A DNA stretch of 64,000 nucleotides. Origin: Hydra vulgaris (Eukaryota; Cnidaria; Hydrozoa; Anthoathecata; Hydridae). The stretch is taken from positions 7,722,501 to 7,786,500 of the forward strand of contig NC_088921.1 in assembly GCF_038396675.1 (NCBI RefSeq), in the 5' to 3' direction. The stretch's first letter is position 1. The number at the start of each line of letters is the position of its first letter. The position numbers were made by a program, and so were the translations under genes. Positions 1-64,000 of this stretch are shown piece by piece. Below the pieces are notes generated by a model. That model was not told the origin of the DNA. It saw only the letters and a list, made by a program, of their open reading frames with translations, and ran no database searches.

Positions 1-149
1 ATGGATCATCCATAAATGTATGCATATTATACCATAATATTATTATTTATTTAGTACCTAAATTACAGGAGTAGTTAAACTTTTACTGTATTGGCACAAA
101 GTTATTATGAACTAAAATTTATATAGAATCAAAGCAATACAAAATTTAC

Positions 150-323
150 CTGGACAAGGTACTCCACTATTACAAGCCATAGTTTGAGAACTATGCCCAG
201 CGCAACCACCTTCTAATGTAGCTCCTAGACAAGATCTAGTCTGAGTTTGAAATTGATTTGTAGCAGGATTAGACTGATATGATTTAGAGCAACTACTACA
301 TGCACACCATACACCATCAGCAC
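150..323 (-). pseudogene. Thrombospondin type 1 repeat exon, decayed
   Basis: On the minus strand this 174-bp block reads as one TSP1 module: GADGVWCACSSCSKSYQ at the start, QTQTRSCLGATLEGGC in the middle and MACNSGVPCPG at the end. TSP1 modules are extracellular, disulphide-bonded adhesion or matrix domains. It is bounded by a consensus AG acceptor (324-325) and GT donor (148-149), so it is exon-shaped. The usual WSxWSxC core is eroded and one cysteine has become Tyr. It closely matches the 174-bp exon at 3927-4100, including flanking intron sequence, so both come from one segmental duplication. Confidence 0.7.
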
Positions 324-487
324 CTGTTTTTATTAAAAAACTATTTTTTTAAATAAGCCATTTATTGAAAAAACAGGTTGCAAAGTTAAAAACCCAGTTT
401 AATTTTTATTTTTCAAATTTCTTTAAAAACATTACTTTACATTGATTTTTGTTGATAAACTGACTTTTTCAGCATTTAAACACGCAC

Positions 488-575
488 CTGGACAATAAAC
501 TTGCACATTGCAATTTTAAGTAGGTGAAGTGAAACATAACTGACAACTTGCTGAACATTCTCCCAAATATAACCA
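488..575 (-). pseudogene. TSP1 exon fragment with internal deletion
   Basis: The minus strand reads GECSASCQLCFTSPT, then a stop, then NCNVQVYCPG and a GT donor. These pieces match the two ends of the exon at 4523-4681, with the middle (the QTKSRQCVGATF part) missing. The flanking intron also matches, including a shared stretch ACATTGATTTTTGTTGATAA. It is a deleted duplicate and cannot encode a folded module. Confidence 0.65.
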
Positions 576-1128
576 AAAATATATGAAAATGCATGCAGTA
601 ACAAACCTAACTACTAGCAGGCTGATTTCCAAAAAGTTTTTCTAGTTTTTAAAACCACTTGGTACTTAGGTCACTACAAATTTTTTTTAAAAACTTATAA
701 TGCTCTCTTAACACTCGTAAAATTTCAATTTCTTTTAAAAATTTTTTTTAAAAATCTTTCAAAAATCAATATTTATTTAGAAATTTAAAAAAACACATTT
801 TCTTTAAACTTTATCCCACAGCCATCTGCTCATCATTATAAAAGTATAAGAACCTGAACCTGGCTGTACCTATTTTTAACTATCATTTTTTCATTTATAT
901 TAAAACTTTAAAGAAATAGCAATTATATATTGCATACTAAGAAATTTCACTTTTATAATTGTAAAAGAAAATATATGAGATGGACTTATCTAGAATCAAG
1001 GACTTTATTTTATTTTTATTTAAAAAGTTTATTTAAAAATTTAAAATAAGTAACACCTATTTTTTACATGTTAATAACTGAATAAAAAGCACATTAATTT
1101 CGTTTTTATAATAATAAAGGAAAGTCCC
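576..1128. other. AT-rich intron-like spacer
   Basis: Long A and T runs lie between two TSP1 exon remnants. I see no coding block, RNA gene or repeat boundary. Confidence 0.5.
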
Positions 1129-1298
1129 CTAGACAAGATACTCCAGTATTGCAGTTTTGAGTTTGAAAGCTTGTTCCAGGACAACCACCATTCAATGTAG
1201 CAGACGTTGCCGAGTCTGAGTTTGAAATAGAGAAACATTAGGATTCGACGGACAACTTTCTGAGCAAGCTCCCCATGCACTACATGCACCATAATTAC
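1129..1298 (-). pseudogene. TSP1 exon, frameshifted
   Basis: The minus strand reads NYGACSAWGACSESCPS and FQTQTRQ, then shifts frame into GGCPGTSFQTQNCNTGVSC. Both halves are clear TSP1 sequence (CSxWGxCSESC, the QTQTR strand, final CNTGVSC). The acceptor AG at 1299-1300 is present, but the donor reads GG instead of GT. Frameshift plus lost donor mark it as dead. Confidence 0.75.
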
Positions 1299-1466
1299 CT
1301 ATTGTTAAAAAAACTTATTTGCAAAAGCTATAAATAAATTTATTTTTCCCGGTGGATATGTATTTATATTTTTTGCAAAAAAACATTGATAATTGAAACT
1401 CATTCTGATACTGTCTTGGAAAACAGTTGAATATGTTTGCAAATACATAAAAAAATTCAGGTATAA

Positions 1467-1530
1467 AACATCTCTCACCTGAACAACGAACATTTTGATA
1501 AAAATGTTCCTTGTTCAGGTGAGAGATGTT
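1467..1530. repeat. Inverted repeat, about 29-bp arms
   Basis: The arms AACATCTCTCACCTGAACAA and its reverse complement surround a short loop, with one mismatch at the inner end. The right arm reaches into the end of the neighbouring TSP1 exon remnant. It would form a strong hairpin if transcribed. Confidence 0.8.
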
Positions 1531-1700
1531 CCTTTTACAAAGTTGTTGATCATTTAAACTGACATTGATACAGCCTACATAATTTGTATTCCACATAGAA
1601 GTACCAATACAAGTTTGGCTTCTATATTGATATGGACCATTGAATAGAGTGTTACAGGAGGCAAAACAGGCATTCCTAGAACCCCAACTGCTCAATATTC
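1530..1700 (-). pseudogene. TSP1-like exon remnant
   Basis: The minus strand reads SSWGSRNACFASCNTLF, then YRSQTCIGTSMWNTNYVGC and NDQQLCKRN. The layout matches the exon at 4186-4371 (QSCIGYSTWDPNFKDC, QQTCNVNVAC). An AG acceptor precedes it. The final cysteine region runs straight into the inverted repeat at 1467-1530, so the normal exon end is gone. Confidence 0.65.
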
Positions 1701-1704
1701 CTAT

Positions 1705-2178
1705 TTTGATATTTTAGGAATAATTAATAGAGCAGCCATAGTTAAAAAATACAATACTATTTGTTTTTACATGTTTCAATTAATTTAATTAAAAATTAGC
1801 ATAATGTTTTATGTTGCATTGCTATATAGTTGTTTAACATATTTATCATTATTTGCATGACTAAACATAAATGTAGCGATTGTTATTGAAACATTTACTA
1901 ATGAATATAATAAAATTAACAAAATAACAAATGAAATGTAGTTGGATTTAACTCTAAGATCTTAAACATTAAATTTATTTTATGTGCAAGACATTTGTTT
2001 CAAGGTAAAAATTGAATCAAAATGGTTTCTTTTTTTCTTTAAACAAGTTTGCGTTATTAAACAATATAATTTTGTTATAATTCAATTATTTTTACTTATT
2101 TATTTTAAACAATAAACAAAGCATATTTTAAACAATAAGCAAAGTCAAGCATATAATTAAAAAACATTTTATAATATT
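1705..2178. other. AT-rich intron-like spacer
   Basis: There is no recognisable coding or structured element. A short direct repeat of ATTTTAAACAATAAaCAAAG occurs twice near 2105-2145. Confidence 0.4.
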
Positions 2179-2180
2179 AC

Positions 2181-2335
2181 CTGGACAAAGATCCTCTGGA
2201 TTACAGTTTTTAGTTAAAACTTGTCTGTTACAGTTACCACCTAAAGAGGCTCCTGAACAAGTACGAGTACTGGTTTGTGTTGGCACAGTATAGTCCAGTT
2301 GACAAGAAAAAAAACTACAACTTTCATGATAATAA
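2181..2335 (-). pseudogene. TSP1 exon remnant
   Basis: The minus strand reads CSFFSCQLDYTVPTQTSTRT, then CSGASLGGNCNRQVLTKNCN and DLCPG with a GT donor at 2179-2180. The TQTSTRTCSGASLGGNC and NCN...LC spacing is TSP1-like. The tryptophan-containing start is lost. Confidence 0.65.
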
Positions 2336-2339
2336 GCAT

Positions 2340-3440
2340 ACTAAAATTCACAATAAATATAATAACAATTATATTACAATTATTATAATAAATATTATAA
2401 TTATTAAAACAAATATTAACTCTTTATCTTTAACTCTTTAAACAATTTATTAATTCTAATGATTACAAAAAAATATATATTTTTAAAAATGCAAATACGT
2501 AGTATTAAGTTTGTGACTACAATTATATGGTTCCCAAAATTTAAGGTTTAATTGATTTTTATCCCCAGAACTTATGTAAATTAAAATTGAAATATATTTT
2601 CTTAATTACCATTTTATAAAATAGATACTGATCTGCTTAGATGAAAATTTAACTTTAGAAAAAAGCGTAAAAATTTTAGGAATGCTTACACAGTCACATA
2701 TTATTTGATTACGCTATAGTAAACTCTGTTTCTAAAAGAATAAGTCAGATTTAGCAACTGAAAACAAAAATCATAAAAAAGCAATAGATTCTAAAATTAC
2801 TCTAAATTTTTATTCACAAAAAAATATAGCACACAGTTTTTTGAATGTTTTAGTTTACAACTTGCTGTTTATTGCACAGTGTAATATATGAAACAACATG
2901 GCATGTGCAGAAGGTTGCAAATAGAGATATTTTTGAGAAAGCCTGGTTATGTGTTTTTTTACATAAAATAAACATAAATTTTTAAACTAAAAAATATTTT
3001 TCCTTTCATACTAAATTGAAAAAAAAGTATATTTTATTTGCAGCACTTTTCAACCCAAACATTACAATGAACAATGAACAATTATCATATATATGAAATA
3101 AATAAACAGGGTACCTGCTCAGAAACATCAATAAGTGTCGATATCCCATTATTATAAGAATTTTATATTATTACAATTAGAATTTATAATGAATATAATT
3201 TGAATCATAAACTCAAAGCCAAGATACAATAATACTTGCTACCACTAAATTTACTAAAACCTATTAAATTAGTCTATAAACAACAAGTATAGAAATGGTT
3301 TGGAACAGACCTTCCATAACGGTATCATAGTTTTATTTCTATATATATAAAATTATAAAATATAATATAATTAATTTTATATTAAATTTATACCTTTATT
3401 TTGTATTTTATTATTTTGATAAAACCTCAAAAAACTTAAA
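2340..3440. other. AT-rich spacer without recognised features
   Basis: I read both strands and found only short stop-rich frames. No TSP1 or transposon motifs were recognised. Confidence 0.45.
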
Positions 3441-3444
3441 ACAA

Positions 3445-3503
3445 GTTATTTTAATTAAAAGTAATCAAGATTTAAAATCTTGATTACTTTTAATCAAAAT
3501 AAC
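3445..3503. repeat. Near-perfect palindrome, 29-bp arms
   Basis: The arms GTTATTTTaATTAAAAGTAA and TTACTTTTAATcAAAATAAC continue inward to an AT centre with a single mismatch. No target duplication is evident, so it may be a tiny foldback element or a palindrome of replication origin. Confidence 0.85.
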
Positions 3504-3926
3504 TCTTTTCATCTGTGAATTGAATGTGAGAAATGTGATCTTAATTATTGGAAAGGTCAAGTTTTTTATAAACTTTAAATTTCGAAAAACAATGAGAGAA
3601 ATGACATGCAATTAGCAAGATTTTTAAACCAATTATTTTCTACCAATTACTAATAATTATTAAAATGATGAAGAAAAAAAATCATTGAAATGATAAGACC
3701 ATAAAATGAACAAATATAGAAAATACAGACACATAGTATATTGACATTACATGGGCATAAAGGTTGCATGAATATAACAACTGTATGCACATATAATATT
3801 TATACTTATTTTTTACTAAAATTACAGCAGTAGTTAAACTATTATTGTACTATTGGCACAAAACATCTGCAGATCAAAATTTATATAGAAACTAAGCAAT
3901 AGAAAATTTTCTATTAAAAGACATAG

Positions 3927-4100
3927 CTGAACAAGGTACTCCATTATTACAAGCCATAGTTTGAGAACTAGGCCCAGCACAACCAACTCCTAATGTAGCT
4001 CCTAGACAAGATTTAGTCTGAGTTTGAAATGGAGTTGTAGCAGGACTAGACTGACATGATTCAGAGCAACGACTCCATGCACTCCATGCACCATTAGTAC
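3927..4100 (-). pseudogene. TSP1 exon, best preserved copy, donor lost
   Basis: This block reads as a near-canonical TSP1 module: GAWSAWSRCSESCQSSP, then QTQTKSCLGATLGVGCAG and MACNNGVPC. The WSxWSxCSxSC core and all six expected cysteines are visible. TSP1 modules bind matrix or receptors outside the cell. The AG acceptor (4101-4102) is intact, but the donor position that is GT in the duplicate at 150-323 reads CT here, so splicing would probably fail. It is listed as a pseudogene for that reason; the coding part itself is intact. Confidence 0.75.
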
Positions 4101-4185
4101 CTTTTTTAATTAAAAAACCATTTTTCAAAATTCAAATATTATATATCTTTATAAAGACTTATCTTTATAAAGAACAAAATTCTTA

Positions 4186-4371
4186 GTTGAACAAGCAACA
4201 TTAACATTACAAGTTTGTTGATCACTAGTAGTTTTACCAGGACAATCCTTAAAGTTAGGATCCCAAGTTGAATAGCCAATGCATGACTGACTTTTTGTTT
4301 GAAAAGGTTCAGTAACAATATTATTCATGCTGAAGAAAAGACACCCCAAAAACTCCAATTCAATAATGTTC
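4186..4371 (-). pseudogene. TSP1-like exon remnant
   Basis: The minus strand reads FQTKSQSCIGYSTWDPNFKD, then CPGKTTSDQQTCNVNVACS. The second half of a TSP1 fold is clear (QTKSQSC, QQTCNVNVAC). The first half has lost its WxxW and early cysteines (IEFLGCLFFSM). The AG acceptor is present and the donor is not obvious. It lies between two further modules in the same orientation. Confidence 0.65.
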
Positions 4372-4522
4372 CTAATTAAATTGTATTTTCTTAAAAAGTG
4401 CCATTTAATGCAAAAACCAAAAAAATAAAAAACAAACTTAATTTTCCTTTAATTATTTCAAAAATTTTACATTACATTGATTTTTGTTGATAAACTGACT
4501 AGTTCAGTATTTGAACACAAAC

Positions 4523-4681
4523 CTAAACAATAAACTTGCTCATTGCAATTTTGAGTATCAGTCAACACTGTTCCATTACAATTGCCATTAAATGTAGCAC
4601 CAACACATTGACGACTTTTTGTTTGAGTAGGTGAAGTGAAACATAACTGATAACTTGCTAAATATGCTCCCCATGCACCCC
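4523..4681 (-). pseudogene. TSP1 exon remnant
   Basis: The minus strand reads WGAWGAYLASYQLCFTSP, then TQTKSRQCVGATFNGNC and TQNCNEQVYCLG with a GT donor. Both early cysteines have become Tyr, which would break the module's disulphides. No AG acceptor is visible at the upstream edge. It is the parent form of the deleted copy at 488-575. Confidence 0.65.
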
Positions 4682-4689
4682 ACTTTTTT

Positions 4690-4988
4690 TTGTTTTGGGC
4701 GATTGGTTAATGATAAATGCTTTTTTACAGCATGAAAGAAATTTAAAACATAGAGTTCTAGCCCAACATTATTTTGGTGGTCTCCTATCGAATTTGAATT
4801 TTAGTTAGTCATTAATAAATTGAACATAATATGTCCCATTTTAAATACTAATTTGAATGATCAAAATTTCCAATTGCATTGTAATCGTGATACAATTCTT
4901 TCTTGCTCAATAATTTATTTATTGTCATAAAACTAAACGTCTACAAGTGATCTATTGACTTCTAAACTTAAAGCTTACAATCTTGCTT
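4690..4988. other. Spacer between TSP1 remnants and a repeat end
   Basis: AT-rich sequence with no recognised gene or repeat. Confidence 0.4.
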
Positions 4989-4991
4989 TTA

Positions 4992-5450
4992 CCCTGTGTT
5001 AAGGCCGACGTCGGGCCTAGCTTGGGCCGAGCTAGTAACATCGGTTCAACATCGGCTACACTGTTTTCAACAAAACAATATCGGCTGAACGTCGGTTATA
5101 TGTCTGTTCGCCGACGAATAGCCTAACAGACTTTCAGCCGAAGTTCAGCCGACGTTCAGCCGATTTGGTTCTGTTTTTTATTTCAATAATACAAAAAAAT
5201 ACAAATAAAAAACCGAAAATGTTTCTTTTAAATTTTAAAAATGGCAGCATCTAAATATTAATACGCTAATTTAATAGTAGTAGTTTTCTACTGCTTTTCT
5301 ACACGCGGATCAGTACTCCACGCGGTCTTTCAAGCAAGGTCTGCAAGTGAATTAGAGCTGATAAATTTTTAGTATCAACAGGAATTGATGTTGTTCATTG
5401 TTTAATTTTACTATAAAATTAAAAATAAATGTTTGTTTGATTGTTGTTGG
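4992..5450 (+). repeat. End of an unclassified dispersed repeat, copy 1
   Basis: It starts with ACCCTGTGTTAAGGCCGACG and carries several GGCCGACG/CAGCCGACGTTCAGCCGA-type motifs, unusually GC-rich for this window. About 320 bp inside comes a stretch (CAAGCAAGGTCTGCAA, then GAATTGATGTTGTTC and TGTTTAATTTTA) that recurs in opposite orientation at 16150-16270. The other end and any coding part were not found. A DNA transposon end is likely, but the family is unknown. Confidence 0.55.
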
Positions 5451-7250
5451 TTGTTTGTATTTTTCTAATTTCTATAGCCTGTTCCTTTTCTTTAAATAAA
5501 ATAAGACTGTTATTTGTGGACATGTAAGCGTATTTACATAAATTTATAATGCATATATTTCAGTATATTTCTCTGTATCTATATGTATATTTTCTTTTAG
5601 ATTAAAAAATAAGGTATAGAAAATGATAAAATAGAAAATAGAGAAAAGCAGTAGAAAATAAAAAAAATTATTTTGGAAGTTATTAAAAGAATGTTGTGTT
5701 ATCCTTCTTTTTAAGGTATCTGAATATATATTTAGATTTTTAAATTTGTTCTTAAATGGTGTTATCTTTTTTTTTACTTTAGATAAAAATATACTAACTG
5801 AAATTGCCAAAAAAAATATGGATATTAATAAATCCTAAATTAAATTGTTAGAGGTTTTTATTTTGAATAATAATTGTAATAAATTGTTTTAATTTTTGTC
5901 TAATAATTTTTGATCCAATGGTTAAGCTAATGAGTTAAATTGTAGAGGCTTATATATCATATATATTCTGAAGTAATTGCATTTGATTCTTTTTTTTAAA
6001 TACATTGCTTAACATTAGGCATTTTAATTTTTTTTCTTTTAAATAGTTAAATAAAATTGTTTTGTTGATGAGAAACCAAGTAAGGCTCAACATTGTGTAT
6101 TTGTTTTTGTTGCCAAATAATATCTTTTTGTAGATATTATCTATCTTTTTTATATTATTTATCTTTTTGTAGATATGTTTAACTTAAGACTATTAAAATT
6201 TTGATATTTTTATTTAATTTCTTTTCTCTTTTTTTTTTGGATGGTTGATATTAGGCTTAAATAAGTTGTTAGAAGAAATACTATCAACTTAAAAATAATT
6301 GATAATTTAGTGAAATGATTAGAACTAGGCAAGCTGATATTAATTGCTGTCAAAATATAAGAAATGCTGCTTGGTAAGAAGAAATTAATTTAAACCTAAA
6401 TTAGAACATGGTTAGATGAGTTGAAAGTAATTATCACATAAATGAAAGAGATAGCCTAGGCAAGATTAATCATTCTCAAAATGTACGAAATGCTCCTAGA
6501 CAATCAGAATATATTGTTTGCAAGAAGTGATACTATTCTAGATTATAATTATTAAGGAGAAATGAGTCAGATCTGTCAGCATTGCTGTGCTTAAAATTTT
6601 CTTGATGAAACACATTTTTTATGTTGTCATAATAGAAGGGTAGTTTTGCTTCCATTTCACTATTTCTGCAAGATTTTCAGGAAGTTATGTATATATCTCA
6701 ATACCAATTTTTAAAAATATATTAGAATTTATTATGTCTGTCTTTATTTTGCTTTATTTACTGATAATGTGGTTTAACTTATAAATCATAGGCCGCCATG
6801 TTTTAAAATGTGTGTCAAGTTTTTTATTGTGTAGGTAATCTTAGACCAGATCAAGATATTCCGCCAACATTATCAACTGTATATCTCTGACCCACTTGCA
6901 GCAGTTAATTTTAGAAAGTAATAACATCGCAATCAACTTTGCTTACATAATTTAATGTTTTAGTTGCAAACTATAGTTAGTGAAGTTGCTGTTGTACTTG
7001 TTGGAGATGGTTCACCTGCTTCCAGGGAGGTTATTTACCCAAAAAGTCATTTAAAAGTTTTATTGAGAATGTCAGCTAATTTAGATCCTACGGTTTATAA
7101 TAAATTTTAAGTTGAAATATAGTCTTTGATTAGAAAAGATTGCAATTTTTATGATTGTTTTATGTTTATTTATTATTCAGTTGTAACAATAGTAATGTTA
7201 TTGGTAATATGGTAGTATGTTATGTAGTATGTAATAGTATTGTTATTGGT
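5450..7250. other. AT-rich region with decayed coding-like direct repeats
   Basis: It is mostly stop-rich. Copies of an approximately 55-bp motif occur at about 6325 and 6456, and again at 7611. All contain CTAG(G/A)nAnG, then TTAATnGTTGTCAAAAT-like sequence, then AAGAAATGCTGCT. In one frame they read as variants of INRCQNARNAA. A second short duplication (ATCTTTTTGTAGATAT) occurs near 6122-6176. No product is recognised. Confidence 0.4.
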
Positions 7251-7254
7251 AATA

Positions 7255-7497
7255 GCGGTAGTGGTGTTGTGGTAAAGCGCTCGCTTCATAAGCGAGAGGT
7301 TCCGAGTTCAATCCCCACCACGTCCCTGGTAGTACCGCGCTCAACTTGTTTCTCCGCGCAGTGGCCTTGTTTGTCAAGGTTTGTGTTTCGGAGTTATAGA
7401 GTTGAGAGAGGGTTATAACCACTATTAAGTAGCCTCCTCATCTGTAGTGGCTTTATCGGCCTTGAGGAGGTGAATAACAAAAAAAAAAAAAAAAAAA
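7255..7497 (+). mobile_element. tRNA-derived SINE with poly(A) tail
   Basis: The head looks like a tRNA. A GTGGTG/CACCAC acceptor-like pairing (7260-7265 with 7315-7320) encloses a perfect anticodon arm CTCGC-TTCATAA-GCGAG with a CAT anticodon. An A-box-like TGGTGTTGTGG and a B-box match GTTCAATCC would serve as an internal RNA polymerase III promoter. About 170 bp of unrelated body follows (including GCGCAGTGGCCTTG), ending in 20 or so A residues. SINEs are non-coding and move with LINE machinery. The target duplication is not clear. The body may hold a conserved SINE central domain, but I cannot assign it. Confidence 0.8.
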
Positions 7498-7949
7498 ATA
7501 TGTTTAATGATAGTAGTGAAATTGAAATGGATAATATTAGACTCGATGTTATTAGTGTAAATGGTAATAGGCAACATAAAAATAGTTGTTGTTAAATAAA
7601 AGAGATAGATCTAGATAGGATAAAATTAATCGTTGTTGAAATGCAAGAAATGCTGCTCAGCAAGCAGATAACTTACTTGTGAGAATTCAGTGTCAAGCAA
7701 TCTTAATGTCTGTTAATTCCATTTTACTTTAGACATTTGAGAACAAAGCAATGTATGAATTTTTCTATTTATAGTAATATTATTTATATATTTATAGTAA
7801 TATATTGAGTGATTTATAATATATTTATAATAATATTTAGATTAATAACAGTTTATAACAACAATTTATAAACAAACAGTTAATAAAATAAATGGTTTTA
7901 ATTTTTCTTTATAATTTCAAACATAATTGTTCTTTTTTTTATAGTTTTT

Positions 7950-8012
7950 TTTTTAAACATCTTCGCTTCCAACAAGGCTGCTGCAACCACTAATTAGAGT
8001 TGGAAGTTGTCT
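7950..8012 (-). mobile_element. 3' terminus of a LINE (same family as 42021-42710)
   Basis: The reverse complement reads ACTTCCAACTCTAATTAG, then GGTTGC and TTGTTGGAAGCGAAGATGTT followed by an A run. The same words, in the same order, end the LINE at 42640-42700. It is therefore a severely 5'-truncated insertion. Confidence 0.75.
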
Positions 8013-9028
8013 TTGTCATTACTTGATTAGTTTGCTTACTGTTGAAACATGGTTTTAATTTTGTAAATTTAATATGATGTTAAGTTTACTCTATTAATCA
8101 TTAGTCAACAGTCAGAGAGAAGCCAGAACTTAATTAAGAAATGCTGAAAGTTTTAATCAAATGCTGGGATCTTTTAATCAAGGTAAAAATAATTTTGTTT
8201 TCTGGTAACATAATAAACCAGTTACTATTATCTATTGTGTGTTTTTTATACTTTTTTTAACATTCTGCTTCGAAAACATTTTCTTTCTCTCTTTCTCTTA
8301 GATTAGAGGGAGAATTAATAAAACTTATTACATATTTCTTAATATAACAATTGATAATGACCATTTATAAGAAATACCTTACAAGTTGGTTGCTATTTTC
8401 TGATATAATTGATAACAAATTAATAACTAAATTGTCCCTTGATTGTTCAAATATTGTAGCAAATGAAATCCTTTTAGTTCAAGTATTTTAGTTATTAAAA
8501 TATCTTATTAAGTTGTGGTGTTATTTTTATGTTGTATTGTCTATCCTTTACATAATATTTTCTTTTTTAATTTTTCTGGAGACACAGTAATGTGTGCTTA
8601 CAAATATCTTATGTTATGCGCTATTGTTACTGTGTTTTGTGTTGATAGAACTAGGCTGTTATAGCTATTTTTTTAATTATTTATATTTTCAGTAATATTA
8701 TCCTAATTCTACTAACAATAAAATGCAAATAATACTTTTGTATTTAAAATTGTAATTTTTTTTGCATTTCTTTTTTTAGGTATTTGTAGGCTTTACTTGA
8801 CATTCCTTTACTGATACCTGCTGTGTTGTGACATATTTTAAAAAGAACTTAACTGATGTTAATGCAGTTTTTATGTCGTTAACTATAAGCAATGACATTG
8901 CTGATCAGGAGTCAAACTTAAGATGTTATTTATAGATGAATTTGTCTTTAATTTTTCATATCAAGTTATTGTGTTTTTATTGGTTTAAATGATTTAATTA
9001 TTAATATCCAAAGAGTATTTATTCCAGT
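8012..9028. other. AT-rich region, nothing recognised
   Basis: There is no coding block or repeat that I can name. One further weak copy of the AAGAAATGCTG motif lies near 8136. Confidence 0.4.
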
Positions 9029-9305
9029 AGACGCTCAAGGTAAATTGGACTTTGATTATAAAGACATGAGCATTAATAAAAAAATTGTTAGTCTTCAATC
9101 CTTTCCCAATGTCAAAGCGCAAAATTTGAAAAATCATTATTATCTCAAATCTCACCATAATAATTATAATCAAGAGAAGGAGAATAAACCCAACGAAGAA
9201 GATAAAAACGATATAAGTAAGGAAAAAGAAAATCTGTTAAAAAAAAGAAAATGGAGTGAAAGTACCTCAATGAATGGTGAAGTTCTGAATGGTGAAATTC
9301 TGTAA
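9029..9305 (+). CDS. Possible exon of an unrecognised Lys/Glu/Asn-rich protein
   Basis: An open frame starts just after an AG (TTATTCCAG) and reads DAQGKLDFDYKDMSINKK, then a hydrophilic tail (EKENKPNEEDKNDISKEKE) to a stop at 9303-9305. Composition is disordered, with no membrane segment, signal or domain seen. It could be the last exon of a host gene, but no upstream exon was identified and the codon use is ordinary for AT-rich DNA. Chance is a real alternative. Confidence 0.25.
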
Positions 9306-9466
9306 TAACGAAATTTTTTAATGCATAGAAAAGTTGATACTTTTACTTTGTAAAATAATTTTATTTGATAATATCAGTTAGTATTTATAAGTAATAATTT
9401 TTTTTTTCTTTATTTATAAATAGATGTTTAAATCAAAGTTTATATACCATTAATTTGATGGTATAT

Positions 9467-9539
9467 AAATCAAGATTATTTATAACACTCTTAAATTTTA
9501 ATGATTAAAATTAAGGAGTGTTAATAATAATCTTGATTT
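9467..9539. repeat. Imperfect inverted repeat, about 36-bp arms
   Basis: AAATCAAGATTATTtATAAC pairs with its complement ending AATAATCTTGATTT, with a few mismatches and a short AT loop. It lies just after the possible exon at 9029-9305. Confidence 0.75.
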
Positions 9540-9739
9540 TATTAATACTATTAATATGAAGAATTGTTGTCAAAATAAATCTAAGTATATTGATAATGCA
9601 GACATGTAGCTAAAGTTAAAAAGTTTGGTGCACAGTGATTAATGAAGTACATAAAGTTCAGGTATTTATAAAATCTGATTTTTTAAATTTATTTTTAAAA
9701 AAATTTAATAATAAATTCTGTTAATAGTTTATTTAGAGT

Positions 9740-10449
9740 TCGTCCTAATAAACGCACACCTTTGCAGCCGTTGGAAAACCTAACCAGTGGAACTGACTCT
9801 TGTACTCTTTGAAATGCTTTTACAGCACTGTTTCTTTAACCGCTGAATGTTAAAAAAGTGAGCCACTATCGCCGATTTGTTCTCCACCATTAGTTCCAAT
9901 GCATATATCTACCCCAGTTTCTTCTAAACAACATGTTGATAAAAACCAATCACAAATTTCACCTCCTAACATTTCAAAGCTTTGAAAGGCAAAGTGTCCG
10001 CATCAGCTTCAGTTGGTCCAAAAAAAGCACGAGCAAAAAATATTATAAGAAACCTAATAAAGCGTCTAAGCTCGGCAGATATTATTACATCAACATACGT
10101 GAATAGTGATAGCGATACTCAATTGAGCGAGTCTTTATCAAGCAAGGAGTATGAAAATAAAATCAAAACTGTTAGTGAAGAATTAAATGAAGTTATGAAA
10201 AAAGGACTGGCAGTAACACAAACACTACCTATTAGGGTAGAAAGTATAACTTCTAAAATTCAAAGAGAAATGTTGCTATTTGAAAGTGGTGCTACAAGAG
10301 GTAATCAGCTTCAAAAAGCATATGATTATGTACTATCTATACGGCCAACAAGTGTGGAGTCCGAACGAGCATTCTCAGCAGCTGGGTTTTTCTGCTCAAA
10401 AAATCGAACGCGATTAAACGATGAAACGATTGACGCTTTTATTTTTTAA
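9740..10449 (+). pseudogene. hAT transposase, C-terminal dimerisation domain
   Basis: The frame at 9982-10449 (155 residues) ends in YDYVLSIRPTSVESERAFSA, then AGFFCSKNRTRLNDETIDAF. This is the hallmark hAT C-terminal (dimerisation) motif, which helps assemble the transposase and contributes the last catalytic-domain residues. The ATG at about 9982 is internal; the N-terminal zinc finger and most of the catalytic core are missing. Sequence from 9740 looks like eroded upstream coding with stops. The GC-rich stretch at 10730-10815 probably belongs to the same element's end. Confidence 0.85.
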
Positions 10450-10602
10450 GGTGGTACTTTCAAAAATGAATATAGTTCATGTATACTCATATATATTCAC
10501 ATTATTTTCACTTATATTGTGTTATCTTTTTAATGCATTATTTTATAATTTAAATTACTTAGGTTAATTAGTAAATGAACTATTTTACATAACTAAAAAA
10601 TA

Positions 10603-10658
10603 AAAAATGATTAATTTATTGATAATATAATTGTATTATTAATAAATTAGTCATTTTT
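10603..10658. repeat. Inverted repeat after the hAT remnant
   Basis: AAAAATGATTAATTTATT and AATAAATTAGTCATTTTT flank a short loop, with about two mismatches. It could act as a hairpin in the 3' region of the transposase transcript, or be a small independent foldback. Confidence 0.7.
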
Positions 10659-10729
10659 CAGTGTTTAATGAGTACTTAAAAATTTGTTCTTCACATGCTT
10701 CACCACCAATAATTTTTTCTGCTTCCTAA

Positions 10730-10815
10730 CTAATCCCGGGATTTCCCGGGGATAAATATCTCAATCCGGAAATCCCGGGATTGAAAATGTCCGGAATGAT
10801 TTTGCCGTTCCTAAT
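10730..10815. mobile_element. GC-rich hAT terminal region
   Basis: Repeated CCCGGGATTTCCCGGG and AATCCCGGGATTG words lead to GTCCGGAATGATTTTGCCG. Such CCCGGG-rich subterminal sequence stands out from the AT-rich background and lies about 300 bp after the hAT coding remnant, where the 3' end is expected. The matching left end and target duplication were not found. Confidence 0.55.
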
Positions 10816-10819
10816 GGTA

Positions 10820-11640
10820 TTTCGTTTTACAAATAAAAAGTGGAAGTTTCTTTAACATTATATTTTTTTATCCTCTTTTAGAATCTGGTTTTAAAAAGTT
10901 ATTTAGTATTGAACTTTTTTGAATTAATTTTATTGAAGTGATTTTTGTGCGTCATATTCGGACAGCAAGTTATTTTTATAATTAATTATATTACTACAAT
11001 AATATCTAGCTATTTATAATGATTGTTTTATTTTTAAGCTGAAACATTATTTACCTTATTTAAAAAAGCTAAATACTTCCTTATTTTATTATTTATGGCT
11101 TTTTTTTTAGAGTATGAGCGTGTAGTTTATGCAGATATGTGGTTTTTTTGTGAGCGAATGTTCGAACATGTTCAAATAATAGATAGCGGACATTTTTTCA
11201 TTTTTTGAACTTTCTATATTATTTATTATTTAACTTTTATTTCGCTGGTTAAACAATATTACAATTATTCAAATAAAATAAATAACATGGTAAACATAAA
11301 AAACCTTTATAAAAAACGTTTTTAATCTTTTTAATTTATAATATATATATACTGTTATAATCAGTCCGGGATTCAAAGAAGGTAAGGATGATGCGTTTAT
11401 CATCACAACCTTTTCATAGAGCCCCTTTAGTCATTCATTAAAATAAAAATAAAAAAACACTTTAATTTTTAAAGTAAAATAAAAATTTAATAAAGCAAAA
11501 CTCATTTTTTTTCTTTTTTTAGTGTAAAAAAAATTGAAAACAAAAAAAACAAAAAAATTAAAACACATAAGAAGAAGAAAAAAAAAATAAATAAATAAAA
11601 GGAAAAAATACAAAAAAATCTGAAAACAAATACTGTAAAC
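10820..11640. other. AT-rich spacer
   Basis: No coding or repeat structure is recognised. The stretch 11431-11620 is nearly pure A/T with poly-A runs and is the 3' tail side of the LINE fragment that follows. Confidence 0.4.
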
Positions 11641-11651
11641 TATAATATATA

Positions 11652-12380
11652 TGTCAGGAATTAAGGAGATGCATTTTAGTTTGTTGTTTAAACGATGAAA
11701 TGCTTTTTAGGTCTCTAATATTTTTATTTTGGAAACGATTCCATATTGATGGACCACGGTTTGTAATTAGAAAACTTGACAGCTGTGATTTAATTTTTCC
11801 TAGTTGATAGTCGTTCCTGGTATTTAAACGCAGATTATATTTTTCAGAAAATGATATTAGGAAGTTATCTGAAAAAACGCTTGGTAGAAGCTTTATACTT
11901 TATACTTATACATAAAAATTAATATCTGTAATGTGTTAAGTTTCTCAATATCCAGAACCATCATGCTTTTCATCACTGAGGCCGGGTTTACTAATCTATT
12001 TAAATAATTAATTGTTTTGCATGCATGGTTTTGCAGACTTTGCAATTTTAGCAATTTGATTTTATGGGTGCTGGCCCATACAATATTTGCGTACAAAAGC
12101 TGACTATGTACAAGGCTAAAGTAAAGCATATTACATGATTTACTATCGAGAAAAGGTCTTGACTTATACAAAACACCTATTACAGAGGACACCTTTGTTT
12201 CAAGAAGACCAATATTATTTCTTCATGACAAATTTTCATAAAAAGTAATCCCAAAAATTTTGAGTATTTTTCACGTTTAATTTGATTATTGACTTTGCAA
12301 CCAAAGAATAACTGCCAGTCTTTAACTGTCCTGTTTTACCCCACTTACTTGCAAAGTATGAAAATTTTGCTCATCGAGAG
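11652..12380 (-). pseudogene. CR1/L2-like LINE, reverse transcriptase C-terminal part
   Basis: On the minus strand SSVIGVLYKSRPFLDSKSCN, LYFSLVHSQLLYANIVWAS and LLKLQSLQNHACKTINYLNR read as the region after the catalytic palm of non-LTR reverse transcriptases. The frame then continues through GPSIWNRFQNKNIRDLKS to a stop at 11652-11654. This is the usual 3' end of such elements. The catalytic FADD box is absent, so the copy is 5'-truncated near 12380. Frameshifts lie near 11890 and 12195. Confidence 0.8.
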
Positions 12381-12384
12381 TTTC

Positions 12385-12775
12385 GTTATTTAGGTTGCCG
12401 TAGTTTATCGTATAGACTTTTGTAAATGAAAACACTGTTTACAAAAGTAGTTCTGCATTGTAAAAAGAACATGGCTATGAATCGTTTGTGGTAGTTGTGC
12501 ATTTTTTGAGAAAACAGTTTCTAATCGTTTAATAATATGGTTCTGCAACGTTTATGAACAAGGTTCTGCATTATTTGAGAATTTTGGAATTAATTGAAAT
12601 GTATTTTGGAATTGAGTCGCTCCGCAGTTACTTCTTAATTGTCTTATTTCTTTTTTTATTGCTGTGCTTTATCGGTTTAGAATATTATTTGATATATTAA
12701 GATATATTATTTTTGGTTAAGAATAACTCCATCATTTTTTATTTTCATTCTCTATAGCTAAAGACCATATACCAA
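12385..12775. other. Spacer, nothing recognised
   Basis: AT-rich with scattered partial repeats of GGTTCTGCA. No gene is seen. Confidence 0.35.
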
Positions 12776-12829
12776 CTTTGTTTATGAACATCTACTTTGT
12801 TTATGAACATCTGCTTTGTTTATTGATAC
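12776..12829. repeat. Short tandem repeat, three 18-19-bp units
   Basis: CTTTGTTTATGAACATCTA is repeated about 2.7 times head to tail. Confidence 0.75.
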
Positions 12830-13795
12830 AAGCTTTTTTGTTAAAAAAAAAAAGATACAAATTGTGTATATAGGCCTGTCTTTTAACAATTTGTTGAACT
12901 CGTGTAGGCAGTCGGAAGCTTTCGAAAACTATTTAAAAAATAAATTTTCCTTGTATAACATCATACCTTCCTTAATCTCCCATTTTCTTCTATAACTATA
13001 ATTATAAAACTATAATTTTTCAAAACAAACTGTCTGAAATTTTTCTTATTAAAAAACATATATATATTTTTTCAGTTTACATGTCGTATAAATATAAAGT
13101 CGGACTCTGCAGATCTTACCATATTACCTACCATACTTAACCATATAATAATTGAAATATAAATATAATATAAAATAATACACGAAGAAAATAAATTTAA
13201 AATAATTTAGATAATATACAATTAAAATATCTCAAAAATAATTTTGTATACAATGAGTTACGGCTCTAGGGGAGTTGCATAACCCCTGAGCAGAATATCT
13301 AAGTTATTCAATATCAAAAAAATCGAGAACCTAATTTTTATGAAAATTTATTTTTGGATTAGCATCCTTCCTAAAAATATTTCTGTATTCGTCACTCTAT
13401 ACTATTCGTCAAAAAAAATATATCAACGTTAAACTTTTGTGCCTTGGACTCTCTCACGAGTAAAAAAATAGTTTCACCTAACGCAAAACTTAAATAAATT
13501 TATTGTTATAACAATTAATGAGATTAAATTTTGAAATTTTTAAAAAACATAATCTTTAGATTATGTTTTTTCTATAGAAAAAGGAAAGAACATAATCTAA
13601 CAATTTTAGAAAACGATTGAGGTTTAAATTCAATAAGTCCTCTATTTAGCTAATTTTTTTCTTGGTAATGAACTTTCGTCATCGTTATCGAAAAAGTGAC
13701 AACGATTTTCAAATTAAAATACTATTTGAGGTATCAGAAGTGCTTGGCTGTTTATTAATATAGACTAAAAGATTTGTTTAACTGACAGTATGTTT
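12830..13795. other. AT-rich spacer
   Basis: No recognised gene. It includes a short hairpin around 13545-13605 (AAACATAATCT/AGATTATGTTT). Confidence 0.4.
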
Positions 13796-14008
13796 GAGCT
13801 GCTCAGTGACGGATCCAGGAATTTTGTTGGGGAAGAGAGGGGTGTTGTAATATTTTTCTATTTTGTATCCTATTTGCGTCAAAAAAAAAAAAGTCCTCTA
13901 TTTCTAATATATTTTAGGACTTTCAGGTTATGGTATTGAGGAAGGGAGGATGCATCATCCTCTAACTCATCACTCCCCTCCCTTTCTGGATCCGTCACTG
14001 GAGCTGCT
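13796..14008. mobile_element. hAT-type MITE with perfect 8-bp target duplication
   Basis: The element spans 13804-14000 (197 bp), starting CAGTGACGGATCCAG and ending with its exact complement CTGGATCCGTCACTG. It is flanked by identical 8-bp copies GAGCTGCT at 13796-13803 and 14001-14008. An 8-bp duplication and CAG(T) termini fit the hAT superfamily. It has no coding capacity, so it must have been moved by a transposase elsewhere. One-sided relatives of this end occur near 18618 and 33265. Confidence 0.93.
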
Positions 14009-14432
14009 CTAATTTAGCTCTTTAAACTTCTTCGTGTTTCTTCGACTTACCTCTAACTTTAATAGTGGTTGCTTTCAGATTTATTAAAGGTTAAAAAAAA
14101 AGTTCGAAAATATTCGTAAAGCAAAAGCTTTGTAATAATAATGAAATGAATGAATGAAATTGAAATGAATGAAAAAAAAGAAGCTATTAAAGTAATTCAA
14201 TATATTCGATCAGTTTTATGATTAAATTCAACGTAAAACGGACATATACATATATAAAACATAACTTTTTTCTTTTCTATTTTTTTTTTTTGAAAAAATT
14301 TTACAAGTATTCACCACATAATTATTATTATTTACACACATAATTAAAATAAATAAATTAAATATCTTAATATATGCAGATTTTTTTTAATATGAAATAA
14401 ATAATCAATAAATGATTTTACTTTTTATTTTA

Positions 14433-14450
14433 TTAAGGTGGTTCACCACT
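14433..14450 (-). mobile_element. TTAA-flanked terminal repeat, Kolobok-like
   Basis: TTAA followed by the small palindrome GGTGGTTCACCAC. The TTAA target and GGTGG terminus resemble the element at 39129-43245 (TTAA-GGTGGTAGTCTACC). It sits downstream of the minus-strand transposase at 15064-16020 and is probably its 3' end. The partner end was not found. Confidence 0.5.
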
Positions 14451-14607
14451 AAAAAAAAAAAAAATCTCCAAATTTCATAATTTCAAATTAAAAAGTGTAT
14501 AAAAGCATAACATAAGAAAATAAAAAACAACATAGGTGTCATTTTACAACAATGTATTCCTAAAATTGCGAAAATATGTCATAAAGGTTGAAAATATGTC
14601 ATAAAGG

Positions 14608-14637
14608 TATCGTTTTTCAAAATTTTGAAAAACGATA
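14608..14637. repeat. Perfect 30-bp palindrome next to a 19-bp duplication
   Basis: TATCGTTTTTCAAAA and its exact complement are adjacent. Just before it, GAAAATATGTCATAAAGGT occurs twice in tandem (about 14570-14608). Confidence 0.85.
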
Positions 14638-15063
14638 ACTAGGAAACAATTAGAAGTTAGAGCTTTATATTTGGCAAACAGTTTAATGCCCATAAAATGA
14701 AGGGCCTTAACTAAAATCATTGTTATATTTTTAGTAAAAGTTGAAATTTTTGATTTTTTTTGGCAAAAACATCAAATTTTGGAGGGTTGGCTAATGAAAC
14801 GAAATAGTAAAATGTAAATAATTCATTAACTACTTTGTTTTTAGCATATATTTTGGTTCAGGCCCTCTATCATTATATGTAGAACATGCCCTAAAAATTT
14901 GTAAAAAAAAAGTAAAAAACTTAAGTCAGTTAAAAGTTATGACATTTTAAAAATTAAAAATTGCGCAAAAAAGTGAATGCAGAAAAACAACAATAAACAT
15001 TTTATAACTAAAAAAAATATCAAAAACTTCCAGATAAGTATGGTTCAAAAGTTTTCGGTTGTT

Positions 15064-16020
15064 GTTCTTTATTTTGCCAACCCTTATTAATGGCTTTTAA
15101 ATGTATTCTTCTACTTTTTTTTTCAAAAGTGTTTTTTTATTCATACTGGTAACGCGTTTTTGATCCCTACAAAATGAGGACATTGTGGATTTTACACCAT
15201 TTTCAAGGTTGAGGTGACTCATTACTCTCTGAACACCAGCAGTTCCCTCATTAAAATACAATACAGCTGAGTTCACTCCCAACTCAAATGAAGTTTTGTG
15301 AATAAAAATGTTTTTTGGGCATCTAGATCATATAATACTCTTAAGACCCTCATTAGAATTCTGTGTTTGACCATGATTTTTTCAAAAGGTTGTCATCACT
15401 CAATTCTTCAAACTCTTTCTTAATGATATGATATATTCATACTGGTAAATTAACTTTAGGTATGTAAATGCTGTAACATGAAGAGTTTTCTTTCTTCCAT
15501 TTTCACCAGCTATTGGGACCCACAAGACATAACACGTGGCGATAAAATTGATCTGGAAAATTAGTGCAAAGGTAAAGAACGGCGCGAATGTTTTTTTTCA
15601 TTTGGTATACCTTTTCATTTTCACTTAAGGAATTATTAGCTGCAACCTGTCTAATAGCCATACCAAAATAGTTTTGTATTTTATTAATTGCGCATTCTGT
15701 CAATTTTTCTTGTCCAGTTAACCAATTACCATGGTGATGTCGATCTTTTCTTCGACTACATAGTCTTGTACCAATGTGCTTTTGGAATATGACCAACACA
15801 CTCTAACTTTTCCGGTTCAATTTGATACTTTCCATATGGATTACTGTTAAGAACATCATAAAATAAAAATCCCCATCTCCCAAATTATATTTATAAATCA
15901 AATCATTTTTTTCTACAGAACGATTAAATATCTTTACCACACCAACACTTTCCATTGCCCCCGACGAGGCAGTACCAGTTATACTGTGTGAAGTGGCTAA
16001 AAAACACTTCAGTTCTTTAC
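15064..16020 (-). pseudogene. Kolobok/Mutator-like DDE transposase, broken
   Basis: Minus-strand frames in order: SHSITGTASSGAMESVGVVK, YNLGDGDFYF (a GDGD box with likely catalytic Asp), KLECVGHI, IGTRLCSRRKD, NKIQNYFGMAIRQVAANN, then NSAVLYFNEGTAGVQRVMSH. I recognise this as the animal transposase domain with the conserved GDGD and ECVGH..K..GTRL motifs that is used by TTAA-targeting Kolobok elements and annotated Mutator-like. Frameshifts near 15800 and 15500 and stops make it non-functional. The N-terminal part is missing beyond about 16040. Confidence 0.75.
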
Positions 16021-16139
16021 AATTGCACTAAAAAATAGCTTTCTGCTCTTTCCAATTATACTAAAAAAAAAAAAACTTGCTTAGCTAAGTTGCCTAGTTC
16101 TTAAGAATCTGAAAACAAATAAGTAAAAAACCAAGAACA

Positions 16140-16809
16140 AACAACCATTTATTTATTAAAACTACTATATTTAAACAAATTAAATTAAACAAAGAACAAC
16201 ATCAATTCTCCTGAAATGCTAAAAAAAATATTCAGCTCAAATTTGTTTGCAGACCTTGCTTGTAAAACCGTGTGAATAAGAAACACATTTAGAAAAGCCT
16301 AAAAACTACTTAAAAATGACATAAATATGCAACATTGAAGTTTAGACGTCAACTGGACTAATTATTAGTAGATGTTTTTAAAAAATCTCATACAAATTTA
16401 CAACACTTTGTTCTTCTATATCGCATAAATCCATCATATGATAAATATGAAATTAAAAAATGTAACGAATAATTAAACACAAAGAGAAAGACATCATATA
16501 TGAATTTAGAAAAGCCTAGAAACTACTTAAAAATGACATATATATGCACATTGAAGTTTAGACGTCAACTGGACTAATTATTAGTAGATGTTTTTAAAAA
16601 ACTCATACAAATTTACAACAGCTTAATATTATACTAATGCGACTAAGAATTTACATAAAATATAATTATAAAACATACGGGAAACTTTTACGATTTAAAA
16701 ACAGGCGGTATACAGTCGGTTAATGGTTGGCACAGAATGCCAACAGTTAGCCAACTATAGCCAATACTGGCCCGTAAGTTGGACCAACTAAAGCGTGTTT
16801 ACTGGGTAT
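16140..16809 (-). repeat. Unclassified dispersed repeat, copy 2, with internal duplication
   Basis: Reading the minus strand from 16809, it begins ACCCAGTAAACACGC with GC-rich GGTCCAACTTACGGGCC-type words. It then reaches the same internal stretch (CAAGCAAGGTCTGCAA, GAATTGATGTTGTTC) found at 5335-5410. A block of about 115 bp is present twice (16284-16402 and 16508-16621), so the unit of about 225 bp was duplicated. Without that duplication the distance from end to shared stretch matches copy 1. Confidence 0.6.
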
Positions 16810-18020
16810 ATCAACCTTTAAAAAAAGAGTCATAGTTTCGTTAAAAAGGATTAAAATAACAATCTTGAGAAAAGGATTTAGTCGTATTTAATATTATTCT
16901 ATAAAAAATTTGGTGGTATATATAATGTTTAAAATAAATGTTACATGAATTATTTTTGAATGAGACATTTCAAGAATAAGATTTACTATGTCTTATTGCT
17001 AACACCCGAGATGAATTCTCAGGTGTTTAGAATAAAACATAATAACCCGTTAAAATAATAAAAAAAGAAATTTGTACATTATATAAAATAAAAACAATTA
17101 AAAACGAGAAAAACTAAAATGTTCAAATAATAAACAAACATATAAACTATTAAAGAAACAAAATACTTTATTAATATTAAGTAAACAGTTGACTTAAATG
17201 TATTCTTGTAAAATTGACTATACTAAATACTATTAAATACTTTTCATTTATGATTGAAAAATTATATACTTATTTATTAAAGTAAATTTCGAGCAAAAAT
17301 AACTACAATGAATTTAAAATAATTTAATATTAATATTAAATTATTCAGATCGGCTAGAATTGATTTTAAAATTGCGACTTGAACTTTTATATTATTATAT
17401 TTAATACAATTTTTTTTTTAAATAAGATACATGTTTATAAAAAATCAGTACTGAGTAGCTTTAAAGTTTCTGAGTGAAAAAGCTTCTGAGTAATAACTAA
17501 TACACAACAGCTTAAATATTCTTAGAGTCTTTAAGCTCAGATATTAGCTCAGATTAGCTATTGAGTATATAATTCACACTCGCAATCGAATGGATTTTCA
17601 TTCGAAATTTCATAAAGAAAAATTTTTTTCGTTAAAATCAATCGAATGGAAACAATATTAGTTGATTTACTGAACAACATTTTGTCTAATTTTTTAATAG
17701 TTTTTGTTTCGTAAATTTTAAGTTGGAAATTAAAAATCAAAAATGTTTTTACCAGATAATAAATAATAAAGATAAATATCCCCAAATCCTTCGCAGATCT
17801 GCCTCTGTTTGGTGTTCATTGGTTTGTAGTTTATTTTATACCTTTGGTCCTTTAAGTAAGATCGAAAATTCAGTTGCCGCAAAATAACTTTTAATTGTAT
17901 ATTCCCCAAAAGTTGTTTTAAACAAAAATCTGGTTAAGTGATCATTCTCATTTATTTTGATTAACCAGTTAAACATTTTAGGATTAACACATTTAATATT
18001 TTTGAACATATGAACAACAT
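16810..18020. other. AT-rich spacer with a hairpin
   Basis: A 63-bp inverted repeat at 16983-17045 (TTACTATGTCTTATTGCTAA / complement, core ACACCcGAG) has a few mismatches. The rest is AT-rich with no recognised gene; short open frames at 17558-18069 carry no motif. Confidence 0.45.
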
Positions 18021-18029
18021 GTGACATTA

Positions 18030-18310
18030 TATACCACATCATACAACTTATACAACAGCATGATGACATTATACTTCTTAGCTATACCCTTTCTGACCTT
18101 CAAAAGCTTATTAATACGAGCAGTATATGTATAAAAAACTGCAAGAAATTGAATCCTAACAAAACCGAATTCTTTCTTTTTTTCACCTGAAAAAAAACAA
18201 CTAAAAACTGCCCAATAACAATTATTAACCAATAAATAAAACTTCATGATAAACTTTGTAATCTAGGCTTTACTTGGGATACAAAGAGTTCGCCTATTGC
18301 CTTACTTAAT
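18030..18310 (+). pseudogene. LINE reverse transcriptase fragment
   Basis: The plus strand reads DDIILLSYTLSDLQKLINTS, then KKLNPNKTEFFLF, then LGFTWDTKSSPIALLNC with stops between. This is the palm DD box followed by the NPxKTEF thumb motif of non-LTR reverse transcriptases. Only this short stretch is left. Confidence 0.6.
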
Positions 18311-18314
18311 TGTT

Positions 18315-19255
18315 CAAATATTAATTGCCGAATAACCAATTTCCGGATAATAATCCGAAATTTTATTCAATCAGGAATCCGTTTTGCTTACCCGAACTCT
18401 ATTATCCAGGTTTATAAAATTTTGGCATATATTTTTTATATAGTATTTTTTTAGTAATTTCATGAGAAATTTCGCTCTAAGCGATTAAGCAAGACTTTGA
18501 AGTTTTATGTTTACAAATTTACAAAAAAACGAAATTTTTATTTCGCCATGAGCATTAAATAAATTCGTATCATCAGGTTATGGTAACCTGTTGCCTAATA
18601 ATTAAAAACCTGTGTGTAGTGACGGATTCAGGATTTTTTAGTGTTTAAGCGAATTCAAAACATTTGTATGTTTAAACTTATGTCAAATAATGATAGTTTG
18701 CAAAAGGCTGAGATGATTGAAGTCTGAGCAATAAAGTTAATGAGTTGCTCCCCCCAGTTAATGAATTGCTCCCCCCAAACTAAAAACGTGGGGGTCAAAG
18801 AATTGATAAAATATTTTTTGCACTGTTCATAAGTGGAATTTTTCCATAAATTTTAAGTTTCATAGTTTTATAAATTCTTCACTGCCTGTGTGTATCATTC
18901 GTATTAATATGGTTAGGGTAATTTATGGAAAAGCGATAAATGGAGAAAAAGCGAGAAGTTAGGAGGATTGTTTTGTCGACGCTAGTTTTGATTTCGCGTT
19001 CATGTTTAAAAATAAATTTGTTAAAATTGACTTTAAAAAGGATTTTTTTTTTTTTAATTTTTTTCTTAATTTCGTGTAGAAAATTACGATTTATAAAATA
19101 ACATAAATACAAATGGCTTGAGCAAGAAGAAAACATCAGTTTGTCTTTTTTACAAAGTTGCGTTATGGTTTCATTGCAGGTCGTTTTTTACAAAGAAATA
19201 TATATGATCGTCACAAATGCTTGTGATTAAATATGTATATAAAATGCTACTTTCC
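18315..19255. other. Spacer with a one-sided MITE end and a small duplication
   Basis: AGTGACGGATTCAGGATTTT near 18618 resembles the MITE end at 13804 but has no partner. GTTAATGAGTTGCTCCCCCCA is present twice in tandem (18736-18777, one mismatch). There is no gene. Confidence 0.45.
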
Positions 19256-19474
<219 letters not shown>

Positions 19475-19868
19475 AACACAAGGACAGTTAAGTAAAGAAA
19501 CTTAAAAGCTGATTTCTCTGTGTGTTCAACTTTTAATCTGTAATTATAAGTCTTTATAACTACATAAAAATCAAATAATAAAATAATAAATTAAATTGTT
19601 TATAACCTATCTCTTTTAATCATTCTAATCTATTTTAAACTTGTCTCCTAATACTTAACTAGGTAATAACACTAAGGGTCATTTTAGTATCATTTGGAGA
19701 TTTTAAGTTTTAGAACCGTTTTCCAAACGTGAATCTTAATTGTTTAGTTTACAAAAAAGGTGATTACAATTCAATATCAAATTTTATTGCATCATTCGAC
19801 TGGGATTTTTTATTTCATCATAAAACTGCGGATTAAATGTTGAATAAACCAAAATCTTTGTTTGAAAT

Positions 19869-19929
19869 ATCATTGGCATATCTTTGTTTGAAATATTTTA
19901 GATAGTTCAAACAAAGATATGCCAATGAT
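19869..19929. repeat. Perfect inverted repeat, 24-bp arms
   Basis: ATCATTGGCATATCTTTG continues to the loop and is exactly mirrored as CAAAGATATGCCAATGAT. The loop is 13 bp. Part of the arm (ATCTTTGTTTGAAATAT) is also present just upstream at 19855-19871. Confidence 0.9.
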
Positions 19930-20039
19930 TGCCAAATGCCAATAACAATAAAACCTGGAGCACACCAACCTTTAAAAACTACTTTAAAACTATCATTACC
20001 TCCATCTTTTGTTTTGATTGTTTTTTAGACATATTTATA

Positions 20040-20340
20040 CATAGTGATGATAAATCTTATCAGCATACTTTTAACGCCTAAATACTCAAAGATGATCAAA
20101 CTTGGTACGCTTTCAAAAGATTTTTCAAGGTCCACAAATACCATCCGGAGATCTTTTTTTCTTTTCCTAATGTCATTCTTGAACTTGCTTTACATTTAAT
20201 AGTGCATCTGTTGTTCCATTCCTGACTTAAAACTAAATTACATGTTAATATGCTGATTCTTATTATTTTTTCCCAGATTATAGTGCTTTTTATATAAATG
20301 TTTACTATCCAACTTTTTATGTACAATTGCGCTGCAAAGA
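20040..20340 (-). pseudogene. Retroelement reverse transcriptase fragment
   Basis: The minus strand reads VRNGTTDALLNVKQVQE, then KKKDLRMVFVDLEKSFESVP. The second block is the palm motif with the first catalytic Asp (FVDLEK.F..VP). A related fragment lies at 29590-29745. Stops interrupt both. It is from a non-LTR element of a different family than the CR1-like copies (DLEKAF..VP type). Confidence 0.6.
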
Positions 20341-20489
20341 TCTGAAATCTACTGATTATCTACATCCTTTAAAGTTTTCAACATTTCAGCCATATTATTA
20401 AAAAAAATAGAAAAAAACAGCGACAAAAAAAAACTGTTGGAACCCTGAATTAATAATAACAGTAACAACATTAAATATATATTAAAAAA

Positions 20490-20774
20490 ATCTTACCAAC
20501 ATCATTTTGAAATCAACTCATTTTGTTTATTTAACAAGTTATCACCTTTATATGTTAAAAGAAGGAATTTTTCGTATAAGAAAAGATTGCAAATTTTTGA
20601 CGAAGTGTTATAAGAATTGCAAGGTTTTACAATTTTCCACTCAATTAAGCGTGTAAACTTTTTTTCTTTTAGGTCCCAAATTTCTTTAGACAACTCGGTA
20701 TCATTTTTATATTTATTTATGTTAAAAGATTTTAGATGGTTACCGAAATTTATATGGAGTTTCACATAAGTCAA
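20490..20774 (-). pseudogene. Penelope-like element, GIY-YIG nuclease C-terminal part
   Basis: The minus strand reads NHLKSFNINKYKNDTELSKE, IWDLKEKKFTRLIEWKIV, SSKICNLFLYEKFLLL and NLLNKQNELIS. The pattern R..NH..SF, TELS..IW.LK, I.W.I, CNL.L.EK and LLNK.NEL is the C-terminal GIY-YIG endonuclease region of Penelope-like retroelements. It nicks target DNA for priming. The N-terminal Tyr motif and the reverse transcriptase are missing. It abuts the LINE at 20800-22290. Confidence 0.75.
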
Positions 20775-20799
20775 AATATACTTTTTTTGCGGTCAGGTT

Positions 20800-22290
20800 T
20801 TTGCAGACACTTAATTGAATGACGAGTAACACGAGAATGAATTTTAGTAGATAGCACAAGAGACGCTAGCTCTTTAGAGCAGTGCCCATTATAGTATTTG
20901 TAGAAAAAAGAAAGAGAAGCAACATTACGACGATGTAAAAATGGTTGGAGGTTGGCTGCAAGAGCAGGTCCAACTATGTTTACAATGCGTTTTTGCACCT
21001 TGTCTAAAATATAAAGGGCATCATTAGAAGATCCGCCCCAGATATGGCAACAGTATTCCATACAAGACCGGATTTGAGATTTATAGATATAGAGAATAGA
21101 ATCCGAAGTAAGAAAGTGTCGAGCTCGATAAAGAGATGCAACCTTAGCAGATGCTAACTTTGCAACTGATTTGATATATGGTTTCCAAGAAAGATTGGAA
21201 GTAGGAGTTAATCCTAGAAGATGAAGAGTAGGTGACTCATCGAGTACATCACCGTTCATAAATATAGGAAGATCTAAATTGTTGCGATAACGATTGGCTG
21301 AAAAAAATTGAGTTTTATCTAAATTAAAGTTCACCAACCACAGTGAGCCCCATGCTGTAGCAAAAGTGAGTTCCTTTTCAAGCTCAAATGCCCCCTCCAA
21401 GCAATCAGAGGGTGTTGGTTTCTTATCACGAAAAGAATAAATGGTAGTATCATCAGCAAACAATGCCACCTTAGATGTGAGAATATCTGGAAGATCATTA
21501 ATGTAAATTAAAAAGAGTATAGAGCCAAGGATAGAACCTTGAGGAACCCCTGAAGTTACAGAATAAGAAGAAGAGTGTTGTCCATCGAGGACAACTTTTA
21601 TGCCACGATTGGAAAGGAAGGATTTAATGAACTTAAAGAGGTTTCCGGATCCAACATAAGTAGAAAGCTTATGGAGAAGACCAGCTTGCCAAACTTTATC
21701 AAAAGCTTTAGAAATGTCAAAAGCGATGGTCTTAACCTCTCCACCTTCATCTAATTCACGATAAAACCTGTCAGTTATTACTGTTAGCAAATCAGCTGTA
21801 GAACGAGAAGATCGAAATCCATATTGATGGTCAGAAAGTAAGTTGTTAGATTCAAGATGAGAAATTAAGTGTTTGTTAATTAAAGATTCAAAAACCTTGC
21901 TTATGATAGGAAGAAAACTTATGGGACGGTAGTTAGACAAATCAGGTCGCTCTCCAGAATTTTTGAAGATAGGGATAACAGATGCCGCTTTCCAGCAGAC
22001 TGGAAAACAAGACTCTGATAAGCACTTGTTGAATAGTTTTGAGAGTATAGACGACAGCTCCGGAGAACATTTCTGCAAGACAATAACAGGTATGTTGTCC
22101 GGGCCACAAGCTGTAGAAGAGTCAAGGCAGGAAATCACTTTAGATACAGATGCTGGAGTGATATGAATGTCAAGCAATGGATCAACCTGTTTGTTGGCAA
22201 TTTCAGGTAGAACGCCTTCGATTCCGATACGATTTAAGGAAACAAAGCGGTTGGATGAATCGGCAAATTTTCTAGGGCGGCACTAAAAGC
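20800..22290 (-). mobile_element. Non-LTR retrotransposon (family A) with a long open reverse transcriptase frame
   Basis: An open frame of 468 residues (20771-22177) covers a full reverse transcriptase: ACGPDNIPVIVLQKC, NYRPISFLPIISKVFE, QYGFRSSRSTADLL, the catalytic FDISKAFDKVW, SGVPQGSILG, the FADD box, then the C-terminal CMEYCCHIWGGSS and HRRNVASLSFFYKYY. Coding extends a little upstream to about 22290 (EIANKQVDPLLD). No endonuclease is present, so it is 5'-truncated. The 3' end is also missing: homology to the copy at 42021-42710 stops near 20800. The catalytic residues look intact, but the copy cannot move alone. The clade (CR1/Jockey-related) is not certain. Confidence 0.9.
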
Positions 22291-22372
22291 TTGCTACATT
22301 AAAAAATGCTCGGAAATCGACATCGGAAATCAAAAAACGTTGATGTTGATTTCCAAGCTTTTTGCTGTGTAT

Positions 22373-22420
22373 ATACTTTAAATTTAACTGTCCGTGCACA
22401 GACTGTTAAATTTAAAGTAT
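22373..22420. repeat. Perfect inverted repeat, 16-bp arms
   Basis: ATACTTTAAATTTAAC and its exact complement flank a 16-bp loop, just beyond the LINE's truncated 5' end. Confidence 0.85.
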
Positions 22421-22429
22421 GTTATTTAA

Positions 22430-23555
22430 AACTGAAATTACAATCAGTTTAGAGATACTAGCACCATTTCTAATTTAAACCAACCCTTATCAAAAGATAG
22501 AATAAACAAGTGTGAAAAACTGTTCAAGATTCAAAAGAAAAACTCTGAAAACTTATTTTCTTTGCTGTTTTTGTCATAGTACACAGTATTTCGTTGTAAA
22601 GATAATATTCTATATGTTAGTCGCAACCTTTGATTTTATTAAACTATTCCTATTTGCTTCACTTAAACCGCTGAAGTGATTAATCCTAATTAGTTAACTT
22701 TATATTTTTTATTTACAATTCATAGTCACTAAAAATTTACCTGTTCACTTTTTAATTCTCTAACAAAATCCATTATTGATTATAGCTAGTTCTTTCAGCT
22801 TTTTTTTGCCACCTTTTAAACGCTTCACACTACTTCGGATTATACCGAACTATATAAATAAACAGTAAATTCACGGAACAATAAAAAAATATGTTTAAGA
22901 AAGATAAGTGTTTATCCCGCATTAGTTCGGTAAAATTTACAAAAACAATGAAACATTTTTGTTACTTTTTTTCATGTTAAGTTTTATTTTACTGACTTCA
23001 AAAGAAATGTTACTTTAAAACTATGGTTATCATGATTGCTTGTATATTAAAATATTATAATCAGGTGCGGGGTGAAAACATATAAAAAACTCTCTGATTA
23101 CTAGCTTGATACCTTTTTACGTTTTTTACCCAGCTGAATTCGCTGCGTAGCGTTTTTACTGTAGATTTATGCAAACATATAAATTTTTAAATAAACTAAT
23201 AAAACTTACAATATTTTAGAAAAATCCGGATTATCTCGAATAAAGGAATACAAATTTTTTTCAAAAAAGTTTGAAGTAAGTTAACAATTAGCATTGTGAC
23301 TTAATATCCATAAATAAGATGTTTGTCGTAAGATAAAATTAAAAATGTCATGCGTTAGACAAATAAATTGATTTAGCCTCGTTCAACATTTTTTGCCTCA
23401 CTATATTTAACATTCTTTTTTAATTTATATACTAGTATCACATTTTAAAATGAGTTTATTAAAATTTATTTGCGTTTGTTTATTGTTTATATTAATATTT
23501 ATTGATTAATTGCTACATTCCTTTAAATTATTATAAAGGAAAATTTTCTAATTTT
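22430..23555. other. AT-rich spacer
   Basis: I see no recognised coding or mobile element. Confidence 0.4.
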
Positions 23556-23559
23556 AAAG

Positions 23560-23739
23560 GCGTCAGTGACGGTAACAACGACGTTGTAGATAACATCCCA
23601 AACAACTTTAAACCAAACTTGATGGAATCAGAGCAACAAAATGATGTTAAACCTTTTAAAATAAGAACAGAATTGCAAAATAGCAATGAAGATAGCTTTT
23701 GGGATAAAAATGGAAACATTGCGTTTTATGGAGTACAAG
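23560..23739 (+). CDS. Putative exon 1 of an unrecognised gene
   Basis: The open frame reads VSDGNNDVVDNIPNNFKPNL and later NSNEDSFWDKNGNIAFYGVQ. It is followed by a consensus donor CAAG|GTAACC at 23740. An acceptor-like TTTTAAAG precedes it. The protein is hydrophilic and matches no family I recognise. The next block (23889) starts after a TTTATTTAG acceptor, which makes a two-exon gene plausible. The start is uncertain and further 5' exons may exist. Confidence 0.4.
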
Positions 23740-23888
23740 GTAACCTGGCAGTTCACATAATAGTTTGAGCATATACCTGAAAATGTTACAAGACTTGCAT
23801 GTTTCTGAAAAATTGTTGTTGCTTGTACTCAAATATATTTTTAAAACTGTATTTTGACTACAATAATAATATTTAATGTTTTATTTAG

Positions 23889-24375
23889 GAGAAGTGGATA
23901 AAGAGATACCCAAAAAACCAAAGTGTATTCTTCATCTTCTGGACAAAGAAGCGGAGAGCTACGAAATGGCAAACAAAGGATATAGACCTACTTTGTTTAA
24001 AAATAATAAAGAGAGGTTTATGTCAAATATTTTAAATCCCAAAACAGTAAATGGAGGACTCAGCGATTTGACTGAAAACTTTCTTAGATATAGTTATATC
24101 CCAATCAGATCAGTTTGCAAACCCGAGTGTTGAAAATAAAAATTATTTGGGGATTCAAAGGAGTCATCAGCAAATTCATAATCACTTAAACAATTATTTA
24201 TGACGTGAGTGGCAAAATTATCATAAGCATGAAAGAGAAAATGCATTACAGCGCGAAAGTGAAGAACTGATTGAACAGGAACAAAAAGAGCACGCTTCTT
24301 TATTAGCTTATAGACTGGCATTACAAGAACAAAAGCATTTTTTAAAACCCGTTGGACCAAAAGCTATCGAACCTG
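23889..24375 (+). pseudogene. Putative exon 2 of the same unrecognised gene, two frame changes
   Basis: After the acceptor the frame reads EVDKEIPKKPKCILHLLDKE, YEMANKGYRPTLFKNNKERF and GGLSDLTENFLRYS, ending at 24131-24133. Shifting frame gives SQSDQFANPSVENKNYLGIQ to about 24200. A second shift gives NYHKHERENALQRESEELIE and RLALQEQKHFLKPVGPKAIE, up to a donor CCTG|GTAAT at 24376. The last part is Glu/Gln-rich and could form a coiled coil. Coherent sequence across three frames between good splice sites suggests a recently decayed exon or assembly indels. Function is unknown. Confidence 0.4.
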
Positions 24376-24735
24376 GTAATTTTTTAATTTTATTTAAATA
24401 CTTTATATGAATATAAAAATAAAATTGATTATCGCTCAATCAAGTATAGCTTGTGAATATTTATAACACCGAGCTAATAGTTATGGATTATTTTTGTATA
24501 ATTTCGTACACGAACAGGGCTCGTTTACTGGTTGGAACACTTTGAGCCGTAATAGCCTGAGAGAAGTACGGAAGAATTAACTAGTAAGATTAAGTGTTAG
24601 TATCAGATTACTAAAATTTGGACAGATGTCCAGTAAAAAACTAAAGCTTATGTAGAAGAAGTAGGTGCACATATTCCTTTTTATTTTACAACTGTCTAAG
24701 TATAGTCTTTTGTATTATATAGGTTCGCGTATAAT
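24376..24735. other. Spacer before the satellite
   Basis: AT-rich and intron-like, with no recognised feature. Confidence 0.4.
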
Positions 24736-24739
24736 TGAA

Positions 24740-26158
24740 TATATTGCGTTATAAAAGTCTAACCAGTTGAAATTTGTCGTTTTATTCAAGAACCGCCCTT
24801 TTTGACATCATGATCTTGGGTTAGAGAATCAAGCCAACTTGAATTTGTCGTTTTATTTAAGATTTACCCCTGGTAACCTTGCTTAAAAATTATCCTTTTT
24901 AGTTTTGGTATAATGATACTGGGTTAAGAAATCTACCTAATTGAAATTTGTCGTTTTGTTAATAGTTATTCCGTTGCGATCTTGTCCGAAAGAATTAACT
25001 TTTGACAATGTGATTTTGTGTTTAAAATACTAACCAGCAGAATTTTGTCGTTTTATTCAAGAGTCGCCCCTCTTGACATCATGATCTTGGGTTAAGGAAT
25101 CTAGCCAACCTGAATTTCTCGTTTTGTTCATCATTATTCTATAGCGATCTGGCCTGAGATATTTAACTGCTGACATTGTGATTTTGCGTTAAAAAGTCTA
25201 ATGTTGAGTTGAGGAATCTAGTCCACTGGAATTTGTCGTTTTTATTTAAGACTTCTTCTTGGTACCCTTGCCTAAAAATAATCGTTTTTATTTCTAACAC
25301 CATGATCTTGGGTTGAGAACTCTAGCCAATTGGAATTTGTCGCTTTCTTTATAGTTATTCCATTGTGATCTAGCCCGAGAGAATTAAATTTTGTGTTAAA
25401 AAATCTAACCAGTAGGAATTTGTCGTTTTATTCAAGTATCGCCCCTCTTGACATCATGATCTTGGGTTAAGAAATCTAGCTTATGGAAAATTGTCATTTC
25501 GTTCATAATTATTCTATAGCAATCTGGCTTGAGAGATTTAGCTTCTGACATTGTGGTTATGCGTTAAAAAGTCTAATCTTGGGTTAGGGAATCCAGCCCA
25601 ACGGAACTTGTCGTTTTTATTTAAGACTTCTTCTCGGTACCCTTGCCTCAAAATTATCATTTTTATTTTTAACACCATGACTTTGGGTTAAGAAATCTAG
25701 CCAATTGGAATTTGTCGTTTTCTTTATAGTTATTTCATTGTGATCTAGCCTGAAAGAATGAACTTTTGTGTTAAAAAGTCTAACCAGTAGAAATTTGTCG
25801 TTTTATTCAAGAGTCGCCCCTCTTGACATCATGATCTTGGGTTAAGAAATCTAGCCCAATGGAATTTGTCGTTTTATTTAAAACTTCTCGTTGGTAACCT
25901 TGCCTAAAAAATATCAATTTTATTTTTAACACCATGATTCTAGGTTAAGGAATCTAGCCAATTGGAATTTGTCGTTTTGTTTAGAGCTATACTATTGTGA
26001 TCTAGCCTAAAAAAATTTTTTACTTTTGACATTGTGATTTTGTATTAAAAAGTCTAACCAGTAGGAATTTGTCGTTTTGTTCAAGAATCGCCCCTCTTGA
26101 CATCATGATCTTGGGTTAAGAAATCTTGCCTATGGGAATTTGTCATTTTGTTCATAAT
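24740..26158. repeat. Satellite array with higher-order structure
   Basis: About sixteen monomers of 70-115 bp, each beginning with a form of GGAATTTGTCGTTTT, are arranged in at least three types. One carries CGCCCCTCTTGACATCATGA, one TTCTTGGTACCCTTGCC, and one TTCATTGTGATCTAGCC. The GACATCATGATCTTGGG word recurs at 24804, 25075, 25450, 25825 and 26099, giving spacings of 271, 375, 375 and 274. The array stops abruptly near 26158, where LINE sequence begins. Confidence 0.9.
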
Positions 26159-26179
26159 AGTGAAATCGCGAAACGACGA

Positions 26180-27300
26180 TTGCGAAACTTTAGGTGTCAA
26201 ATATAAGACAGAATACAATTGGGTCCGCAGCGGATATAAAATTTTTAATTTCTTGTTCTATAATTGGGAAGTGATTATCATAGTGCTTTAAGAATATTTC
26301 TTTAAATTCATTATATGCGGAGTTGGTATGCCCAAGGTTGCATTCTTGGTAAATCCTATCCCACCTTACTGCAGATGCTGAGTCTTTAAACTGTTGAATA
26401 GTAAAATTAATAATTTTTCGTTTATAGACTTTGATCTTAGAGTTATTATTTTTTGTATCTTGAAAAAAGAAAAAGTAAATCGAAAAGTGATCGGATATAT
26501 CCGTTTTGATTACACCTGCTTTTAATGAAGAATCATATAATGAATTAGTCAACATGTTGTCTATTGCAGTGATTGAATTAAATGTTACCCGGGTTGGTTG
26601 GTTTATTATAGAAAAGATGTAGTGTTAAAACATATCTTCAAAAAAATGTTTTGCAACAGCATCTTTATCGTACTGTAGACAGTTTATATTTATGTCTCCA
26701 ATACAGAATAATATTTTGTGCTCTTTGTTATTTTTTAGAAATATTTGTTTTAGGTGATTTGAAAAGTTTTTTATATCACCTTCAGGTGGTCTATAACAAG
26801 TGGACACCAGTATATTTTTTAATTTTTTGTTTATTATTTCAATTGTAAAGAACTCACATCGGCATCAGAAACCGAAAGATCGTCTCTAATTTTAGTAGTT
26901 AGATCATTATGAATATATGTTATAATTCCACCTTCTCGTTTTTGAACTTTTCGCTCATAAAATATTAGTTTGTAGTTCGGAATTATTAGGTTTGCATTTA
27001 TTCTAGATGATTCGCCAGAACACCAAGTTTCTGTTAAGCAAATCATACTGAACAAATAGTTACATTCTATAAGAAAATGTTTTAGTTTGTCAATATTGTT
27101 AACTGTACGTCTTATATTTATGTATATCACCTTAAAGTTACTGCTTAATGATTTTAATTCATTTTTAAAAGTTCTTAATTTAAAAAACCGCGAGTTAAAA
27201 TTATTTTCATTAAAAAAAATGCATATCTGGATCGTAAGAGTTATTAAGTGAAAAGTTATTAGCCGATTTAAAAACATTAAAGTGTTGCGTTTCGTAATCT
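26180..27300 (-). pseudogene. LINE endonuclease (AP-like) domain
   Basis: Minus-strand pieces in order: FKVIYINIRRTVNNIDKLKH, SMICLTETWCSGESSRIN, REGGIITYIHNDLTTKIRDD, then YRPPEGDIKNFSNHL and KILFCIGDININCL, then VIKTDISDHFSIYF. ETW, the YRPP motif, GDININ and SDH are the catalytic and fold motifs of the AP-endonuclease-like domain that nicks target DNA in non-LTR elements. Frame breaks lie near 26830 and 26600. The reverse transcriptase that should follow is absent because the satellite begins at 26158. Confidence 0.85.
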
Positions 27301-27304
27301 ATTG

Positions 27305-28165
27305 TTTGTTTAGCCTTTAGTTAAACGAACTAACTTTGTTTCAATCGCTTAAACTTACGTAAAACTTTTTCCTAATTATACGCAAAAATTTTCTTATTTT
27401 CTAAATTCACGACAAAAAACTTTATTAAATTTAAATTTTGCGCATTGTTATTACCTTGGTTGTGAAAATTTTTAACTTCTTCCCAAAGTTTCTTTCTCTC
27501 TTCCATCGTCTCTTTAGCAAAGTCTTCATTTATATATATTCCACTTCATTTAAGGTTTTTAAGTGAACTTAAATTTTTAATTTTATCTTGGTTGCTTAAA
27601 AGTTTCAATACGATAGTTCTTGGTGTTTTGTCTTCTTTACACGACCCAACTCGATGCGCTCGTTCCACATTAATTTTAGTTGAAATTTTAAGGTTGTTTG
27701 TAAATATTTTTTTCACAGATTTTTCACAACCACTCCAACTTTCTCCTGGTGGATCTTCTAGACCATCGGACTCTAATGTTGCTTCGACGAGAGCGGTTTT
27801 CTAAGTCAGTATTTTTCTTGTTTATATTTTTAATTTTAAGATCATATTTCTTCCTTATTTGTTTTAATTCTTCCTTTATTTTTTCTTCTTGAAAGTTGAG
27901 ACTTTCTTTCACATCGTTTAAGTCTTTTTCAATATTTCGCATATTTACTTTGTTTACATTTAATTCATTTTCTATTTTGTCGAGTCAGTAATTATTTTTA
28001 CATTTCCACTCACTATTTGTGTGAAGTTCTTTTCTTGGTCTTTTAATAACCTTTCTGTTTCTTTAAGCAAAGCTCGTTTTTGTTCTTCAAACTTGTTTGT
28101 AATAACTTTTTCGATATTTTTGATCGTTATTTCCATTTTTTAATTAATATTCTTGAAGAGCAGCC
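27305..28165 (-). pseudogene. LINE ORF1-like protein
   Basis: The minus strand reads a coiled-coil start (EITIKNIEKVITNKFEEQKR; LKQIRKKYDLKIKNINKKNT), then LENRSRRSNIRV, ERAHRVGSCKEDKTPRTIVL and SLKNLK. This order, coiled coil then LENRSRRNN..V and RAHR.G....PRTI, is the ORF1 nucleic-acid-binding protein found upstream of the endonuclease in L1-type and several other LINEs. It lies directly upstream of the endonuclease at 26180-27300, in the same direction. Frameshifts occur near 27720 and 27960. Confidence 0.75.
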
Positions 28166-28194
28166 AAAAACACGGCAAAACCTTTTTTCAAAAA

Positions 28195-28236
28195 AAAGTT
28201 ATTATTATTATTACTATTTATTATTATTATTATTAT

Positions 28237-28269
<33 letters not shown>

Positions 28270-28800
28270 TATTGTAAATTACTATATATTGTACCGCAAT
28301 AAGCTATAGCATGTGTAATCAACTATGGTTTTGGGGGCCTACATAAAAATTGTTAAATTATTTTTTAAACAAGTTAATTAAATGGGAATAAAGCCAATTT
28401 CATTGTTAATCAGCTTCAAGGTTTTCAGATTCTAAAAATTTGTTCAATCTTGCTTTGAAACTATTTACAGTTGTGGCACTGACTATGTTTTTAGGCAATT
28501 TATTCCAAGTGTTCACCACACGATTTGTAATAAACTGATGACGCTATGATGACGTTGTTCATTGTTTTTTATTAACTCTCTAACTAGCTTAAAGTCATGA
28601 CGTCATGTTCGATTTTGATTTAAATTTCCTGTATGAGAGCGAATTTACGTTGCACCAATTTACAATATTCAAGCCTTTTTTTTTATTTTAAAACACTGTA
28701 TTAGGTCACCTCGAACTCAACGGTCTACAAGAGATTGAATATCCAAAATTTTTAATCTTTTTTTGTAATCCTTACAAATTAAACTACAAATTTCAAAATA
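28195..28800 (-). mobile_element. L2-like LINE 3' end with (TAA)n tail
   Basis: The minus strand reads KRLKILDIQSL, RGDLIQCFKIK, FITNRVVNTWNKLPKNIVSA and TVNSFKARLNKFLESENLEA. RGDLI..FKI and VVN.WN.LP..VV.A..VNSFK are the final conserved blocks of L2/CR1-like reverse transcriptase proteins. A short 3' UTR (with GTAGGCCCCC in the minus direction) then leads into a (TAA)n microsatellite at 28198-28275, which is the typical tail. The copy is heavily 5'-truncated. Confidence 0.8.
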
Positions 28801-28819
28801 CAAAGAACTTTGTATTCTT

Positions 28820-28965
28820 TATACTTTTCTCAATTACAACTTTCATTTTCTAAATTACATCTTACGATTTCTTATTTACAACTTTCATCTTCTCAAACAC
28901 ATCTCACGTTTCTTAATTACAACTTTCAAGTTCTCAATTACATCTTAAAAAGATGTATCAAAACT
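28820..28965. repeat. Degenerate tandem repeat, about 45-bp unit
   Basis: TTACAACTTTCA(T/A)nTTCT followed by AATTACATCT(T/C)A recurs three times, with small changes. Confidence 0.75.
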
Positions 28966-28969
28966 TTAT

Positions 28970-29585
28970 ATAAATCATAATTAATTTTTTTCTAAACTTT
29001 CTTAAGTGCACTCTTGGTAATAGAAACACAGTAAGTAAATAGTTTAACTAAGTTTTTTTTTCAAAAAACCAATAAATTAGATCTATTTAAGATGTTCTTT
29101 TCAAAAAATTGTAAATAGTTTTAATTTCATTGGTTTATTTAATACTGAATTTTTTTATAAAATATTTTTAACAATGATTTTGATTAGTAAAATAGGCAAG
29201 GAGTATTATTTTACTTCAGCATGTTAAACAGAACCATGACTAGGTTGTGTTTAACCTATCTAATTTTATTTTTTAGTTTAACCGAGTGTAAAATTTTAAA
29301 GATTTTTTGGCCCATATGATTGGTTTTTTTTGGGGCTTCTAAGCCACTTGCCACGACACTGATTTCAAATAACACGAAAGGAAGAAAAAACATATGCCAC
29401 GTGTTTTCTCTAAAAACCTAAACAAACCAAGTGGTTCGCAATTAGTTGTATCAAGCAATTAGTTGCATCATATTCATCTTAAGAACTATTGTTTGCATCA
29501 GGGTAGTGCTTGCGCCAAGATGATAAAGAAAAAGAAGCTAAAGCTATTTTACAATTATCTGAATATATGAGTTGAAAACTATTAC
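28970..29585. other. AT-rich spacer
   Basis: No recognised gene or repeat. Confidence 0.4.
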
Positions 29586-29589
29586 AGGC

Positions 29590-29745
29590 CATTTTTTAAC
29601 TTCTAATTACTCAAAAACTCACCACACTACATCTCTTGGTACACTGTCAAAAGCTTTTTAAAGGTCTCCAAATTACATTCACAGATTTTCTTTGCTTTTA
29701 CAAGCTTGCCTTACAAGAAATATAGTTTCTATTCTGTATCTTAAA
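29590..29745 (-). pseudogene. Retroelement reverse transcriptase fragment
   Basis: The minus strand reads SLRYRIETIFLVRQACKSKE, then a stop-interrupted DL.KAFDSVPRDVVW. It is the same palm region as the fragment at 20040-20340 (VRQ.......DL.K.F.SVP) and presumably the same family. It runs into the foldback element at 29740. Confidence 0.6.
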
Positions 29746-29935
29746 CTAAATTTAAACTTATTGACAGATTTTTAGCTTTGTAGAATAATATTGTAAATTA
29801 GAATGCGAATTTTCAAATCCCTCAAAATGAGGGGGAGGGGGGGAGGTGTAAACTTTGCATGGTCATAACTTTTGTAATTTATAATATTTTTCTACGAAAT
29901 TTAAAATCTGTCAATAAATTTAAATTTAGTTTAAG
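29740..29935. mobile_element. Foldback element, about 60-bp arms, G-rich core
   Basis: CTTAAACTAAATTTAAACTT at the left mirrors AAATTTAAATTTAGTTTAAG at the right. The pairing continues inward through TTGACAGATTTT and GTAGAA(T/A)AATAT with mismatches. The core holds a G run (GAGGGGGAGGGGGG) and GCATGGTCATAAC. Similar cores occur at 43430-43620 and 54270-54420. A non-autonomous DNA element is likely; target duplication was not identified. Confidence 0.7.
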
Positions 29936-29939
29936 ATAG

Positions 29940-31205
29940 TAAAGTAGAAAAATTTACTTCATTAGTACCTTAATGTTTGAGCAGAGTGGGGCAAGGGCTT
30001 TTTTGTTCCCAGGCCTCCGCCAACCTAAGTTTTTGCAAGGCTTCATCATTTAGCATAGTTTAGAGTTTTTATTTAGCAAGTTTAGAGTTTTACACAATGT
30101 GTGAAAATGTCCTATATGAAACATCAAAAAATCATGCAAGCGCCCATAACTGCTTCCTATTTTGTCAGTAATAATTCTTTTTTTAAATTTCATTACTTTT
30201 TCAAGCAATTTTCTTTTTCTGTTTAAACCATGTTCTTTACCTCCTTTGTAAAGCTTTACTCTTCAATTTTTCTTCTGATCGTTTGAAGTTTTACTTTTAC
30301 AATTGCTTCAATTGTAAGTTTTTTTTTAACTTTTTTATCCTGCTCATTAACAATCTAAACATCTTTCAATCTCTTTAACAATCCTAATATACTTTTTTCA
30401 ACAACATTTCCTATTTTTATAAACATTTGTTTTTCGCTCAGAACATTCTTTTCCTCTGAACCTTTTTTGTATATGGCTTGTTTTTTGTTTTGTAAAACTA
30501 AGTATTTTTATTGTGACGCCATCACTAGGAAGGTTACCATCCTAGGTTAATAAGCTCATCTTGCCCTTATCTCACTAAACTAAGGTTTTTATTTCAAAAT
30601 ATCCATTATTCAGGTGATTTTGCCCTAAAATATTTTTATTTTAAGATCAGTTATAATCATGACATTATATAAGCAGACATTTCCTTTTAGTTAGCATTGT
30701 AGTGCTCACTAAAAGGAAATTTCACAAATCTTTTTTTTACTTGTTTTAAGTGCTTAATAAGTGCTTACAAAGTTTTATCCTTAATAAATAATCTTTAATA
30801 ATAATAAAGATAATGATCATGATTATAATAATAACAATAATAACAATAATAATAACAATAATAATAATAACAATAATAATAATAACAATAATAATAATAA
30901 TAATAATTTTTTGAATGGAATTTGATAGTTGTTAGTGATTAAATTATAGGTGCTAATTTAAAAAATGATCTTAGTTTTTCTCTATCACGTCAAGTTTTTA
31001 AATTATAGGGTTTTTACTTTCTTAAAAAATGTGATAAAATGCAAATTATATAGCACATAGCCGGTATATATTATTTTATCCAATTATTACCATGCAAAGG
31101 AAAATTAAACAATTGGGTTCAACTGCAATGTTTATTTAACGCAAATAATATTTTTTAAAAATAATATGGCTACTGAATATGTCAATTTTATAAGTAGTTA
31201 GGTTA
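29940..31205. other. AT-rich spacer with simple repeats
   Basis: 30786-30906 is an (AATAAC)/(AAT) microsatellite. A small hairpin (ATTTCCTTTTAGT / ACTAAAAGGAAAT) lies near 30680-30712. No gene was recognised. Confidence 0.5.
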
Positions 31206-31209
31206 AAAA

Positions 31210-32340
31210 ATGTACGTTTATAGCTCTTTATGGAATGTTCAGATCGAGGACTATGACGTTTTATGCTCCAACAAAAGTCGGCTATCAAATGTACATCCCA
31301 TCTACCTTGATAGCGTTATTCCACAACCTTCAAGTCTTGATGAAATTGTTCTCCGTGCTCATCACTGACAGCACCAAGATTTTAACGAAAATTAGCGAGA
31401 TGGAAATGCAGAAAATGTAGTTTAATGCTCTTATTGCAACCAAGCGCTTTATAATTTTCCAATAGTTGCTAAACAATTTCTTTTTAATTATGTGCGTACG
31501 TATTTCCAAGATAGTTCTTAACGCTGACTTTAAATAATATCAAAGCATTCTTCTCAAGATCCGACATAGTTCTGGTAAATATTTATCTTTGATAAGCTGT
31601 CGAATTCGTGGACCATCAAAGACACCGGCTTTAATTTTTTTAATTGACAGTCTAGGAAATGCATTAGCAATGTACTTGAAATAATCGTCATTAGTTATCG
31701 GTGCTTTCACAAATTGCTTCATGAGACCTAATTTTATGTTCAAAGGTGGAAATTTTAATTTTTTTAATTCAACATACAGAGAAAGCAAGGATAATTTGTG
31801 TCAAAACGTAGCTAATTAAGGAGGAAACACACCATTTTAGGGTCAACGCAGATTGTCCTATGATGCTTCTTATACTGTAATAACTCAATAACTCTTTTTA
31901 AATCCATATTCAGAATAAATTTTTTGATAGGCCCAAATCCTGTTCCAAATCATTCAACTCTAGCTTATCAAATCCCTTGAGCTGAATTGTGATGTTCAAA
32001 ATCTGCATCATTTCTGTCAGTGTCTTCTTGAATTAATTTTTTCTAGAGTAGATAGTTGTTTGAATACTGGATCTTGAATTTCATTTAAATGACACGTTGG
32101 TCTTAAAGTTTATGGTAAATTAGGATAAACTACTTTTTTTTTATTTTTTTTTTAAAGCCTTTTACTAGACAGAAGTAACAGTCTGTTGAATGATCTTTTT
32201 GCTCACACCAAACCTTGGGAATCCCGAATGCTAACTTTTCTTGTGCTCCCTTAGTCCACATAAGTAAACATTTGACAAACTACTTGTACACTTTGTAAGG
32301 GGCGCATGGCTTGTCTTGATCACCAAGTTTCATCAGGAAC
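31210..32340 (-). pseudogene. Decayed copy of an unnamed transposon-like protein family
   Basis: In order on the minus strand: MFLMKLGDQDKPCAPYKVYK, ICVDPKMVCFLL with NYPCFLCM, FPPLNIKLGLMKQFVKAPIT, KAGVFDGPRIRQLIKDKYLP, NLGAVSDEHGEQFHQDLKVV and RYQGRWDVHLIADFCWSIKR. I recognise this set from a widespread family of uncharacterised invertebrate proteins found in many copies. The CVD.KMV.FLL..........CFLC part recalls the second Asp and zinc-binding CxxC of RNase H-like transposases, such as the Chapaev protein at 52399-54084. Stops and frameshifts are frequent. Its function is not established. Confidence 0.65.
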
Positions 32341-32344
32341 ATTT

Positions 32345-32980
32345 AAATGTAAAACTCACATGTTTTGAAAACAATAAAAAATATTTTAACAAAATTAAAA
32401 ATTCACACAAAAAATAGCTTGTAGCCCAGACAAACTATTTTTTTAGATTGTAGGGTAGACGAATCCAATCGTAATCAGCGGGTAACTCTTTTACGGTAAA
32501 ATTTGTTTAACTAAAGCACAAGGGGTGGAGAAAAAAAGTTGTCTTCTTAGAAAATAAATGATTTCAGTTTTGGAATCAGCATGTCAATTTTAATCCAAAT
32601 AGGCCTCCTAATCAAATTAAACACAAAATTTTAATCAAATTGTTTCTCAGAGTAATTTATTAAAATATTTATAACTCAAAATATCAGACATTTACATATA
32701 GTTTAACATTGAGTTTTACCTGTATTTGGCTTTACCATCTAAAAAGCAATTGTGTTTTATCAAAAAAATACATCATATAGAATATCAAAGTTCACATTTT
32801 CTTCAACTGAATAGAAAATGGTAGTAAAACTAAAAAAATGAATATTAGATAAATTTTGTTTAAAAAGACTCAACTAAAAATTGCTAGACTACAACGAAAT
32901 TAAAATTTCAATATTATATTTTCTCAATGGATGTCAGAAATACACATTTCATTCTATATATACAATGTTTTCCTTTACGT
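32345..32980. other. AT-rich spacer
   Basis: Nothing recognised. Confidence 0.4.
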
Positions 32981-32985
32981 AAATC

Positions 32986-33134
32986 CAAGGCCGACGGTTT
33001 TTGAAGTAGGAGGGTACAACTGTCAGTCTCTAAAAAAATGTCCTATATATCCAGAAACTTTAAAAAAAAAATAATAAAAAAATGTTGTTTAGAAAAAAAC
33101 TTGAGGGCATGCAGCCCTGGCGTTGTCGGCCCTG
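32986..33134. mobile_element. Probable MITE with CA(A/G)GGCCGAC ends
   Basis: CAAGGCCGACG at the left mirrors CGTTGTCGGCCCTG at the right over about 10 bp. AAATC is present directly on both sides (32981-32985, 33135-33139), a possible 5-bp duplication. The GC-rich termini stand out. The superfamily is undecided. Confidence 0.5.
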
Positions 33135-33261
33135 AAATCAGAATTAAAGTTTTTTTTATATATATAACTTACTCTTAAGCAAATTTTATTGAAATTATTT
33201 CCAGTTTCTTCTACAAAATGTTGAATTTTTTTCAAAACTCTTATTTAGACTTTAAATATTT

Positions 33262-33370
33262 AGTGACGGACTTACTAAATTTTTAATGGGGTGGGGAGAG
33301 AGAATGTTGATACAAAAAATATGGCATACTCCAATTCCCCCCACCTCCATGTTTTCATCGCTATGATTAT
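33262..33370. mobile_element. Degenerate relative of the 13804 MITE
   Basis: AGTGACGGACTTACTAAATT followed by GGGGTGGGGAGAGAG resembles the left half of the MITE at 13804-14000. The right end is not recognisable. Confidence 0.35.
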
Positions 33371-33610
33371 TATTGTGAGAGAATTTTATTTTTACCACTA
33401 AAAATATTTTTTTTAGGATATTGATGAAAACGATATCTGTTCAAAAATCGTTTACAAAGTTAAAATATGAATCTAAATTGACTTCTAATCATGATGCATT
33501 TATCATGAAGGTTGGGATCTTTTGTTGAATTTTTTCAATTTGATAAAATAAAATTAAAATAACTTTTTATCCCAACCCTCTTTGTATATATGCGCGTATA
33601 AGTTTTTTAA

Positions 33611-33859
33611 ATGTATCGTATATATGCGCGTATAGGTTATTTAATTGTTTGCATACTATTTATAAATTTAAATAACCTATCTGTGCATACCAACGCCGTA
33701 AATTTATGCAATGTAATCTGTATATGTGGAACTGGACTATATATATACAAAGATTTTGAGAATAGACAAGAAAATAAACAAGACAATAGAACAGCAAAAG
33801 AAGTTATAAGAGAAGGTTTCAAAAAAGACTTCGAAGCGTATATAAATGCGCAGTTTTGA
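33611..33859 (+). CDS. Small possible secreted protein, unrecognised
   Basis: The ATG-initiated frame of 82 residues begins with a hydrophobic stretch (GYLIVCILFINL) that could be a signal peptide. Two or three cysteines follow (LCNVICICG), then a charged tail (ENRQENKQDNRTAKEVIREG) to a stop. No homologue is recalled. An imperfect inverted repeat (ATAGGTTATTTA/TAAATAACCTAT) lies inside it, and the surroundings are AT-rich non-coding DNA, so a chance frame is quite possible. Confidence 0.22.
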   Translation: MYRIYARIGYLIVCILFINLNNLSVHTNAVNLCNVICICGTGLYIYKDFENRQENKQDNRTAKEVIREGFKKDFEAYINAQF

Positions 33860-34204
33860 AATATAAAAAATTTTCATTTTTATTAAACTTTAATAATTAC
33901 AATGTTTGTAAGCAGCTTTCAAAGAATATTTATGAGTAAGCTGTAAATAATCAAGTGGTATGGCACTTTTTATATTATCCATTAAAGATTCTGCTTGAAA
34001 TTTGATTTTTGTATTCAATTTTTTGACGTGTTACTATAAGGAAAAATTTCCGTTTAAAAATTATGAAATATCTATATTTTTTATATCTATACTTCAAAAC
34101 TACTTTTTTTAAAAAGTCTTACGTTGAAAAAACTTACATGTTTGACACCAAAAATAAGTTTCACAATAAAAAAATGAGTTTTATTTATGTAAAAACATAT
34201 AACA

Positions 34205-36770
34205 TTATCTAGCTATTCCATTTGAAAAACTTGCTGTTGAAAAAAATAAAACTTCCTTTATAATGGGTGATTTTAATATCGATCTTATAAAAGCAAGCTC
34301 AGATAAATCAATCTCGGAGTATTTGAACACCATTGGTTCAAATAACTTTCTTCCTTTTATATCTTTACCAACAAGAATTACCAATCACTCAAGTACTTTA
34401 ATTGATAATATATTTTCTAATTCAACTTCTAAAGATATTTTTTCCGGTAATCTAACTATTAGAATATCGGATCATTTGCCACAGTTTCTAATTTATTCAT
34501 CTTTTAAAAAAAGATTTATTAATTCTCAAAAAAGCAATATTATTCTTCAAAACTTTAAAAAATTAAATAGTGAAGAATTCAGGAATGATTACACGGAAAT
34601 CAACTGGGATGAAGTAATCAAAGTTTCCAATAGTAATACAAATAAATCATATGAAGATTTCTTCACTACCTTTAACTCTCTTCTAGACAAACACGCGCCG
34701 TTAAAAAAACAAAGTAACCGTAAGTAAACTAAGTAAGTAAACTAAGTAAGGCTTAACTCGAAGGCTTTAATCCATGGGATACTTCAGCAATTTTAACCTC
34801 GATAAAAAAAACGAAACAATATATTTAAGAAGTTCCTTAAAACAAAAAATCTTAATGACAAACTAATTCTTGAAAAAGAAATTTACTTGTAACACTTATT
34901 CGAAGAAGAAACAAAAAACACTTTTCTAACTACTTTACTACCAATAGCAATAGTTTGAGAGCTACGTGGAAGGGTATTAGAACTCTTTTGAATATACGTT
35001 CGAATGATATCTTATATACATCTTGTATATCTTCAAACAACACCATTATCAATGATCCAGTTAAAATCTCGGAAATTTTCAACTCCTTTTTTATTTCAAA
35101 CCGTAAAGAGCTGCAAAAAAATATTCATTCATCTCATACTGACTTCCATAAGTATTTAAAGACATCAAACCCTGACTCTCTTTTCATTAAACCTAATGAA
35201 AAAAATGTAATAATATCAGTTATTCTTTCTCTAAATGATGGCAAGGCTTCTGGTCCAAACAGCATACCAACCTTTATTCTAAAACTTCTTGCTAATGATA
35301 TTTCCTCAGTACTTTCTAAACTATTTAATCTCTCATTCGCTACTGGTATATTCCCTAATATTTTAAAAACTGCATCTGTTAAACCAATCGATAAAAAGGA
35401 CTCAAAACTTGACTGCAATAACTATAGACCAATATAATTATTATCAAATATCAGCAAAATTCATGAAAAATTAATGTATTCTTGTATCTACCACTTTCTT
35501 GATAATTCTAAGTGTCTCTACGGCCCTCAGTTTGGATTTCATTTAAAACACTCTACTTCCCATGCACTTATTAGCATTACTGAAATGATTCGCGGTGCAA
35601 TTGATAGTGGTTCTTTTGCCTGTGGCGTCTTTATTGATCTCCAAAAAGCATTTGATACAGTTGACCATAAGATTTTAACTGAAAAATTGTATCACTATGG
35701 TATACGGGGTATCGCTAATGATTGGTTTTCACCCTATATTAACAATCGCACTCAGTTTGTCTCAATTAATGGGTTTCAATCCACATGTAAAGTTATTAAG
35801 TATGGTGTACCACAGGGTTCTGTTCTAGGACCTTTACTGTTTTTAATATGTATTAACGATCTGCCTCACTCTATAAATAATTCGATTGTTCATAATTTCG
35901 CTAACGACACTAATCTTCTATGCATAAATAAATCACTCGCGCAGCTTTGTAAAAACGTTAATTCAGATCTCCATTATTTTTGTCATTGATTAAATAGTAA
36001 CCGTCTTTACCTAAATATCAATAAAACTGAATTTATTATTTTTCACCCTCCAAAAAAAAGATTGATAGTAGTAATGTGAAAATTAGAATTAATGGTAAAA
36101 GACTTTTCCCATCTAAATATATAAAGCGTCTCAGGCTATTTCTTGACAAAAACCTATCATGGTACTATCAACTAATTCAATTAAATAAAAAAAATCTCAC
36201 GTGCCAATAGTATGCTGTCATTAATACGACACTATGTTCCCCAACATGTTTTAATATCATTTTACTATTCCTTGTTTTCCTCACATCTAAGTTATTGTTG
36301 CACTGTTTGGGTTCAAAAAGGTAATTTTCTATTACTTCGTATAAACAACGCACTTCCTTAAGAATTATAACATTTTCTCCCTAACGATCTAATATCGAAA
36401 ATAGGTTTTCTGAATTAAAAATTCTAAAATTTCAAGATCTAGTAAAGCTTTATAATTGTCTTTTTGTGTTTGATTTTCTTCAAAATAAACTACCAAATTC
36501 CTTTAATAACTTTTTTATTGAAACAAGTAACACACACAAATATTACACGCGAAATACTGAAAATTTTTAACTTGCACACTTCCTTTTTCAGCATTTTTAA
36601 ATATGGCAAGCGCACTATAAAACATCAATGTATTTCTCACTGGAACCAAATAATACCATTTATAAAAAAAAAGATTTTAACTAAATACCCTATTATTACC
36701 AACATTCTTCTTCTCAATCGAAACCAAATTAAGAAATTTATATTTGAGTATATATTTAATGAATATTAAT
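34205..36770 (+). pseudogene. CR1-like LINE, endonuclease end through reverse transcriptase
   Basis: The plus strand reads FIMGDFNIDLIK and RISDHLPQF (C-terminal part of the endonuclease). It continues with GKASGPNSIPTFILKLL, YGPQFGFHLKHSTSHAL, FIDLQKAFDTVDHKIL, YGVPQGSVLGPLLFL and NFANDTNLL (reverse transcriptase), then KHQCISHWNQIIPF near the end. The catalytic YADD/FADD box reads FAND, so the second metal-binding Asp pair is broken. Frame changes lie near 34730, 35440 and 36000. The 5' end is truncated at about 34205. Confidence 0.9.
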
Positions 36771-36774
36771 TTTA

Positions 36775-37390
36775 TCTATTATTATTATTGCTTTTTTTAT
36801 ATTACTGTATTTATAAAACTATTATTACTTTTATTTTATACTGTCTTTTTTAACTCTAATAATATTACTATTATCATTAATTTATCTTTGTTTTTTAAAT
36901 CTTTTTAATATTATTTATAATGATAGTAATAGTGATTCAATTGTAGTAATAGTTTTATGGTTATTGTCCTAATTTTTGCAATTGTTATGTTTATTTTATT
37001 AATTTCTCTCATAAACTTTACTATAATTATTTATACCATTGTTTTTATCATTAGTTATAATTCTTAGTAAAGTTATCATGATATAGTTACTATGTGTTTT
37101 TTTATTCACATTATTATTAATATTATTATTTTTATTGTATTATTATTGCAATTTGCAATTATTAATATCATCTTTATTTATTAGTGCTCCTATTACATTT
37201 TTTTATTACTTGTGTTATTGTTGTTTACGCCAGTATTTCCTTGTCTTAATTTTTTTTTTAGTTTATTTGTTTATTAAGGTCCATTGACAAGTTTTTAACT
37301 ATATGAGTAACATCAAACTTAATTTTATAAATTATAATTAAGTTTGTAATTTTTAGTTTTATAATTAAATAAATAGAAATGGATAGTGAT
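36775..37390. other. LINE 3' flank, T-rich
   Basis: ATT/TTA-rich sequence after the LINE stop may be its 3' UTR and tail. A short hairpin (AAACTTAATTTTATAA / complement) lies near 37315-37346. No gene is seen. Confidence 0.45.
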
Positions 37391-37394
37391 ATTT

Positions 37395-37575
37395 TACGAA
37401 AGAAAAATTTTACGAAGAAAAAAAGAAAAATTAGAAAGAAATTTAGAAAAAATTAGAAAATTTAGAAAATTTAGGAAAGATTAGAAAATATAGAAAATTT
37501 AGAAAGATTAGAAAATTTAGAAAAAATTTAGAAAGAAAATTAGAAAAAAATTTAGAAAGAAAAATTTTACGAAGA
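37395..37575. repeat. Purine-rich tandem repeat (TTTAGAAAA-type)
   Basis: Irregular repeats of TTAGAAAAA and TTTAGAAAG, about 9-10 bp each, bounded on both sides by AAAAATTTTACGAAGA. Confidence 0.75.
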
Positions 37576-37980
37576 CTTTTCAAACGCATTTTCATTTAAA
37601 ACTGAACTTGAAACTTTAAAAAAGAGTTTCACTGAGATACACATAATTATTAGAAGTATAAATAAATTGTTCGACAATCTAAAACAGTTCATAATACAAT
37701 ACAATTACTTATTTAGATAATTTTCCTAAATTAAAAATGGTGCACCGATAAATCGCCTCAAGCAAGGTTTATACAACAGATTATACACCAATAACTTCTG
37801 AAAGAAAAAAAAACAACAAATGCAGGAGGAATATCCGAAATAATCAAGCGAATAAAAAAGGAAAAGTCCTATGTTGACAACAAGTTCTTTACAATTGAGA
37901 TATTCAAAAAATCAAAAAATATTTTAGTCTATATTTTAGTCAATAAAAACTTAAAAAATATTTTAGTTTTCACCTTAGAC

Positions 37981-38925
37981 TGTTGTGTTGTAGACTGTTG
38001 TGTTGTAGACTGTTGTGTTGTAGACTGTTGTGTTGTAGACTGTTGTGTTGTAGACTGTTGTGTTGTAGACTGTTGTGTTGTAGACTGTTGTGTTGTAGAC
38101 TGTTGTGTTGTAGACTGTTGTGTTGTAGACTGTTGTGTTGTAGACTGTTATGTTGTAGACTGTTGTGTTGTAGACTGTTGTGTTGTAGACTGTTGTGTTG
38201 TAGACTGTTGTGTTGTAGACTGTTGTGTTGTAGACTGTTGTGTTGTAGACTGTTATGTTGTAGACTGTTGTGTTGTAGACTGTTGTGTTGTAGACTGTTG
38301 TGTTGTAGACTGTTGTGTTGTAGACTGTTGTGTTGTAGACTGTTGTGTTGTAGACTGTTGTGTTGTAGACTGTTGTGTTGTAGACTGTTGTGTTGTAGAC
38401 TGTTGTGTTGTAGACTGTTGTGTTGTAGACTGTTGTGTTGTAGACTGTTGTGTTGTAGACTGTTGTGTTGTAGACTGTTGTGTTGTAGACTGTTGTGTTG
38501 TAGACTGTTGTGTTGTAGACTGTTGTGTTGTAGACTGTTGTGTTGTAGACTGTTATGTTGTAGACTGTTATGTTGTAGACTGTTGTGTTGTAGACTGTTG
38601 TGTTGTAGACTGTTGTGTTGTAGACTGTTGTGTTGTAGACTGTTGTGTTGTAGACTGTTGTGTTGTAGACTGTTGTGTTGTAGACTGTTGTGTTGTAGAC
38701 TGTTGTGTTGTAGACTGTTGTGTTGTAGACTGTTGTGTTGTAGACTGTTGTGTTGTAGACTGTTGTGTTGTAGACTGTTGTGTTGTAGACTGTTGTGTTG
38801 TAGACTGTTGTGTTGTAGACTGTTGTGTTGTAGACTGTTGTGTTGTAGACTGTTGTGTTGTAGACTGTTATGTTGTAGACTGTTATGTTGTAGACTGTTG
38901 TGTTGTAGACTGTTATGTTGTAGGC
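37981..38925. repeat. 63-copy 15-bp minisatellite
   Basis: The unit TGTTGTGTTGTAGAC is repeated head to tail 63 times with almost no variation. The only recurrent change is G to A (TGTTATGTT), at 38150, 38255, 38555, 38570, 38870, 38885 and 38915. Because 15 is a multiple of 3, frames stay open on both strands (LQHNS repeats on minus, CCRLL repeats on plus). These are not evidence of a protein. The near-identity implies recent expansion. Confidence 0.97.
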
Positions 38926-39657
38926 GAAATAAGCAAAATTTCAAATTACCCGAAAGAAATCTTCCACGGAATAAATAATGATGGGAAAAAAATATTCTGT
39001 ATAGTAGATCTAAGCATTAACTGTTCAAATTACAACGAAAATGCGTCTACAAAACTCGTTTTCGATAAAATGCTTTAGATATATATCTTTCAAGTCGTCA
39101 ATAAACTCATTCTTTTTTAGAAGTCTCCTTAAGGTGGTAGTCTACCTTAAATAATGAAAATTTTCAAAGTTTTAAACTATACTGTTTTAGCCTATTTCAT
39201 ATACGTAGAAAATGGTGGTGATATTTGTTTTTTATAAAAATATTTAGAAATTAAATAATTTCATCATTAGACATAGTTAATAAACAAAAAAATTGTGACG
39301 CCTACTTTAAGTGAGTTTTTAAGAACTTTTTACTTGGATCTTTTAAGAAAAATGAATTATTATTCATTTTTTTTGAATCATTGGTACACTTTTTAAAGTA
39401 ACCCAGGGTATTCACATGCAGTTTTAAAGTATAACCAAAAGTAGAAACGCAGTTATATTCGTAAGATTTATCAGAAACTTAATTTTGCTGCTGGCAAATA
39501 TATTTTTCATTTATATATTATTCTGTGTCTTAATTAAACATATTACATTTAATTCCTGCAAGAATTTCTGCTTATCTTATCATAAATTTTAATGAGGGAT
39601 TAAATAGAATGTTAAATGTATTTAACATGTATAATGGAAAAAAATTAAATATGTATA

Positions 39658-39849
39658 ATGGAAAATTTACAAAAGAATTTTGCCCAAACAAAGAATGTGC
39701 GAAAGTCGCTTGTGAATTACAAATCTACTCCAAAAGTCAAGCTTAAACAAAAAAAAACAAAAAAAACAAATAAAAGACCCCAGCGTAAAAGTTTTGCAGA
39801 TGCCAATGAAGAAACCCAAAGAGTAGTAAATGAAACTGTTTTTTTTTGA
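39658..39849 (+). CDS. Short Lys-rich frame inside the TTAA element
   Basis: 63 residues starting MENLQKNFAQTKNVRKSLVN, very basic in the middle (KLKQKKTKKTNKRPQRK), lie in the left arm of the TTAA element. It could be a leftover of the element's own protein (a nuclear-localisation-like stretch) or chance. No family is recognised. Confidence 0.2.
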   Translation: MENLQKNFAQTKNVRKSLVNYKSTPKVKLKQKKTKKTNKRPQRKSFADANEETQRVVNETVFF

Positions 39850-40064
39850 ATTTTTTTGTACATTGTTAAATCTAGATTTGACAATTGCTAACTAATTGGT
39901 TTGGGTATTTTTCTTTTTCTTTTTTTTTTCAAGTGGTTCATATAATTTTGAATTATAAAAAAAAAACATTTCTAAAGCCAATATAGATTTGAAACAGTAA
40001 AAATAATGGTTTGCTAATGCAACTTGTGAATAATTGGCTTAAGTTTTCTAAATAATTGGCTTAA

Positions 40065-40198
40065 GGATCTCACTTCTCCTACAGCATGGGGCTTACAGTA
40101 ACTGGTGAAATTTAATTCAGATAAAACTCAATTTTTTTCTGCCAATTGTTATCGCAATAATTTAGATCTTCCTATATTTATGAACGGTAATATACTCA
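40065..40198 (+). pseudogene. LINE family A, left piece split by an insertion
   Basis: The plus strand reads NSDKTQFFSANCYRNNLDLP and IFMNGN. This matches LDKTQFFSANRYRNNLDLP and IFMNGD of the copy at 20800-22290. Homology stops at 40198, and the next residues of the same protein resume at 42021, after LINE B. The 5' end is truncated near 40065. Confidence 0.88.
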
Positions 40199-42020
40199 TA
40201 TGTAATGTATTTATGTATTTATGAACGTAATGTATTTATAAACGATAATGTACGGTAATGTAAGCAGTAACGTTGTAATCAAATCTATACCTTATATAAC
40301 AATACCATTGTTGCATATTTTTAATCTTTCGTTAAAGCAAGGAGTATTTCCAGAATATTTTAAAACTGCAAGAATTATTCCAGTTTTTAAATCGGGAGAT
40401 ACTTCTAATGTTTCTAATTATAGACCTATGTCCATTCTTCCTTGCTTCTCTAAAATACTAGAACGATTAATGTACAATAGGCTTTTCACTTTTTTAGAAA
40501 CAAATAATATTCTTTACAACAAGCAATTTGGGTTCAAAAAAGCTCATTCTTCTGATCATGCAATTCTTAAACTCGCTCATGATATTTTTCAGGCGTTTGA
40601 TATAAATAAGTTTACATTAGGTATTTTTATAGATCTAAGCAAAGCTTTCGACACTGTCGATCATACTATTCTATTAAGAAAATTAGAAAATTATGGAACT
40701 ACTAATATAGCTTGGTTTCAAAACTATCTGACTAATAGAGAACAGTACGTTTCGTATGATGGTGGAAAAACCGACATTGAGATAATCACTTGTGGAGTTC
40801 CACAAGGATCCATATTAGGACCACTTTTGTTTTTAATTTACATCAACAACCTGAATAAAGCTTCTAATGTTTTAGACTCGATTTTATTTGCTGACGACAC
40901 TAATTTATTTTATTACCATAGTGATATAAAAAACGCTATTTGAAACAGTCAACAAAGAACTTTTGAAAATAACTGAGTGGTTTGATATTAATAAACTATC
41001 AGTACACTTAAGCAAAACTAAGTATACCTTTTTTCATCGCCTTCATCAAAGTGACAAAATTACCTTACAACTTCCAAATATTGGCATTGTGAAACGCAAT
41101 ATTAAAAGAAAAAAACAATGAAGTTTCTAGGCGTTTTCCTTGATGAAAATGTTACGTGGAAAAATCATATAAACTTAATCGAAAATAAAATTTCTAAAAA
41201 TATTGGTATACTTTATAAGGTAAAACCTTACCTGAATCAAATATGCTTAAAATACATCTATTTCTCTTTTATTCATTGTTTTCTCAATTATGCAAATATT
41301 GCTTATTCTAATTATGCTAATTATGCTTGGTGCTGCACCAAAAAAAAAAAAAATTGAAAAACTTCTCAACGAACAAAAACATGCAGTTAGAATAATATCC
41401 AATGAACATCGTCTCTCGCCTTCACAACCATTGTTTAAAAATCTCAAAATACTGTATGTTTACCAAATGAATATCTATCACATTTTAATTTTTATGTATA
41501 AAGTCAATAATGAAACGATCCCAAATATATTCAAAACCTTATTTTTAAAAATTAAAACCAAAAGAGTTAATTTTATTTAATGTAAACATTGAAGGCTTTT
41601 TCTAGAGCTATATTTATAAATGGGTCATCAAAATAGACTATGTTGTATATCTTCATGTTATATGGAAAGATTTGAGTTTATGAATTGTTATTTATTCTAC
41701 TTTTCATTTTTATTGCAATACAAAAATGTACATATGTTTTATTAAATTCTTTTAAATTCTTAATAATATATTTCTTAATATAATATTTTATTTTTATTTG
41801 TTTTTCAAATTTATTTGAAACATTTTTTGAAACATATACTTGCATTACCGCATGTGTGTATATAATGTGAATATATTATTTTTGGAATTTTAGGGGCTTG
41901 GTGACAATTATGTCAAGAAAGAAAACAATTATGTCTTCTTCTTGCCCCAGGCATTGTTAAACTTTAAATATGAAATTTATAAATATGTATTGACGGCAAA
42001 CTTACAGGGAAAAAAAAAAA
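40199..42020 (+). mobile_element. LINE B (CR1-like), inserted in LINE A
   Basis: Reverse transcriptase frames: LKQGVFPEYFKTARIIPVFK, NYRPMSILPCFSKILERL, KQFGFKKAHSSDHAILKL, FIDLSKAFDTVDHTIL, CGVPQGSILGPLLFLIY and FADDTNLF, then NKLSVHLSKTKYTFFHRL, FLGVFLDENVTWKNHI and EKLLNEQKHAVRIISNEHRL. The catalytic Asp residues are intact. Frame breaks at about 40938, 41110 and 41340 all fall on T or A runs, the last on 13 A. The 3' UTR ends in an A run at 42009-42020. No endonuclease is left, so it is 5'-truncated. Confidence 0.9.
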
Positions 42021-42710
42021 ACTTGATGAGTCATCTACCATTCACCTTCCAGGATTAACTTCCGATCTTTCTTGGAAACCATATATCAAACCCGTTGCAA
42101 AATTAAAATCTGCTAAGTTTGCATCTTTTTATCGAGCTCGACAGTTTCTTACTCCGGATTCTATTCACTATCTCTATAAATCTCAAGTCCGTCCTTGTAT
42201 GGAATACTGTTGCCATATCTTGGGCGGATCTTCTAATGATGTCCTTTCTCTTTTAGACAAGGTACAAAAACGCATTGTAAACATAGTTAGACCTGCTCTT
42301 GCAGCCAACCTCCAAATATTATCACATCGTCGTAATGTTGCTTCTCTTTCTCTTTTCTATAAATACTATAATGGGCACTGCTCTAAAGAACAAGCGCCTC
42401 TTGTTGCATCTACTAAAGTTTATTCTTGTGTTACTCGTCATTCAATTAAGTCTCATCCTTTTTCTGTATATGTTCCTAAGTGCTCCAAAAACTCTTTTTC
42501 GTCTAGTTTTTTTTTTTGAACATCAATTCTTTGGAATTCGCTTCCAACATCTTGCTTTCCTGATTCATATAATTTGCAATCCTTTATGTCATCCGTCAAT
42601 CGTTATCTTGCTCAACAATCTTCATCTTTTCTCTTCCAGTAACTTCCAACTCTAATTAGCGGTTGCTTGCAGCTTTGTTGGAAGCGAAGATGTTTAATAA
42701 AATAAATAAA
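42021..42710 (+). pseudogene. LINE family A, right piece and 3' end
   Basis: It resumes at LDESSTIHLPGLTSDLSWKP and runs through CMEYCCHILGGSSNDVLSLL, HRRNVASLSLFYKYYNGHCS and TRHSIKSHPFSVYVPKCSKN to the C-terminal LWNSLPTSCFPDSYNLQSF (after a frame change at 42519). It ends with GTTGGAAGCGAAGATGTTTA and an AATAAA-rich tail. It supplies the true 3' end of family A, which is missing in the copy at 20800. Confidence 0.88.
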
Positions 42711-43323
42711 AAAGTTAGACTAAAGCAATTGGTTTTTCTTTTTCTTTTTTGTTTTTCTCAAAATGTGATTTTTGGAAACGGTGCGATAAATAACTTTTTT
42801 CAAATAAGTGCTATGTGATATGAAATTTGATACACTGATTCTATTATATATGAATTAACACTTTTATTTTTACTTTTTTGGTTCTTTAGTAAATTGGGCT
42901 CAAGACCTGTATTTTGGATCAAAATTTTGCTGCCATTTTGAATTATAATTTAAGCAAAAACTTTTCAATAAATTTTTTTTCTGTTGATTCAGCCAATTCA
43001 ACTTTCTTATTAGATGATGTTCAAAAAAATCCAGCTCTGTATCTCTAATACTTCTTGAGTAATTTGCCGCAGGGTAAATGCCCTTTTTTTGGTCCCGCGG
43101 ACCAAAAAACAGTGTTTTAAAACCAAATTTGGAAGTTTAAATAAAAGTTCCATAGTTTGATAAGGTTTTTTATATTGTTGCCAGATACTAAGTTTTTTGT
43201 TAAAGAATTCTAGGATTTAGTTTTCAAGGTAGACTACCACCTTAAAAGTAGGAATCATTAAAACAGATATATCATATCATTTATTTAGATCAATTTATTA
43301 TTTTAAGATGTAAGAACAGTTCA

Positions 43324-43364
43324 AATTTCTATAACCTAAATCTAGGAGATTTAGGTTATAGAAT
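43324..43364. repeat. Inverted repeat, about 20-bp arms
   Basis: AAATTTCTATAACCTAAATCT and AGATTTAGGTTATAGAATTT face each other across 1-2 bp, with one gap. Confidence 0.8.
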
Positions 43365-43370
43365 TTCTCG

Positions 43371-43662
43371 GGAACAAAAATACCCAAAAAGCGTGCTCCC
43401 AGCCTGAGTATGAGGGCAATGAATTAATAAAATAATCTTTTTTAGAATATTATAAGTTAAAATTCATTAACAGGTTTTTAATTTTGTTTAATAATTTTTT
43501 ATTGTTCAAAAATCACGACCATGTAAAAATTCTACCCTTACCCAAATGAGGGGGTTGTAAATTTGACACGATCATAAGAATTTATAGTATATGAGTTTAT
43601 TGTATTATTTTAATTGCCCTCATACTCGGGATAAGGGAACACAATTTTTGGGGTATTTTTTT
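43371..43662. mobile_element. Foldback element with about 65-bp arms
   Basis: GGGAACAAAAATACCCAAAA and GAGTATGAGGGCAAT at the left mirror ATTGCCCTCATACTC and the GGGAACACAATTTTTGGGG region at the right. The inner part (GACCATGTAAAAATTCTACC, AATGAGGGGGTTGTAAATTT) matches the cores of the foldback elements at 29740 and 54270. Confidence 0.7.
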
Positions 43663-43799
43663 CCCCATGCTCCAACCACCGCGATGTTAAAAAAACTTGA
43701 GACGTTCTGAAAGAAAAACTCGGAAAAACCATACAAAATTAATTAGTGCTTGATAGAATTGTTGTTAATAAAACAGAACATAACAACAAAATTGGTATT

Positions 43800-44260
43800 G
43801 CTCAAAATTTCTTGAGTTAAATTTCAAATATTGGCCTCAACATGGCTTCCAAACGTCCGTATTACTCTTTCAAAAACTTATGTTAAACTTAAAATTGCAG
43901 TTTCAGTTCGAATGGACTAAACTACCAAGAACAAGAAATTGCAATAAACTCGTTGGAAATAAATAAGGCTCCAGGCTCCGTTGACGAGGTTAGCAGTAAT
44001 ATAATTTAAAAATAGCAAAAGTATTAAAAATCGCGAATTCATTTACACTAAATAATCCTATCTTAATTTTTCCTGTCTTTTCAAAACTTTTTCTGCGAGT
44101 ATTCAATATAAAACTTTACAAATACCTAGTAAATAATAAAACTTTGAATAAAAGCAATTCGGTTTCCGAACACAACACTCAACCGAGCATACAATTTTAG
44201 ATCTTATAAATAACGTGAATGACTAATTAAAAATTCAATAAACAATTAGATATAGCTCTT
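43800..44260 (+). pseudogene. LINE reverse transcriptase N-terminal fragment
   Basis: The plus strand reads IGLNMASKRPYYSFKNL, then EQEIAINSLEINKAPGSVDE, IFPVFSKLFLRVFNIKLYKY and LNKSNSVSEHNTQ in different frames. These correspond to the linker, the KAPG.D..S block, LPVFSK.FE and the FG.R...ST region of CR1-like reverse transcriptases. It is heavily frameshifted. Confidence 0.6.
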
Positions 44261-44264
44261 TTGT

Positions 44265-46000
44265 TATTATTCTTCTAAATATAAATACGTCTCAACAGTA
44301 TTTAAATTAGAGTAGTTTAGGTATAATGAGCACCTGAAGCGAAAATTGGAATATCTTCGAAAAAAATTATGCGGGATCCAAAACTTTAAAAAATAAATAA
44401 TTTTTTTGGATCACTGCTCATGATCTACTTAAATATTTTGGCACCCGTAAATTTGTCTTAAAGAAATATTGAGACTATTTGATAATATGAACTGGGATAT
44501 ATTTAAACTAGGTTAAAAAAAAGAAACATTGGGTAAACTCAATAATTAAAAAAAAAAAAGGAATGAAGGAAGTTTTTGAATGAAGCCAAAAAAAAATTTT
44601 TTATGCATTGAAGTGTTTGTTTTGAGTGACAAGTAAGTAACAGTTTAAATGTATGAAATAAAAAATTGTTAAAAATTAAAAAACTTTATGCTGAATAAAT
44701 TTTATAAAAAATTTCTTCATACACTTTATTGATTGCGACAGTTGCCCACCTTTACGACGCCGTCTTCACAGCCTTTTTTTTTACAGCTTACAGCCTTTAC
44801 AGCCTGCAGCTGAAAGTAAAAGAAAATCAAGGAATCAGATACATGATTAATATTAATAAAATATAATAATATAATAAAAAAGTATGGGATTAAAGAATTT
44901 TTTAAACAAAATTAGCTAATCAACAATAAAAATAAAAATTACCAGCATCTATTCGGAAAAAGTAAAATAACTAACAATTCGTACTCGGTTTATAAAAAAG
45001 TTATATAAAAATATTTAAGTAAATAATAACATTTAAGTAAAAATAAAAATGGAAAAAAAACAAACTAAATAAGTATTGTTAATTAAAAATTTACATTAAA
45101 AATGAAATAAGAAAAAAAATATATATATATAAATATATTAGAGGTATCACTTTAATTTAATTAACAAAAAATGTTGACAACTTGGTGGCTTTTTGTATAT
45201 TTTTTAAATATTTAATTCTATATTTAATGAGGCTTTAAACTGTTCTTTTCTAGATTTCTGTGTTTTTACAACTTTAAAAACTAATTCTACAAATCAGTTA
45301 GACGATATTATATTGAATATGAATTTAATTATGAATTATATATATGGAAAATAAAGTTTTTGTTTTTATTTGATATTCATAAAATTATTTCTATAAAACA
45401 GGCTTGAAATATTTCTGGAGAATTTCTATATTTGTTTTATACGATACCTATCTTTGTTTTAAACAAGAACTTGAAAACTTGGTGTAAATTGCTTTTATTG
45501 ACATTCAGGGCCTTTATTAGTTTTACCCACCTTAAAAAAGCACATTACCAAACAACCAGGCTAAATCAATTTTTCCTTTTTTCAGGCTAAATTAATTTTT
45601 TCTTTTAAAACAGAAAACAGACTTTTTTTTTTTGCGCTTTAATGACTTCACTTATTTTATTAATTCTCTTCTGAGCATACTCTATTGAAACCATTTGGGA
45701 CTAAATAAGCTACAGAAGTGGTCGAAACCATTTTGGAAATAAAATATACTAAGAAATCCAATGCATTTAAAATAAAAAATTATTTACATTATCTAAAAAA
45801 CTCCCTAATAAAATGAAATATGAAAAAAATGGCATTGTATTATATTCATATTCTATTTAAAATATCTTGTTAAAATAATTTTTAGTTAAAAGCTTATTGA
45901 GTGTTAAGAACATATAAGATATAAATAGAAACATTGGTATGGTTAACTTAAGCAAGTAAATGTCTTTGAGCATATTAAATAAATTTAATAGCTGTGTAAC
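44265..46000. other. AT-rich spacer
   Basis: No recognised gene or repeat boundary up to the pogo terminus. Confidence 0.4.
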
Positions 46001-46429
46001 TTAGGGTAACCTGGGGCAAAGCGAGACACTTTCAGGGAGAATGTTAATAACTTGAGAAGAATCGCATTTCACAAGAAATTTTGCAGGCCACTAGCAAATT
46101 ATATGTCTAATGACCTCTTAAATATTTGTAGCGATAATTAAATTAAAAATGACAAGGCTGTTGCATTGGTTCATAATTAAATTCAAAATGACAACAATTA
46201 CCCTGTCTCACTTTCCCCAAAACCTGGGGCAAAGTGAGACAGATTTCATTTGAAGAAAAAACTAAGTAAAAAATATAATTTTTAATAATATTAAAGCAGA
46301 CTTTTAATAAATTTGATCTAATTAAATATAAGAATGCAAATAAAAACACAAAGGTATCATTTTATACTGTAGTTTTTCCTTTTAAATCAAATAACATGAT
46401 AGGAATTAAAAAAATAAAAAAAATGCATA

Positions 46430-47950
46430 TGCAAAGATTCAAGTTAGTCAAAACATTTGAATAAAATCTGTTCACATAAAGAGCAAAAATCGTTTAATGT
46501 GCAGTCTTCGTGTACCCAAACAGTACATACACAACAAGCTATACAGTCATTTTGGGTACCATTGCATCATTTTCCTTTTGGAGGATAAGGTTTTGGAATT
46601 TGAAATATGTCTTTAAAAGAACTTGATGAAGTAGCAGCGGTCTCTGAAAAGCTTTCAATTGGTTTTAATTTATCATGACTCATTAATTCTAATGTAGCCA
46701 GCTCTGGCTGCTGTAAAATTTCACTTTCTTTTTTGTTATTGCGTTCAAAGTGAAATTCATGAGGTATGGATAACCTGATGTTATTATTATTATCACTCAA
46801 AGATGTCCTTAGACATTCATTTTCTAACAAATGCAGATTAAATGGAACAATTCCAGTTGCTCTCAAACTTGAAGTAGCTGTTTCCATATTAGCAGCTTTT
46901 AAATATGTTTCATTAAAAATTTCCCCAAGATTTTCTGATTGTATTTGTCTTCCTGAATGGTTTTGCATCCATCTCATACATGCTTAATTAAAAAAGACTT
47001 TCATAGGCTTAAAAAATCCACGGTCCAATGGTTGAAGTTATGAGTTGTTGTGTGGCAATAGCGATAGCAAAAACAATCTATTGTCACAAGCATAGTCTAT
47101 AAGTTTTAAGCTTTTGGTATGAGAACGATGACGGTCAAATATAAATTAAACTTTGTTAATCAAGGTGCATCGTACATGTTTTACAAAATGTTGTATACAT
47201 TCAAGAAATAAATCAGTATTAACCCAGCCATTTTCTGAGCATCCTTGAATAGTTCCAACAGAAACATTATCTGTGAGTAATAATTTCTTTTTTTCGCGCC
47301 TAAATATCATCATGGGTGGTACATAATTACTAACAGAATTACATGCACATAAAATAGTTGTTGTGACTCCTTTTTTCTCACTTGTTACTGACGAAACACA
47401 CCGTTTTCCTGTGGATAATGTGGCTCAAAGTGATACTTATCTAACAAATTCTCTAAATTACTAAAATAGATTTTAATATTATCTTCGTTCAAACCAAACA
47501 CTCTGTTTATAGAAATTGCTTCTGGTTTTCTTAGTGATAAATCAGGATGGCATTTTAAAAAGTCTTGCACAAAGTCTTCTTCTGCTAATTTACTTTCTAT
47601 ATTAAAAGGATTTGGAATTAAATTGTTTTTGCAGAACTCAAATACTATCAATCTAATATCCATCATTGAGAGACCATAAAATGAATAGTCCATATCTATA
47701 ATATACTTATTTAGATCTTGTTCTTGGTTATCAGAAAGCACTTTTCGAAATCTTCCAAGTAAATTAGTATGTAAACTACGTTCAAGTGAAGCCTTTTTAA
47801 CACGATGTAGTAAATCTTTTGGCACACTAAAGTTTTTACAAGCTTTTCTTAAAGACATCTGCTTTAACGTCACTGATGTAATAGCATTTTTCATGTTATC
47901 TTTGTTCCAGTTAGCTTGATTAGTTTTTCTCTTGTAGTTTCTCGTTTAAA
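46430..47950 (-). pseudogene. pogo-type transposase
   Basis: The minus strand reads RNYKRKTNQANWNKDNMKNA and MSLRKACKNFSVPKDLLHRV (psq/CENP-B type helix-turn-helix). LGRFRKVLSDNQEQDLNKYI, YGLSMMDIRLIVFEFCKNN and LSLRKPEAISINRVFG follow (second DNA-binding domain). The DDE region comes next: TTTILCACNSVSNYVPPMMI, FIFDRHRSHTKSLKLIDYA, LLSLLPHNNS, stop, LQPLDRGFFKPMK. A zinc-finger-like tail (GTQNDCIACCVCTVWVHEDC) ends it. The first catalytic Asp, normally in DETG, appears as QENG. An in-frame stop and a frameshift near 47390 complete the inactivation. Confidence 0.88.
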
Positions 47951-48054
47951 AATTTTGGGTCACTAAATGACAACAAAGTAATGTTATATACATTTAAAGT
48001 TTCTAATAAAATTATGTTTTACTTTTATGTATAATTCTTTCATAAAATGATGAT

Positions 48055-48290
48055 ATCGTTTTCTGCTGAATTTACCAGGAAAAGTTTTATTTTTATATTG
48101 CACTCCTTCACAAGGTCTTCAATTAACGACAACCGGCGACGAACAAGTAGTTCTCCAAGACCGTGTACTCGAACGGGTTTGTCACCAATAATTGAGGAGC
48201 TCAACCAACCGACAACATTAGCCGAATCATTTTGTTGCTAGATTAATTCCTTTTATCTCGGCTTCTAACTCTGCAACTCTTCTAACTCTG
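48055..48290 (-). repeat. Inverted duplicate of the RNase H region of the LTR element
   Basis: The reverse complement matches 49245-49490 almost base for base (GGAATTAATCTAGCAACAAA; GTTGTCGGTTGGTTGAGCTC; GAGTACACGGTCTTGGAGAA). It differs by an internal block of about 25 bp replaced by a shorter one. It lies 5' of the pol fragment in opposite orientation, so the 1.4-kb unit is a giant inverted repeat with an approximately 950-bp loop. Its edge repeats CTTCTAACTCTGC several times up to 48345, as rearrangement filler often does. Confidence 0.9.
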
Positions 48291-48359
48291 CTACCGTTCT
48301 GCCGTTCTACCTACGGTTCTACCTGCCAACATCTTCTAACTCTGCTACCGTTGCAGCGA

Positions 48360-50526
48360 GGATGGACATATCAGTCGAAATTGTAGCGAAGAAATTGACA
48401 AGAAGAGGTGCTTTGTATGTGGAATGGACAATCACCTGGCCCTGCATTGCTATGAAAAGTGTACAAACTCAAAAAACGTGGAAGGGAAGCCACCCATTTT
48501 TTTTGAGATAATCGACTTAAAGAAAGCGTACCTGCAAATTCGTGCCGACGAAGCATTATGGAAATATCAAGTTGTGGAATATGAGGGGCAGCGTTACTGT
48601 CTAACAAGTTTCGGTTTTGGTTTAAATGTGGCGCCCAGAATAATGACTAAAATCTTAAAAAAGGTATTATACTTAGATAAATTTGTCGAGTCTGGGACGG
48701 ATTCATTTATTGATGATATCATTGTCAATAATAACATAGTGTCAAGTTGCAGAGTTCAAGAACTCTTGAAAAAATATTGCTTGGATTCTAAGTTGCCAGA
48801 AAAACTTGTCGGTGGTCGTGTGCTTGGATTGCGAGTGTACAAACAATGCAACCAAGTCCGTTGGAAACGTGACAACATACCCAAAGTTCCGGAAGAAAAA
48901 ATGACACGTCGGCAAATCTTTTCTTGATGCGGATAGCTGACCGGACATTTTCCAATAGCAAATTGGATGCGCCCTTCGTGCAGCTATCTAAAAAGAGTTT
49001 TGAGTAGTTGTGGATGGGACTCTTTGGTGAACGAACGAGTTGTTAAATTAGTAAGCAGTTTGAATGAAAGACTTACAAAGGAAGATCCCGTTTATGGGTC
49101 ATGGAACGTCAAAAACATTTCTGAAGCAACAGTGTGGTGCGATGCAAGCAGTTTAGCTGTTGGCATAGTTTTGGAAGTGGCTGGGGAAATAGTAGAAGAC
49201 TGTTCGTAGCTGAGGAAACAAGATGATACGGCTCACATTAATCTTGCAGAGTTAGAAGCCGTGATAAAAGGAATTAATCTAGCAACAAAATGGGGGTTTG
49301 AATGTATTAACATATAGTGTGATTACTGTTGTCGGTTGGTTGAGCTCCTTAATTATTGGTGACAAACCCGTTCGAGTACACGGTCTTGGAGAACCACTTG
49401 TTCGTCGCCGGTTGTCGTTAATTGAAGACCTTGTGAAGGAGTGCAATATAAAAATAAAACTTTTCCTGGTAAAGTCAGCAGAAAACAAAGCCGATGCTCT
49501 TACGAGGATACCACAGAACTGGCTGCATTCAAACCATTCTGCAATGACAGCAAACATTGTACCGCCTGATGTGAAGTCGTTTCATAATCTTCATCACTTT
49601 GGAGTCAATCGAACACTTTATTTGATGAAACAGACATATCCGAAGGAGAAAGTTTGCAGAAAAGATGTTGAATCAGTCGTGAAAAGTTGTGAAAGATGTT
49701 TATCGGTGAATCCTGCGCCGATTAGATGGGAAGAAGGAAATCTTAAAGTTGGAAAGAGCTGACATCGTTTGGCTATTGACATAACCCACTACAAATCAGA
49801 GATTTATTTGTCTATTATTGACTGTGGAAAAAGGAGCAAGTTTGCAATTTGGAGAAGGCTACAGAACGAGAAAGTTGTTACACACACTGTTACAGAACAG
49901 TGTGCTTCCGTTTAGAAGAAATATTCCGAGAAAGAGGACCTCCGTGGCAGGTTCTACTTGACAACGGCAAGACTTTTCGCTCAAAACTCGTTGGTGAATT
50001 ATGCGCAGATTGGGGAGTGTCCATCTTGTTTCGTTGCGCTTACAGGCCATCTGGAAATGGAATTGTTGAACGTCACCATCGCACAATCAAGCGCATGACA
50101 GCCAGAAGTGGCAAAGACCCGTTAAAAATGATATATTGGTATAACATAGCTCCCAGAAAAAATGGCGAGAAAACATCGCTCCCCTACAAAGCTATATTTT
50201 CCTACGAGTGGAAACCACACACAATTTCTGCCAAAACTAAAGCGGAAGTTCTCCACAACTATACACAAGGACAAGAAGTATTTGTAAAACCACCTGACTC
50301 AAAATGCACGAGCGAATGGAACAGAGGAAGAGTCTCAGATGAAGGACGAGGAGTTTCGATAGAAATCAATGGATTGCCAAGACACATGTTGGACGTCCGT
50401 CCTGCTCCCATTGTAGCTGACTTGTCTATCAGAGAATCGGAAGAACCCATCGCGGATAACCTAAATCTCCGAAGATCGACGCGAGTGCGGAGGTTTCCAA
50501 ATAAGTATGCGGACTTTGTGATCTAG
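48360..50526 (+). pseudogene. LTR retroelement pol: zinc knuckles, RT, RNase H, integrase
   Basis: Frames in order: EDGHISRNC and RCFVCGMDNHLALHC (two CCHC-type knuckles), EIIDLKKAYLQIRADEALWK, TSFGFGLNVAPRIMTKILKK, and the catalytic FIDDI box (reverse transcriptase). VWCDASSLAVGIVLE and AELEAVIKGINLATKW follow (RNase H). The integrase has a CERCLSVNPAPIRWEEG zinc region, DITHY, LLDNGKTF and NGIVERHHRTIKRM (D, D, E). The tail reads RRSTRVRRFPNKYADF. Frameshifts and stops near 48927, 49209, 49762 and 49850 disable it. Gag and protease were not found. The order fits Ty3/Gypsy-like or a related class. Confidence 0.88.
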
Positions 50527-50534
50527 AGATCAAG

Positions 50535-50632
50535 GGGTGTTGTAATTAGTGTAAATAACTGTATTATATATAAACTATTGTTGTGTTGCGACAGAAGGAA
50601 CGTTGTGGTTGTGTCATTTATTACATTGTATA
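50535..50632 (+). repeat. Candidate short 3' LTR
   Basis: It starts TGTTGTAATTAGTG right after a purine run (GATCAAGGGG) and ends TTTATTACA. It contains TATATAAA at about 50569-50577. TG...CA ends and a polypurine-like run just after the integrase stop fit a 3' LTR of about 97 bp. No 5' LTR is available for comparison, so this is tentative. Confidence 0.4.
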
Positions 50633-50835
50633 TAACGTTTACAATGTTTATTATACCCTCGGGGGTATTTGAAAATGTATATATATTGAGTAAAGATATT
50701 TACAAAGTGTGTGAGAAAAACAAATATAGAATTAATATTACAGTTTATAAACTTGCTGTCCCAAACGTTTACTTTGACGATCTTTTTCAGGAACTAGCGT
50801 TGTCGCACTTTCCCTATAAATGTGAAGTCATGTAG
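50578..50835 (+). other. Open frame downstream of the LTR element, unrecognised
   Basis: 85 residues, with a hydrophobic start (VVVSFITLYITFTMFII) and a mixed rest (NKYRINITVYKLAVPNVYFD). It overlaps the candidate LTR, so the first third is unlikely to be an independent gene. No family was recognised. Confidence 0.15.
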
Positions 50836-51188
50836 TTCTTAAATATCTTTGAAACAAAATAATCTGACATAAAAAGAAGTAGCTGAAAAATAACAAAAGA
50901 AAGATTACAAACTCAATATAATGTTTCTTCTGTGGTAAAAAATTGCCGCGTACGTGGATTTTTTCCAGATAAGAAAAAAAAAATTAATTTTTCAATTACA
51001 GGGTTATTCAAAATTATATTCACTTGTATTCAAAATTATAATCACTTGTATTCAAAATTATAATCACATCTATTCAAAATTATAATCACATCTATTCAAA
51101 ATTATAATCACTTGTATTCAAAATTATAATAACATGTATTCAATATTATAATCGACTTAAAATTCATGAAAATTTATTACCTTCCGTG

Positions 51189-51414
51189 ATGGCAAGAAAA
51201 GCAAGAAAGCAAGTAACGAAAGAAATTTATAATATGGTTATAAATATGCAAGAAAGCAAAAAATATACTATCAAACAGATTTCAAATACCGTAAATCTCT
51301 GCACCAGGGCAGTTGGAAAAATAATTAAAAAATATGAAGATGGAGTTGCGTTTGTATCATCTGGTGAAAAACTTAAAGAAACTTGTCTTAAAAAAAGAAG
51401 AGTTTTTGATCCAA
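51189..51414 (+). pseudogene. Tc1-like transposase, N-terminal part
   Basis: It starts at ATG 51189 (MARKARKQVTKEIYNMVINM) and includes the helix-turn-helix KKYTIKQISNTVNLCTRAVG with KIIKKY. This binds the terminal repeats. The reading frame is cut at RRVFD by the Chapaev insertion at 51415. The remainder lies at 54533-55327 and continues in the same frame once one copy of CCAA is discounted. Confidence 0.88.
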
Positions 51415-51830
51415 CACTGTGGACCAGAGATGAGTTTAGGTTTGATGGAGTGTCACCTGGGATTTTTTCACTGATAAGTTATTGTTACCATTATAGTAAA
51501 AAGATTTAATCATAGTTAAAATTAGTTTCACTTGCTAAGACAATAAAATTGTCAAATCAATTTTCAAATAAAATGTGAAAATGAGTAAGTAAAGTTAAAC
51601 TGAGTACCGAGTTTTACGTAGAAGACCTCTTTATAACGTATAACCATTTAAACTAAAATTTAAACTAGCTTTAAAATGTTACTGTTGCGTATTTAGTATA
51701 CTAGACTACAAATTTGACTTTTTCAATAAGCTAAAAAATCAAAGAGCGCTTCTCCTTTAATGAAAATTGTCTGGATGTTACTCTTAGCAATAAGTAATAA
51801 TACTTATTAAATAAAAGTACTAAATATATT

Positions 51831-52112
51831 ATGTCTGGAAACAGTTTCTTACGTAATTCGGTTTGTGCAGTGTGTTGGGTTGAAAAAAGTGCAAGATGTA
51901 AGTCGCTATCTGAAGTCACTAACCGAATACAAGATATTATCAAACTCTACATATATGATGGTTATGAATGATATATAATGAATACATATATGATGGTTAT
52001 TAAAAATATTATGAGTTTTCCTAATGTCATATGTGGTAGTTGTAAACGAAATTTATACCTTCTTAAGAGCGGCCATACTTCTAGGGGATCATGGGGACTT
52101 CAAGTTGCTAAG
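51831..52112 (+). CDS. Chapaev-like transposase, zinc-binding N-terminal exon(s)
   Basis: The ATG at 51831 starts MSGNSFLRNSVCAVCWVEKS, then ARCKSLSEVTNRIQDIIKLY. The same frame goes on after one TGA (about 51969) to FPNVICGSCKRNLYLLKSGH and WGLQVAK, with a donor AAG|GTATTT at 52113. CAVC...C and CGSC look like zinc-binding pairs that flank a helical segment. The TGA lies where ACATATATGATGGTTAT is tandemly duplicated, so a recent duplication probably caused it, or a small intron removes it. Exon 52399-54084 follows in phase 0. Confidence 0.65.
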
Positions 52113-52398
52113 GTATTTTTTTATACTAATACTAATTATATTATAATACATATAATTTATATGTATACTATTTCAATTTTATGTAAATAAGTTATATTTG
52201 TGTGTGTGGATGTACTATATTGGTGGTCATTTATTCCTGTTTATGCAATTGTTAGCAAAAAATTTCAACAATCTATATATATTTAGACATTTTAATATAT
52301 AAGATAACTAAAGCAAATTATTACAAACAAATCTCTTTGTATAATTTATTGTTAAGTTGTAGTAGAATTTTGTTAATTTATAGTCTGAAATGCTTTAG

Positions 52399-54084
52399 AT
52401 TGATTGGGCCAACAGAAGGCGATCTTCTGATCCATGTTTGGGTGTCACTATTCCAACATTTAGTGAACCGAAAGTAGCTGAAAACGTATGCATTATTTGT
52501 TTTCTTGTTACTGGACGAGGCATTTCTCATCAGTGTACCCAAGCTGCTGCTGTAGACAACTTAATTGGTCACTGTTTACAATTAGGAGAATATGCAGAAC
52601 AAATAGCCAGTGCTTTAATTAAAAAAAAGATGGAGAGCGAAGGTATAGAAAAAGGGACATTTTTTAAACTAAAAACACGAGGAACACCTATCTCTATTAG
52701 AGTTGGAGCTCCCAATTTAAAGAGTAACAGAAGCAGTAAACAACTTTCTCTTCAAACAGTCATAGAACTGCAAGTCTCTCTTGAACTTTCTGATAATGCA
52801 ACTAAAAAACTTTGTTCTACAATTAGAACTGGATTAAATAGAAGAGACTCTGTGGAAGGAAATATAGTTCAAAAACTAGATAATCTTAAAGAACAACTAG
52901 ATGAATTTTATAGCGTAGAACAAATTGAATTTGTTTCTAACCAGAATGAAGCTATCATAAGAGATTTAGTATATATTAAAAATCCCTCTGATTTAATCCT
53001 GCATATTATCAAAGAAAGAGGTTTAAATCCATGTGTAGGTTTTGTACGAGTTTCCTTAGATGGTGGAGGAGGCTTCCTTAAAGTTGTTGTGAATGTTTTT
53101 GAAGAACAAGAATCTGAAAATAAATTTATGAATAGTGGCGTTCAAAAAGTTCTTATTATAGCGATTGTTGAAGATATTTCTGAAAAATATGAAAACCTTA
53201 GATTAGTGCTTGATAAACTTAATCTTGAGGATGCAAACTATTATATTGCTTTTGATCTTAAATGTGCCAATGTATTATTTGGTCTTTCATCGCACGCAGG
53301 TAAAAAAGCTTGTTTGTGGTGTAGTGGCAAATGTACGCTTGATATAGGTACTCTTAGAACTATTGACAATCTTGATTCCTGTTATGAAGCATATATTAAA
53401 AATGGATCTATCAGATCGTCCATGAAGGAATTTGATAACATTGTGAACAAACGCCTAATATATCTTAACACTGATAAAAGTACTTTTCTAGAAAATTTAG
53501 TTGCTCCACCTGAGCTGCATCTTCTCATTGGAGCAGTAGATAAAATAGCAGGGTTTCTTTTAACTGAGTGGGATGGTTTTGAGTTGTGGTTGAAAAAACA
53601 CTTTATAATTAAAAGAGGATATCATGGAGTTGGTTGGGATGGTAATAATGCAAATAAAATTTTAAAATTGATTGATGAACTTCAACATGAAGTGCAACTT
53701 AAAGTACCTTATCTACTTCCTGTAATCCAAAGCTTAAGAGCTTTTAAATCTGTAAAAGAAGCTTGTTTTGGAAGAAATCTCGATCCTGACTCAGAACACA
53801 AAATAGCGTTGTTTAAAGATGCTTTTTTATGCCTACAAGAGACAGCTTCTTCACTCGGAAAGACACTAACAGTGTCATGGAAAATCCATATTATATGCTG
53901 CCATGTTTTTCCTTTTGTAAAGCATGCAGGATGCGGCTTGTCAAAGTATGCAGAACAGTGTGGTGAGGCGATTCATGCAAAGTTTAAGCCTACGTGGCAA
54001 AGATATAAACGTAATATAGATCATAAAGATTATGGAGATAGATTAAAAACTGCTGTTGTTGATTTTGGAATTAAAAGATTATAA
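52399..54084 (+). CDS. Chapaev-like transposase, main exon, open
   Basis: After acceptor TGCTTTAG the frame stays open for 561 residues: IDWANRRRSSDPCLGV, a third zinc motif CIICFLVTGRGISHQC, FVRVSLDGGGGFLKVVVNVF, AFDLKCANVLFGLSSHAGKK followed by CLWCSGKC, APPELHLLIGAVDKIAGFL, KRGYHGVGWDGNNANKIL, then SWKIHIICCHVFPFVKHAG and KYAEQCGEAIHAKFKPTW. By analogy with RAG1/Transib-type RNase H folds I propose Asp in DGGGG, Asp in FDLKCAN and Glu in CGEAIH as the catalytic triad, with CLWC in the zinc-bearing insertion. It would cut and join the element's ends in the nucleus. No internal stop was seen. Confidence 0.8.
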   Translation: MDWANRRRSSDPCLGVTIPTFSEPKVAENVCIICFLVTGRGISHQCTQAAAVDNLIGHCLQLGEYAEQIASALIKKKMESEGIEKGTFFKLKTRGTPISIRVGAPNLKSNRSSKQLSLQTVIELQVSLELSDNATKKLCSTIRTGLNRRDSVEGNIVQKLDNLKEQLDEFYSVEQIEFVSNQNEAIIRDLVYIKNPSDLILHIIKERGLNPCVGFVRVSLDGGGGFLKVVVNVFEEQESENKFMNSGVQKVLIIAIVEDISEKYENLRLVLDKLNLEDANYYIAFDLKCANVLFGLSSHAGKKACLWCSGKCTLDIGTLRTIDNLDSCYEAYIKNGSIRSSMKEFDNIVNKRLIYLNTDKSTFLENLVAPPELHLLIGAVDKIAGFLLTEWDGFELWLKKHFIIKRGYHGVGWDGNNANKILKLIDELQHEVQLKVPYLLPVIQSLRAFKSVKEACFGRNLDPDSEHKIALFKDAFLCLQETASSLGKTLTVSWKIHIICCHVFPFVKHAGCGLSKYAEQCGEAIHAKFKPTWQRYKRNIDHKDYGDRLKTAVVDFGIKRL

Positions 54085-54239
54085 TATTGTATAGTTATAG
54101 AAATTATGCTTTGTAAAATTTTTCAATTTTATTATATTGTAAAATAAAGCTGCCTTAGAAAATTTTGTGGGATTAGAGCAAAGGGACAAATATAACCCAC
54201 AATTTTAGACATCCCATGCCCACCTGTGTTAAATAGGTT

Positions 54240-54425
54240 TTCAATAAAAACTTTTTTACTGACATAAACTAAATCAAAATTAATCAATAGATTTCAAATT
54301 TCATCAACAAATACTTTGGCATTCAAGAGTTGTGGCCATGTAAAATTAACAACCCCCTCATTTTTGTTGTTGGGGGAGGGGGTTCATAGTTTTGTGATTT
54401 TTTCACTCTAAGCAAGTAAAACTAA
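54240..54425. repeat. Foldback-family core in the Chapaev 3' region
   Basis: GTGGCCATGTAAAATTAACA followed by CCCCCTCATTTTTGTTG and GGGGGAGGGGGTT resembles the cores at 29800-29870 and 43515-43570. The outer arms are less clear here. It lies between the transposase stop and the right terminus. Confidence 0.45.
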
Positions 54426-54532
54426 TTTTAAATATGATTAAATCATGTTAGTATAATGAAAACAATACTTAATCAGTAAAAAAATCCCAGGTGACACTCC
54501 ATCAAACCTAATATGCCTTCTGGTCCACAGTG

Positions 54533-55327
54533 CCAATTGAACAACTATTATACAATTCCATTTTAATTGATAATTCAATAACACAAAATGAGTTAAAAAC
54601 TCTCATACATGATGTAAATGGTGTTATAATATCACAACCATCTATATCAAGAAAAATTAAAAAGATAGGGATGAGTCGAAAAAGACTCTCTTTGATTCCA
54701 ATTGAAAGAAATGATATAGAAAAAATCAACGCAAGAATTATCTATGCAGCCGAGATATCAAGAATCGGGAATAAAAATCTCGTGTTTCTTAATGAAACTG
54801 GTTTTAATCAGCATACGAAAAGAAGATATGGTTATTCACCTATGAATATAAAAGCCTTTGTTGCTGTTCCAGCAAATAAATCGGTTAATAAAAGTTTAAT
54901 ATGTGCTATTGATTATAATAGGATCATTGGTTATAAATATAGAACAGGCTCTTATAATGGAACTGAATTTATTAATTTTATTTCAGTGTTGGCTCCATAT
55001 TTCGCATCGCACCCGAATAGCATTTTAATTATGGATAATGCCAGAATTCATAAAACTCATGAAGTTCAAAGAGTATTAAGTTCTCTTAATATTCCATTTA
55101 AATTTATTGTGCCTTATTCTCCTGAATTGAATCCAATTGAGGAATTTTTTTCAATGTTTAAATCAAGATATTGTGCAATACGAAGAGCAAATCCAACATT
55201 AACAATTGAACAATGCTTAGATTTGGTGGCATCATCTGATAATGATTATTCATTACAATGCCATGGATTTTATGAAAATGTGAGAAGATGGGTTGAAAAG
55301 GCTCAAAACGGTGAACAATTCATTTAA
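54533..55327 (+). pseudogene. Tc1-like transposase, C-terminal DDE part
   Basis: Starting in frame at PIEQLLYNSILIDNSITQ, it reads SRKIKKIGMSRKRLS, then the DDE_3-type core: VFLNETGFNQHTKRRYGYSP, LIMDNARIHKTHEVQRVLS and YSPELNPIEEFFSMFKS. The second Asp and the Glu are 34 residues apart (DD34E), as in Tc1/IS630. The first catalytic residue, normally Asp in LDETGFN, is Asn (AAT codon), so the enzyme would be dead even without the insertion. Together with 51189-51414 the protein would be about 338 residues, the normal family length. Confidence 0.9.
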
Positions 55328-55779
55328 TTAAATAAATAATACAATTTTTTTATTTAAAATTTTATTAAGTTTTTAATAAAAATTGTCAATAATTTTGAAT
55401 ATATGTGACTATAATTTTGAATACAAGTGATTATAATTTTGAATAAATCTGATTATAATTTTGAATAGATCTGATTATAATTTTGAATAGATGCGATTAT
55501 AATTTTGAATACAAGTGATTATAATTTTGAATACAAGTGATTATAATTTTTAATAACCCTGTAAATTGACGCAACTCGTAAGCTTTAAATCCACTTTTCT
55601 ATGTCATATTATATGAAAAAAATGATGGAAACTACTTTAAAATATTAAAAAAAAAACATGAAATTTTGAATATAATTAAACAAAATTACTGAATAATTTC
55701 AAAAAAATTCTGTACAAAGCTAGAAAACCTAATTGTCGTACTTTGCCCCGGCGTCTTGCTTTGCCCCAGGTTACCCTAA

Positions 55780-57575
55780 CTAGTTGTTTTGATTTAGTTC
55801 ATAGGTATATTTACTGTGATGTACTTTATCCATTTAAGTACATTCTTAAGTAGCAATTATATTATAAAATAACACAAATTATAATAAAATTTTTTATATT
55901 ATAATATGTAATTTTTAAACTATGTAAAGAGATATTTAGAGACACAATCTTAATGCCCCGCTTTGTTAAAAAAAAAGTAAACTTTAAAATCTTTGTGACA
56001 CCAACAACACTAAATTGTTGTTGTTGATGTCACAAACAGCGATATATCTAAACCCAACTTAAAAATACTATGAACTCCAATTGTTACTTTATACGCAGCT
56101 ATTCTAACTCTAATTAAATATTATTTATATAACATTACTTTAACATCTAGTTAAGAAATATATTTTTTATATAAACTTTATAAACCACTCTAAACAAGAA
56201 GCAATTTTATTAGTGTTTTTAAAACTTAAATCCGATAATAAAACTAAATCTAATTCACTTAAAGGTTGAGGAAAAACTATCTTTATACGCAATATTAAAA
56301 TATCATTTTAATTTTATTTATTTTTAGATTCAATTTTATTCTTAGGTATTTCTACAGACGGACTAGACGTACCCTAGATCCGCCCCTGATTAATAATAAA
56401 TTTGTATATATAAAATAAAAATTTACGTTGTTAATTTAATGAAATAATAAATTTCGAATTCAAGGTCTTCAAAACTATGATATTTTATGCCATTTTTGCG
56501 CCAAAAATATTCTAAAATATTTAAATGTAAATAGTTGCGTTTCTGATAAAAATCGGATAAAAATGCGACAAACTAAAACACTTTTCTATTTGAATGACTA
56601 AACAAGTAGTAATAAAGTTGACTTGCTAAAATATTTTTTATGTTATATTTATCAAACCCACTCCCCTTTTTCACAAATTAAAACAAATTTCGACTTTCCC
56701 CTAATAGCGTGACGTAATTTATAGACTTCCTTTTTATAATTTTGTTAAGTTTACAGGCCTGTAGGCCGTGATAAGCGAGGTGTAGCACGTTCTTCTCTAC
56801 GATTTTTCCTATTTACGCCATAAAAGTATCGCAATAGATTATTTAGTAAGCTAAAAACTATGAATTAGAAATATTTTTTTTTAAAGTTATAAATTTATAA
56901 ATTTAAAAATTATAAATTACAAATATATTTATATTTTTTTTTAGTTTACAATGTTAGTCGTGATACAATAAAATAAACTATTAAAAGCCCTTTGCAAATA
57001 TATATATATACAATGCGTGATAACAGTGTAAACTAGGTTTCTGAAGAGAAGGAACTAGGGTTCCAAAAAAAAATCACTAAGATCTTATCATCGGAACCTT
57101 TAAAAAATTTAAAAAAAAAACTATTAAAAGAATCTTTTACATAAGCAAAACTGTAAACAATATAAACAACATATATAAATATAAAAACAATATAAATGGT
57201 TGTAAACAACATAACTACAAAACTTTATAAAAAAAATAATAAAAATCCCAAAATAAAGTTAAATAGTAGATAAAATAATTAGTAATACTGTAAAATGTTA
57301 TCGACGGAAAGAATTAAATTTCTTATTTTATTTTTGAAAAGATAAAAAGAATTTGGTTGATCAAAATTTTTGGTTTCTTCCATAGGTGCGGTGCTCGATA
57401 GGCAAGGCAAAATTAATTGAAATTTGTTTGAAAAATAGGTTCGTTAAAAAAAATTTTTATTATTAGTTTGTATTTTTTTCTGGGTTTTTAATTGAAAAGA
57501 CATTTTAAGACTGGGAGGAGGGGGGGTGGATAGATTGTTTTTCCACATTTAAACAAAACATAAAATTTTCAAAAC
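55780..57575. other. AT-rich spacer
   Basis: I found no gene. A small inverted repeat (TTTGTGACACCAACAAC / TTGTTGATGTCACAAA) at about 55992-56037 lies here. TAGATCCGCCCCTG near 56380 looks like an isolated MITE end. Confidence 0.4.
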
Positions 57576-57579
57576 ATTG

Positions 57580-58335
57580 ATTTCAAATATATTTAAAACT
57601 TTCATTTCAATAAAATAAGGTTTACAATGAGAAAAACGATCAGTAAAGTTAGTTATGCAAATTGCTTGTTTCTGACAGCGATAAAGATTTTTATATACTT
57701 TTTCCAGTACATCCCCAGGCAATATTAGCGTAGTTTATGTAGCAGTGAATAAATAAAAAATGAAGTTGTTTTTTCTTATTGGAATAAATTCGAGCTTTGT
57801 ATAAAACCCCAATTTTTTTAGAGACTTAAATGCATACATAATTAATATGCTGATACCAAGTAATTTTTTTTATTTCAAATTCATCAATAAAGATTTAAGG
57901 CAAGTATGATAGAGGGTCCATTTAGTTTTGTCATTATTTAATGTTAATTTATTGGATTTGAACCAGTAGGATAAAAGTTTAACGTCTTTATTTACGGCGA
58001 CAAGAAGTTCGCTGATATCACTCTTAGAGATAAATATATTAGTATCATCAGCGTGCGCGATGCTCATCAGATTAGTAGCATTATTTAGATTATTTATATA
58101 GATTAAAAAAAAGAGAGGTCCGAGGATTGAACCTTGTGGAGCTCCACAAGTTATATTTAAACAATTATTGGGATAGTTGTCATTACCAACAACAAATTGT
58201 TTTTGCTTTAAGTAATACTAAACCATCTTAACACTTGGCTATTTACTCCCTTGTATTTATTTTTTTCAAGTTGGATGTGATGATCAACCGTATCAAAGGC
58301 TTTCGAAAGGTTGACACTTAAAATAACATATAAAA
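57580..58335 (-). pseudogene. CR1-like LINE reverse transcriptase fragment
   Basis: On the minus strand: NLSKAFDTVDHHIQLEKNKY, then GAPQGSILGP-like sequence at 58125-58150 read across frames, IAHADDTNIFISKSDISELL, WFKSNKLTLNNDKTKW, IGVLYKARIYSNKKKQLHFL and INYANIAWGCTGKS. The DD box reads HADD. Several frame changes interrupt it, and the 5' end is truncated near 58335. Confidence 0.8.
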
Positions 58336-58339
58336 CTCC

Positions 58340-59515
58340 GTAAAAAATTTTTATTTTTTGTTTTGTACTATAATTTTGCATATAATAATAAGTTTGCGAG
58401 ATACAGGTGTCGTTGTAAAAGTTTTAGTTTGTTAAATATATAAAATGCATACTCAAAATGCATATTCAAAAAAAAACTTTGAACCTTCATTATTCAGTAT
58501 CCTGGAGACCAAAATAAAAGTTTTGATATGGATACACGCCTTGTCACATGTAGAACAATAATAATCCTCGGAGTTTTCATCAGTTTTTTTTTTTATAAGT
58601 CATTCCTATTTAAAAAAAAGCACAATTATGCTATCATAGGCAACCGCTGCTCCTATGATGGTAGAGGGGAGGATGGGGCTGGTTAGGATGAAGGGTAACT
58701 TTATGATTTCATTTAACCTTAGACTCTTCCCTCAGAAAAGCCTGAAATTACTCGGAATTATCCTAGTTTACCATTTCATGCTACACAGCAGCATTGTAAA
58801 GTTTTGCGCATGCGCATTGGATATATTGCGCTATATGTGATTTTTGGATCAAAGAAAAAACTTTTGGAGCATTGCTTTCTTTTTACTTTACTTAAAAATA
58901 AGTTTTTCTTATAAAAAAAAAGGTTTTCCTATCTCGTCAAAATTGCAACACACTCAACTCGTCCCTATCATGAGAAGAAGTCAATATTTTTATTTAAACA
59001 AGCTGTGTCTGCTTTGTTCAAAGGATAAAATTAAAGTAAGTATTCCACCAAATACACAAGACTTGGAAGTAAAATGCATAAAATTTCCTTTTCTGCACAG
59101 TTAATAATAAAATCACAATCTTAAATATATGAAGGGAATAAAACTACACCAGCACAACCCAAAATCGATTTTTGTTAACAATAAAAACAAAATTAGTGCA
59201 CAAGGGACATTTTCCCTCTAAAACTAATGTAAAGTTAGTAAAGTCATGTAGGTCTAATCACTTTTTTCACCAAAACCAGTTTTTATGGAAATATGTCCGG
59301 TATGCCATATTAGGTGCTATGTCACCATTGGCGAACTTCCCCTATATATTAAAGATTAAAAGCAATTTAAAAGTAAAATTGTTTTACAACAAAACAAAAC
59401 AAAATAATAACTACACATAGTTTTAAAAAAACTAAAGAAGCTCAAATGATGTCATAGTTTGGTTGACTGTCATTTAACTAGAATGGTATACGTAGCTTTT
59501 TAACAATAGTTTATT
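58340..59515. other. Region with short open frames, unrecognised
   Basis: Frames at 58844-59104 (IKVSIPPNTQDLEVKCIKFP) and 59172-59420 (VKLVKSCRSNHFFHQNQFLW) on the plus strand are open but match no family I know. Stops lie between them. They could be eroded coding of the LINE that begins at 59524, or chance. Confidence 0.25.
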
Positions 59516-59523
59516 ATGGAAAT

Positions 59524-59930
59524 TTGACTAAAATAAATACTTTTGTTAGTGAACATGTTAAGATGGATTGCGTAGATTTTTCAGCAAAGATAGTTCATCA
59601 AAAACTAAAAAATCTAAAACCTAGCACATCATTTGGACCTGACGGTATACCAGATATACTTTTAAAACAGTTTGCGCATATAATATGTATTCCGCTTTCA
59701 TATATATTCAAATCAAGTTTTACGTCAAGCTCGTTACCAAAACAGTGGCTTCAAGCTTTGGTATCGCCTATTTTTAAAAAGGATCAACTTCAGATGCTAA
59801 CAATTATAGACCTATATCCCTCACATGTACTAGCTGTCGAGTAATGGAAAGTATTGTTAAGTTCATGTATCGCTGATTATCTTAATATAAATAATCAAAA
59901 TTAGTGAGCTTTTAGAAAAAAATTGCAAAC
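59524..59930 (+). pseudogene. LINE reverse transcriptase N-terminal fragment
   Basis: The plus strand reads HQKLKNLKPSTSFGPDGIPD, ILLKQFAHIICIPLSYIFKS and PKQWLQALVSPIFKK. After a frame change it reads ANNYRPISLTCTSCRVMESI. These are the opening blocks (GPDGI, P..W....V.PI.K, NYRPISL) of a non-LTR reverse transcriptase. The catalytic blocks are missing. Confidence 0.8.
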
Positions 59931-59934
59931 TCAA

Positions 59935-60675
59935 AGATATATTTTGTTTAAAAACAATGTCACGTCACATATAAGAGGAGGTGAGGGTTGATAAAAATGT
60001 TCCGTGGGGGAAAGAGAGTCTAAAATAGGCCTAAAAAAGATGTCACGTATTATCTGAACAGCCCCTTATGTGTATATAAATATTTATTTTTTTACAAAAA
60101 ATGAAAAAATTAAAACGAAGAATCTTTTGTATTTTCGTTTCTTTTAATCAAAAGTTTTGTGACATAAAATATTTCTAAAAATAGGAAGGACTTTATGTCA
60201 TGCCCCTATTTATTTGTGTCCACCACTGGCTGCTGCTATGCGATTTATATTCATTTGATGCATGCATGCAATGCTGCTGAAATATAATACATTATATTAA
60301 ACAATCTGCTAGCCTACCAGTGAGCTTGCAATGAGCTAGTTATAGCATCAAGTTTAGTGTAATTTGAACTCATTTAGTATAATTTAGTAAAACTTTTATT
60401 TTAAAATGCGTGCCATCAAGTTAACTTAACTAAGCAAACAAAGTTATCTTTCTTTTTCAAGAAAACCATCCAACCTCCCTCGGTAAATATGCAATTATCA
60501 AAATAGGAAGGTCAAAGTGGAGTATAGGGTAGAACGTGACATTTCGGGACAGTTATACATGAAGCTTTATATCTCAGCTAATAAAAATTTTTTTCATTAA
60601 CTAAGAAAAATTGAAAGTTAAATTTTCACAACAATTAGATAAAACCTTATAATCCTTATGAAATCTATATTTGTG
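59935..60675. other. AT-rich spacer
   Basis: No recognised gene or repeat. Confidence 0.4.
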
Positions 60676-60679
60676 ATAT

Positions 60680-60750
60680 GAAAACTTCATTAATTTAAAC
60701 CGTAGTTTAAATTTTTTTTTTTAACTACGGTTTAAATTAATGAAGTTTTC
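60680..60750. repeat. Inverted repeat with about 30-bp arms
   Basis: GAAAACTTCATTAATTTAAA then CCGTAGTTTAA faces TTAACTACGG then TTTAAATTAATGAAGTTTTC across a T run. The right arm ends exactly where the hAT coding remnant begins. Confidence 0.9.
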
Positions 60751-62260
60751 AAAATACAGAAGGTTTATTAAATAAACTTTTTTTTACCAATTTTAACAAA
60801 TTGTTATAATGAACTTTATTATTTTCGAAATGAGAAAAAAGTTTCAACCCATCACTTGTCACATTTAACAGACTGTGAGTTCCAAGAAGAAAACTTTTCC
60901 TGAGCGCAATATAAATTAGTTCTCCGATTTTCGTCAAACAATTTATTGTCATCAAATGTGATTTCTGTTGATTTTTTCAAAAAAGTTATAGTTTCAATAA
61001 ATTCAATCCATTCAACTTACAGTTAGATAAAGACCATTTAAAAACTTCAACCTGATTATAGTGACGCTAAAGGTAGATGTTTTTCTACTTCTCTAGATTT
61101 TATATGGTCTTTCAAATCCTTTAATACTACGGCAACTTCAGCAGCAGAAATATCATCTTTCTCAATTTTTTTTGCCGTGTTATAAAAAACATTGGCTTGC
61201 ATGTGAACAAAAAACAATACTATTTCACCTATTTCGTTATTAAAAAAGTCAAATAAAAGTTTAAAACAATTTTCTAAGCTTAAAAAGTATGATCTAGTAG
61301 CCAATTAACTTAAGCAATCTTTCGATAGCTTAAAGTAAGGCCAACCAACAAACCTTTGAGAATCCTTGCAATATTTAATTCTCCTCACCGGCCTCATCGC
61401 AGAAATTTTCTAAACTAGAAACTCGAACAGTAAAACGGTAAAAAAAAATAATTAAGTTTGAGAAATAATTATCTCCACACCAATAGATAAACAACCAGAT
61501 GCAGTGTTTATTGCATTTGATAAACTAAGAGCATTGCAACCGATACCAATGATTTTACAGATTAGGTTAACGATTAACTTTTTGTAAATATTGTTATTAC
61601 CGTTTTGTTTTAAAACTCTAAAATTAATATTGGTTTTGTCTGCAGAAAAAGCCAAAACTTTTAAAAAAATATTGTCAACACTATGGCATTTAAAGATAAC
61701 TTCTGATAGAATATCTGATGTTTCTCCATTTACACAATCTATGTTAATCAGTCGAATGTGTACTCCCTCTTTAACATCAAAGTAACGAGCCAAAATTGGA
61801 TGGATTTAAACTTCCTTGTGGTTTGATGCACAGAAAGAATTGATACATATGATGCTTTTAATAAAGAATTTTTTGAGTAAGTTTCACAATATTTCTTGAA
61901 CACGTTTATACTTATTGCTTCAAATTTTGTACGCGTTCGAGCAAATCTTGGATTATAAAATATCTTAATTAGCTTTGATGTACAATCAGCACTTCTAAAC
62001 CCATGGTTGTATTTGATTGTGTGGAATGCAATTGTTCATTCTTGAATGGTTAATTTTTTTTCATTTCGACCAAAGCTCTGACTCTTCATTAAATTTGTGA
62101 TTTTGTTTGACAATATAGAAGCATCCAATGCTATTTTGTGTTTGATAGATTTGCAATGATCTTCAATTGCAGACTGTCCACGACTACTAATCTCAAATAG
62201 ATTTTAACAAATAGTACATTTGAGGAGGTCATCTTTGATCATTAAATTAGAAAATTATCA
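60750..62260 (-). pseudogene. hAT-like transposase with BED-type finger
   Basis: Minus-strand order: DDLLKCTIC then SAIEDHCKSIKHKIALDAS (BED-like C..C...H..H finger), HTIKYNHGFRSADCTSKLIK, RYFDVKEGVHIRLINIDCVN, VLAFSADKTNINFRVLKQNG, LICKIIGIGCNALSLSNAIN, CLSIGVEIIIS, and later KLFSHFENNKVHYNNLLKLV. The pattern of ADKTN.NF and IGIGC..H..-like blocks is typical of hAT-derived ZBED-like proteins. Stops and frame changes are spread through it. The final dimerisation motif is missing because the copy ends at 60750. Confidence 0.75.
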
Positions 62261-62264
62261 TTAA

Positions 62265-62840
62265 ATGTGTTTAACCTTCTCTTCTTACTATTTATTTTTT
62301 GAATTTGATGTATTAGTAGTTATATAAACCTTAAATTACTTCTTTATGAACACTTATTTTATGTACTTCTTTTTAAAATAAATCGCAAAGCATTATTTAC
62401 AATAATTAGGGAAAAAAGACATTACAAGGCAAACAAAATTTGCGTAAAGCAAGCGCATTTTCTTTGTTGTAGTTGAAAAATCTTTCGAAGTAATTTTTTT
62501 TTAATGTTTACGGAAATTTAATTCATTTAGTTTCGTGTTTTATAGTTAAGTTTATTGGAAGTTTATTCATTTTGTTTTTTAACTATATTTTAGAAAATTC
62601 ATTTACTAAAAGTCTTTCAAATAATACGCAAAACTAACGTCAAACGCCTACTGTACGCGCCAAACCCTTACATATGGTCTCCTTTTTTCTTATTGCTTAG
62701 AGGATATGCGAATAAAATATACGTAGCCATTATTTACGTCATTGCAATCAGTTAATAGTTCCCACTTTACTTCTTGTAAGAGATTGCGAAACTTAGCGAG
62801 GGATTCATTGGTTATTTTTTTACATAAACAATTTTTTTTT
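62265..62840. other. AT-rich spacer
   Basis: No recognised feature. Confidence 0.4.
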
Positions 62841-62849
62841 TTAATTTTT

Positions 62850-63500
62850 TTTATTCTTGGGTTGCAGAACATGTAATCAGAAAAACTGGAAAACGGTTAC
62901 TGATATCTGTTTTAACAATACCACTTTGCATTTTAGCCTTTTTATAATTATTAATAATAATATTATTAATAATGGATGCAGTTATTTTTGTCACGCGTGT
63001 TCGCTTGTTAATCATGGGGAAAATGCTGTTTTGCAAAAGTGTATTCATAAAACGCGCAATGTTTTATGAATACACTTTCTCTGTTTTATTATTCGAAAAA
63101 TTCAAATTAAAATCAGCCAATAAAGAAACGTATTTTTTTACGAGCTTTGGTAACAAGTAGTTTAAGTTGTTTTCAAATTGTAATTACCATTTGGCGGTCT
63201 ATATAATGCTGTTATAAATGTATTTTTGTTTCTTTTATTAATAATTTCAATAATAAATGACTCACAATTAACGTCATTTACTTTGAGGTTACCTATAAGC
63301 TTAAAGTCAATGAGTTTTGGATAAAAATAGATACGCCCGCGCCAATACCGTTTATTCTCGGTTGATGGATGGGTTTATATCCTGATAAATGAAAGTTAGA
63401 TTTAATCGTGTCTCGATGACACTAAATTTCTATTAGACAAATAAGACTAAACTTGTTATTTACATTATTAAGCATTAACTTTAAATTTTCAAAGTTTTTA
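62850..63500 (-). pseudogene. LINE endonuclease domain
   Basis: The minus strand reads ICLIEI near 63440, ALYRPPNGNYN near 63210 and AKMQSGIVKTDISNRFPVFL near 62910. This is the same order as the endonuclease at 26180-27300 (ICLTETW, CYRPPEGD, AGVIKTDISDHF). The SDH motif is SNR here, and ETW is lost. It is a decayed relative of that family. Confidence 0.75.
63036..63078. repeat. Perfect inverted repeat, 18-bp arms
   Basis: AAAGTGTATTCATAAAAC and its exact complement flank a 7-bp loop (GCGCAAT). It lies inside the decayed LINE endonuclease. Confidence 0.92.
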
Positions 63501-63504
63501 TGAA

Positions 63505-64000
63505 TATTTTTAATGTTTTCTATTTCTAAAATTTCTAGTTGTTATTATCAAAAACACAAAAATACCAAAGGAAAATAAAATCTAAGCACTTTTATGCAAT
63601 TTTTTTAAAATCTTTAACTACTAATTTATTTTAAATAACGACAGAATATTTACCGTTATTCCTGTGAGTTCGCATTTCTTCAAAGAAGTTTTTCCGTTTG
63701 GTTAGGATATCCAAAGAGAAGCCCTCATTTATGAATATATTTGTTCCTTTTAAATTTTTTGAGTTCTTTAATAAGCTTTTTTTCTTTATAGTTCAATAGT
63801 TTTATTACGATCGATCAAGGTTTACTTAGTCCAGTGTTTCCTGTCTTATGTATCCTTTAAATAACTACGTCACTTATATTTAGTTCGTTTTCAAAAATAC
63901 TTAAAACTTTTTCTTTACTTAATTCTCGGATTTGTGGCTGCTTATCTAATTTCATTGCCAGAAGAATATTTTCTTGATGACCTAAAAATTCATTTCTTTG
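63505..64000 (-). pseudogene. LINE ORF1-like protein, partial at window edge
   Basis: The minus strand reads HQENILLAMKLDKQPQIREL, SKEKVLSIFENELNISDVVI, RIHKTGNTG, IVIKLLNYKEKKLIKELKKF and NKYIH. The R.HK.G.......IVIKLL pattern matches the ORF1 C-terminal domain (compare ERAHRVG...PRTIVLKLL at 27305-28165). It precedes the endonuclease in the same direction and runs off the window end. Confidence 0.65.

Follow-up and report, generated by a model that had tools for sequence, protein, structure and literature searches.

A Chapaev-type transposon nested in a Tc1/mariner-type transposase gene of Hydra vulgaris, with a 4-bp target duplication and an empty segmental duplicate

In a stretch of 64,000 nucleotides of the Hydra vulgaris genome (hereafter the window; C2:7722501-7786500), a transposase gene is split into two parts, and the DNA between them is bounded by two copies of CCAA. 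Which element was inserted, exactly where does it begin and end, and when did it arrive? The original prediction had described a precise, dated, Chapaev-like insertion into a Tc1-like transposase gene. We followed it up with genome-wide searches of the 911.5-Mb, 15-contig assembly; loci fetched for comparison carry L-numbers, of which L038-L058 are 21 other copies of the interrupted host element. From the evidence below, a cut-and-paste transposon of the Chapaev superfamily (CMC group) almost certainly inserted into the transposase gene of a resident Tc1/mariner-type DD34E element with a 4-bp duplication of CCAA. The features are listed in Table 1.

Table 1. Features of the nested insertion and of the loci compared with it (window positions unless a contig or locus is named)
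Feature	Position	Strand	Remarks
Host Tc1/mariner-type DD34E transposon	50999..55561	+	1441 bp after subtraction of the insert and one CCAA; flanked by TA at 50997-50998 and 55562-55563
Host left end	50999..51153		seven-unit array of 22-bp repeats
Host transposase gene, left part	51189..51414	+	interrupted by the insert
CCAA, left copy of target duplication	51411..51414		single CCAA in 18/21 other host copies and in the segmental duplicate
Chapaev-type DNA transposon	51415..54532	+ (transposase direction)	3118 bp; exact inverted termini, relatives elsewhere in the genome
Putative first coding exon of Chapaev transposase	51831..52112	+	cysteine pairs; boundaries from GT/AG and frame, not from transcripts
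Main transposase ORF	52399..54084	+	561 aa; C(2)C aa 305-308, LH 373-374, H(4)H 497-502; D221, D286, E519/E523
CCAA, right copy of target duplication	54533..54536		same basis as left copy
Host transposase gene, right part	54537..55327	+	DDE_3, PF13358, Pfam E 4e-22
Host right end	55389..55561		inverted array, seven 22-bp units
Coverage by segmental duplicate, colinear	47329..64000		= C2:6696547-6708335; limits are the extent compared, not measured ends
Second-family Chapaev copies	L009, L011-L013, L015-L020, L022-L024, L027, L029-L032, L034-L036

Elsewhere in the window, 48340-50743 holds a broken LTR-type retroelement with zinc knuckle, RVT_1, Integrase_H2C2, and rve matches, and its part at 48503-50743 has many genomic relatives at 93-97% identity (33 of 419 candidates scored). 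A short repeat forms a long array at 37795-39078, in which several frames of both strands are open.

The ends of the insert were located by its terminus, CACTGTGGACCAG, which lies directly inside both CCAA copies, at 51415-51427 on the plus strand and at 54520-54532 on the minus strand. The window contains no other match at ≤1 mismatch (mean in shuffled sequences, 0.01). Genome-wide, exact matches to the terminus numbered 82 forward and 69 reverse, compared with 1 and 2 for a control with the reversed pattern. The inverted repeat of the insert spans ~126 bp at 87.5% identity and so extends beyond the 13 bp first quoted. When the host flanks are joined with one CCAA, they read GTT TTT GAT CCA ATT GAA CAA, that is, V F D P I E Q. 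Both the CCAA duplication with the element ends and the restoration of the host frame by discounting one CCAA were thus borne out, the former to the base. The original prediction had also taken the frame to fix the duplication at 4 bp; this argument is sound, but the frame constrains the length modulo 3 only, and the exact length is set by where the inverted repeats end and by what the empty sites and the other copies of the element show.

The Tc1-like nature of the host, as originally claimed, held. The host shares with the Tc1/mariner (IS630-Tc1-mariner) group its TA flanks, the DDE_3 domain, a DD34E catalytic spacing (counted by eye), and a weak match of the right part of its transposase to Mos1 (E 0.0019). 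TA was found on both sides in 17/17 host copies with both ends readable, the window copy included. It differs from that group in its ends, which consist of tandem 22-bp units whose number varies among both-ended copies (left, 3-9; right, 3-13), and the window copy differs further in its first catalytic Asp codon (54791-54793), which is AAT (Asn). This codon is GAT in 20/21 other copies and AAA in L048.

A genome search with the right part of the host gene returned 26 matches: the window, the 21 other copies, and four that were short or distant. The 21 copies are 96-99% identical to the query, L057 and L058 over part of it. Three of them (L039, L041, and L047, at C8:19.7, 20.4, and 20.9 Mb) have flanks in common on both sides and form a local duplicate cluster. 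Copies running uninterrupted across the insertion site, which the original prediction had proposed as a check, exist, 20 in all, 18 with CCAA intact and two with a point change; in the 21st, L058, the left half is not readable. The exact 20-base junction TTTTTGATCCAATTGAACAA is present in 15 of the 21, and five more uninterrupted copies show one or two substitutions, with CCAA in L045, L052, and L054, TCAA in L055, and CTAA in L057. Among the empty sites, differences around CCAA are confined to point changes in L055 and L057, both of them more diverged copies. No insert was found at this site among the 20 readable copies, so there is no sign of the composite having multiplied.

One of these copies, L038, is found on the window's contig at a distance of ~1.07 Mb, shares its host flanks with the window on both sides, and belongs to a colinear duplicate of 47329-64000 (Table 1). 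The duplicate is without exactly the insert and one CCAA; it also lacks window positions 50401-50922 and 58284-62249 and carries two stretches of its own. The L038 locus is a true empty site. With the retroelement excluded, the duplicate and the window differ at 85/7057 sites (1.2%), segment by segment 8/728, 9/444, 2/418, 7/1028, 31/2689, and 28/1750 (host limits include ≤3 flanking bases); inside the retroelement, 36/1881 sites differ. We also considered whether L038 might be a leftover allelic copy. The assembly, presumably the one described in PMC12220107, most probably represents a single haplotype from a resolved pair, and the duplicate lies ~1.07 Mb distant with its own insertions and deletions; a segmental duplicate is therefore more likely, and the allelic reading was rejected. 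Of the stretches that the duplicate lacks, 58284-62249 (3966 bp) showed no evident inverted ends in the short pieces examined. Sequences similar to 56800-58450 (83-85%) occur at eight further places at C2 0.2-8.5 Mb; older local duplications thus seem plentiful at this end of the chromosome.

The empty duplicate also bears on the possibility that the whole structure is an assembly artefact in which two unrelated elements were misjoined. Both families are repetitive, which would favour such an error, but the base-exact ends, the perfect duplication, and the match of both flanks to an independent duplicate make it so improbable that we give it practically no weight.

Since the duplicate is without the insert, parsimony places the insertion after the duplication, and Chapaev would by parsimony have arrived within ~0.6% substitutions per lineage. 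The private changes of the insert (21/3085 sites, among 12 aligned copies) agree roughly with this figure. The event predicted as precise and dated is thus precise, and its date is an order relative to a 1.2%-divergent duplication, not an absolute age. The same private changes, being about half of the divergence of the duplicate, would also fit an insertion older than the duplication, with the element lost from the duplicate at C2:6.70 Mb by precise excision or gene conversion. Conversion could likewise explain why the host segment, at 9/1446 sites, is less diverged than its flanks (e.g., 31/2689 and 28/1750), but this low value may reflect coding constraint or chance. The duplicate matches the other empty sites, with a single CCAA and no footprint, and the window host and L038 share substitutions and flanks absent from other host copies. 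On balance we consider an older insertion unlikely and retain the order of duplication first, insertion second.

To assess the duplication length in other copies with these termini, forward and reverse ends <6 kb apart were paired from the first 100 of the 151 terminus matches listed, which gave at least 28 two-ended copies besides that of the window. An exact 4-bp duplication was present in 22/28 fetched pairs, or 23/29 with the window copy; in one of the 29 the flanks repeated 3 bp but not 4, and a 5-bp match at the flanks was found in 0/29. When left and right flanks of different copies were combined as a control, a 4-bp match occurred in 11/812. A genome search supplied six more copies from the family of the window's insert; four had both ends recognisable, three of them exact at 4 bp and L067 with one mismatch. 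Altogether, 25/32 other two-ended copies have an exact 4-bp duplication, as originally predicted, and no other length appears as a class. The seven inexact copies have one mismatch (L010, L018, L067), two (L014, L034), or three (L023, L032); L032 has two candidate left ends, neither of which fits a 4-bp duplication. The duplications vary in sequence between copies, and the insertions are therefore independent. G and C make up 35/92 bases of the 23 exact duplications compared with 591/2116 of the near flanks (p 0.044), a target preference too weak to claim. The left flank of L026, TAATGAAACTGG, resembles a stretch of the host gene and raised the idea that Chapaev targets the host family; this was rejected, as the L026 flanks align to the host by short chance matches only.

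What, then, is the insert? A duplication of 4 bp is not unique to Chapaev, as other superfamilies such as Sola, Academ, and Ginger also produce it, and Transib as a general rule duplicates 5 bp. The main frame of the insert contains the motifs CLWC (type C(2)C), LH, and HIICCH (type H(4)H). A second family (~42% identical, see below) keeps all three motifs, together with D221, D286, and E519/E523, in 15 or 16 of the 16 sequences compared; these acidic residues are putatively catalytic. According to PMC4079192, Chapaev is marked by CAC...GTG ends, target duplications of 3-4 bp, and the motifs C(2)C, LH, and H(4)H, and Chapaev3 by 3-bp TWA target duplications; an example in PMC4411706 shows a 5-bp duplication, CCAGG, for Transib. 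The insert has CAC...GTG termini, a 4-bp duplication, and all three motifs. Its duplications are neither 3-bp TWA, being 4 bp and varied, nor 5 bp (0/29 copies, as above). Judged by termini, duplication, and motifs, the insert is Chapaev proper, and the Chapaev-like assignment of the original prediction stands.

Pfam and PDB sequence searches with the inserted transposase gave no usable match, and a single-sequence structure prediction of the main ORF (mean pLDDT 34.8) was too poor for use. That no database profile recognised the transposase leaves some room for another 4-bp-duplicating superfamily (e.g., Sola, Academ, or Ginger), but the CAC...GTG termini and the three motifs fit Chapaev/CMC. 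Chapaev3 shares related transposase motifs and CAC...GTG ends, but its 3-bp TWA duplications, as given in PMC4079192, are unlike the varied 4-bp ones here. We regard membership in any of these other groups as highly unlikely. With the Chapaev superfamily, the insert shares the CAC...GTG ends, the 4-bp duplication, the three motifs, conserved and putatively catalytic acidic residues, and a predicted intron, and no feature was found that distinguishes it; the window copy is defective. The putative intron, 52113-52398, is based on the reading frame and GT/AG. The first exon contains a TGA stop at 51969-51971, inside a 33-bp tandem duplication that is private to the window copy and missing in 13/13 aligned relatives. 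Because of this stop, the window insert can probably no longer make a full transposase. The main frame is open in the window copy and broken in 13/13 aligned relatives.

The terminus matches also revealed a second Chapaev family, to which 21/28 fetched pairs belong (Table 1), with a consensus length near 3.55 kb. The best matches of the other twenty copies to one of them, L031, are at 94.4-99.2%, and ten copies have an open frame of 570-571 aa. The first 15 terminal bases and the following AGGTT are common to the two families, and their transposases are ~42% identical. Judging by these copies, the second family seems young and that of the window in decay; movement of the latter in trans by the former is therefore conceivable, though we hold it to be unlikely. 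If true, the event would be a case of cross-family mobilisation, fixed in place by the empty duplicate and the 4 bp duplicated at the target.

The steps of the nested insertion can be proposed as follows. Segmental duplication would have come first. The inserting transposase, presumably of the DDE type, would then have made a staggered cut with 4-base overhangs at the codon for P in ...RRVFD-P-IEQLL... of the host gene, and gap repair would have left CCAA on both sides of the Chapaev element; staggered cutting and gap repair are established for such elements. The insertion broke the host gene, in a copy that also carries the Asp-to-Asn change at the first catalytic residue.

The event is an ordinary nested insertion and ordinary genome biology. 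Genomes rich in repeats commonly contain transposons inserted into one another, and a single such event carries little weight. Its value is that of a clean worked example, in which the ends and the duplication length of a Chapaev family are fixed by three independent routes, namely the coding frame, the paralogous uninterrupted copies, and the empty segmental duplicate, the whole with a relative date. It also offers two small testable leads: the termini that two distant families of Chapaev have in common, and the 22-bp arrays, variable in number of units, at the ends of the host.
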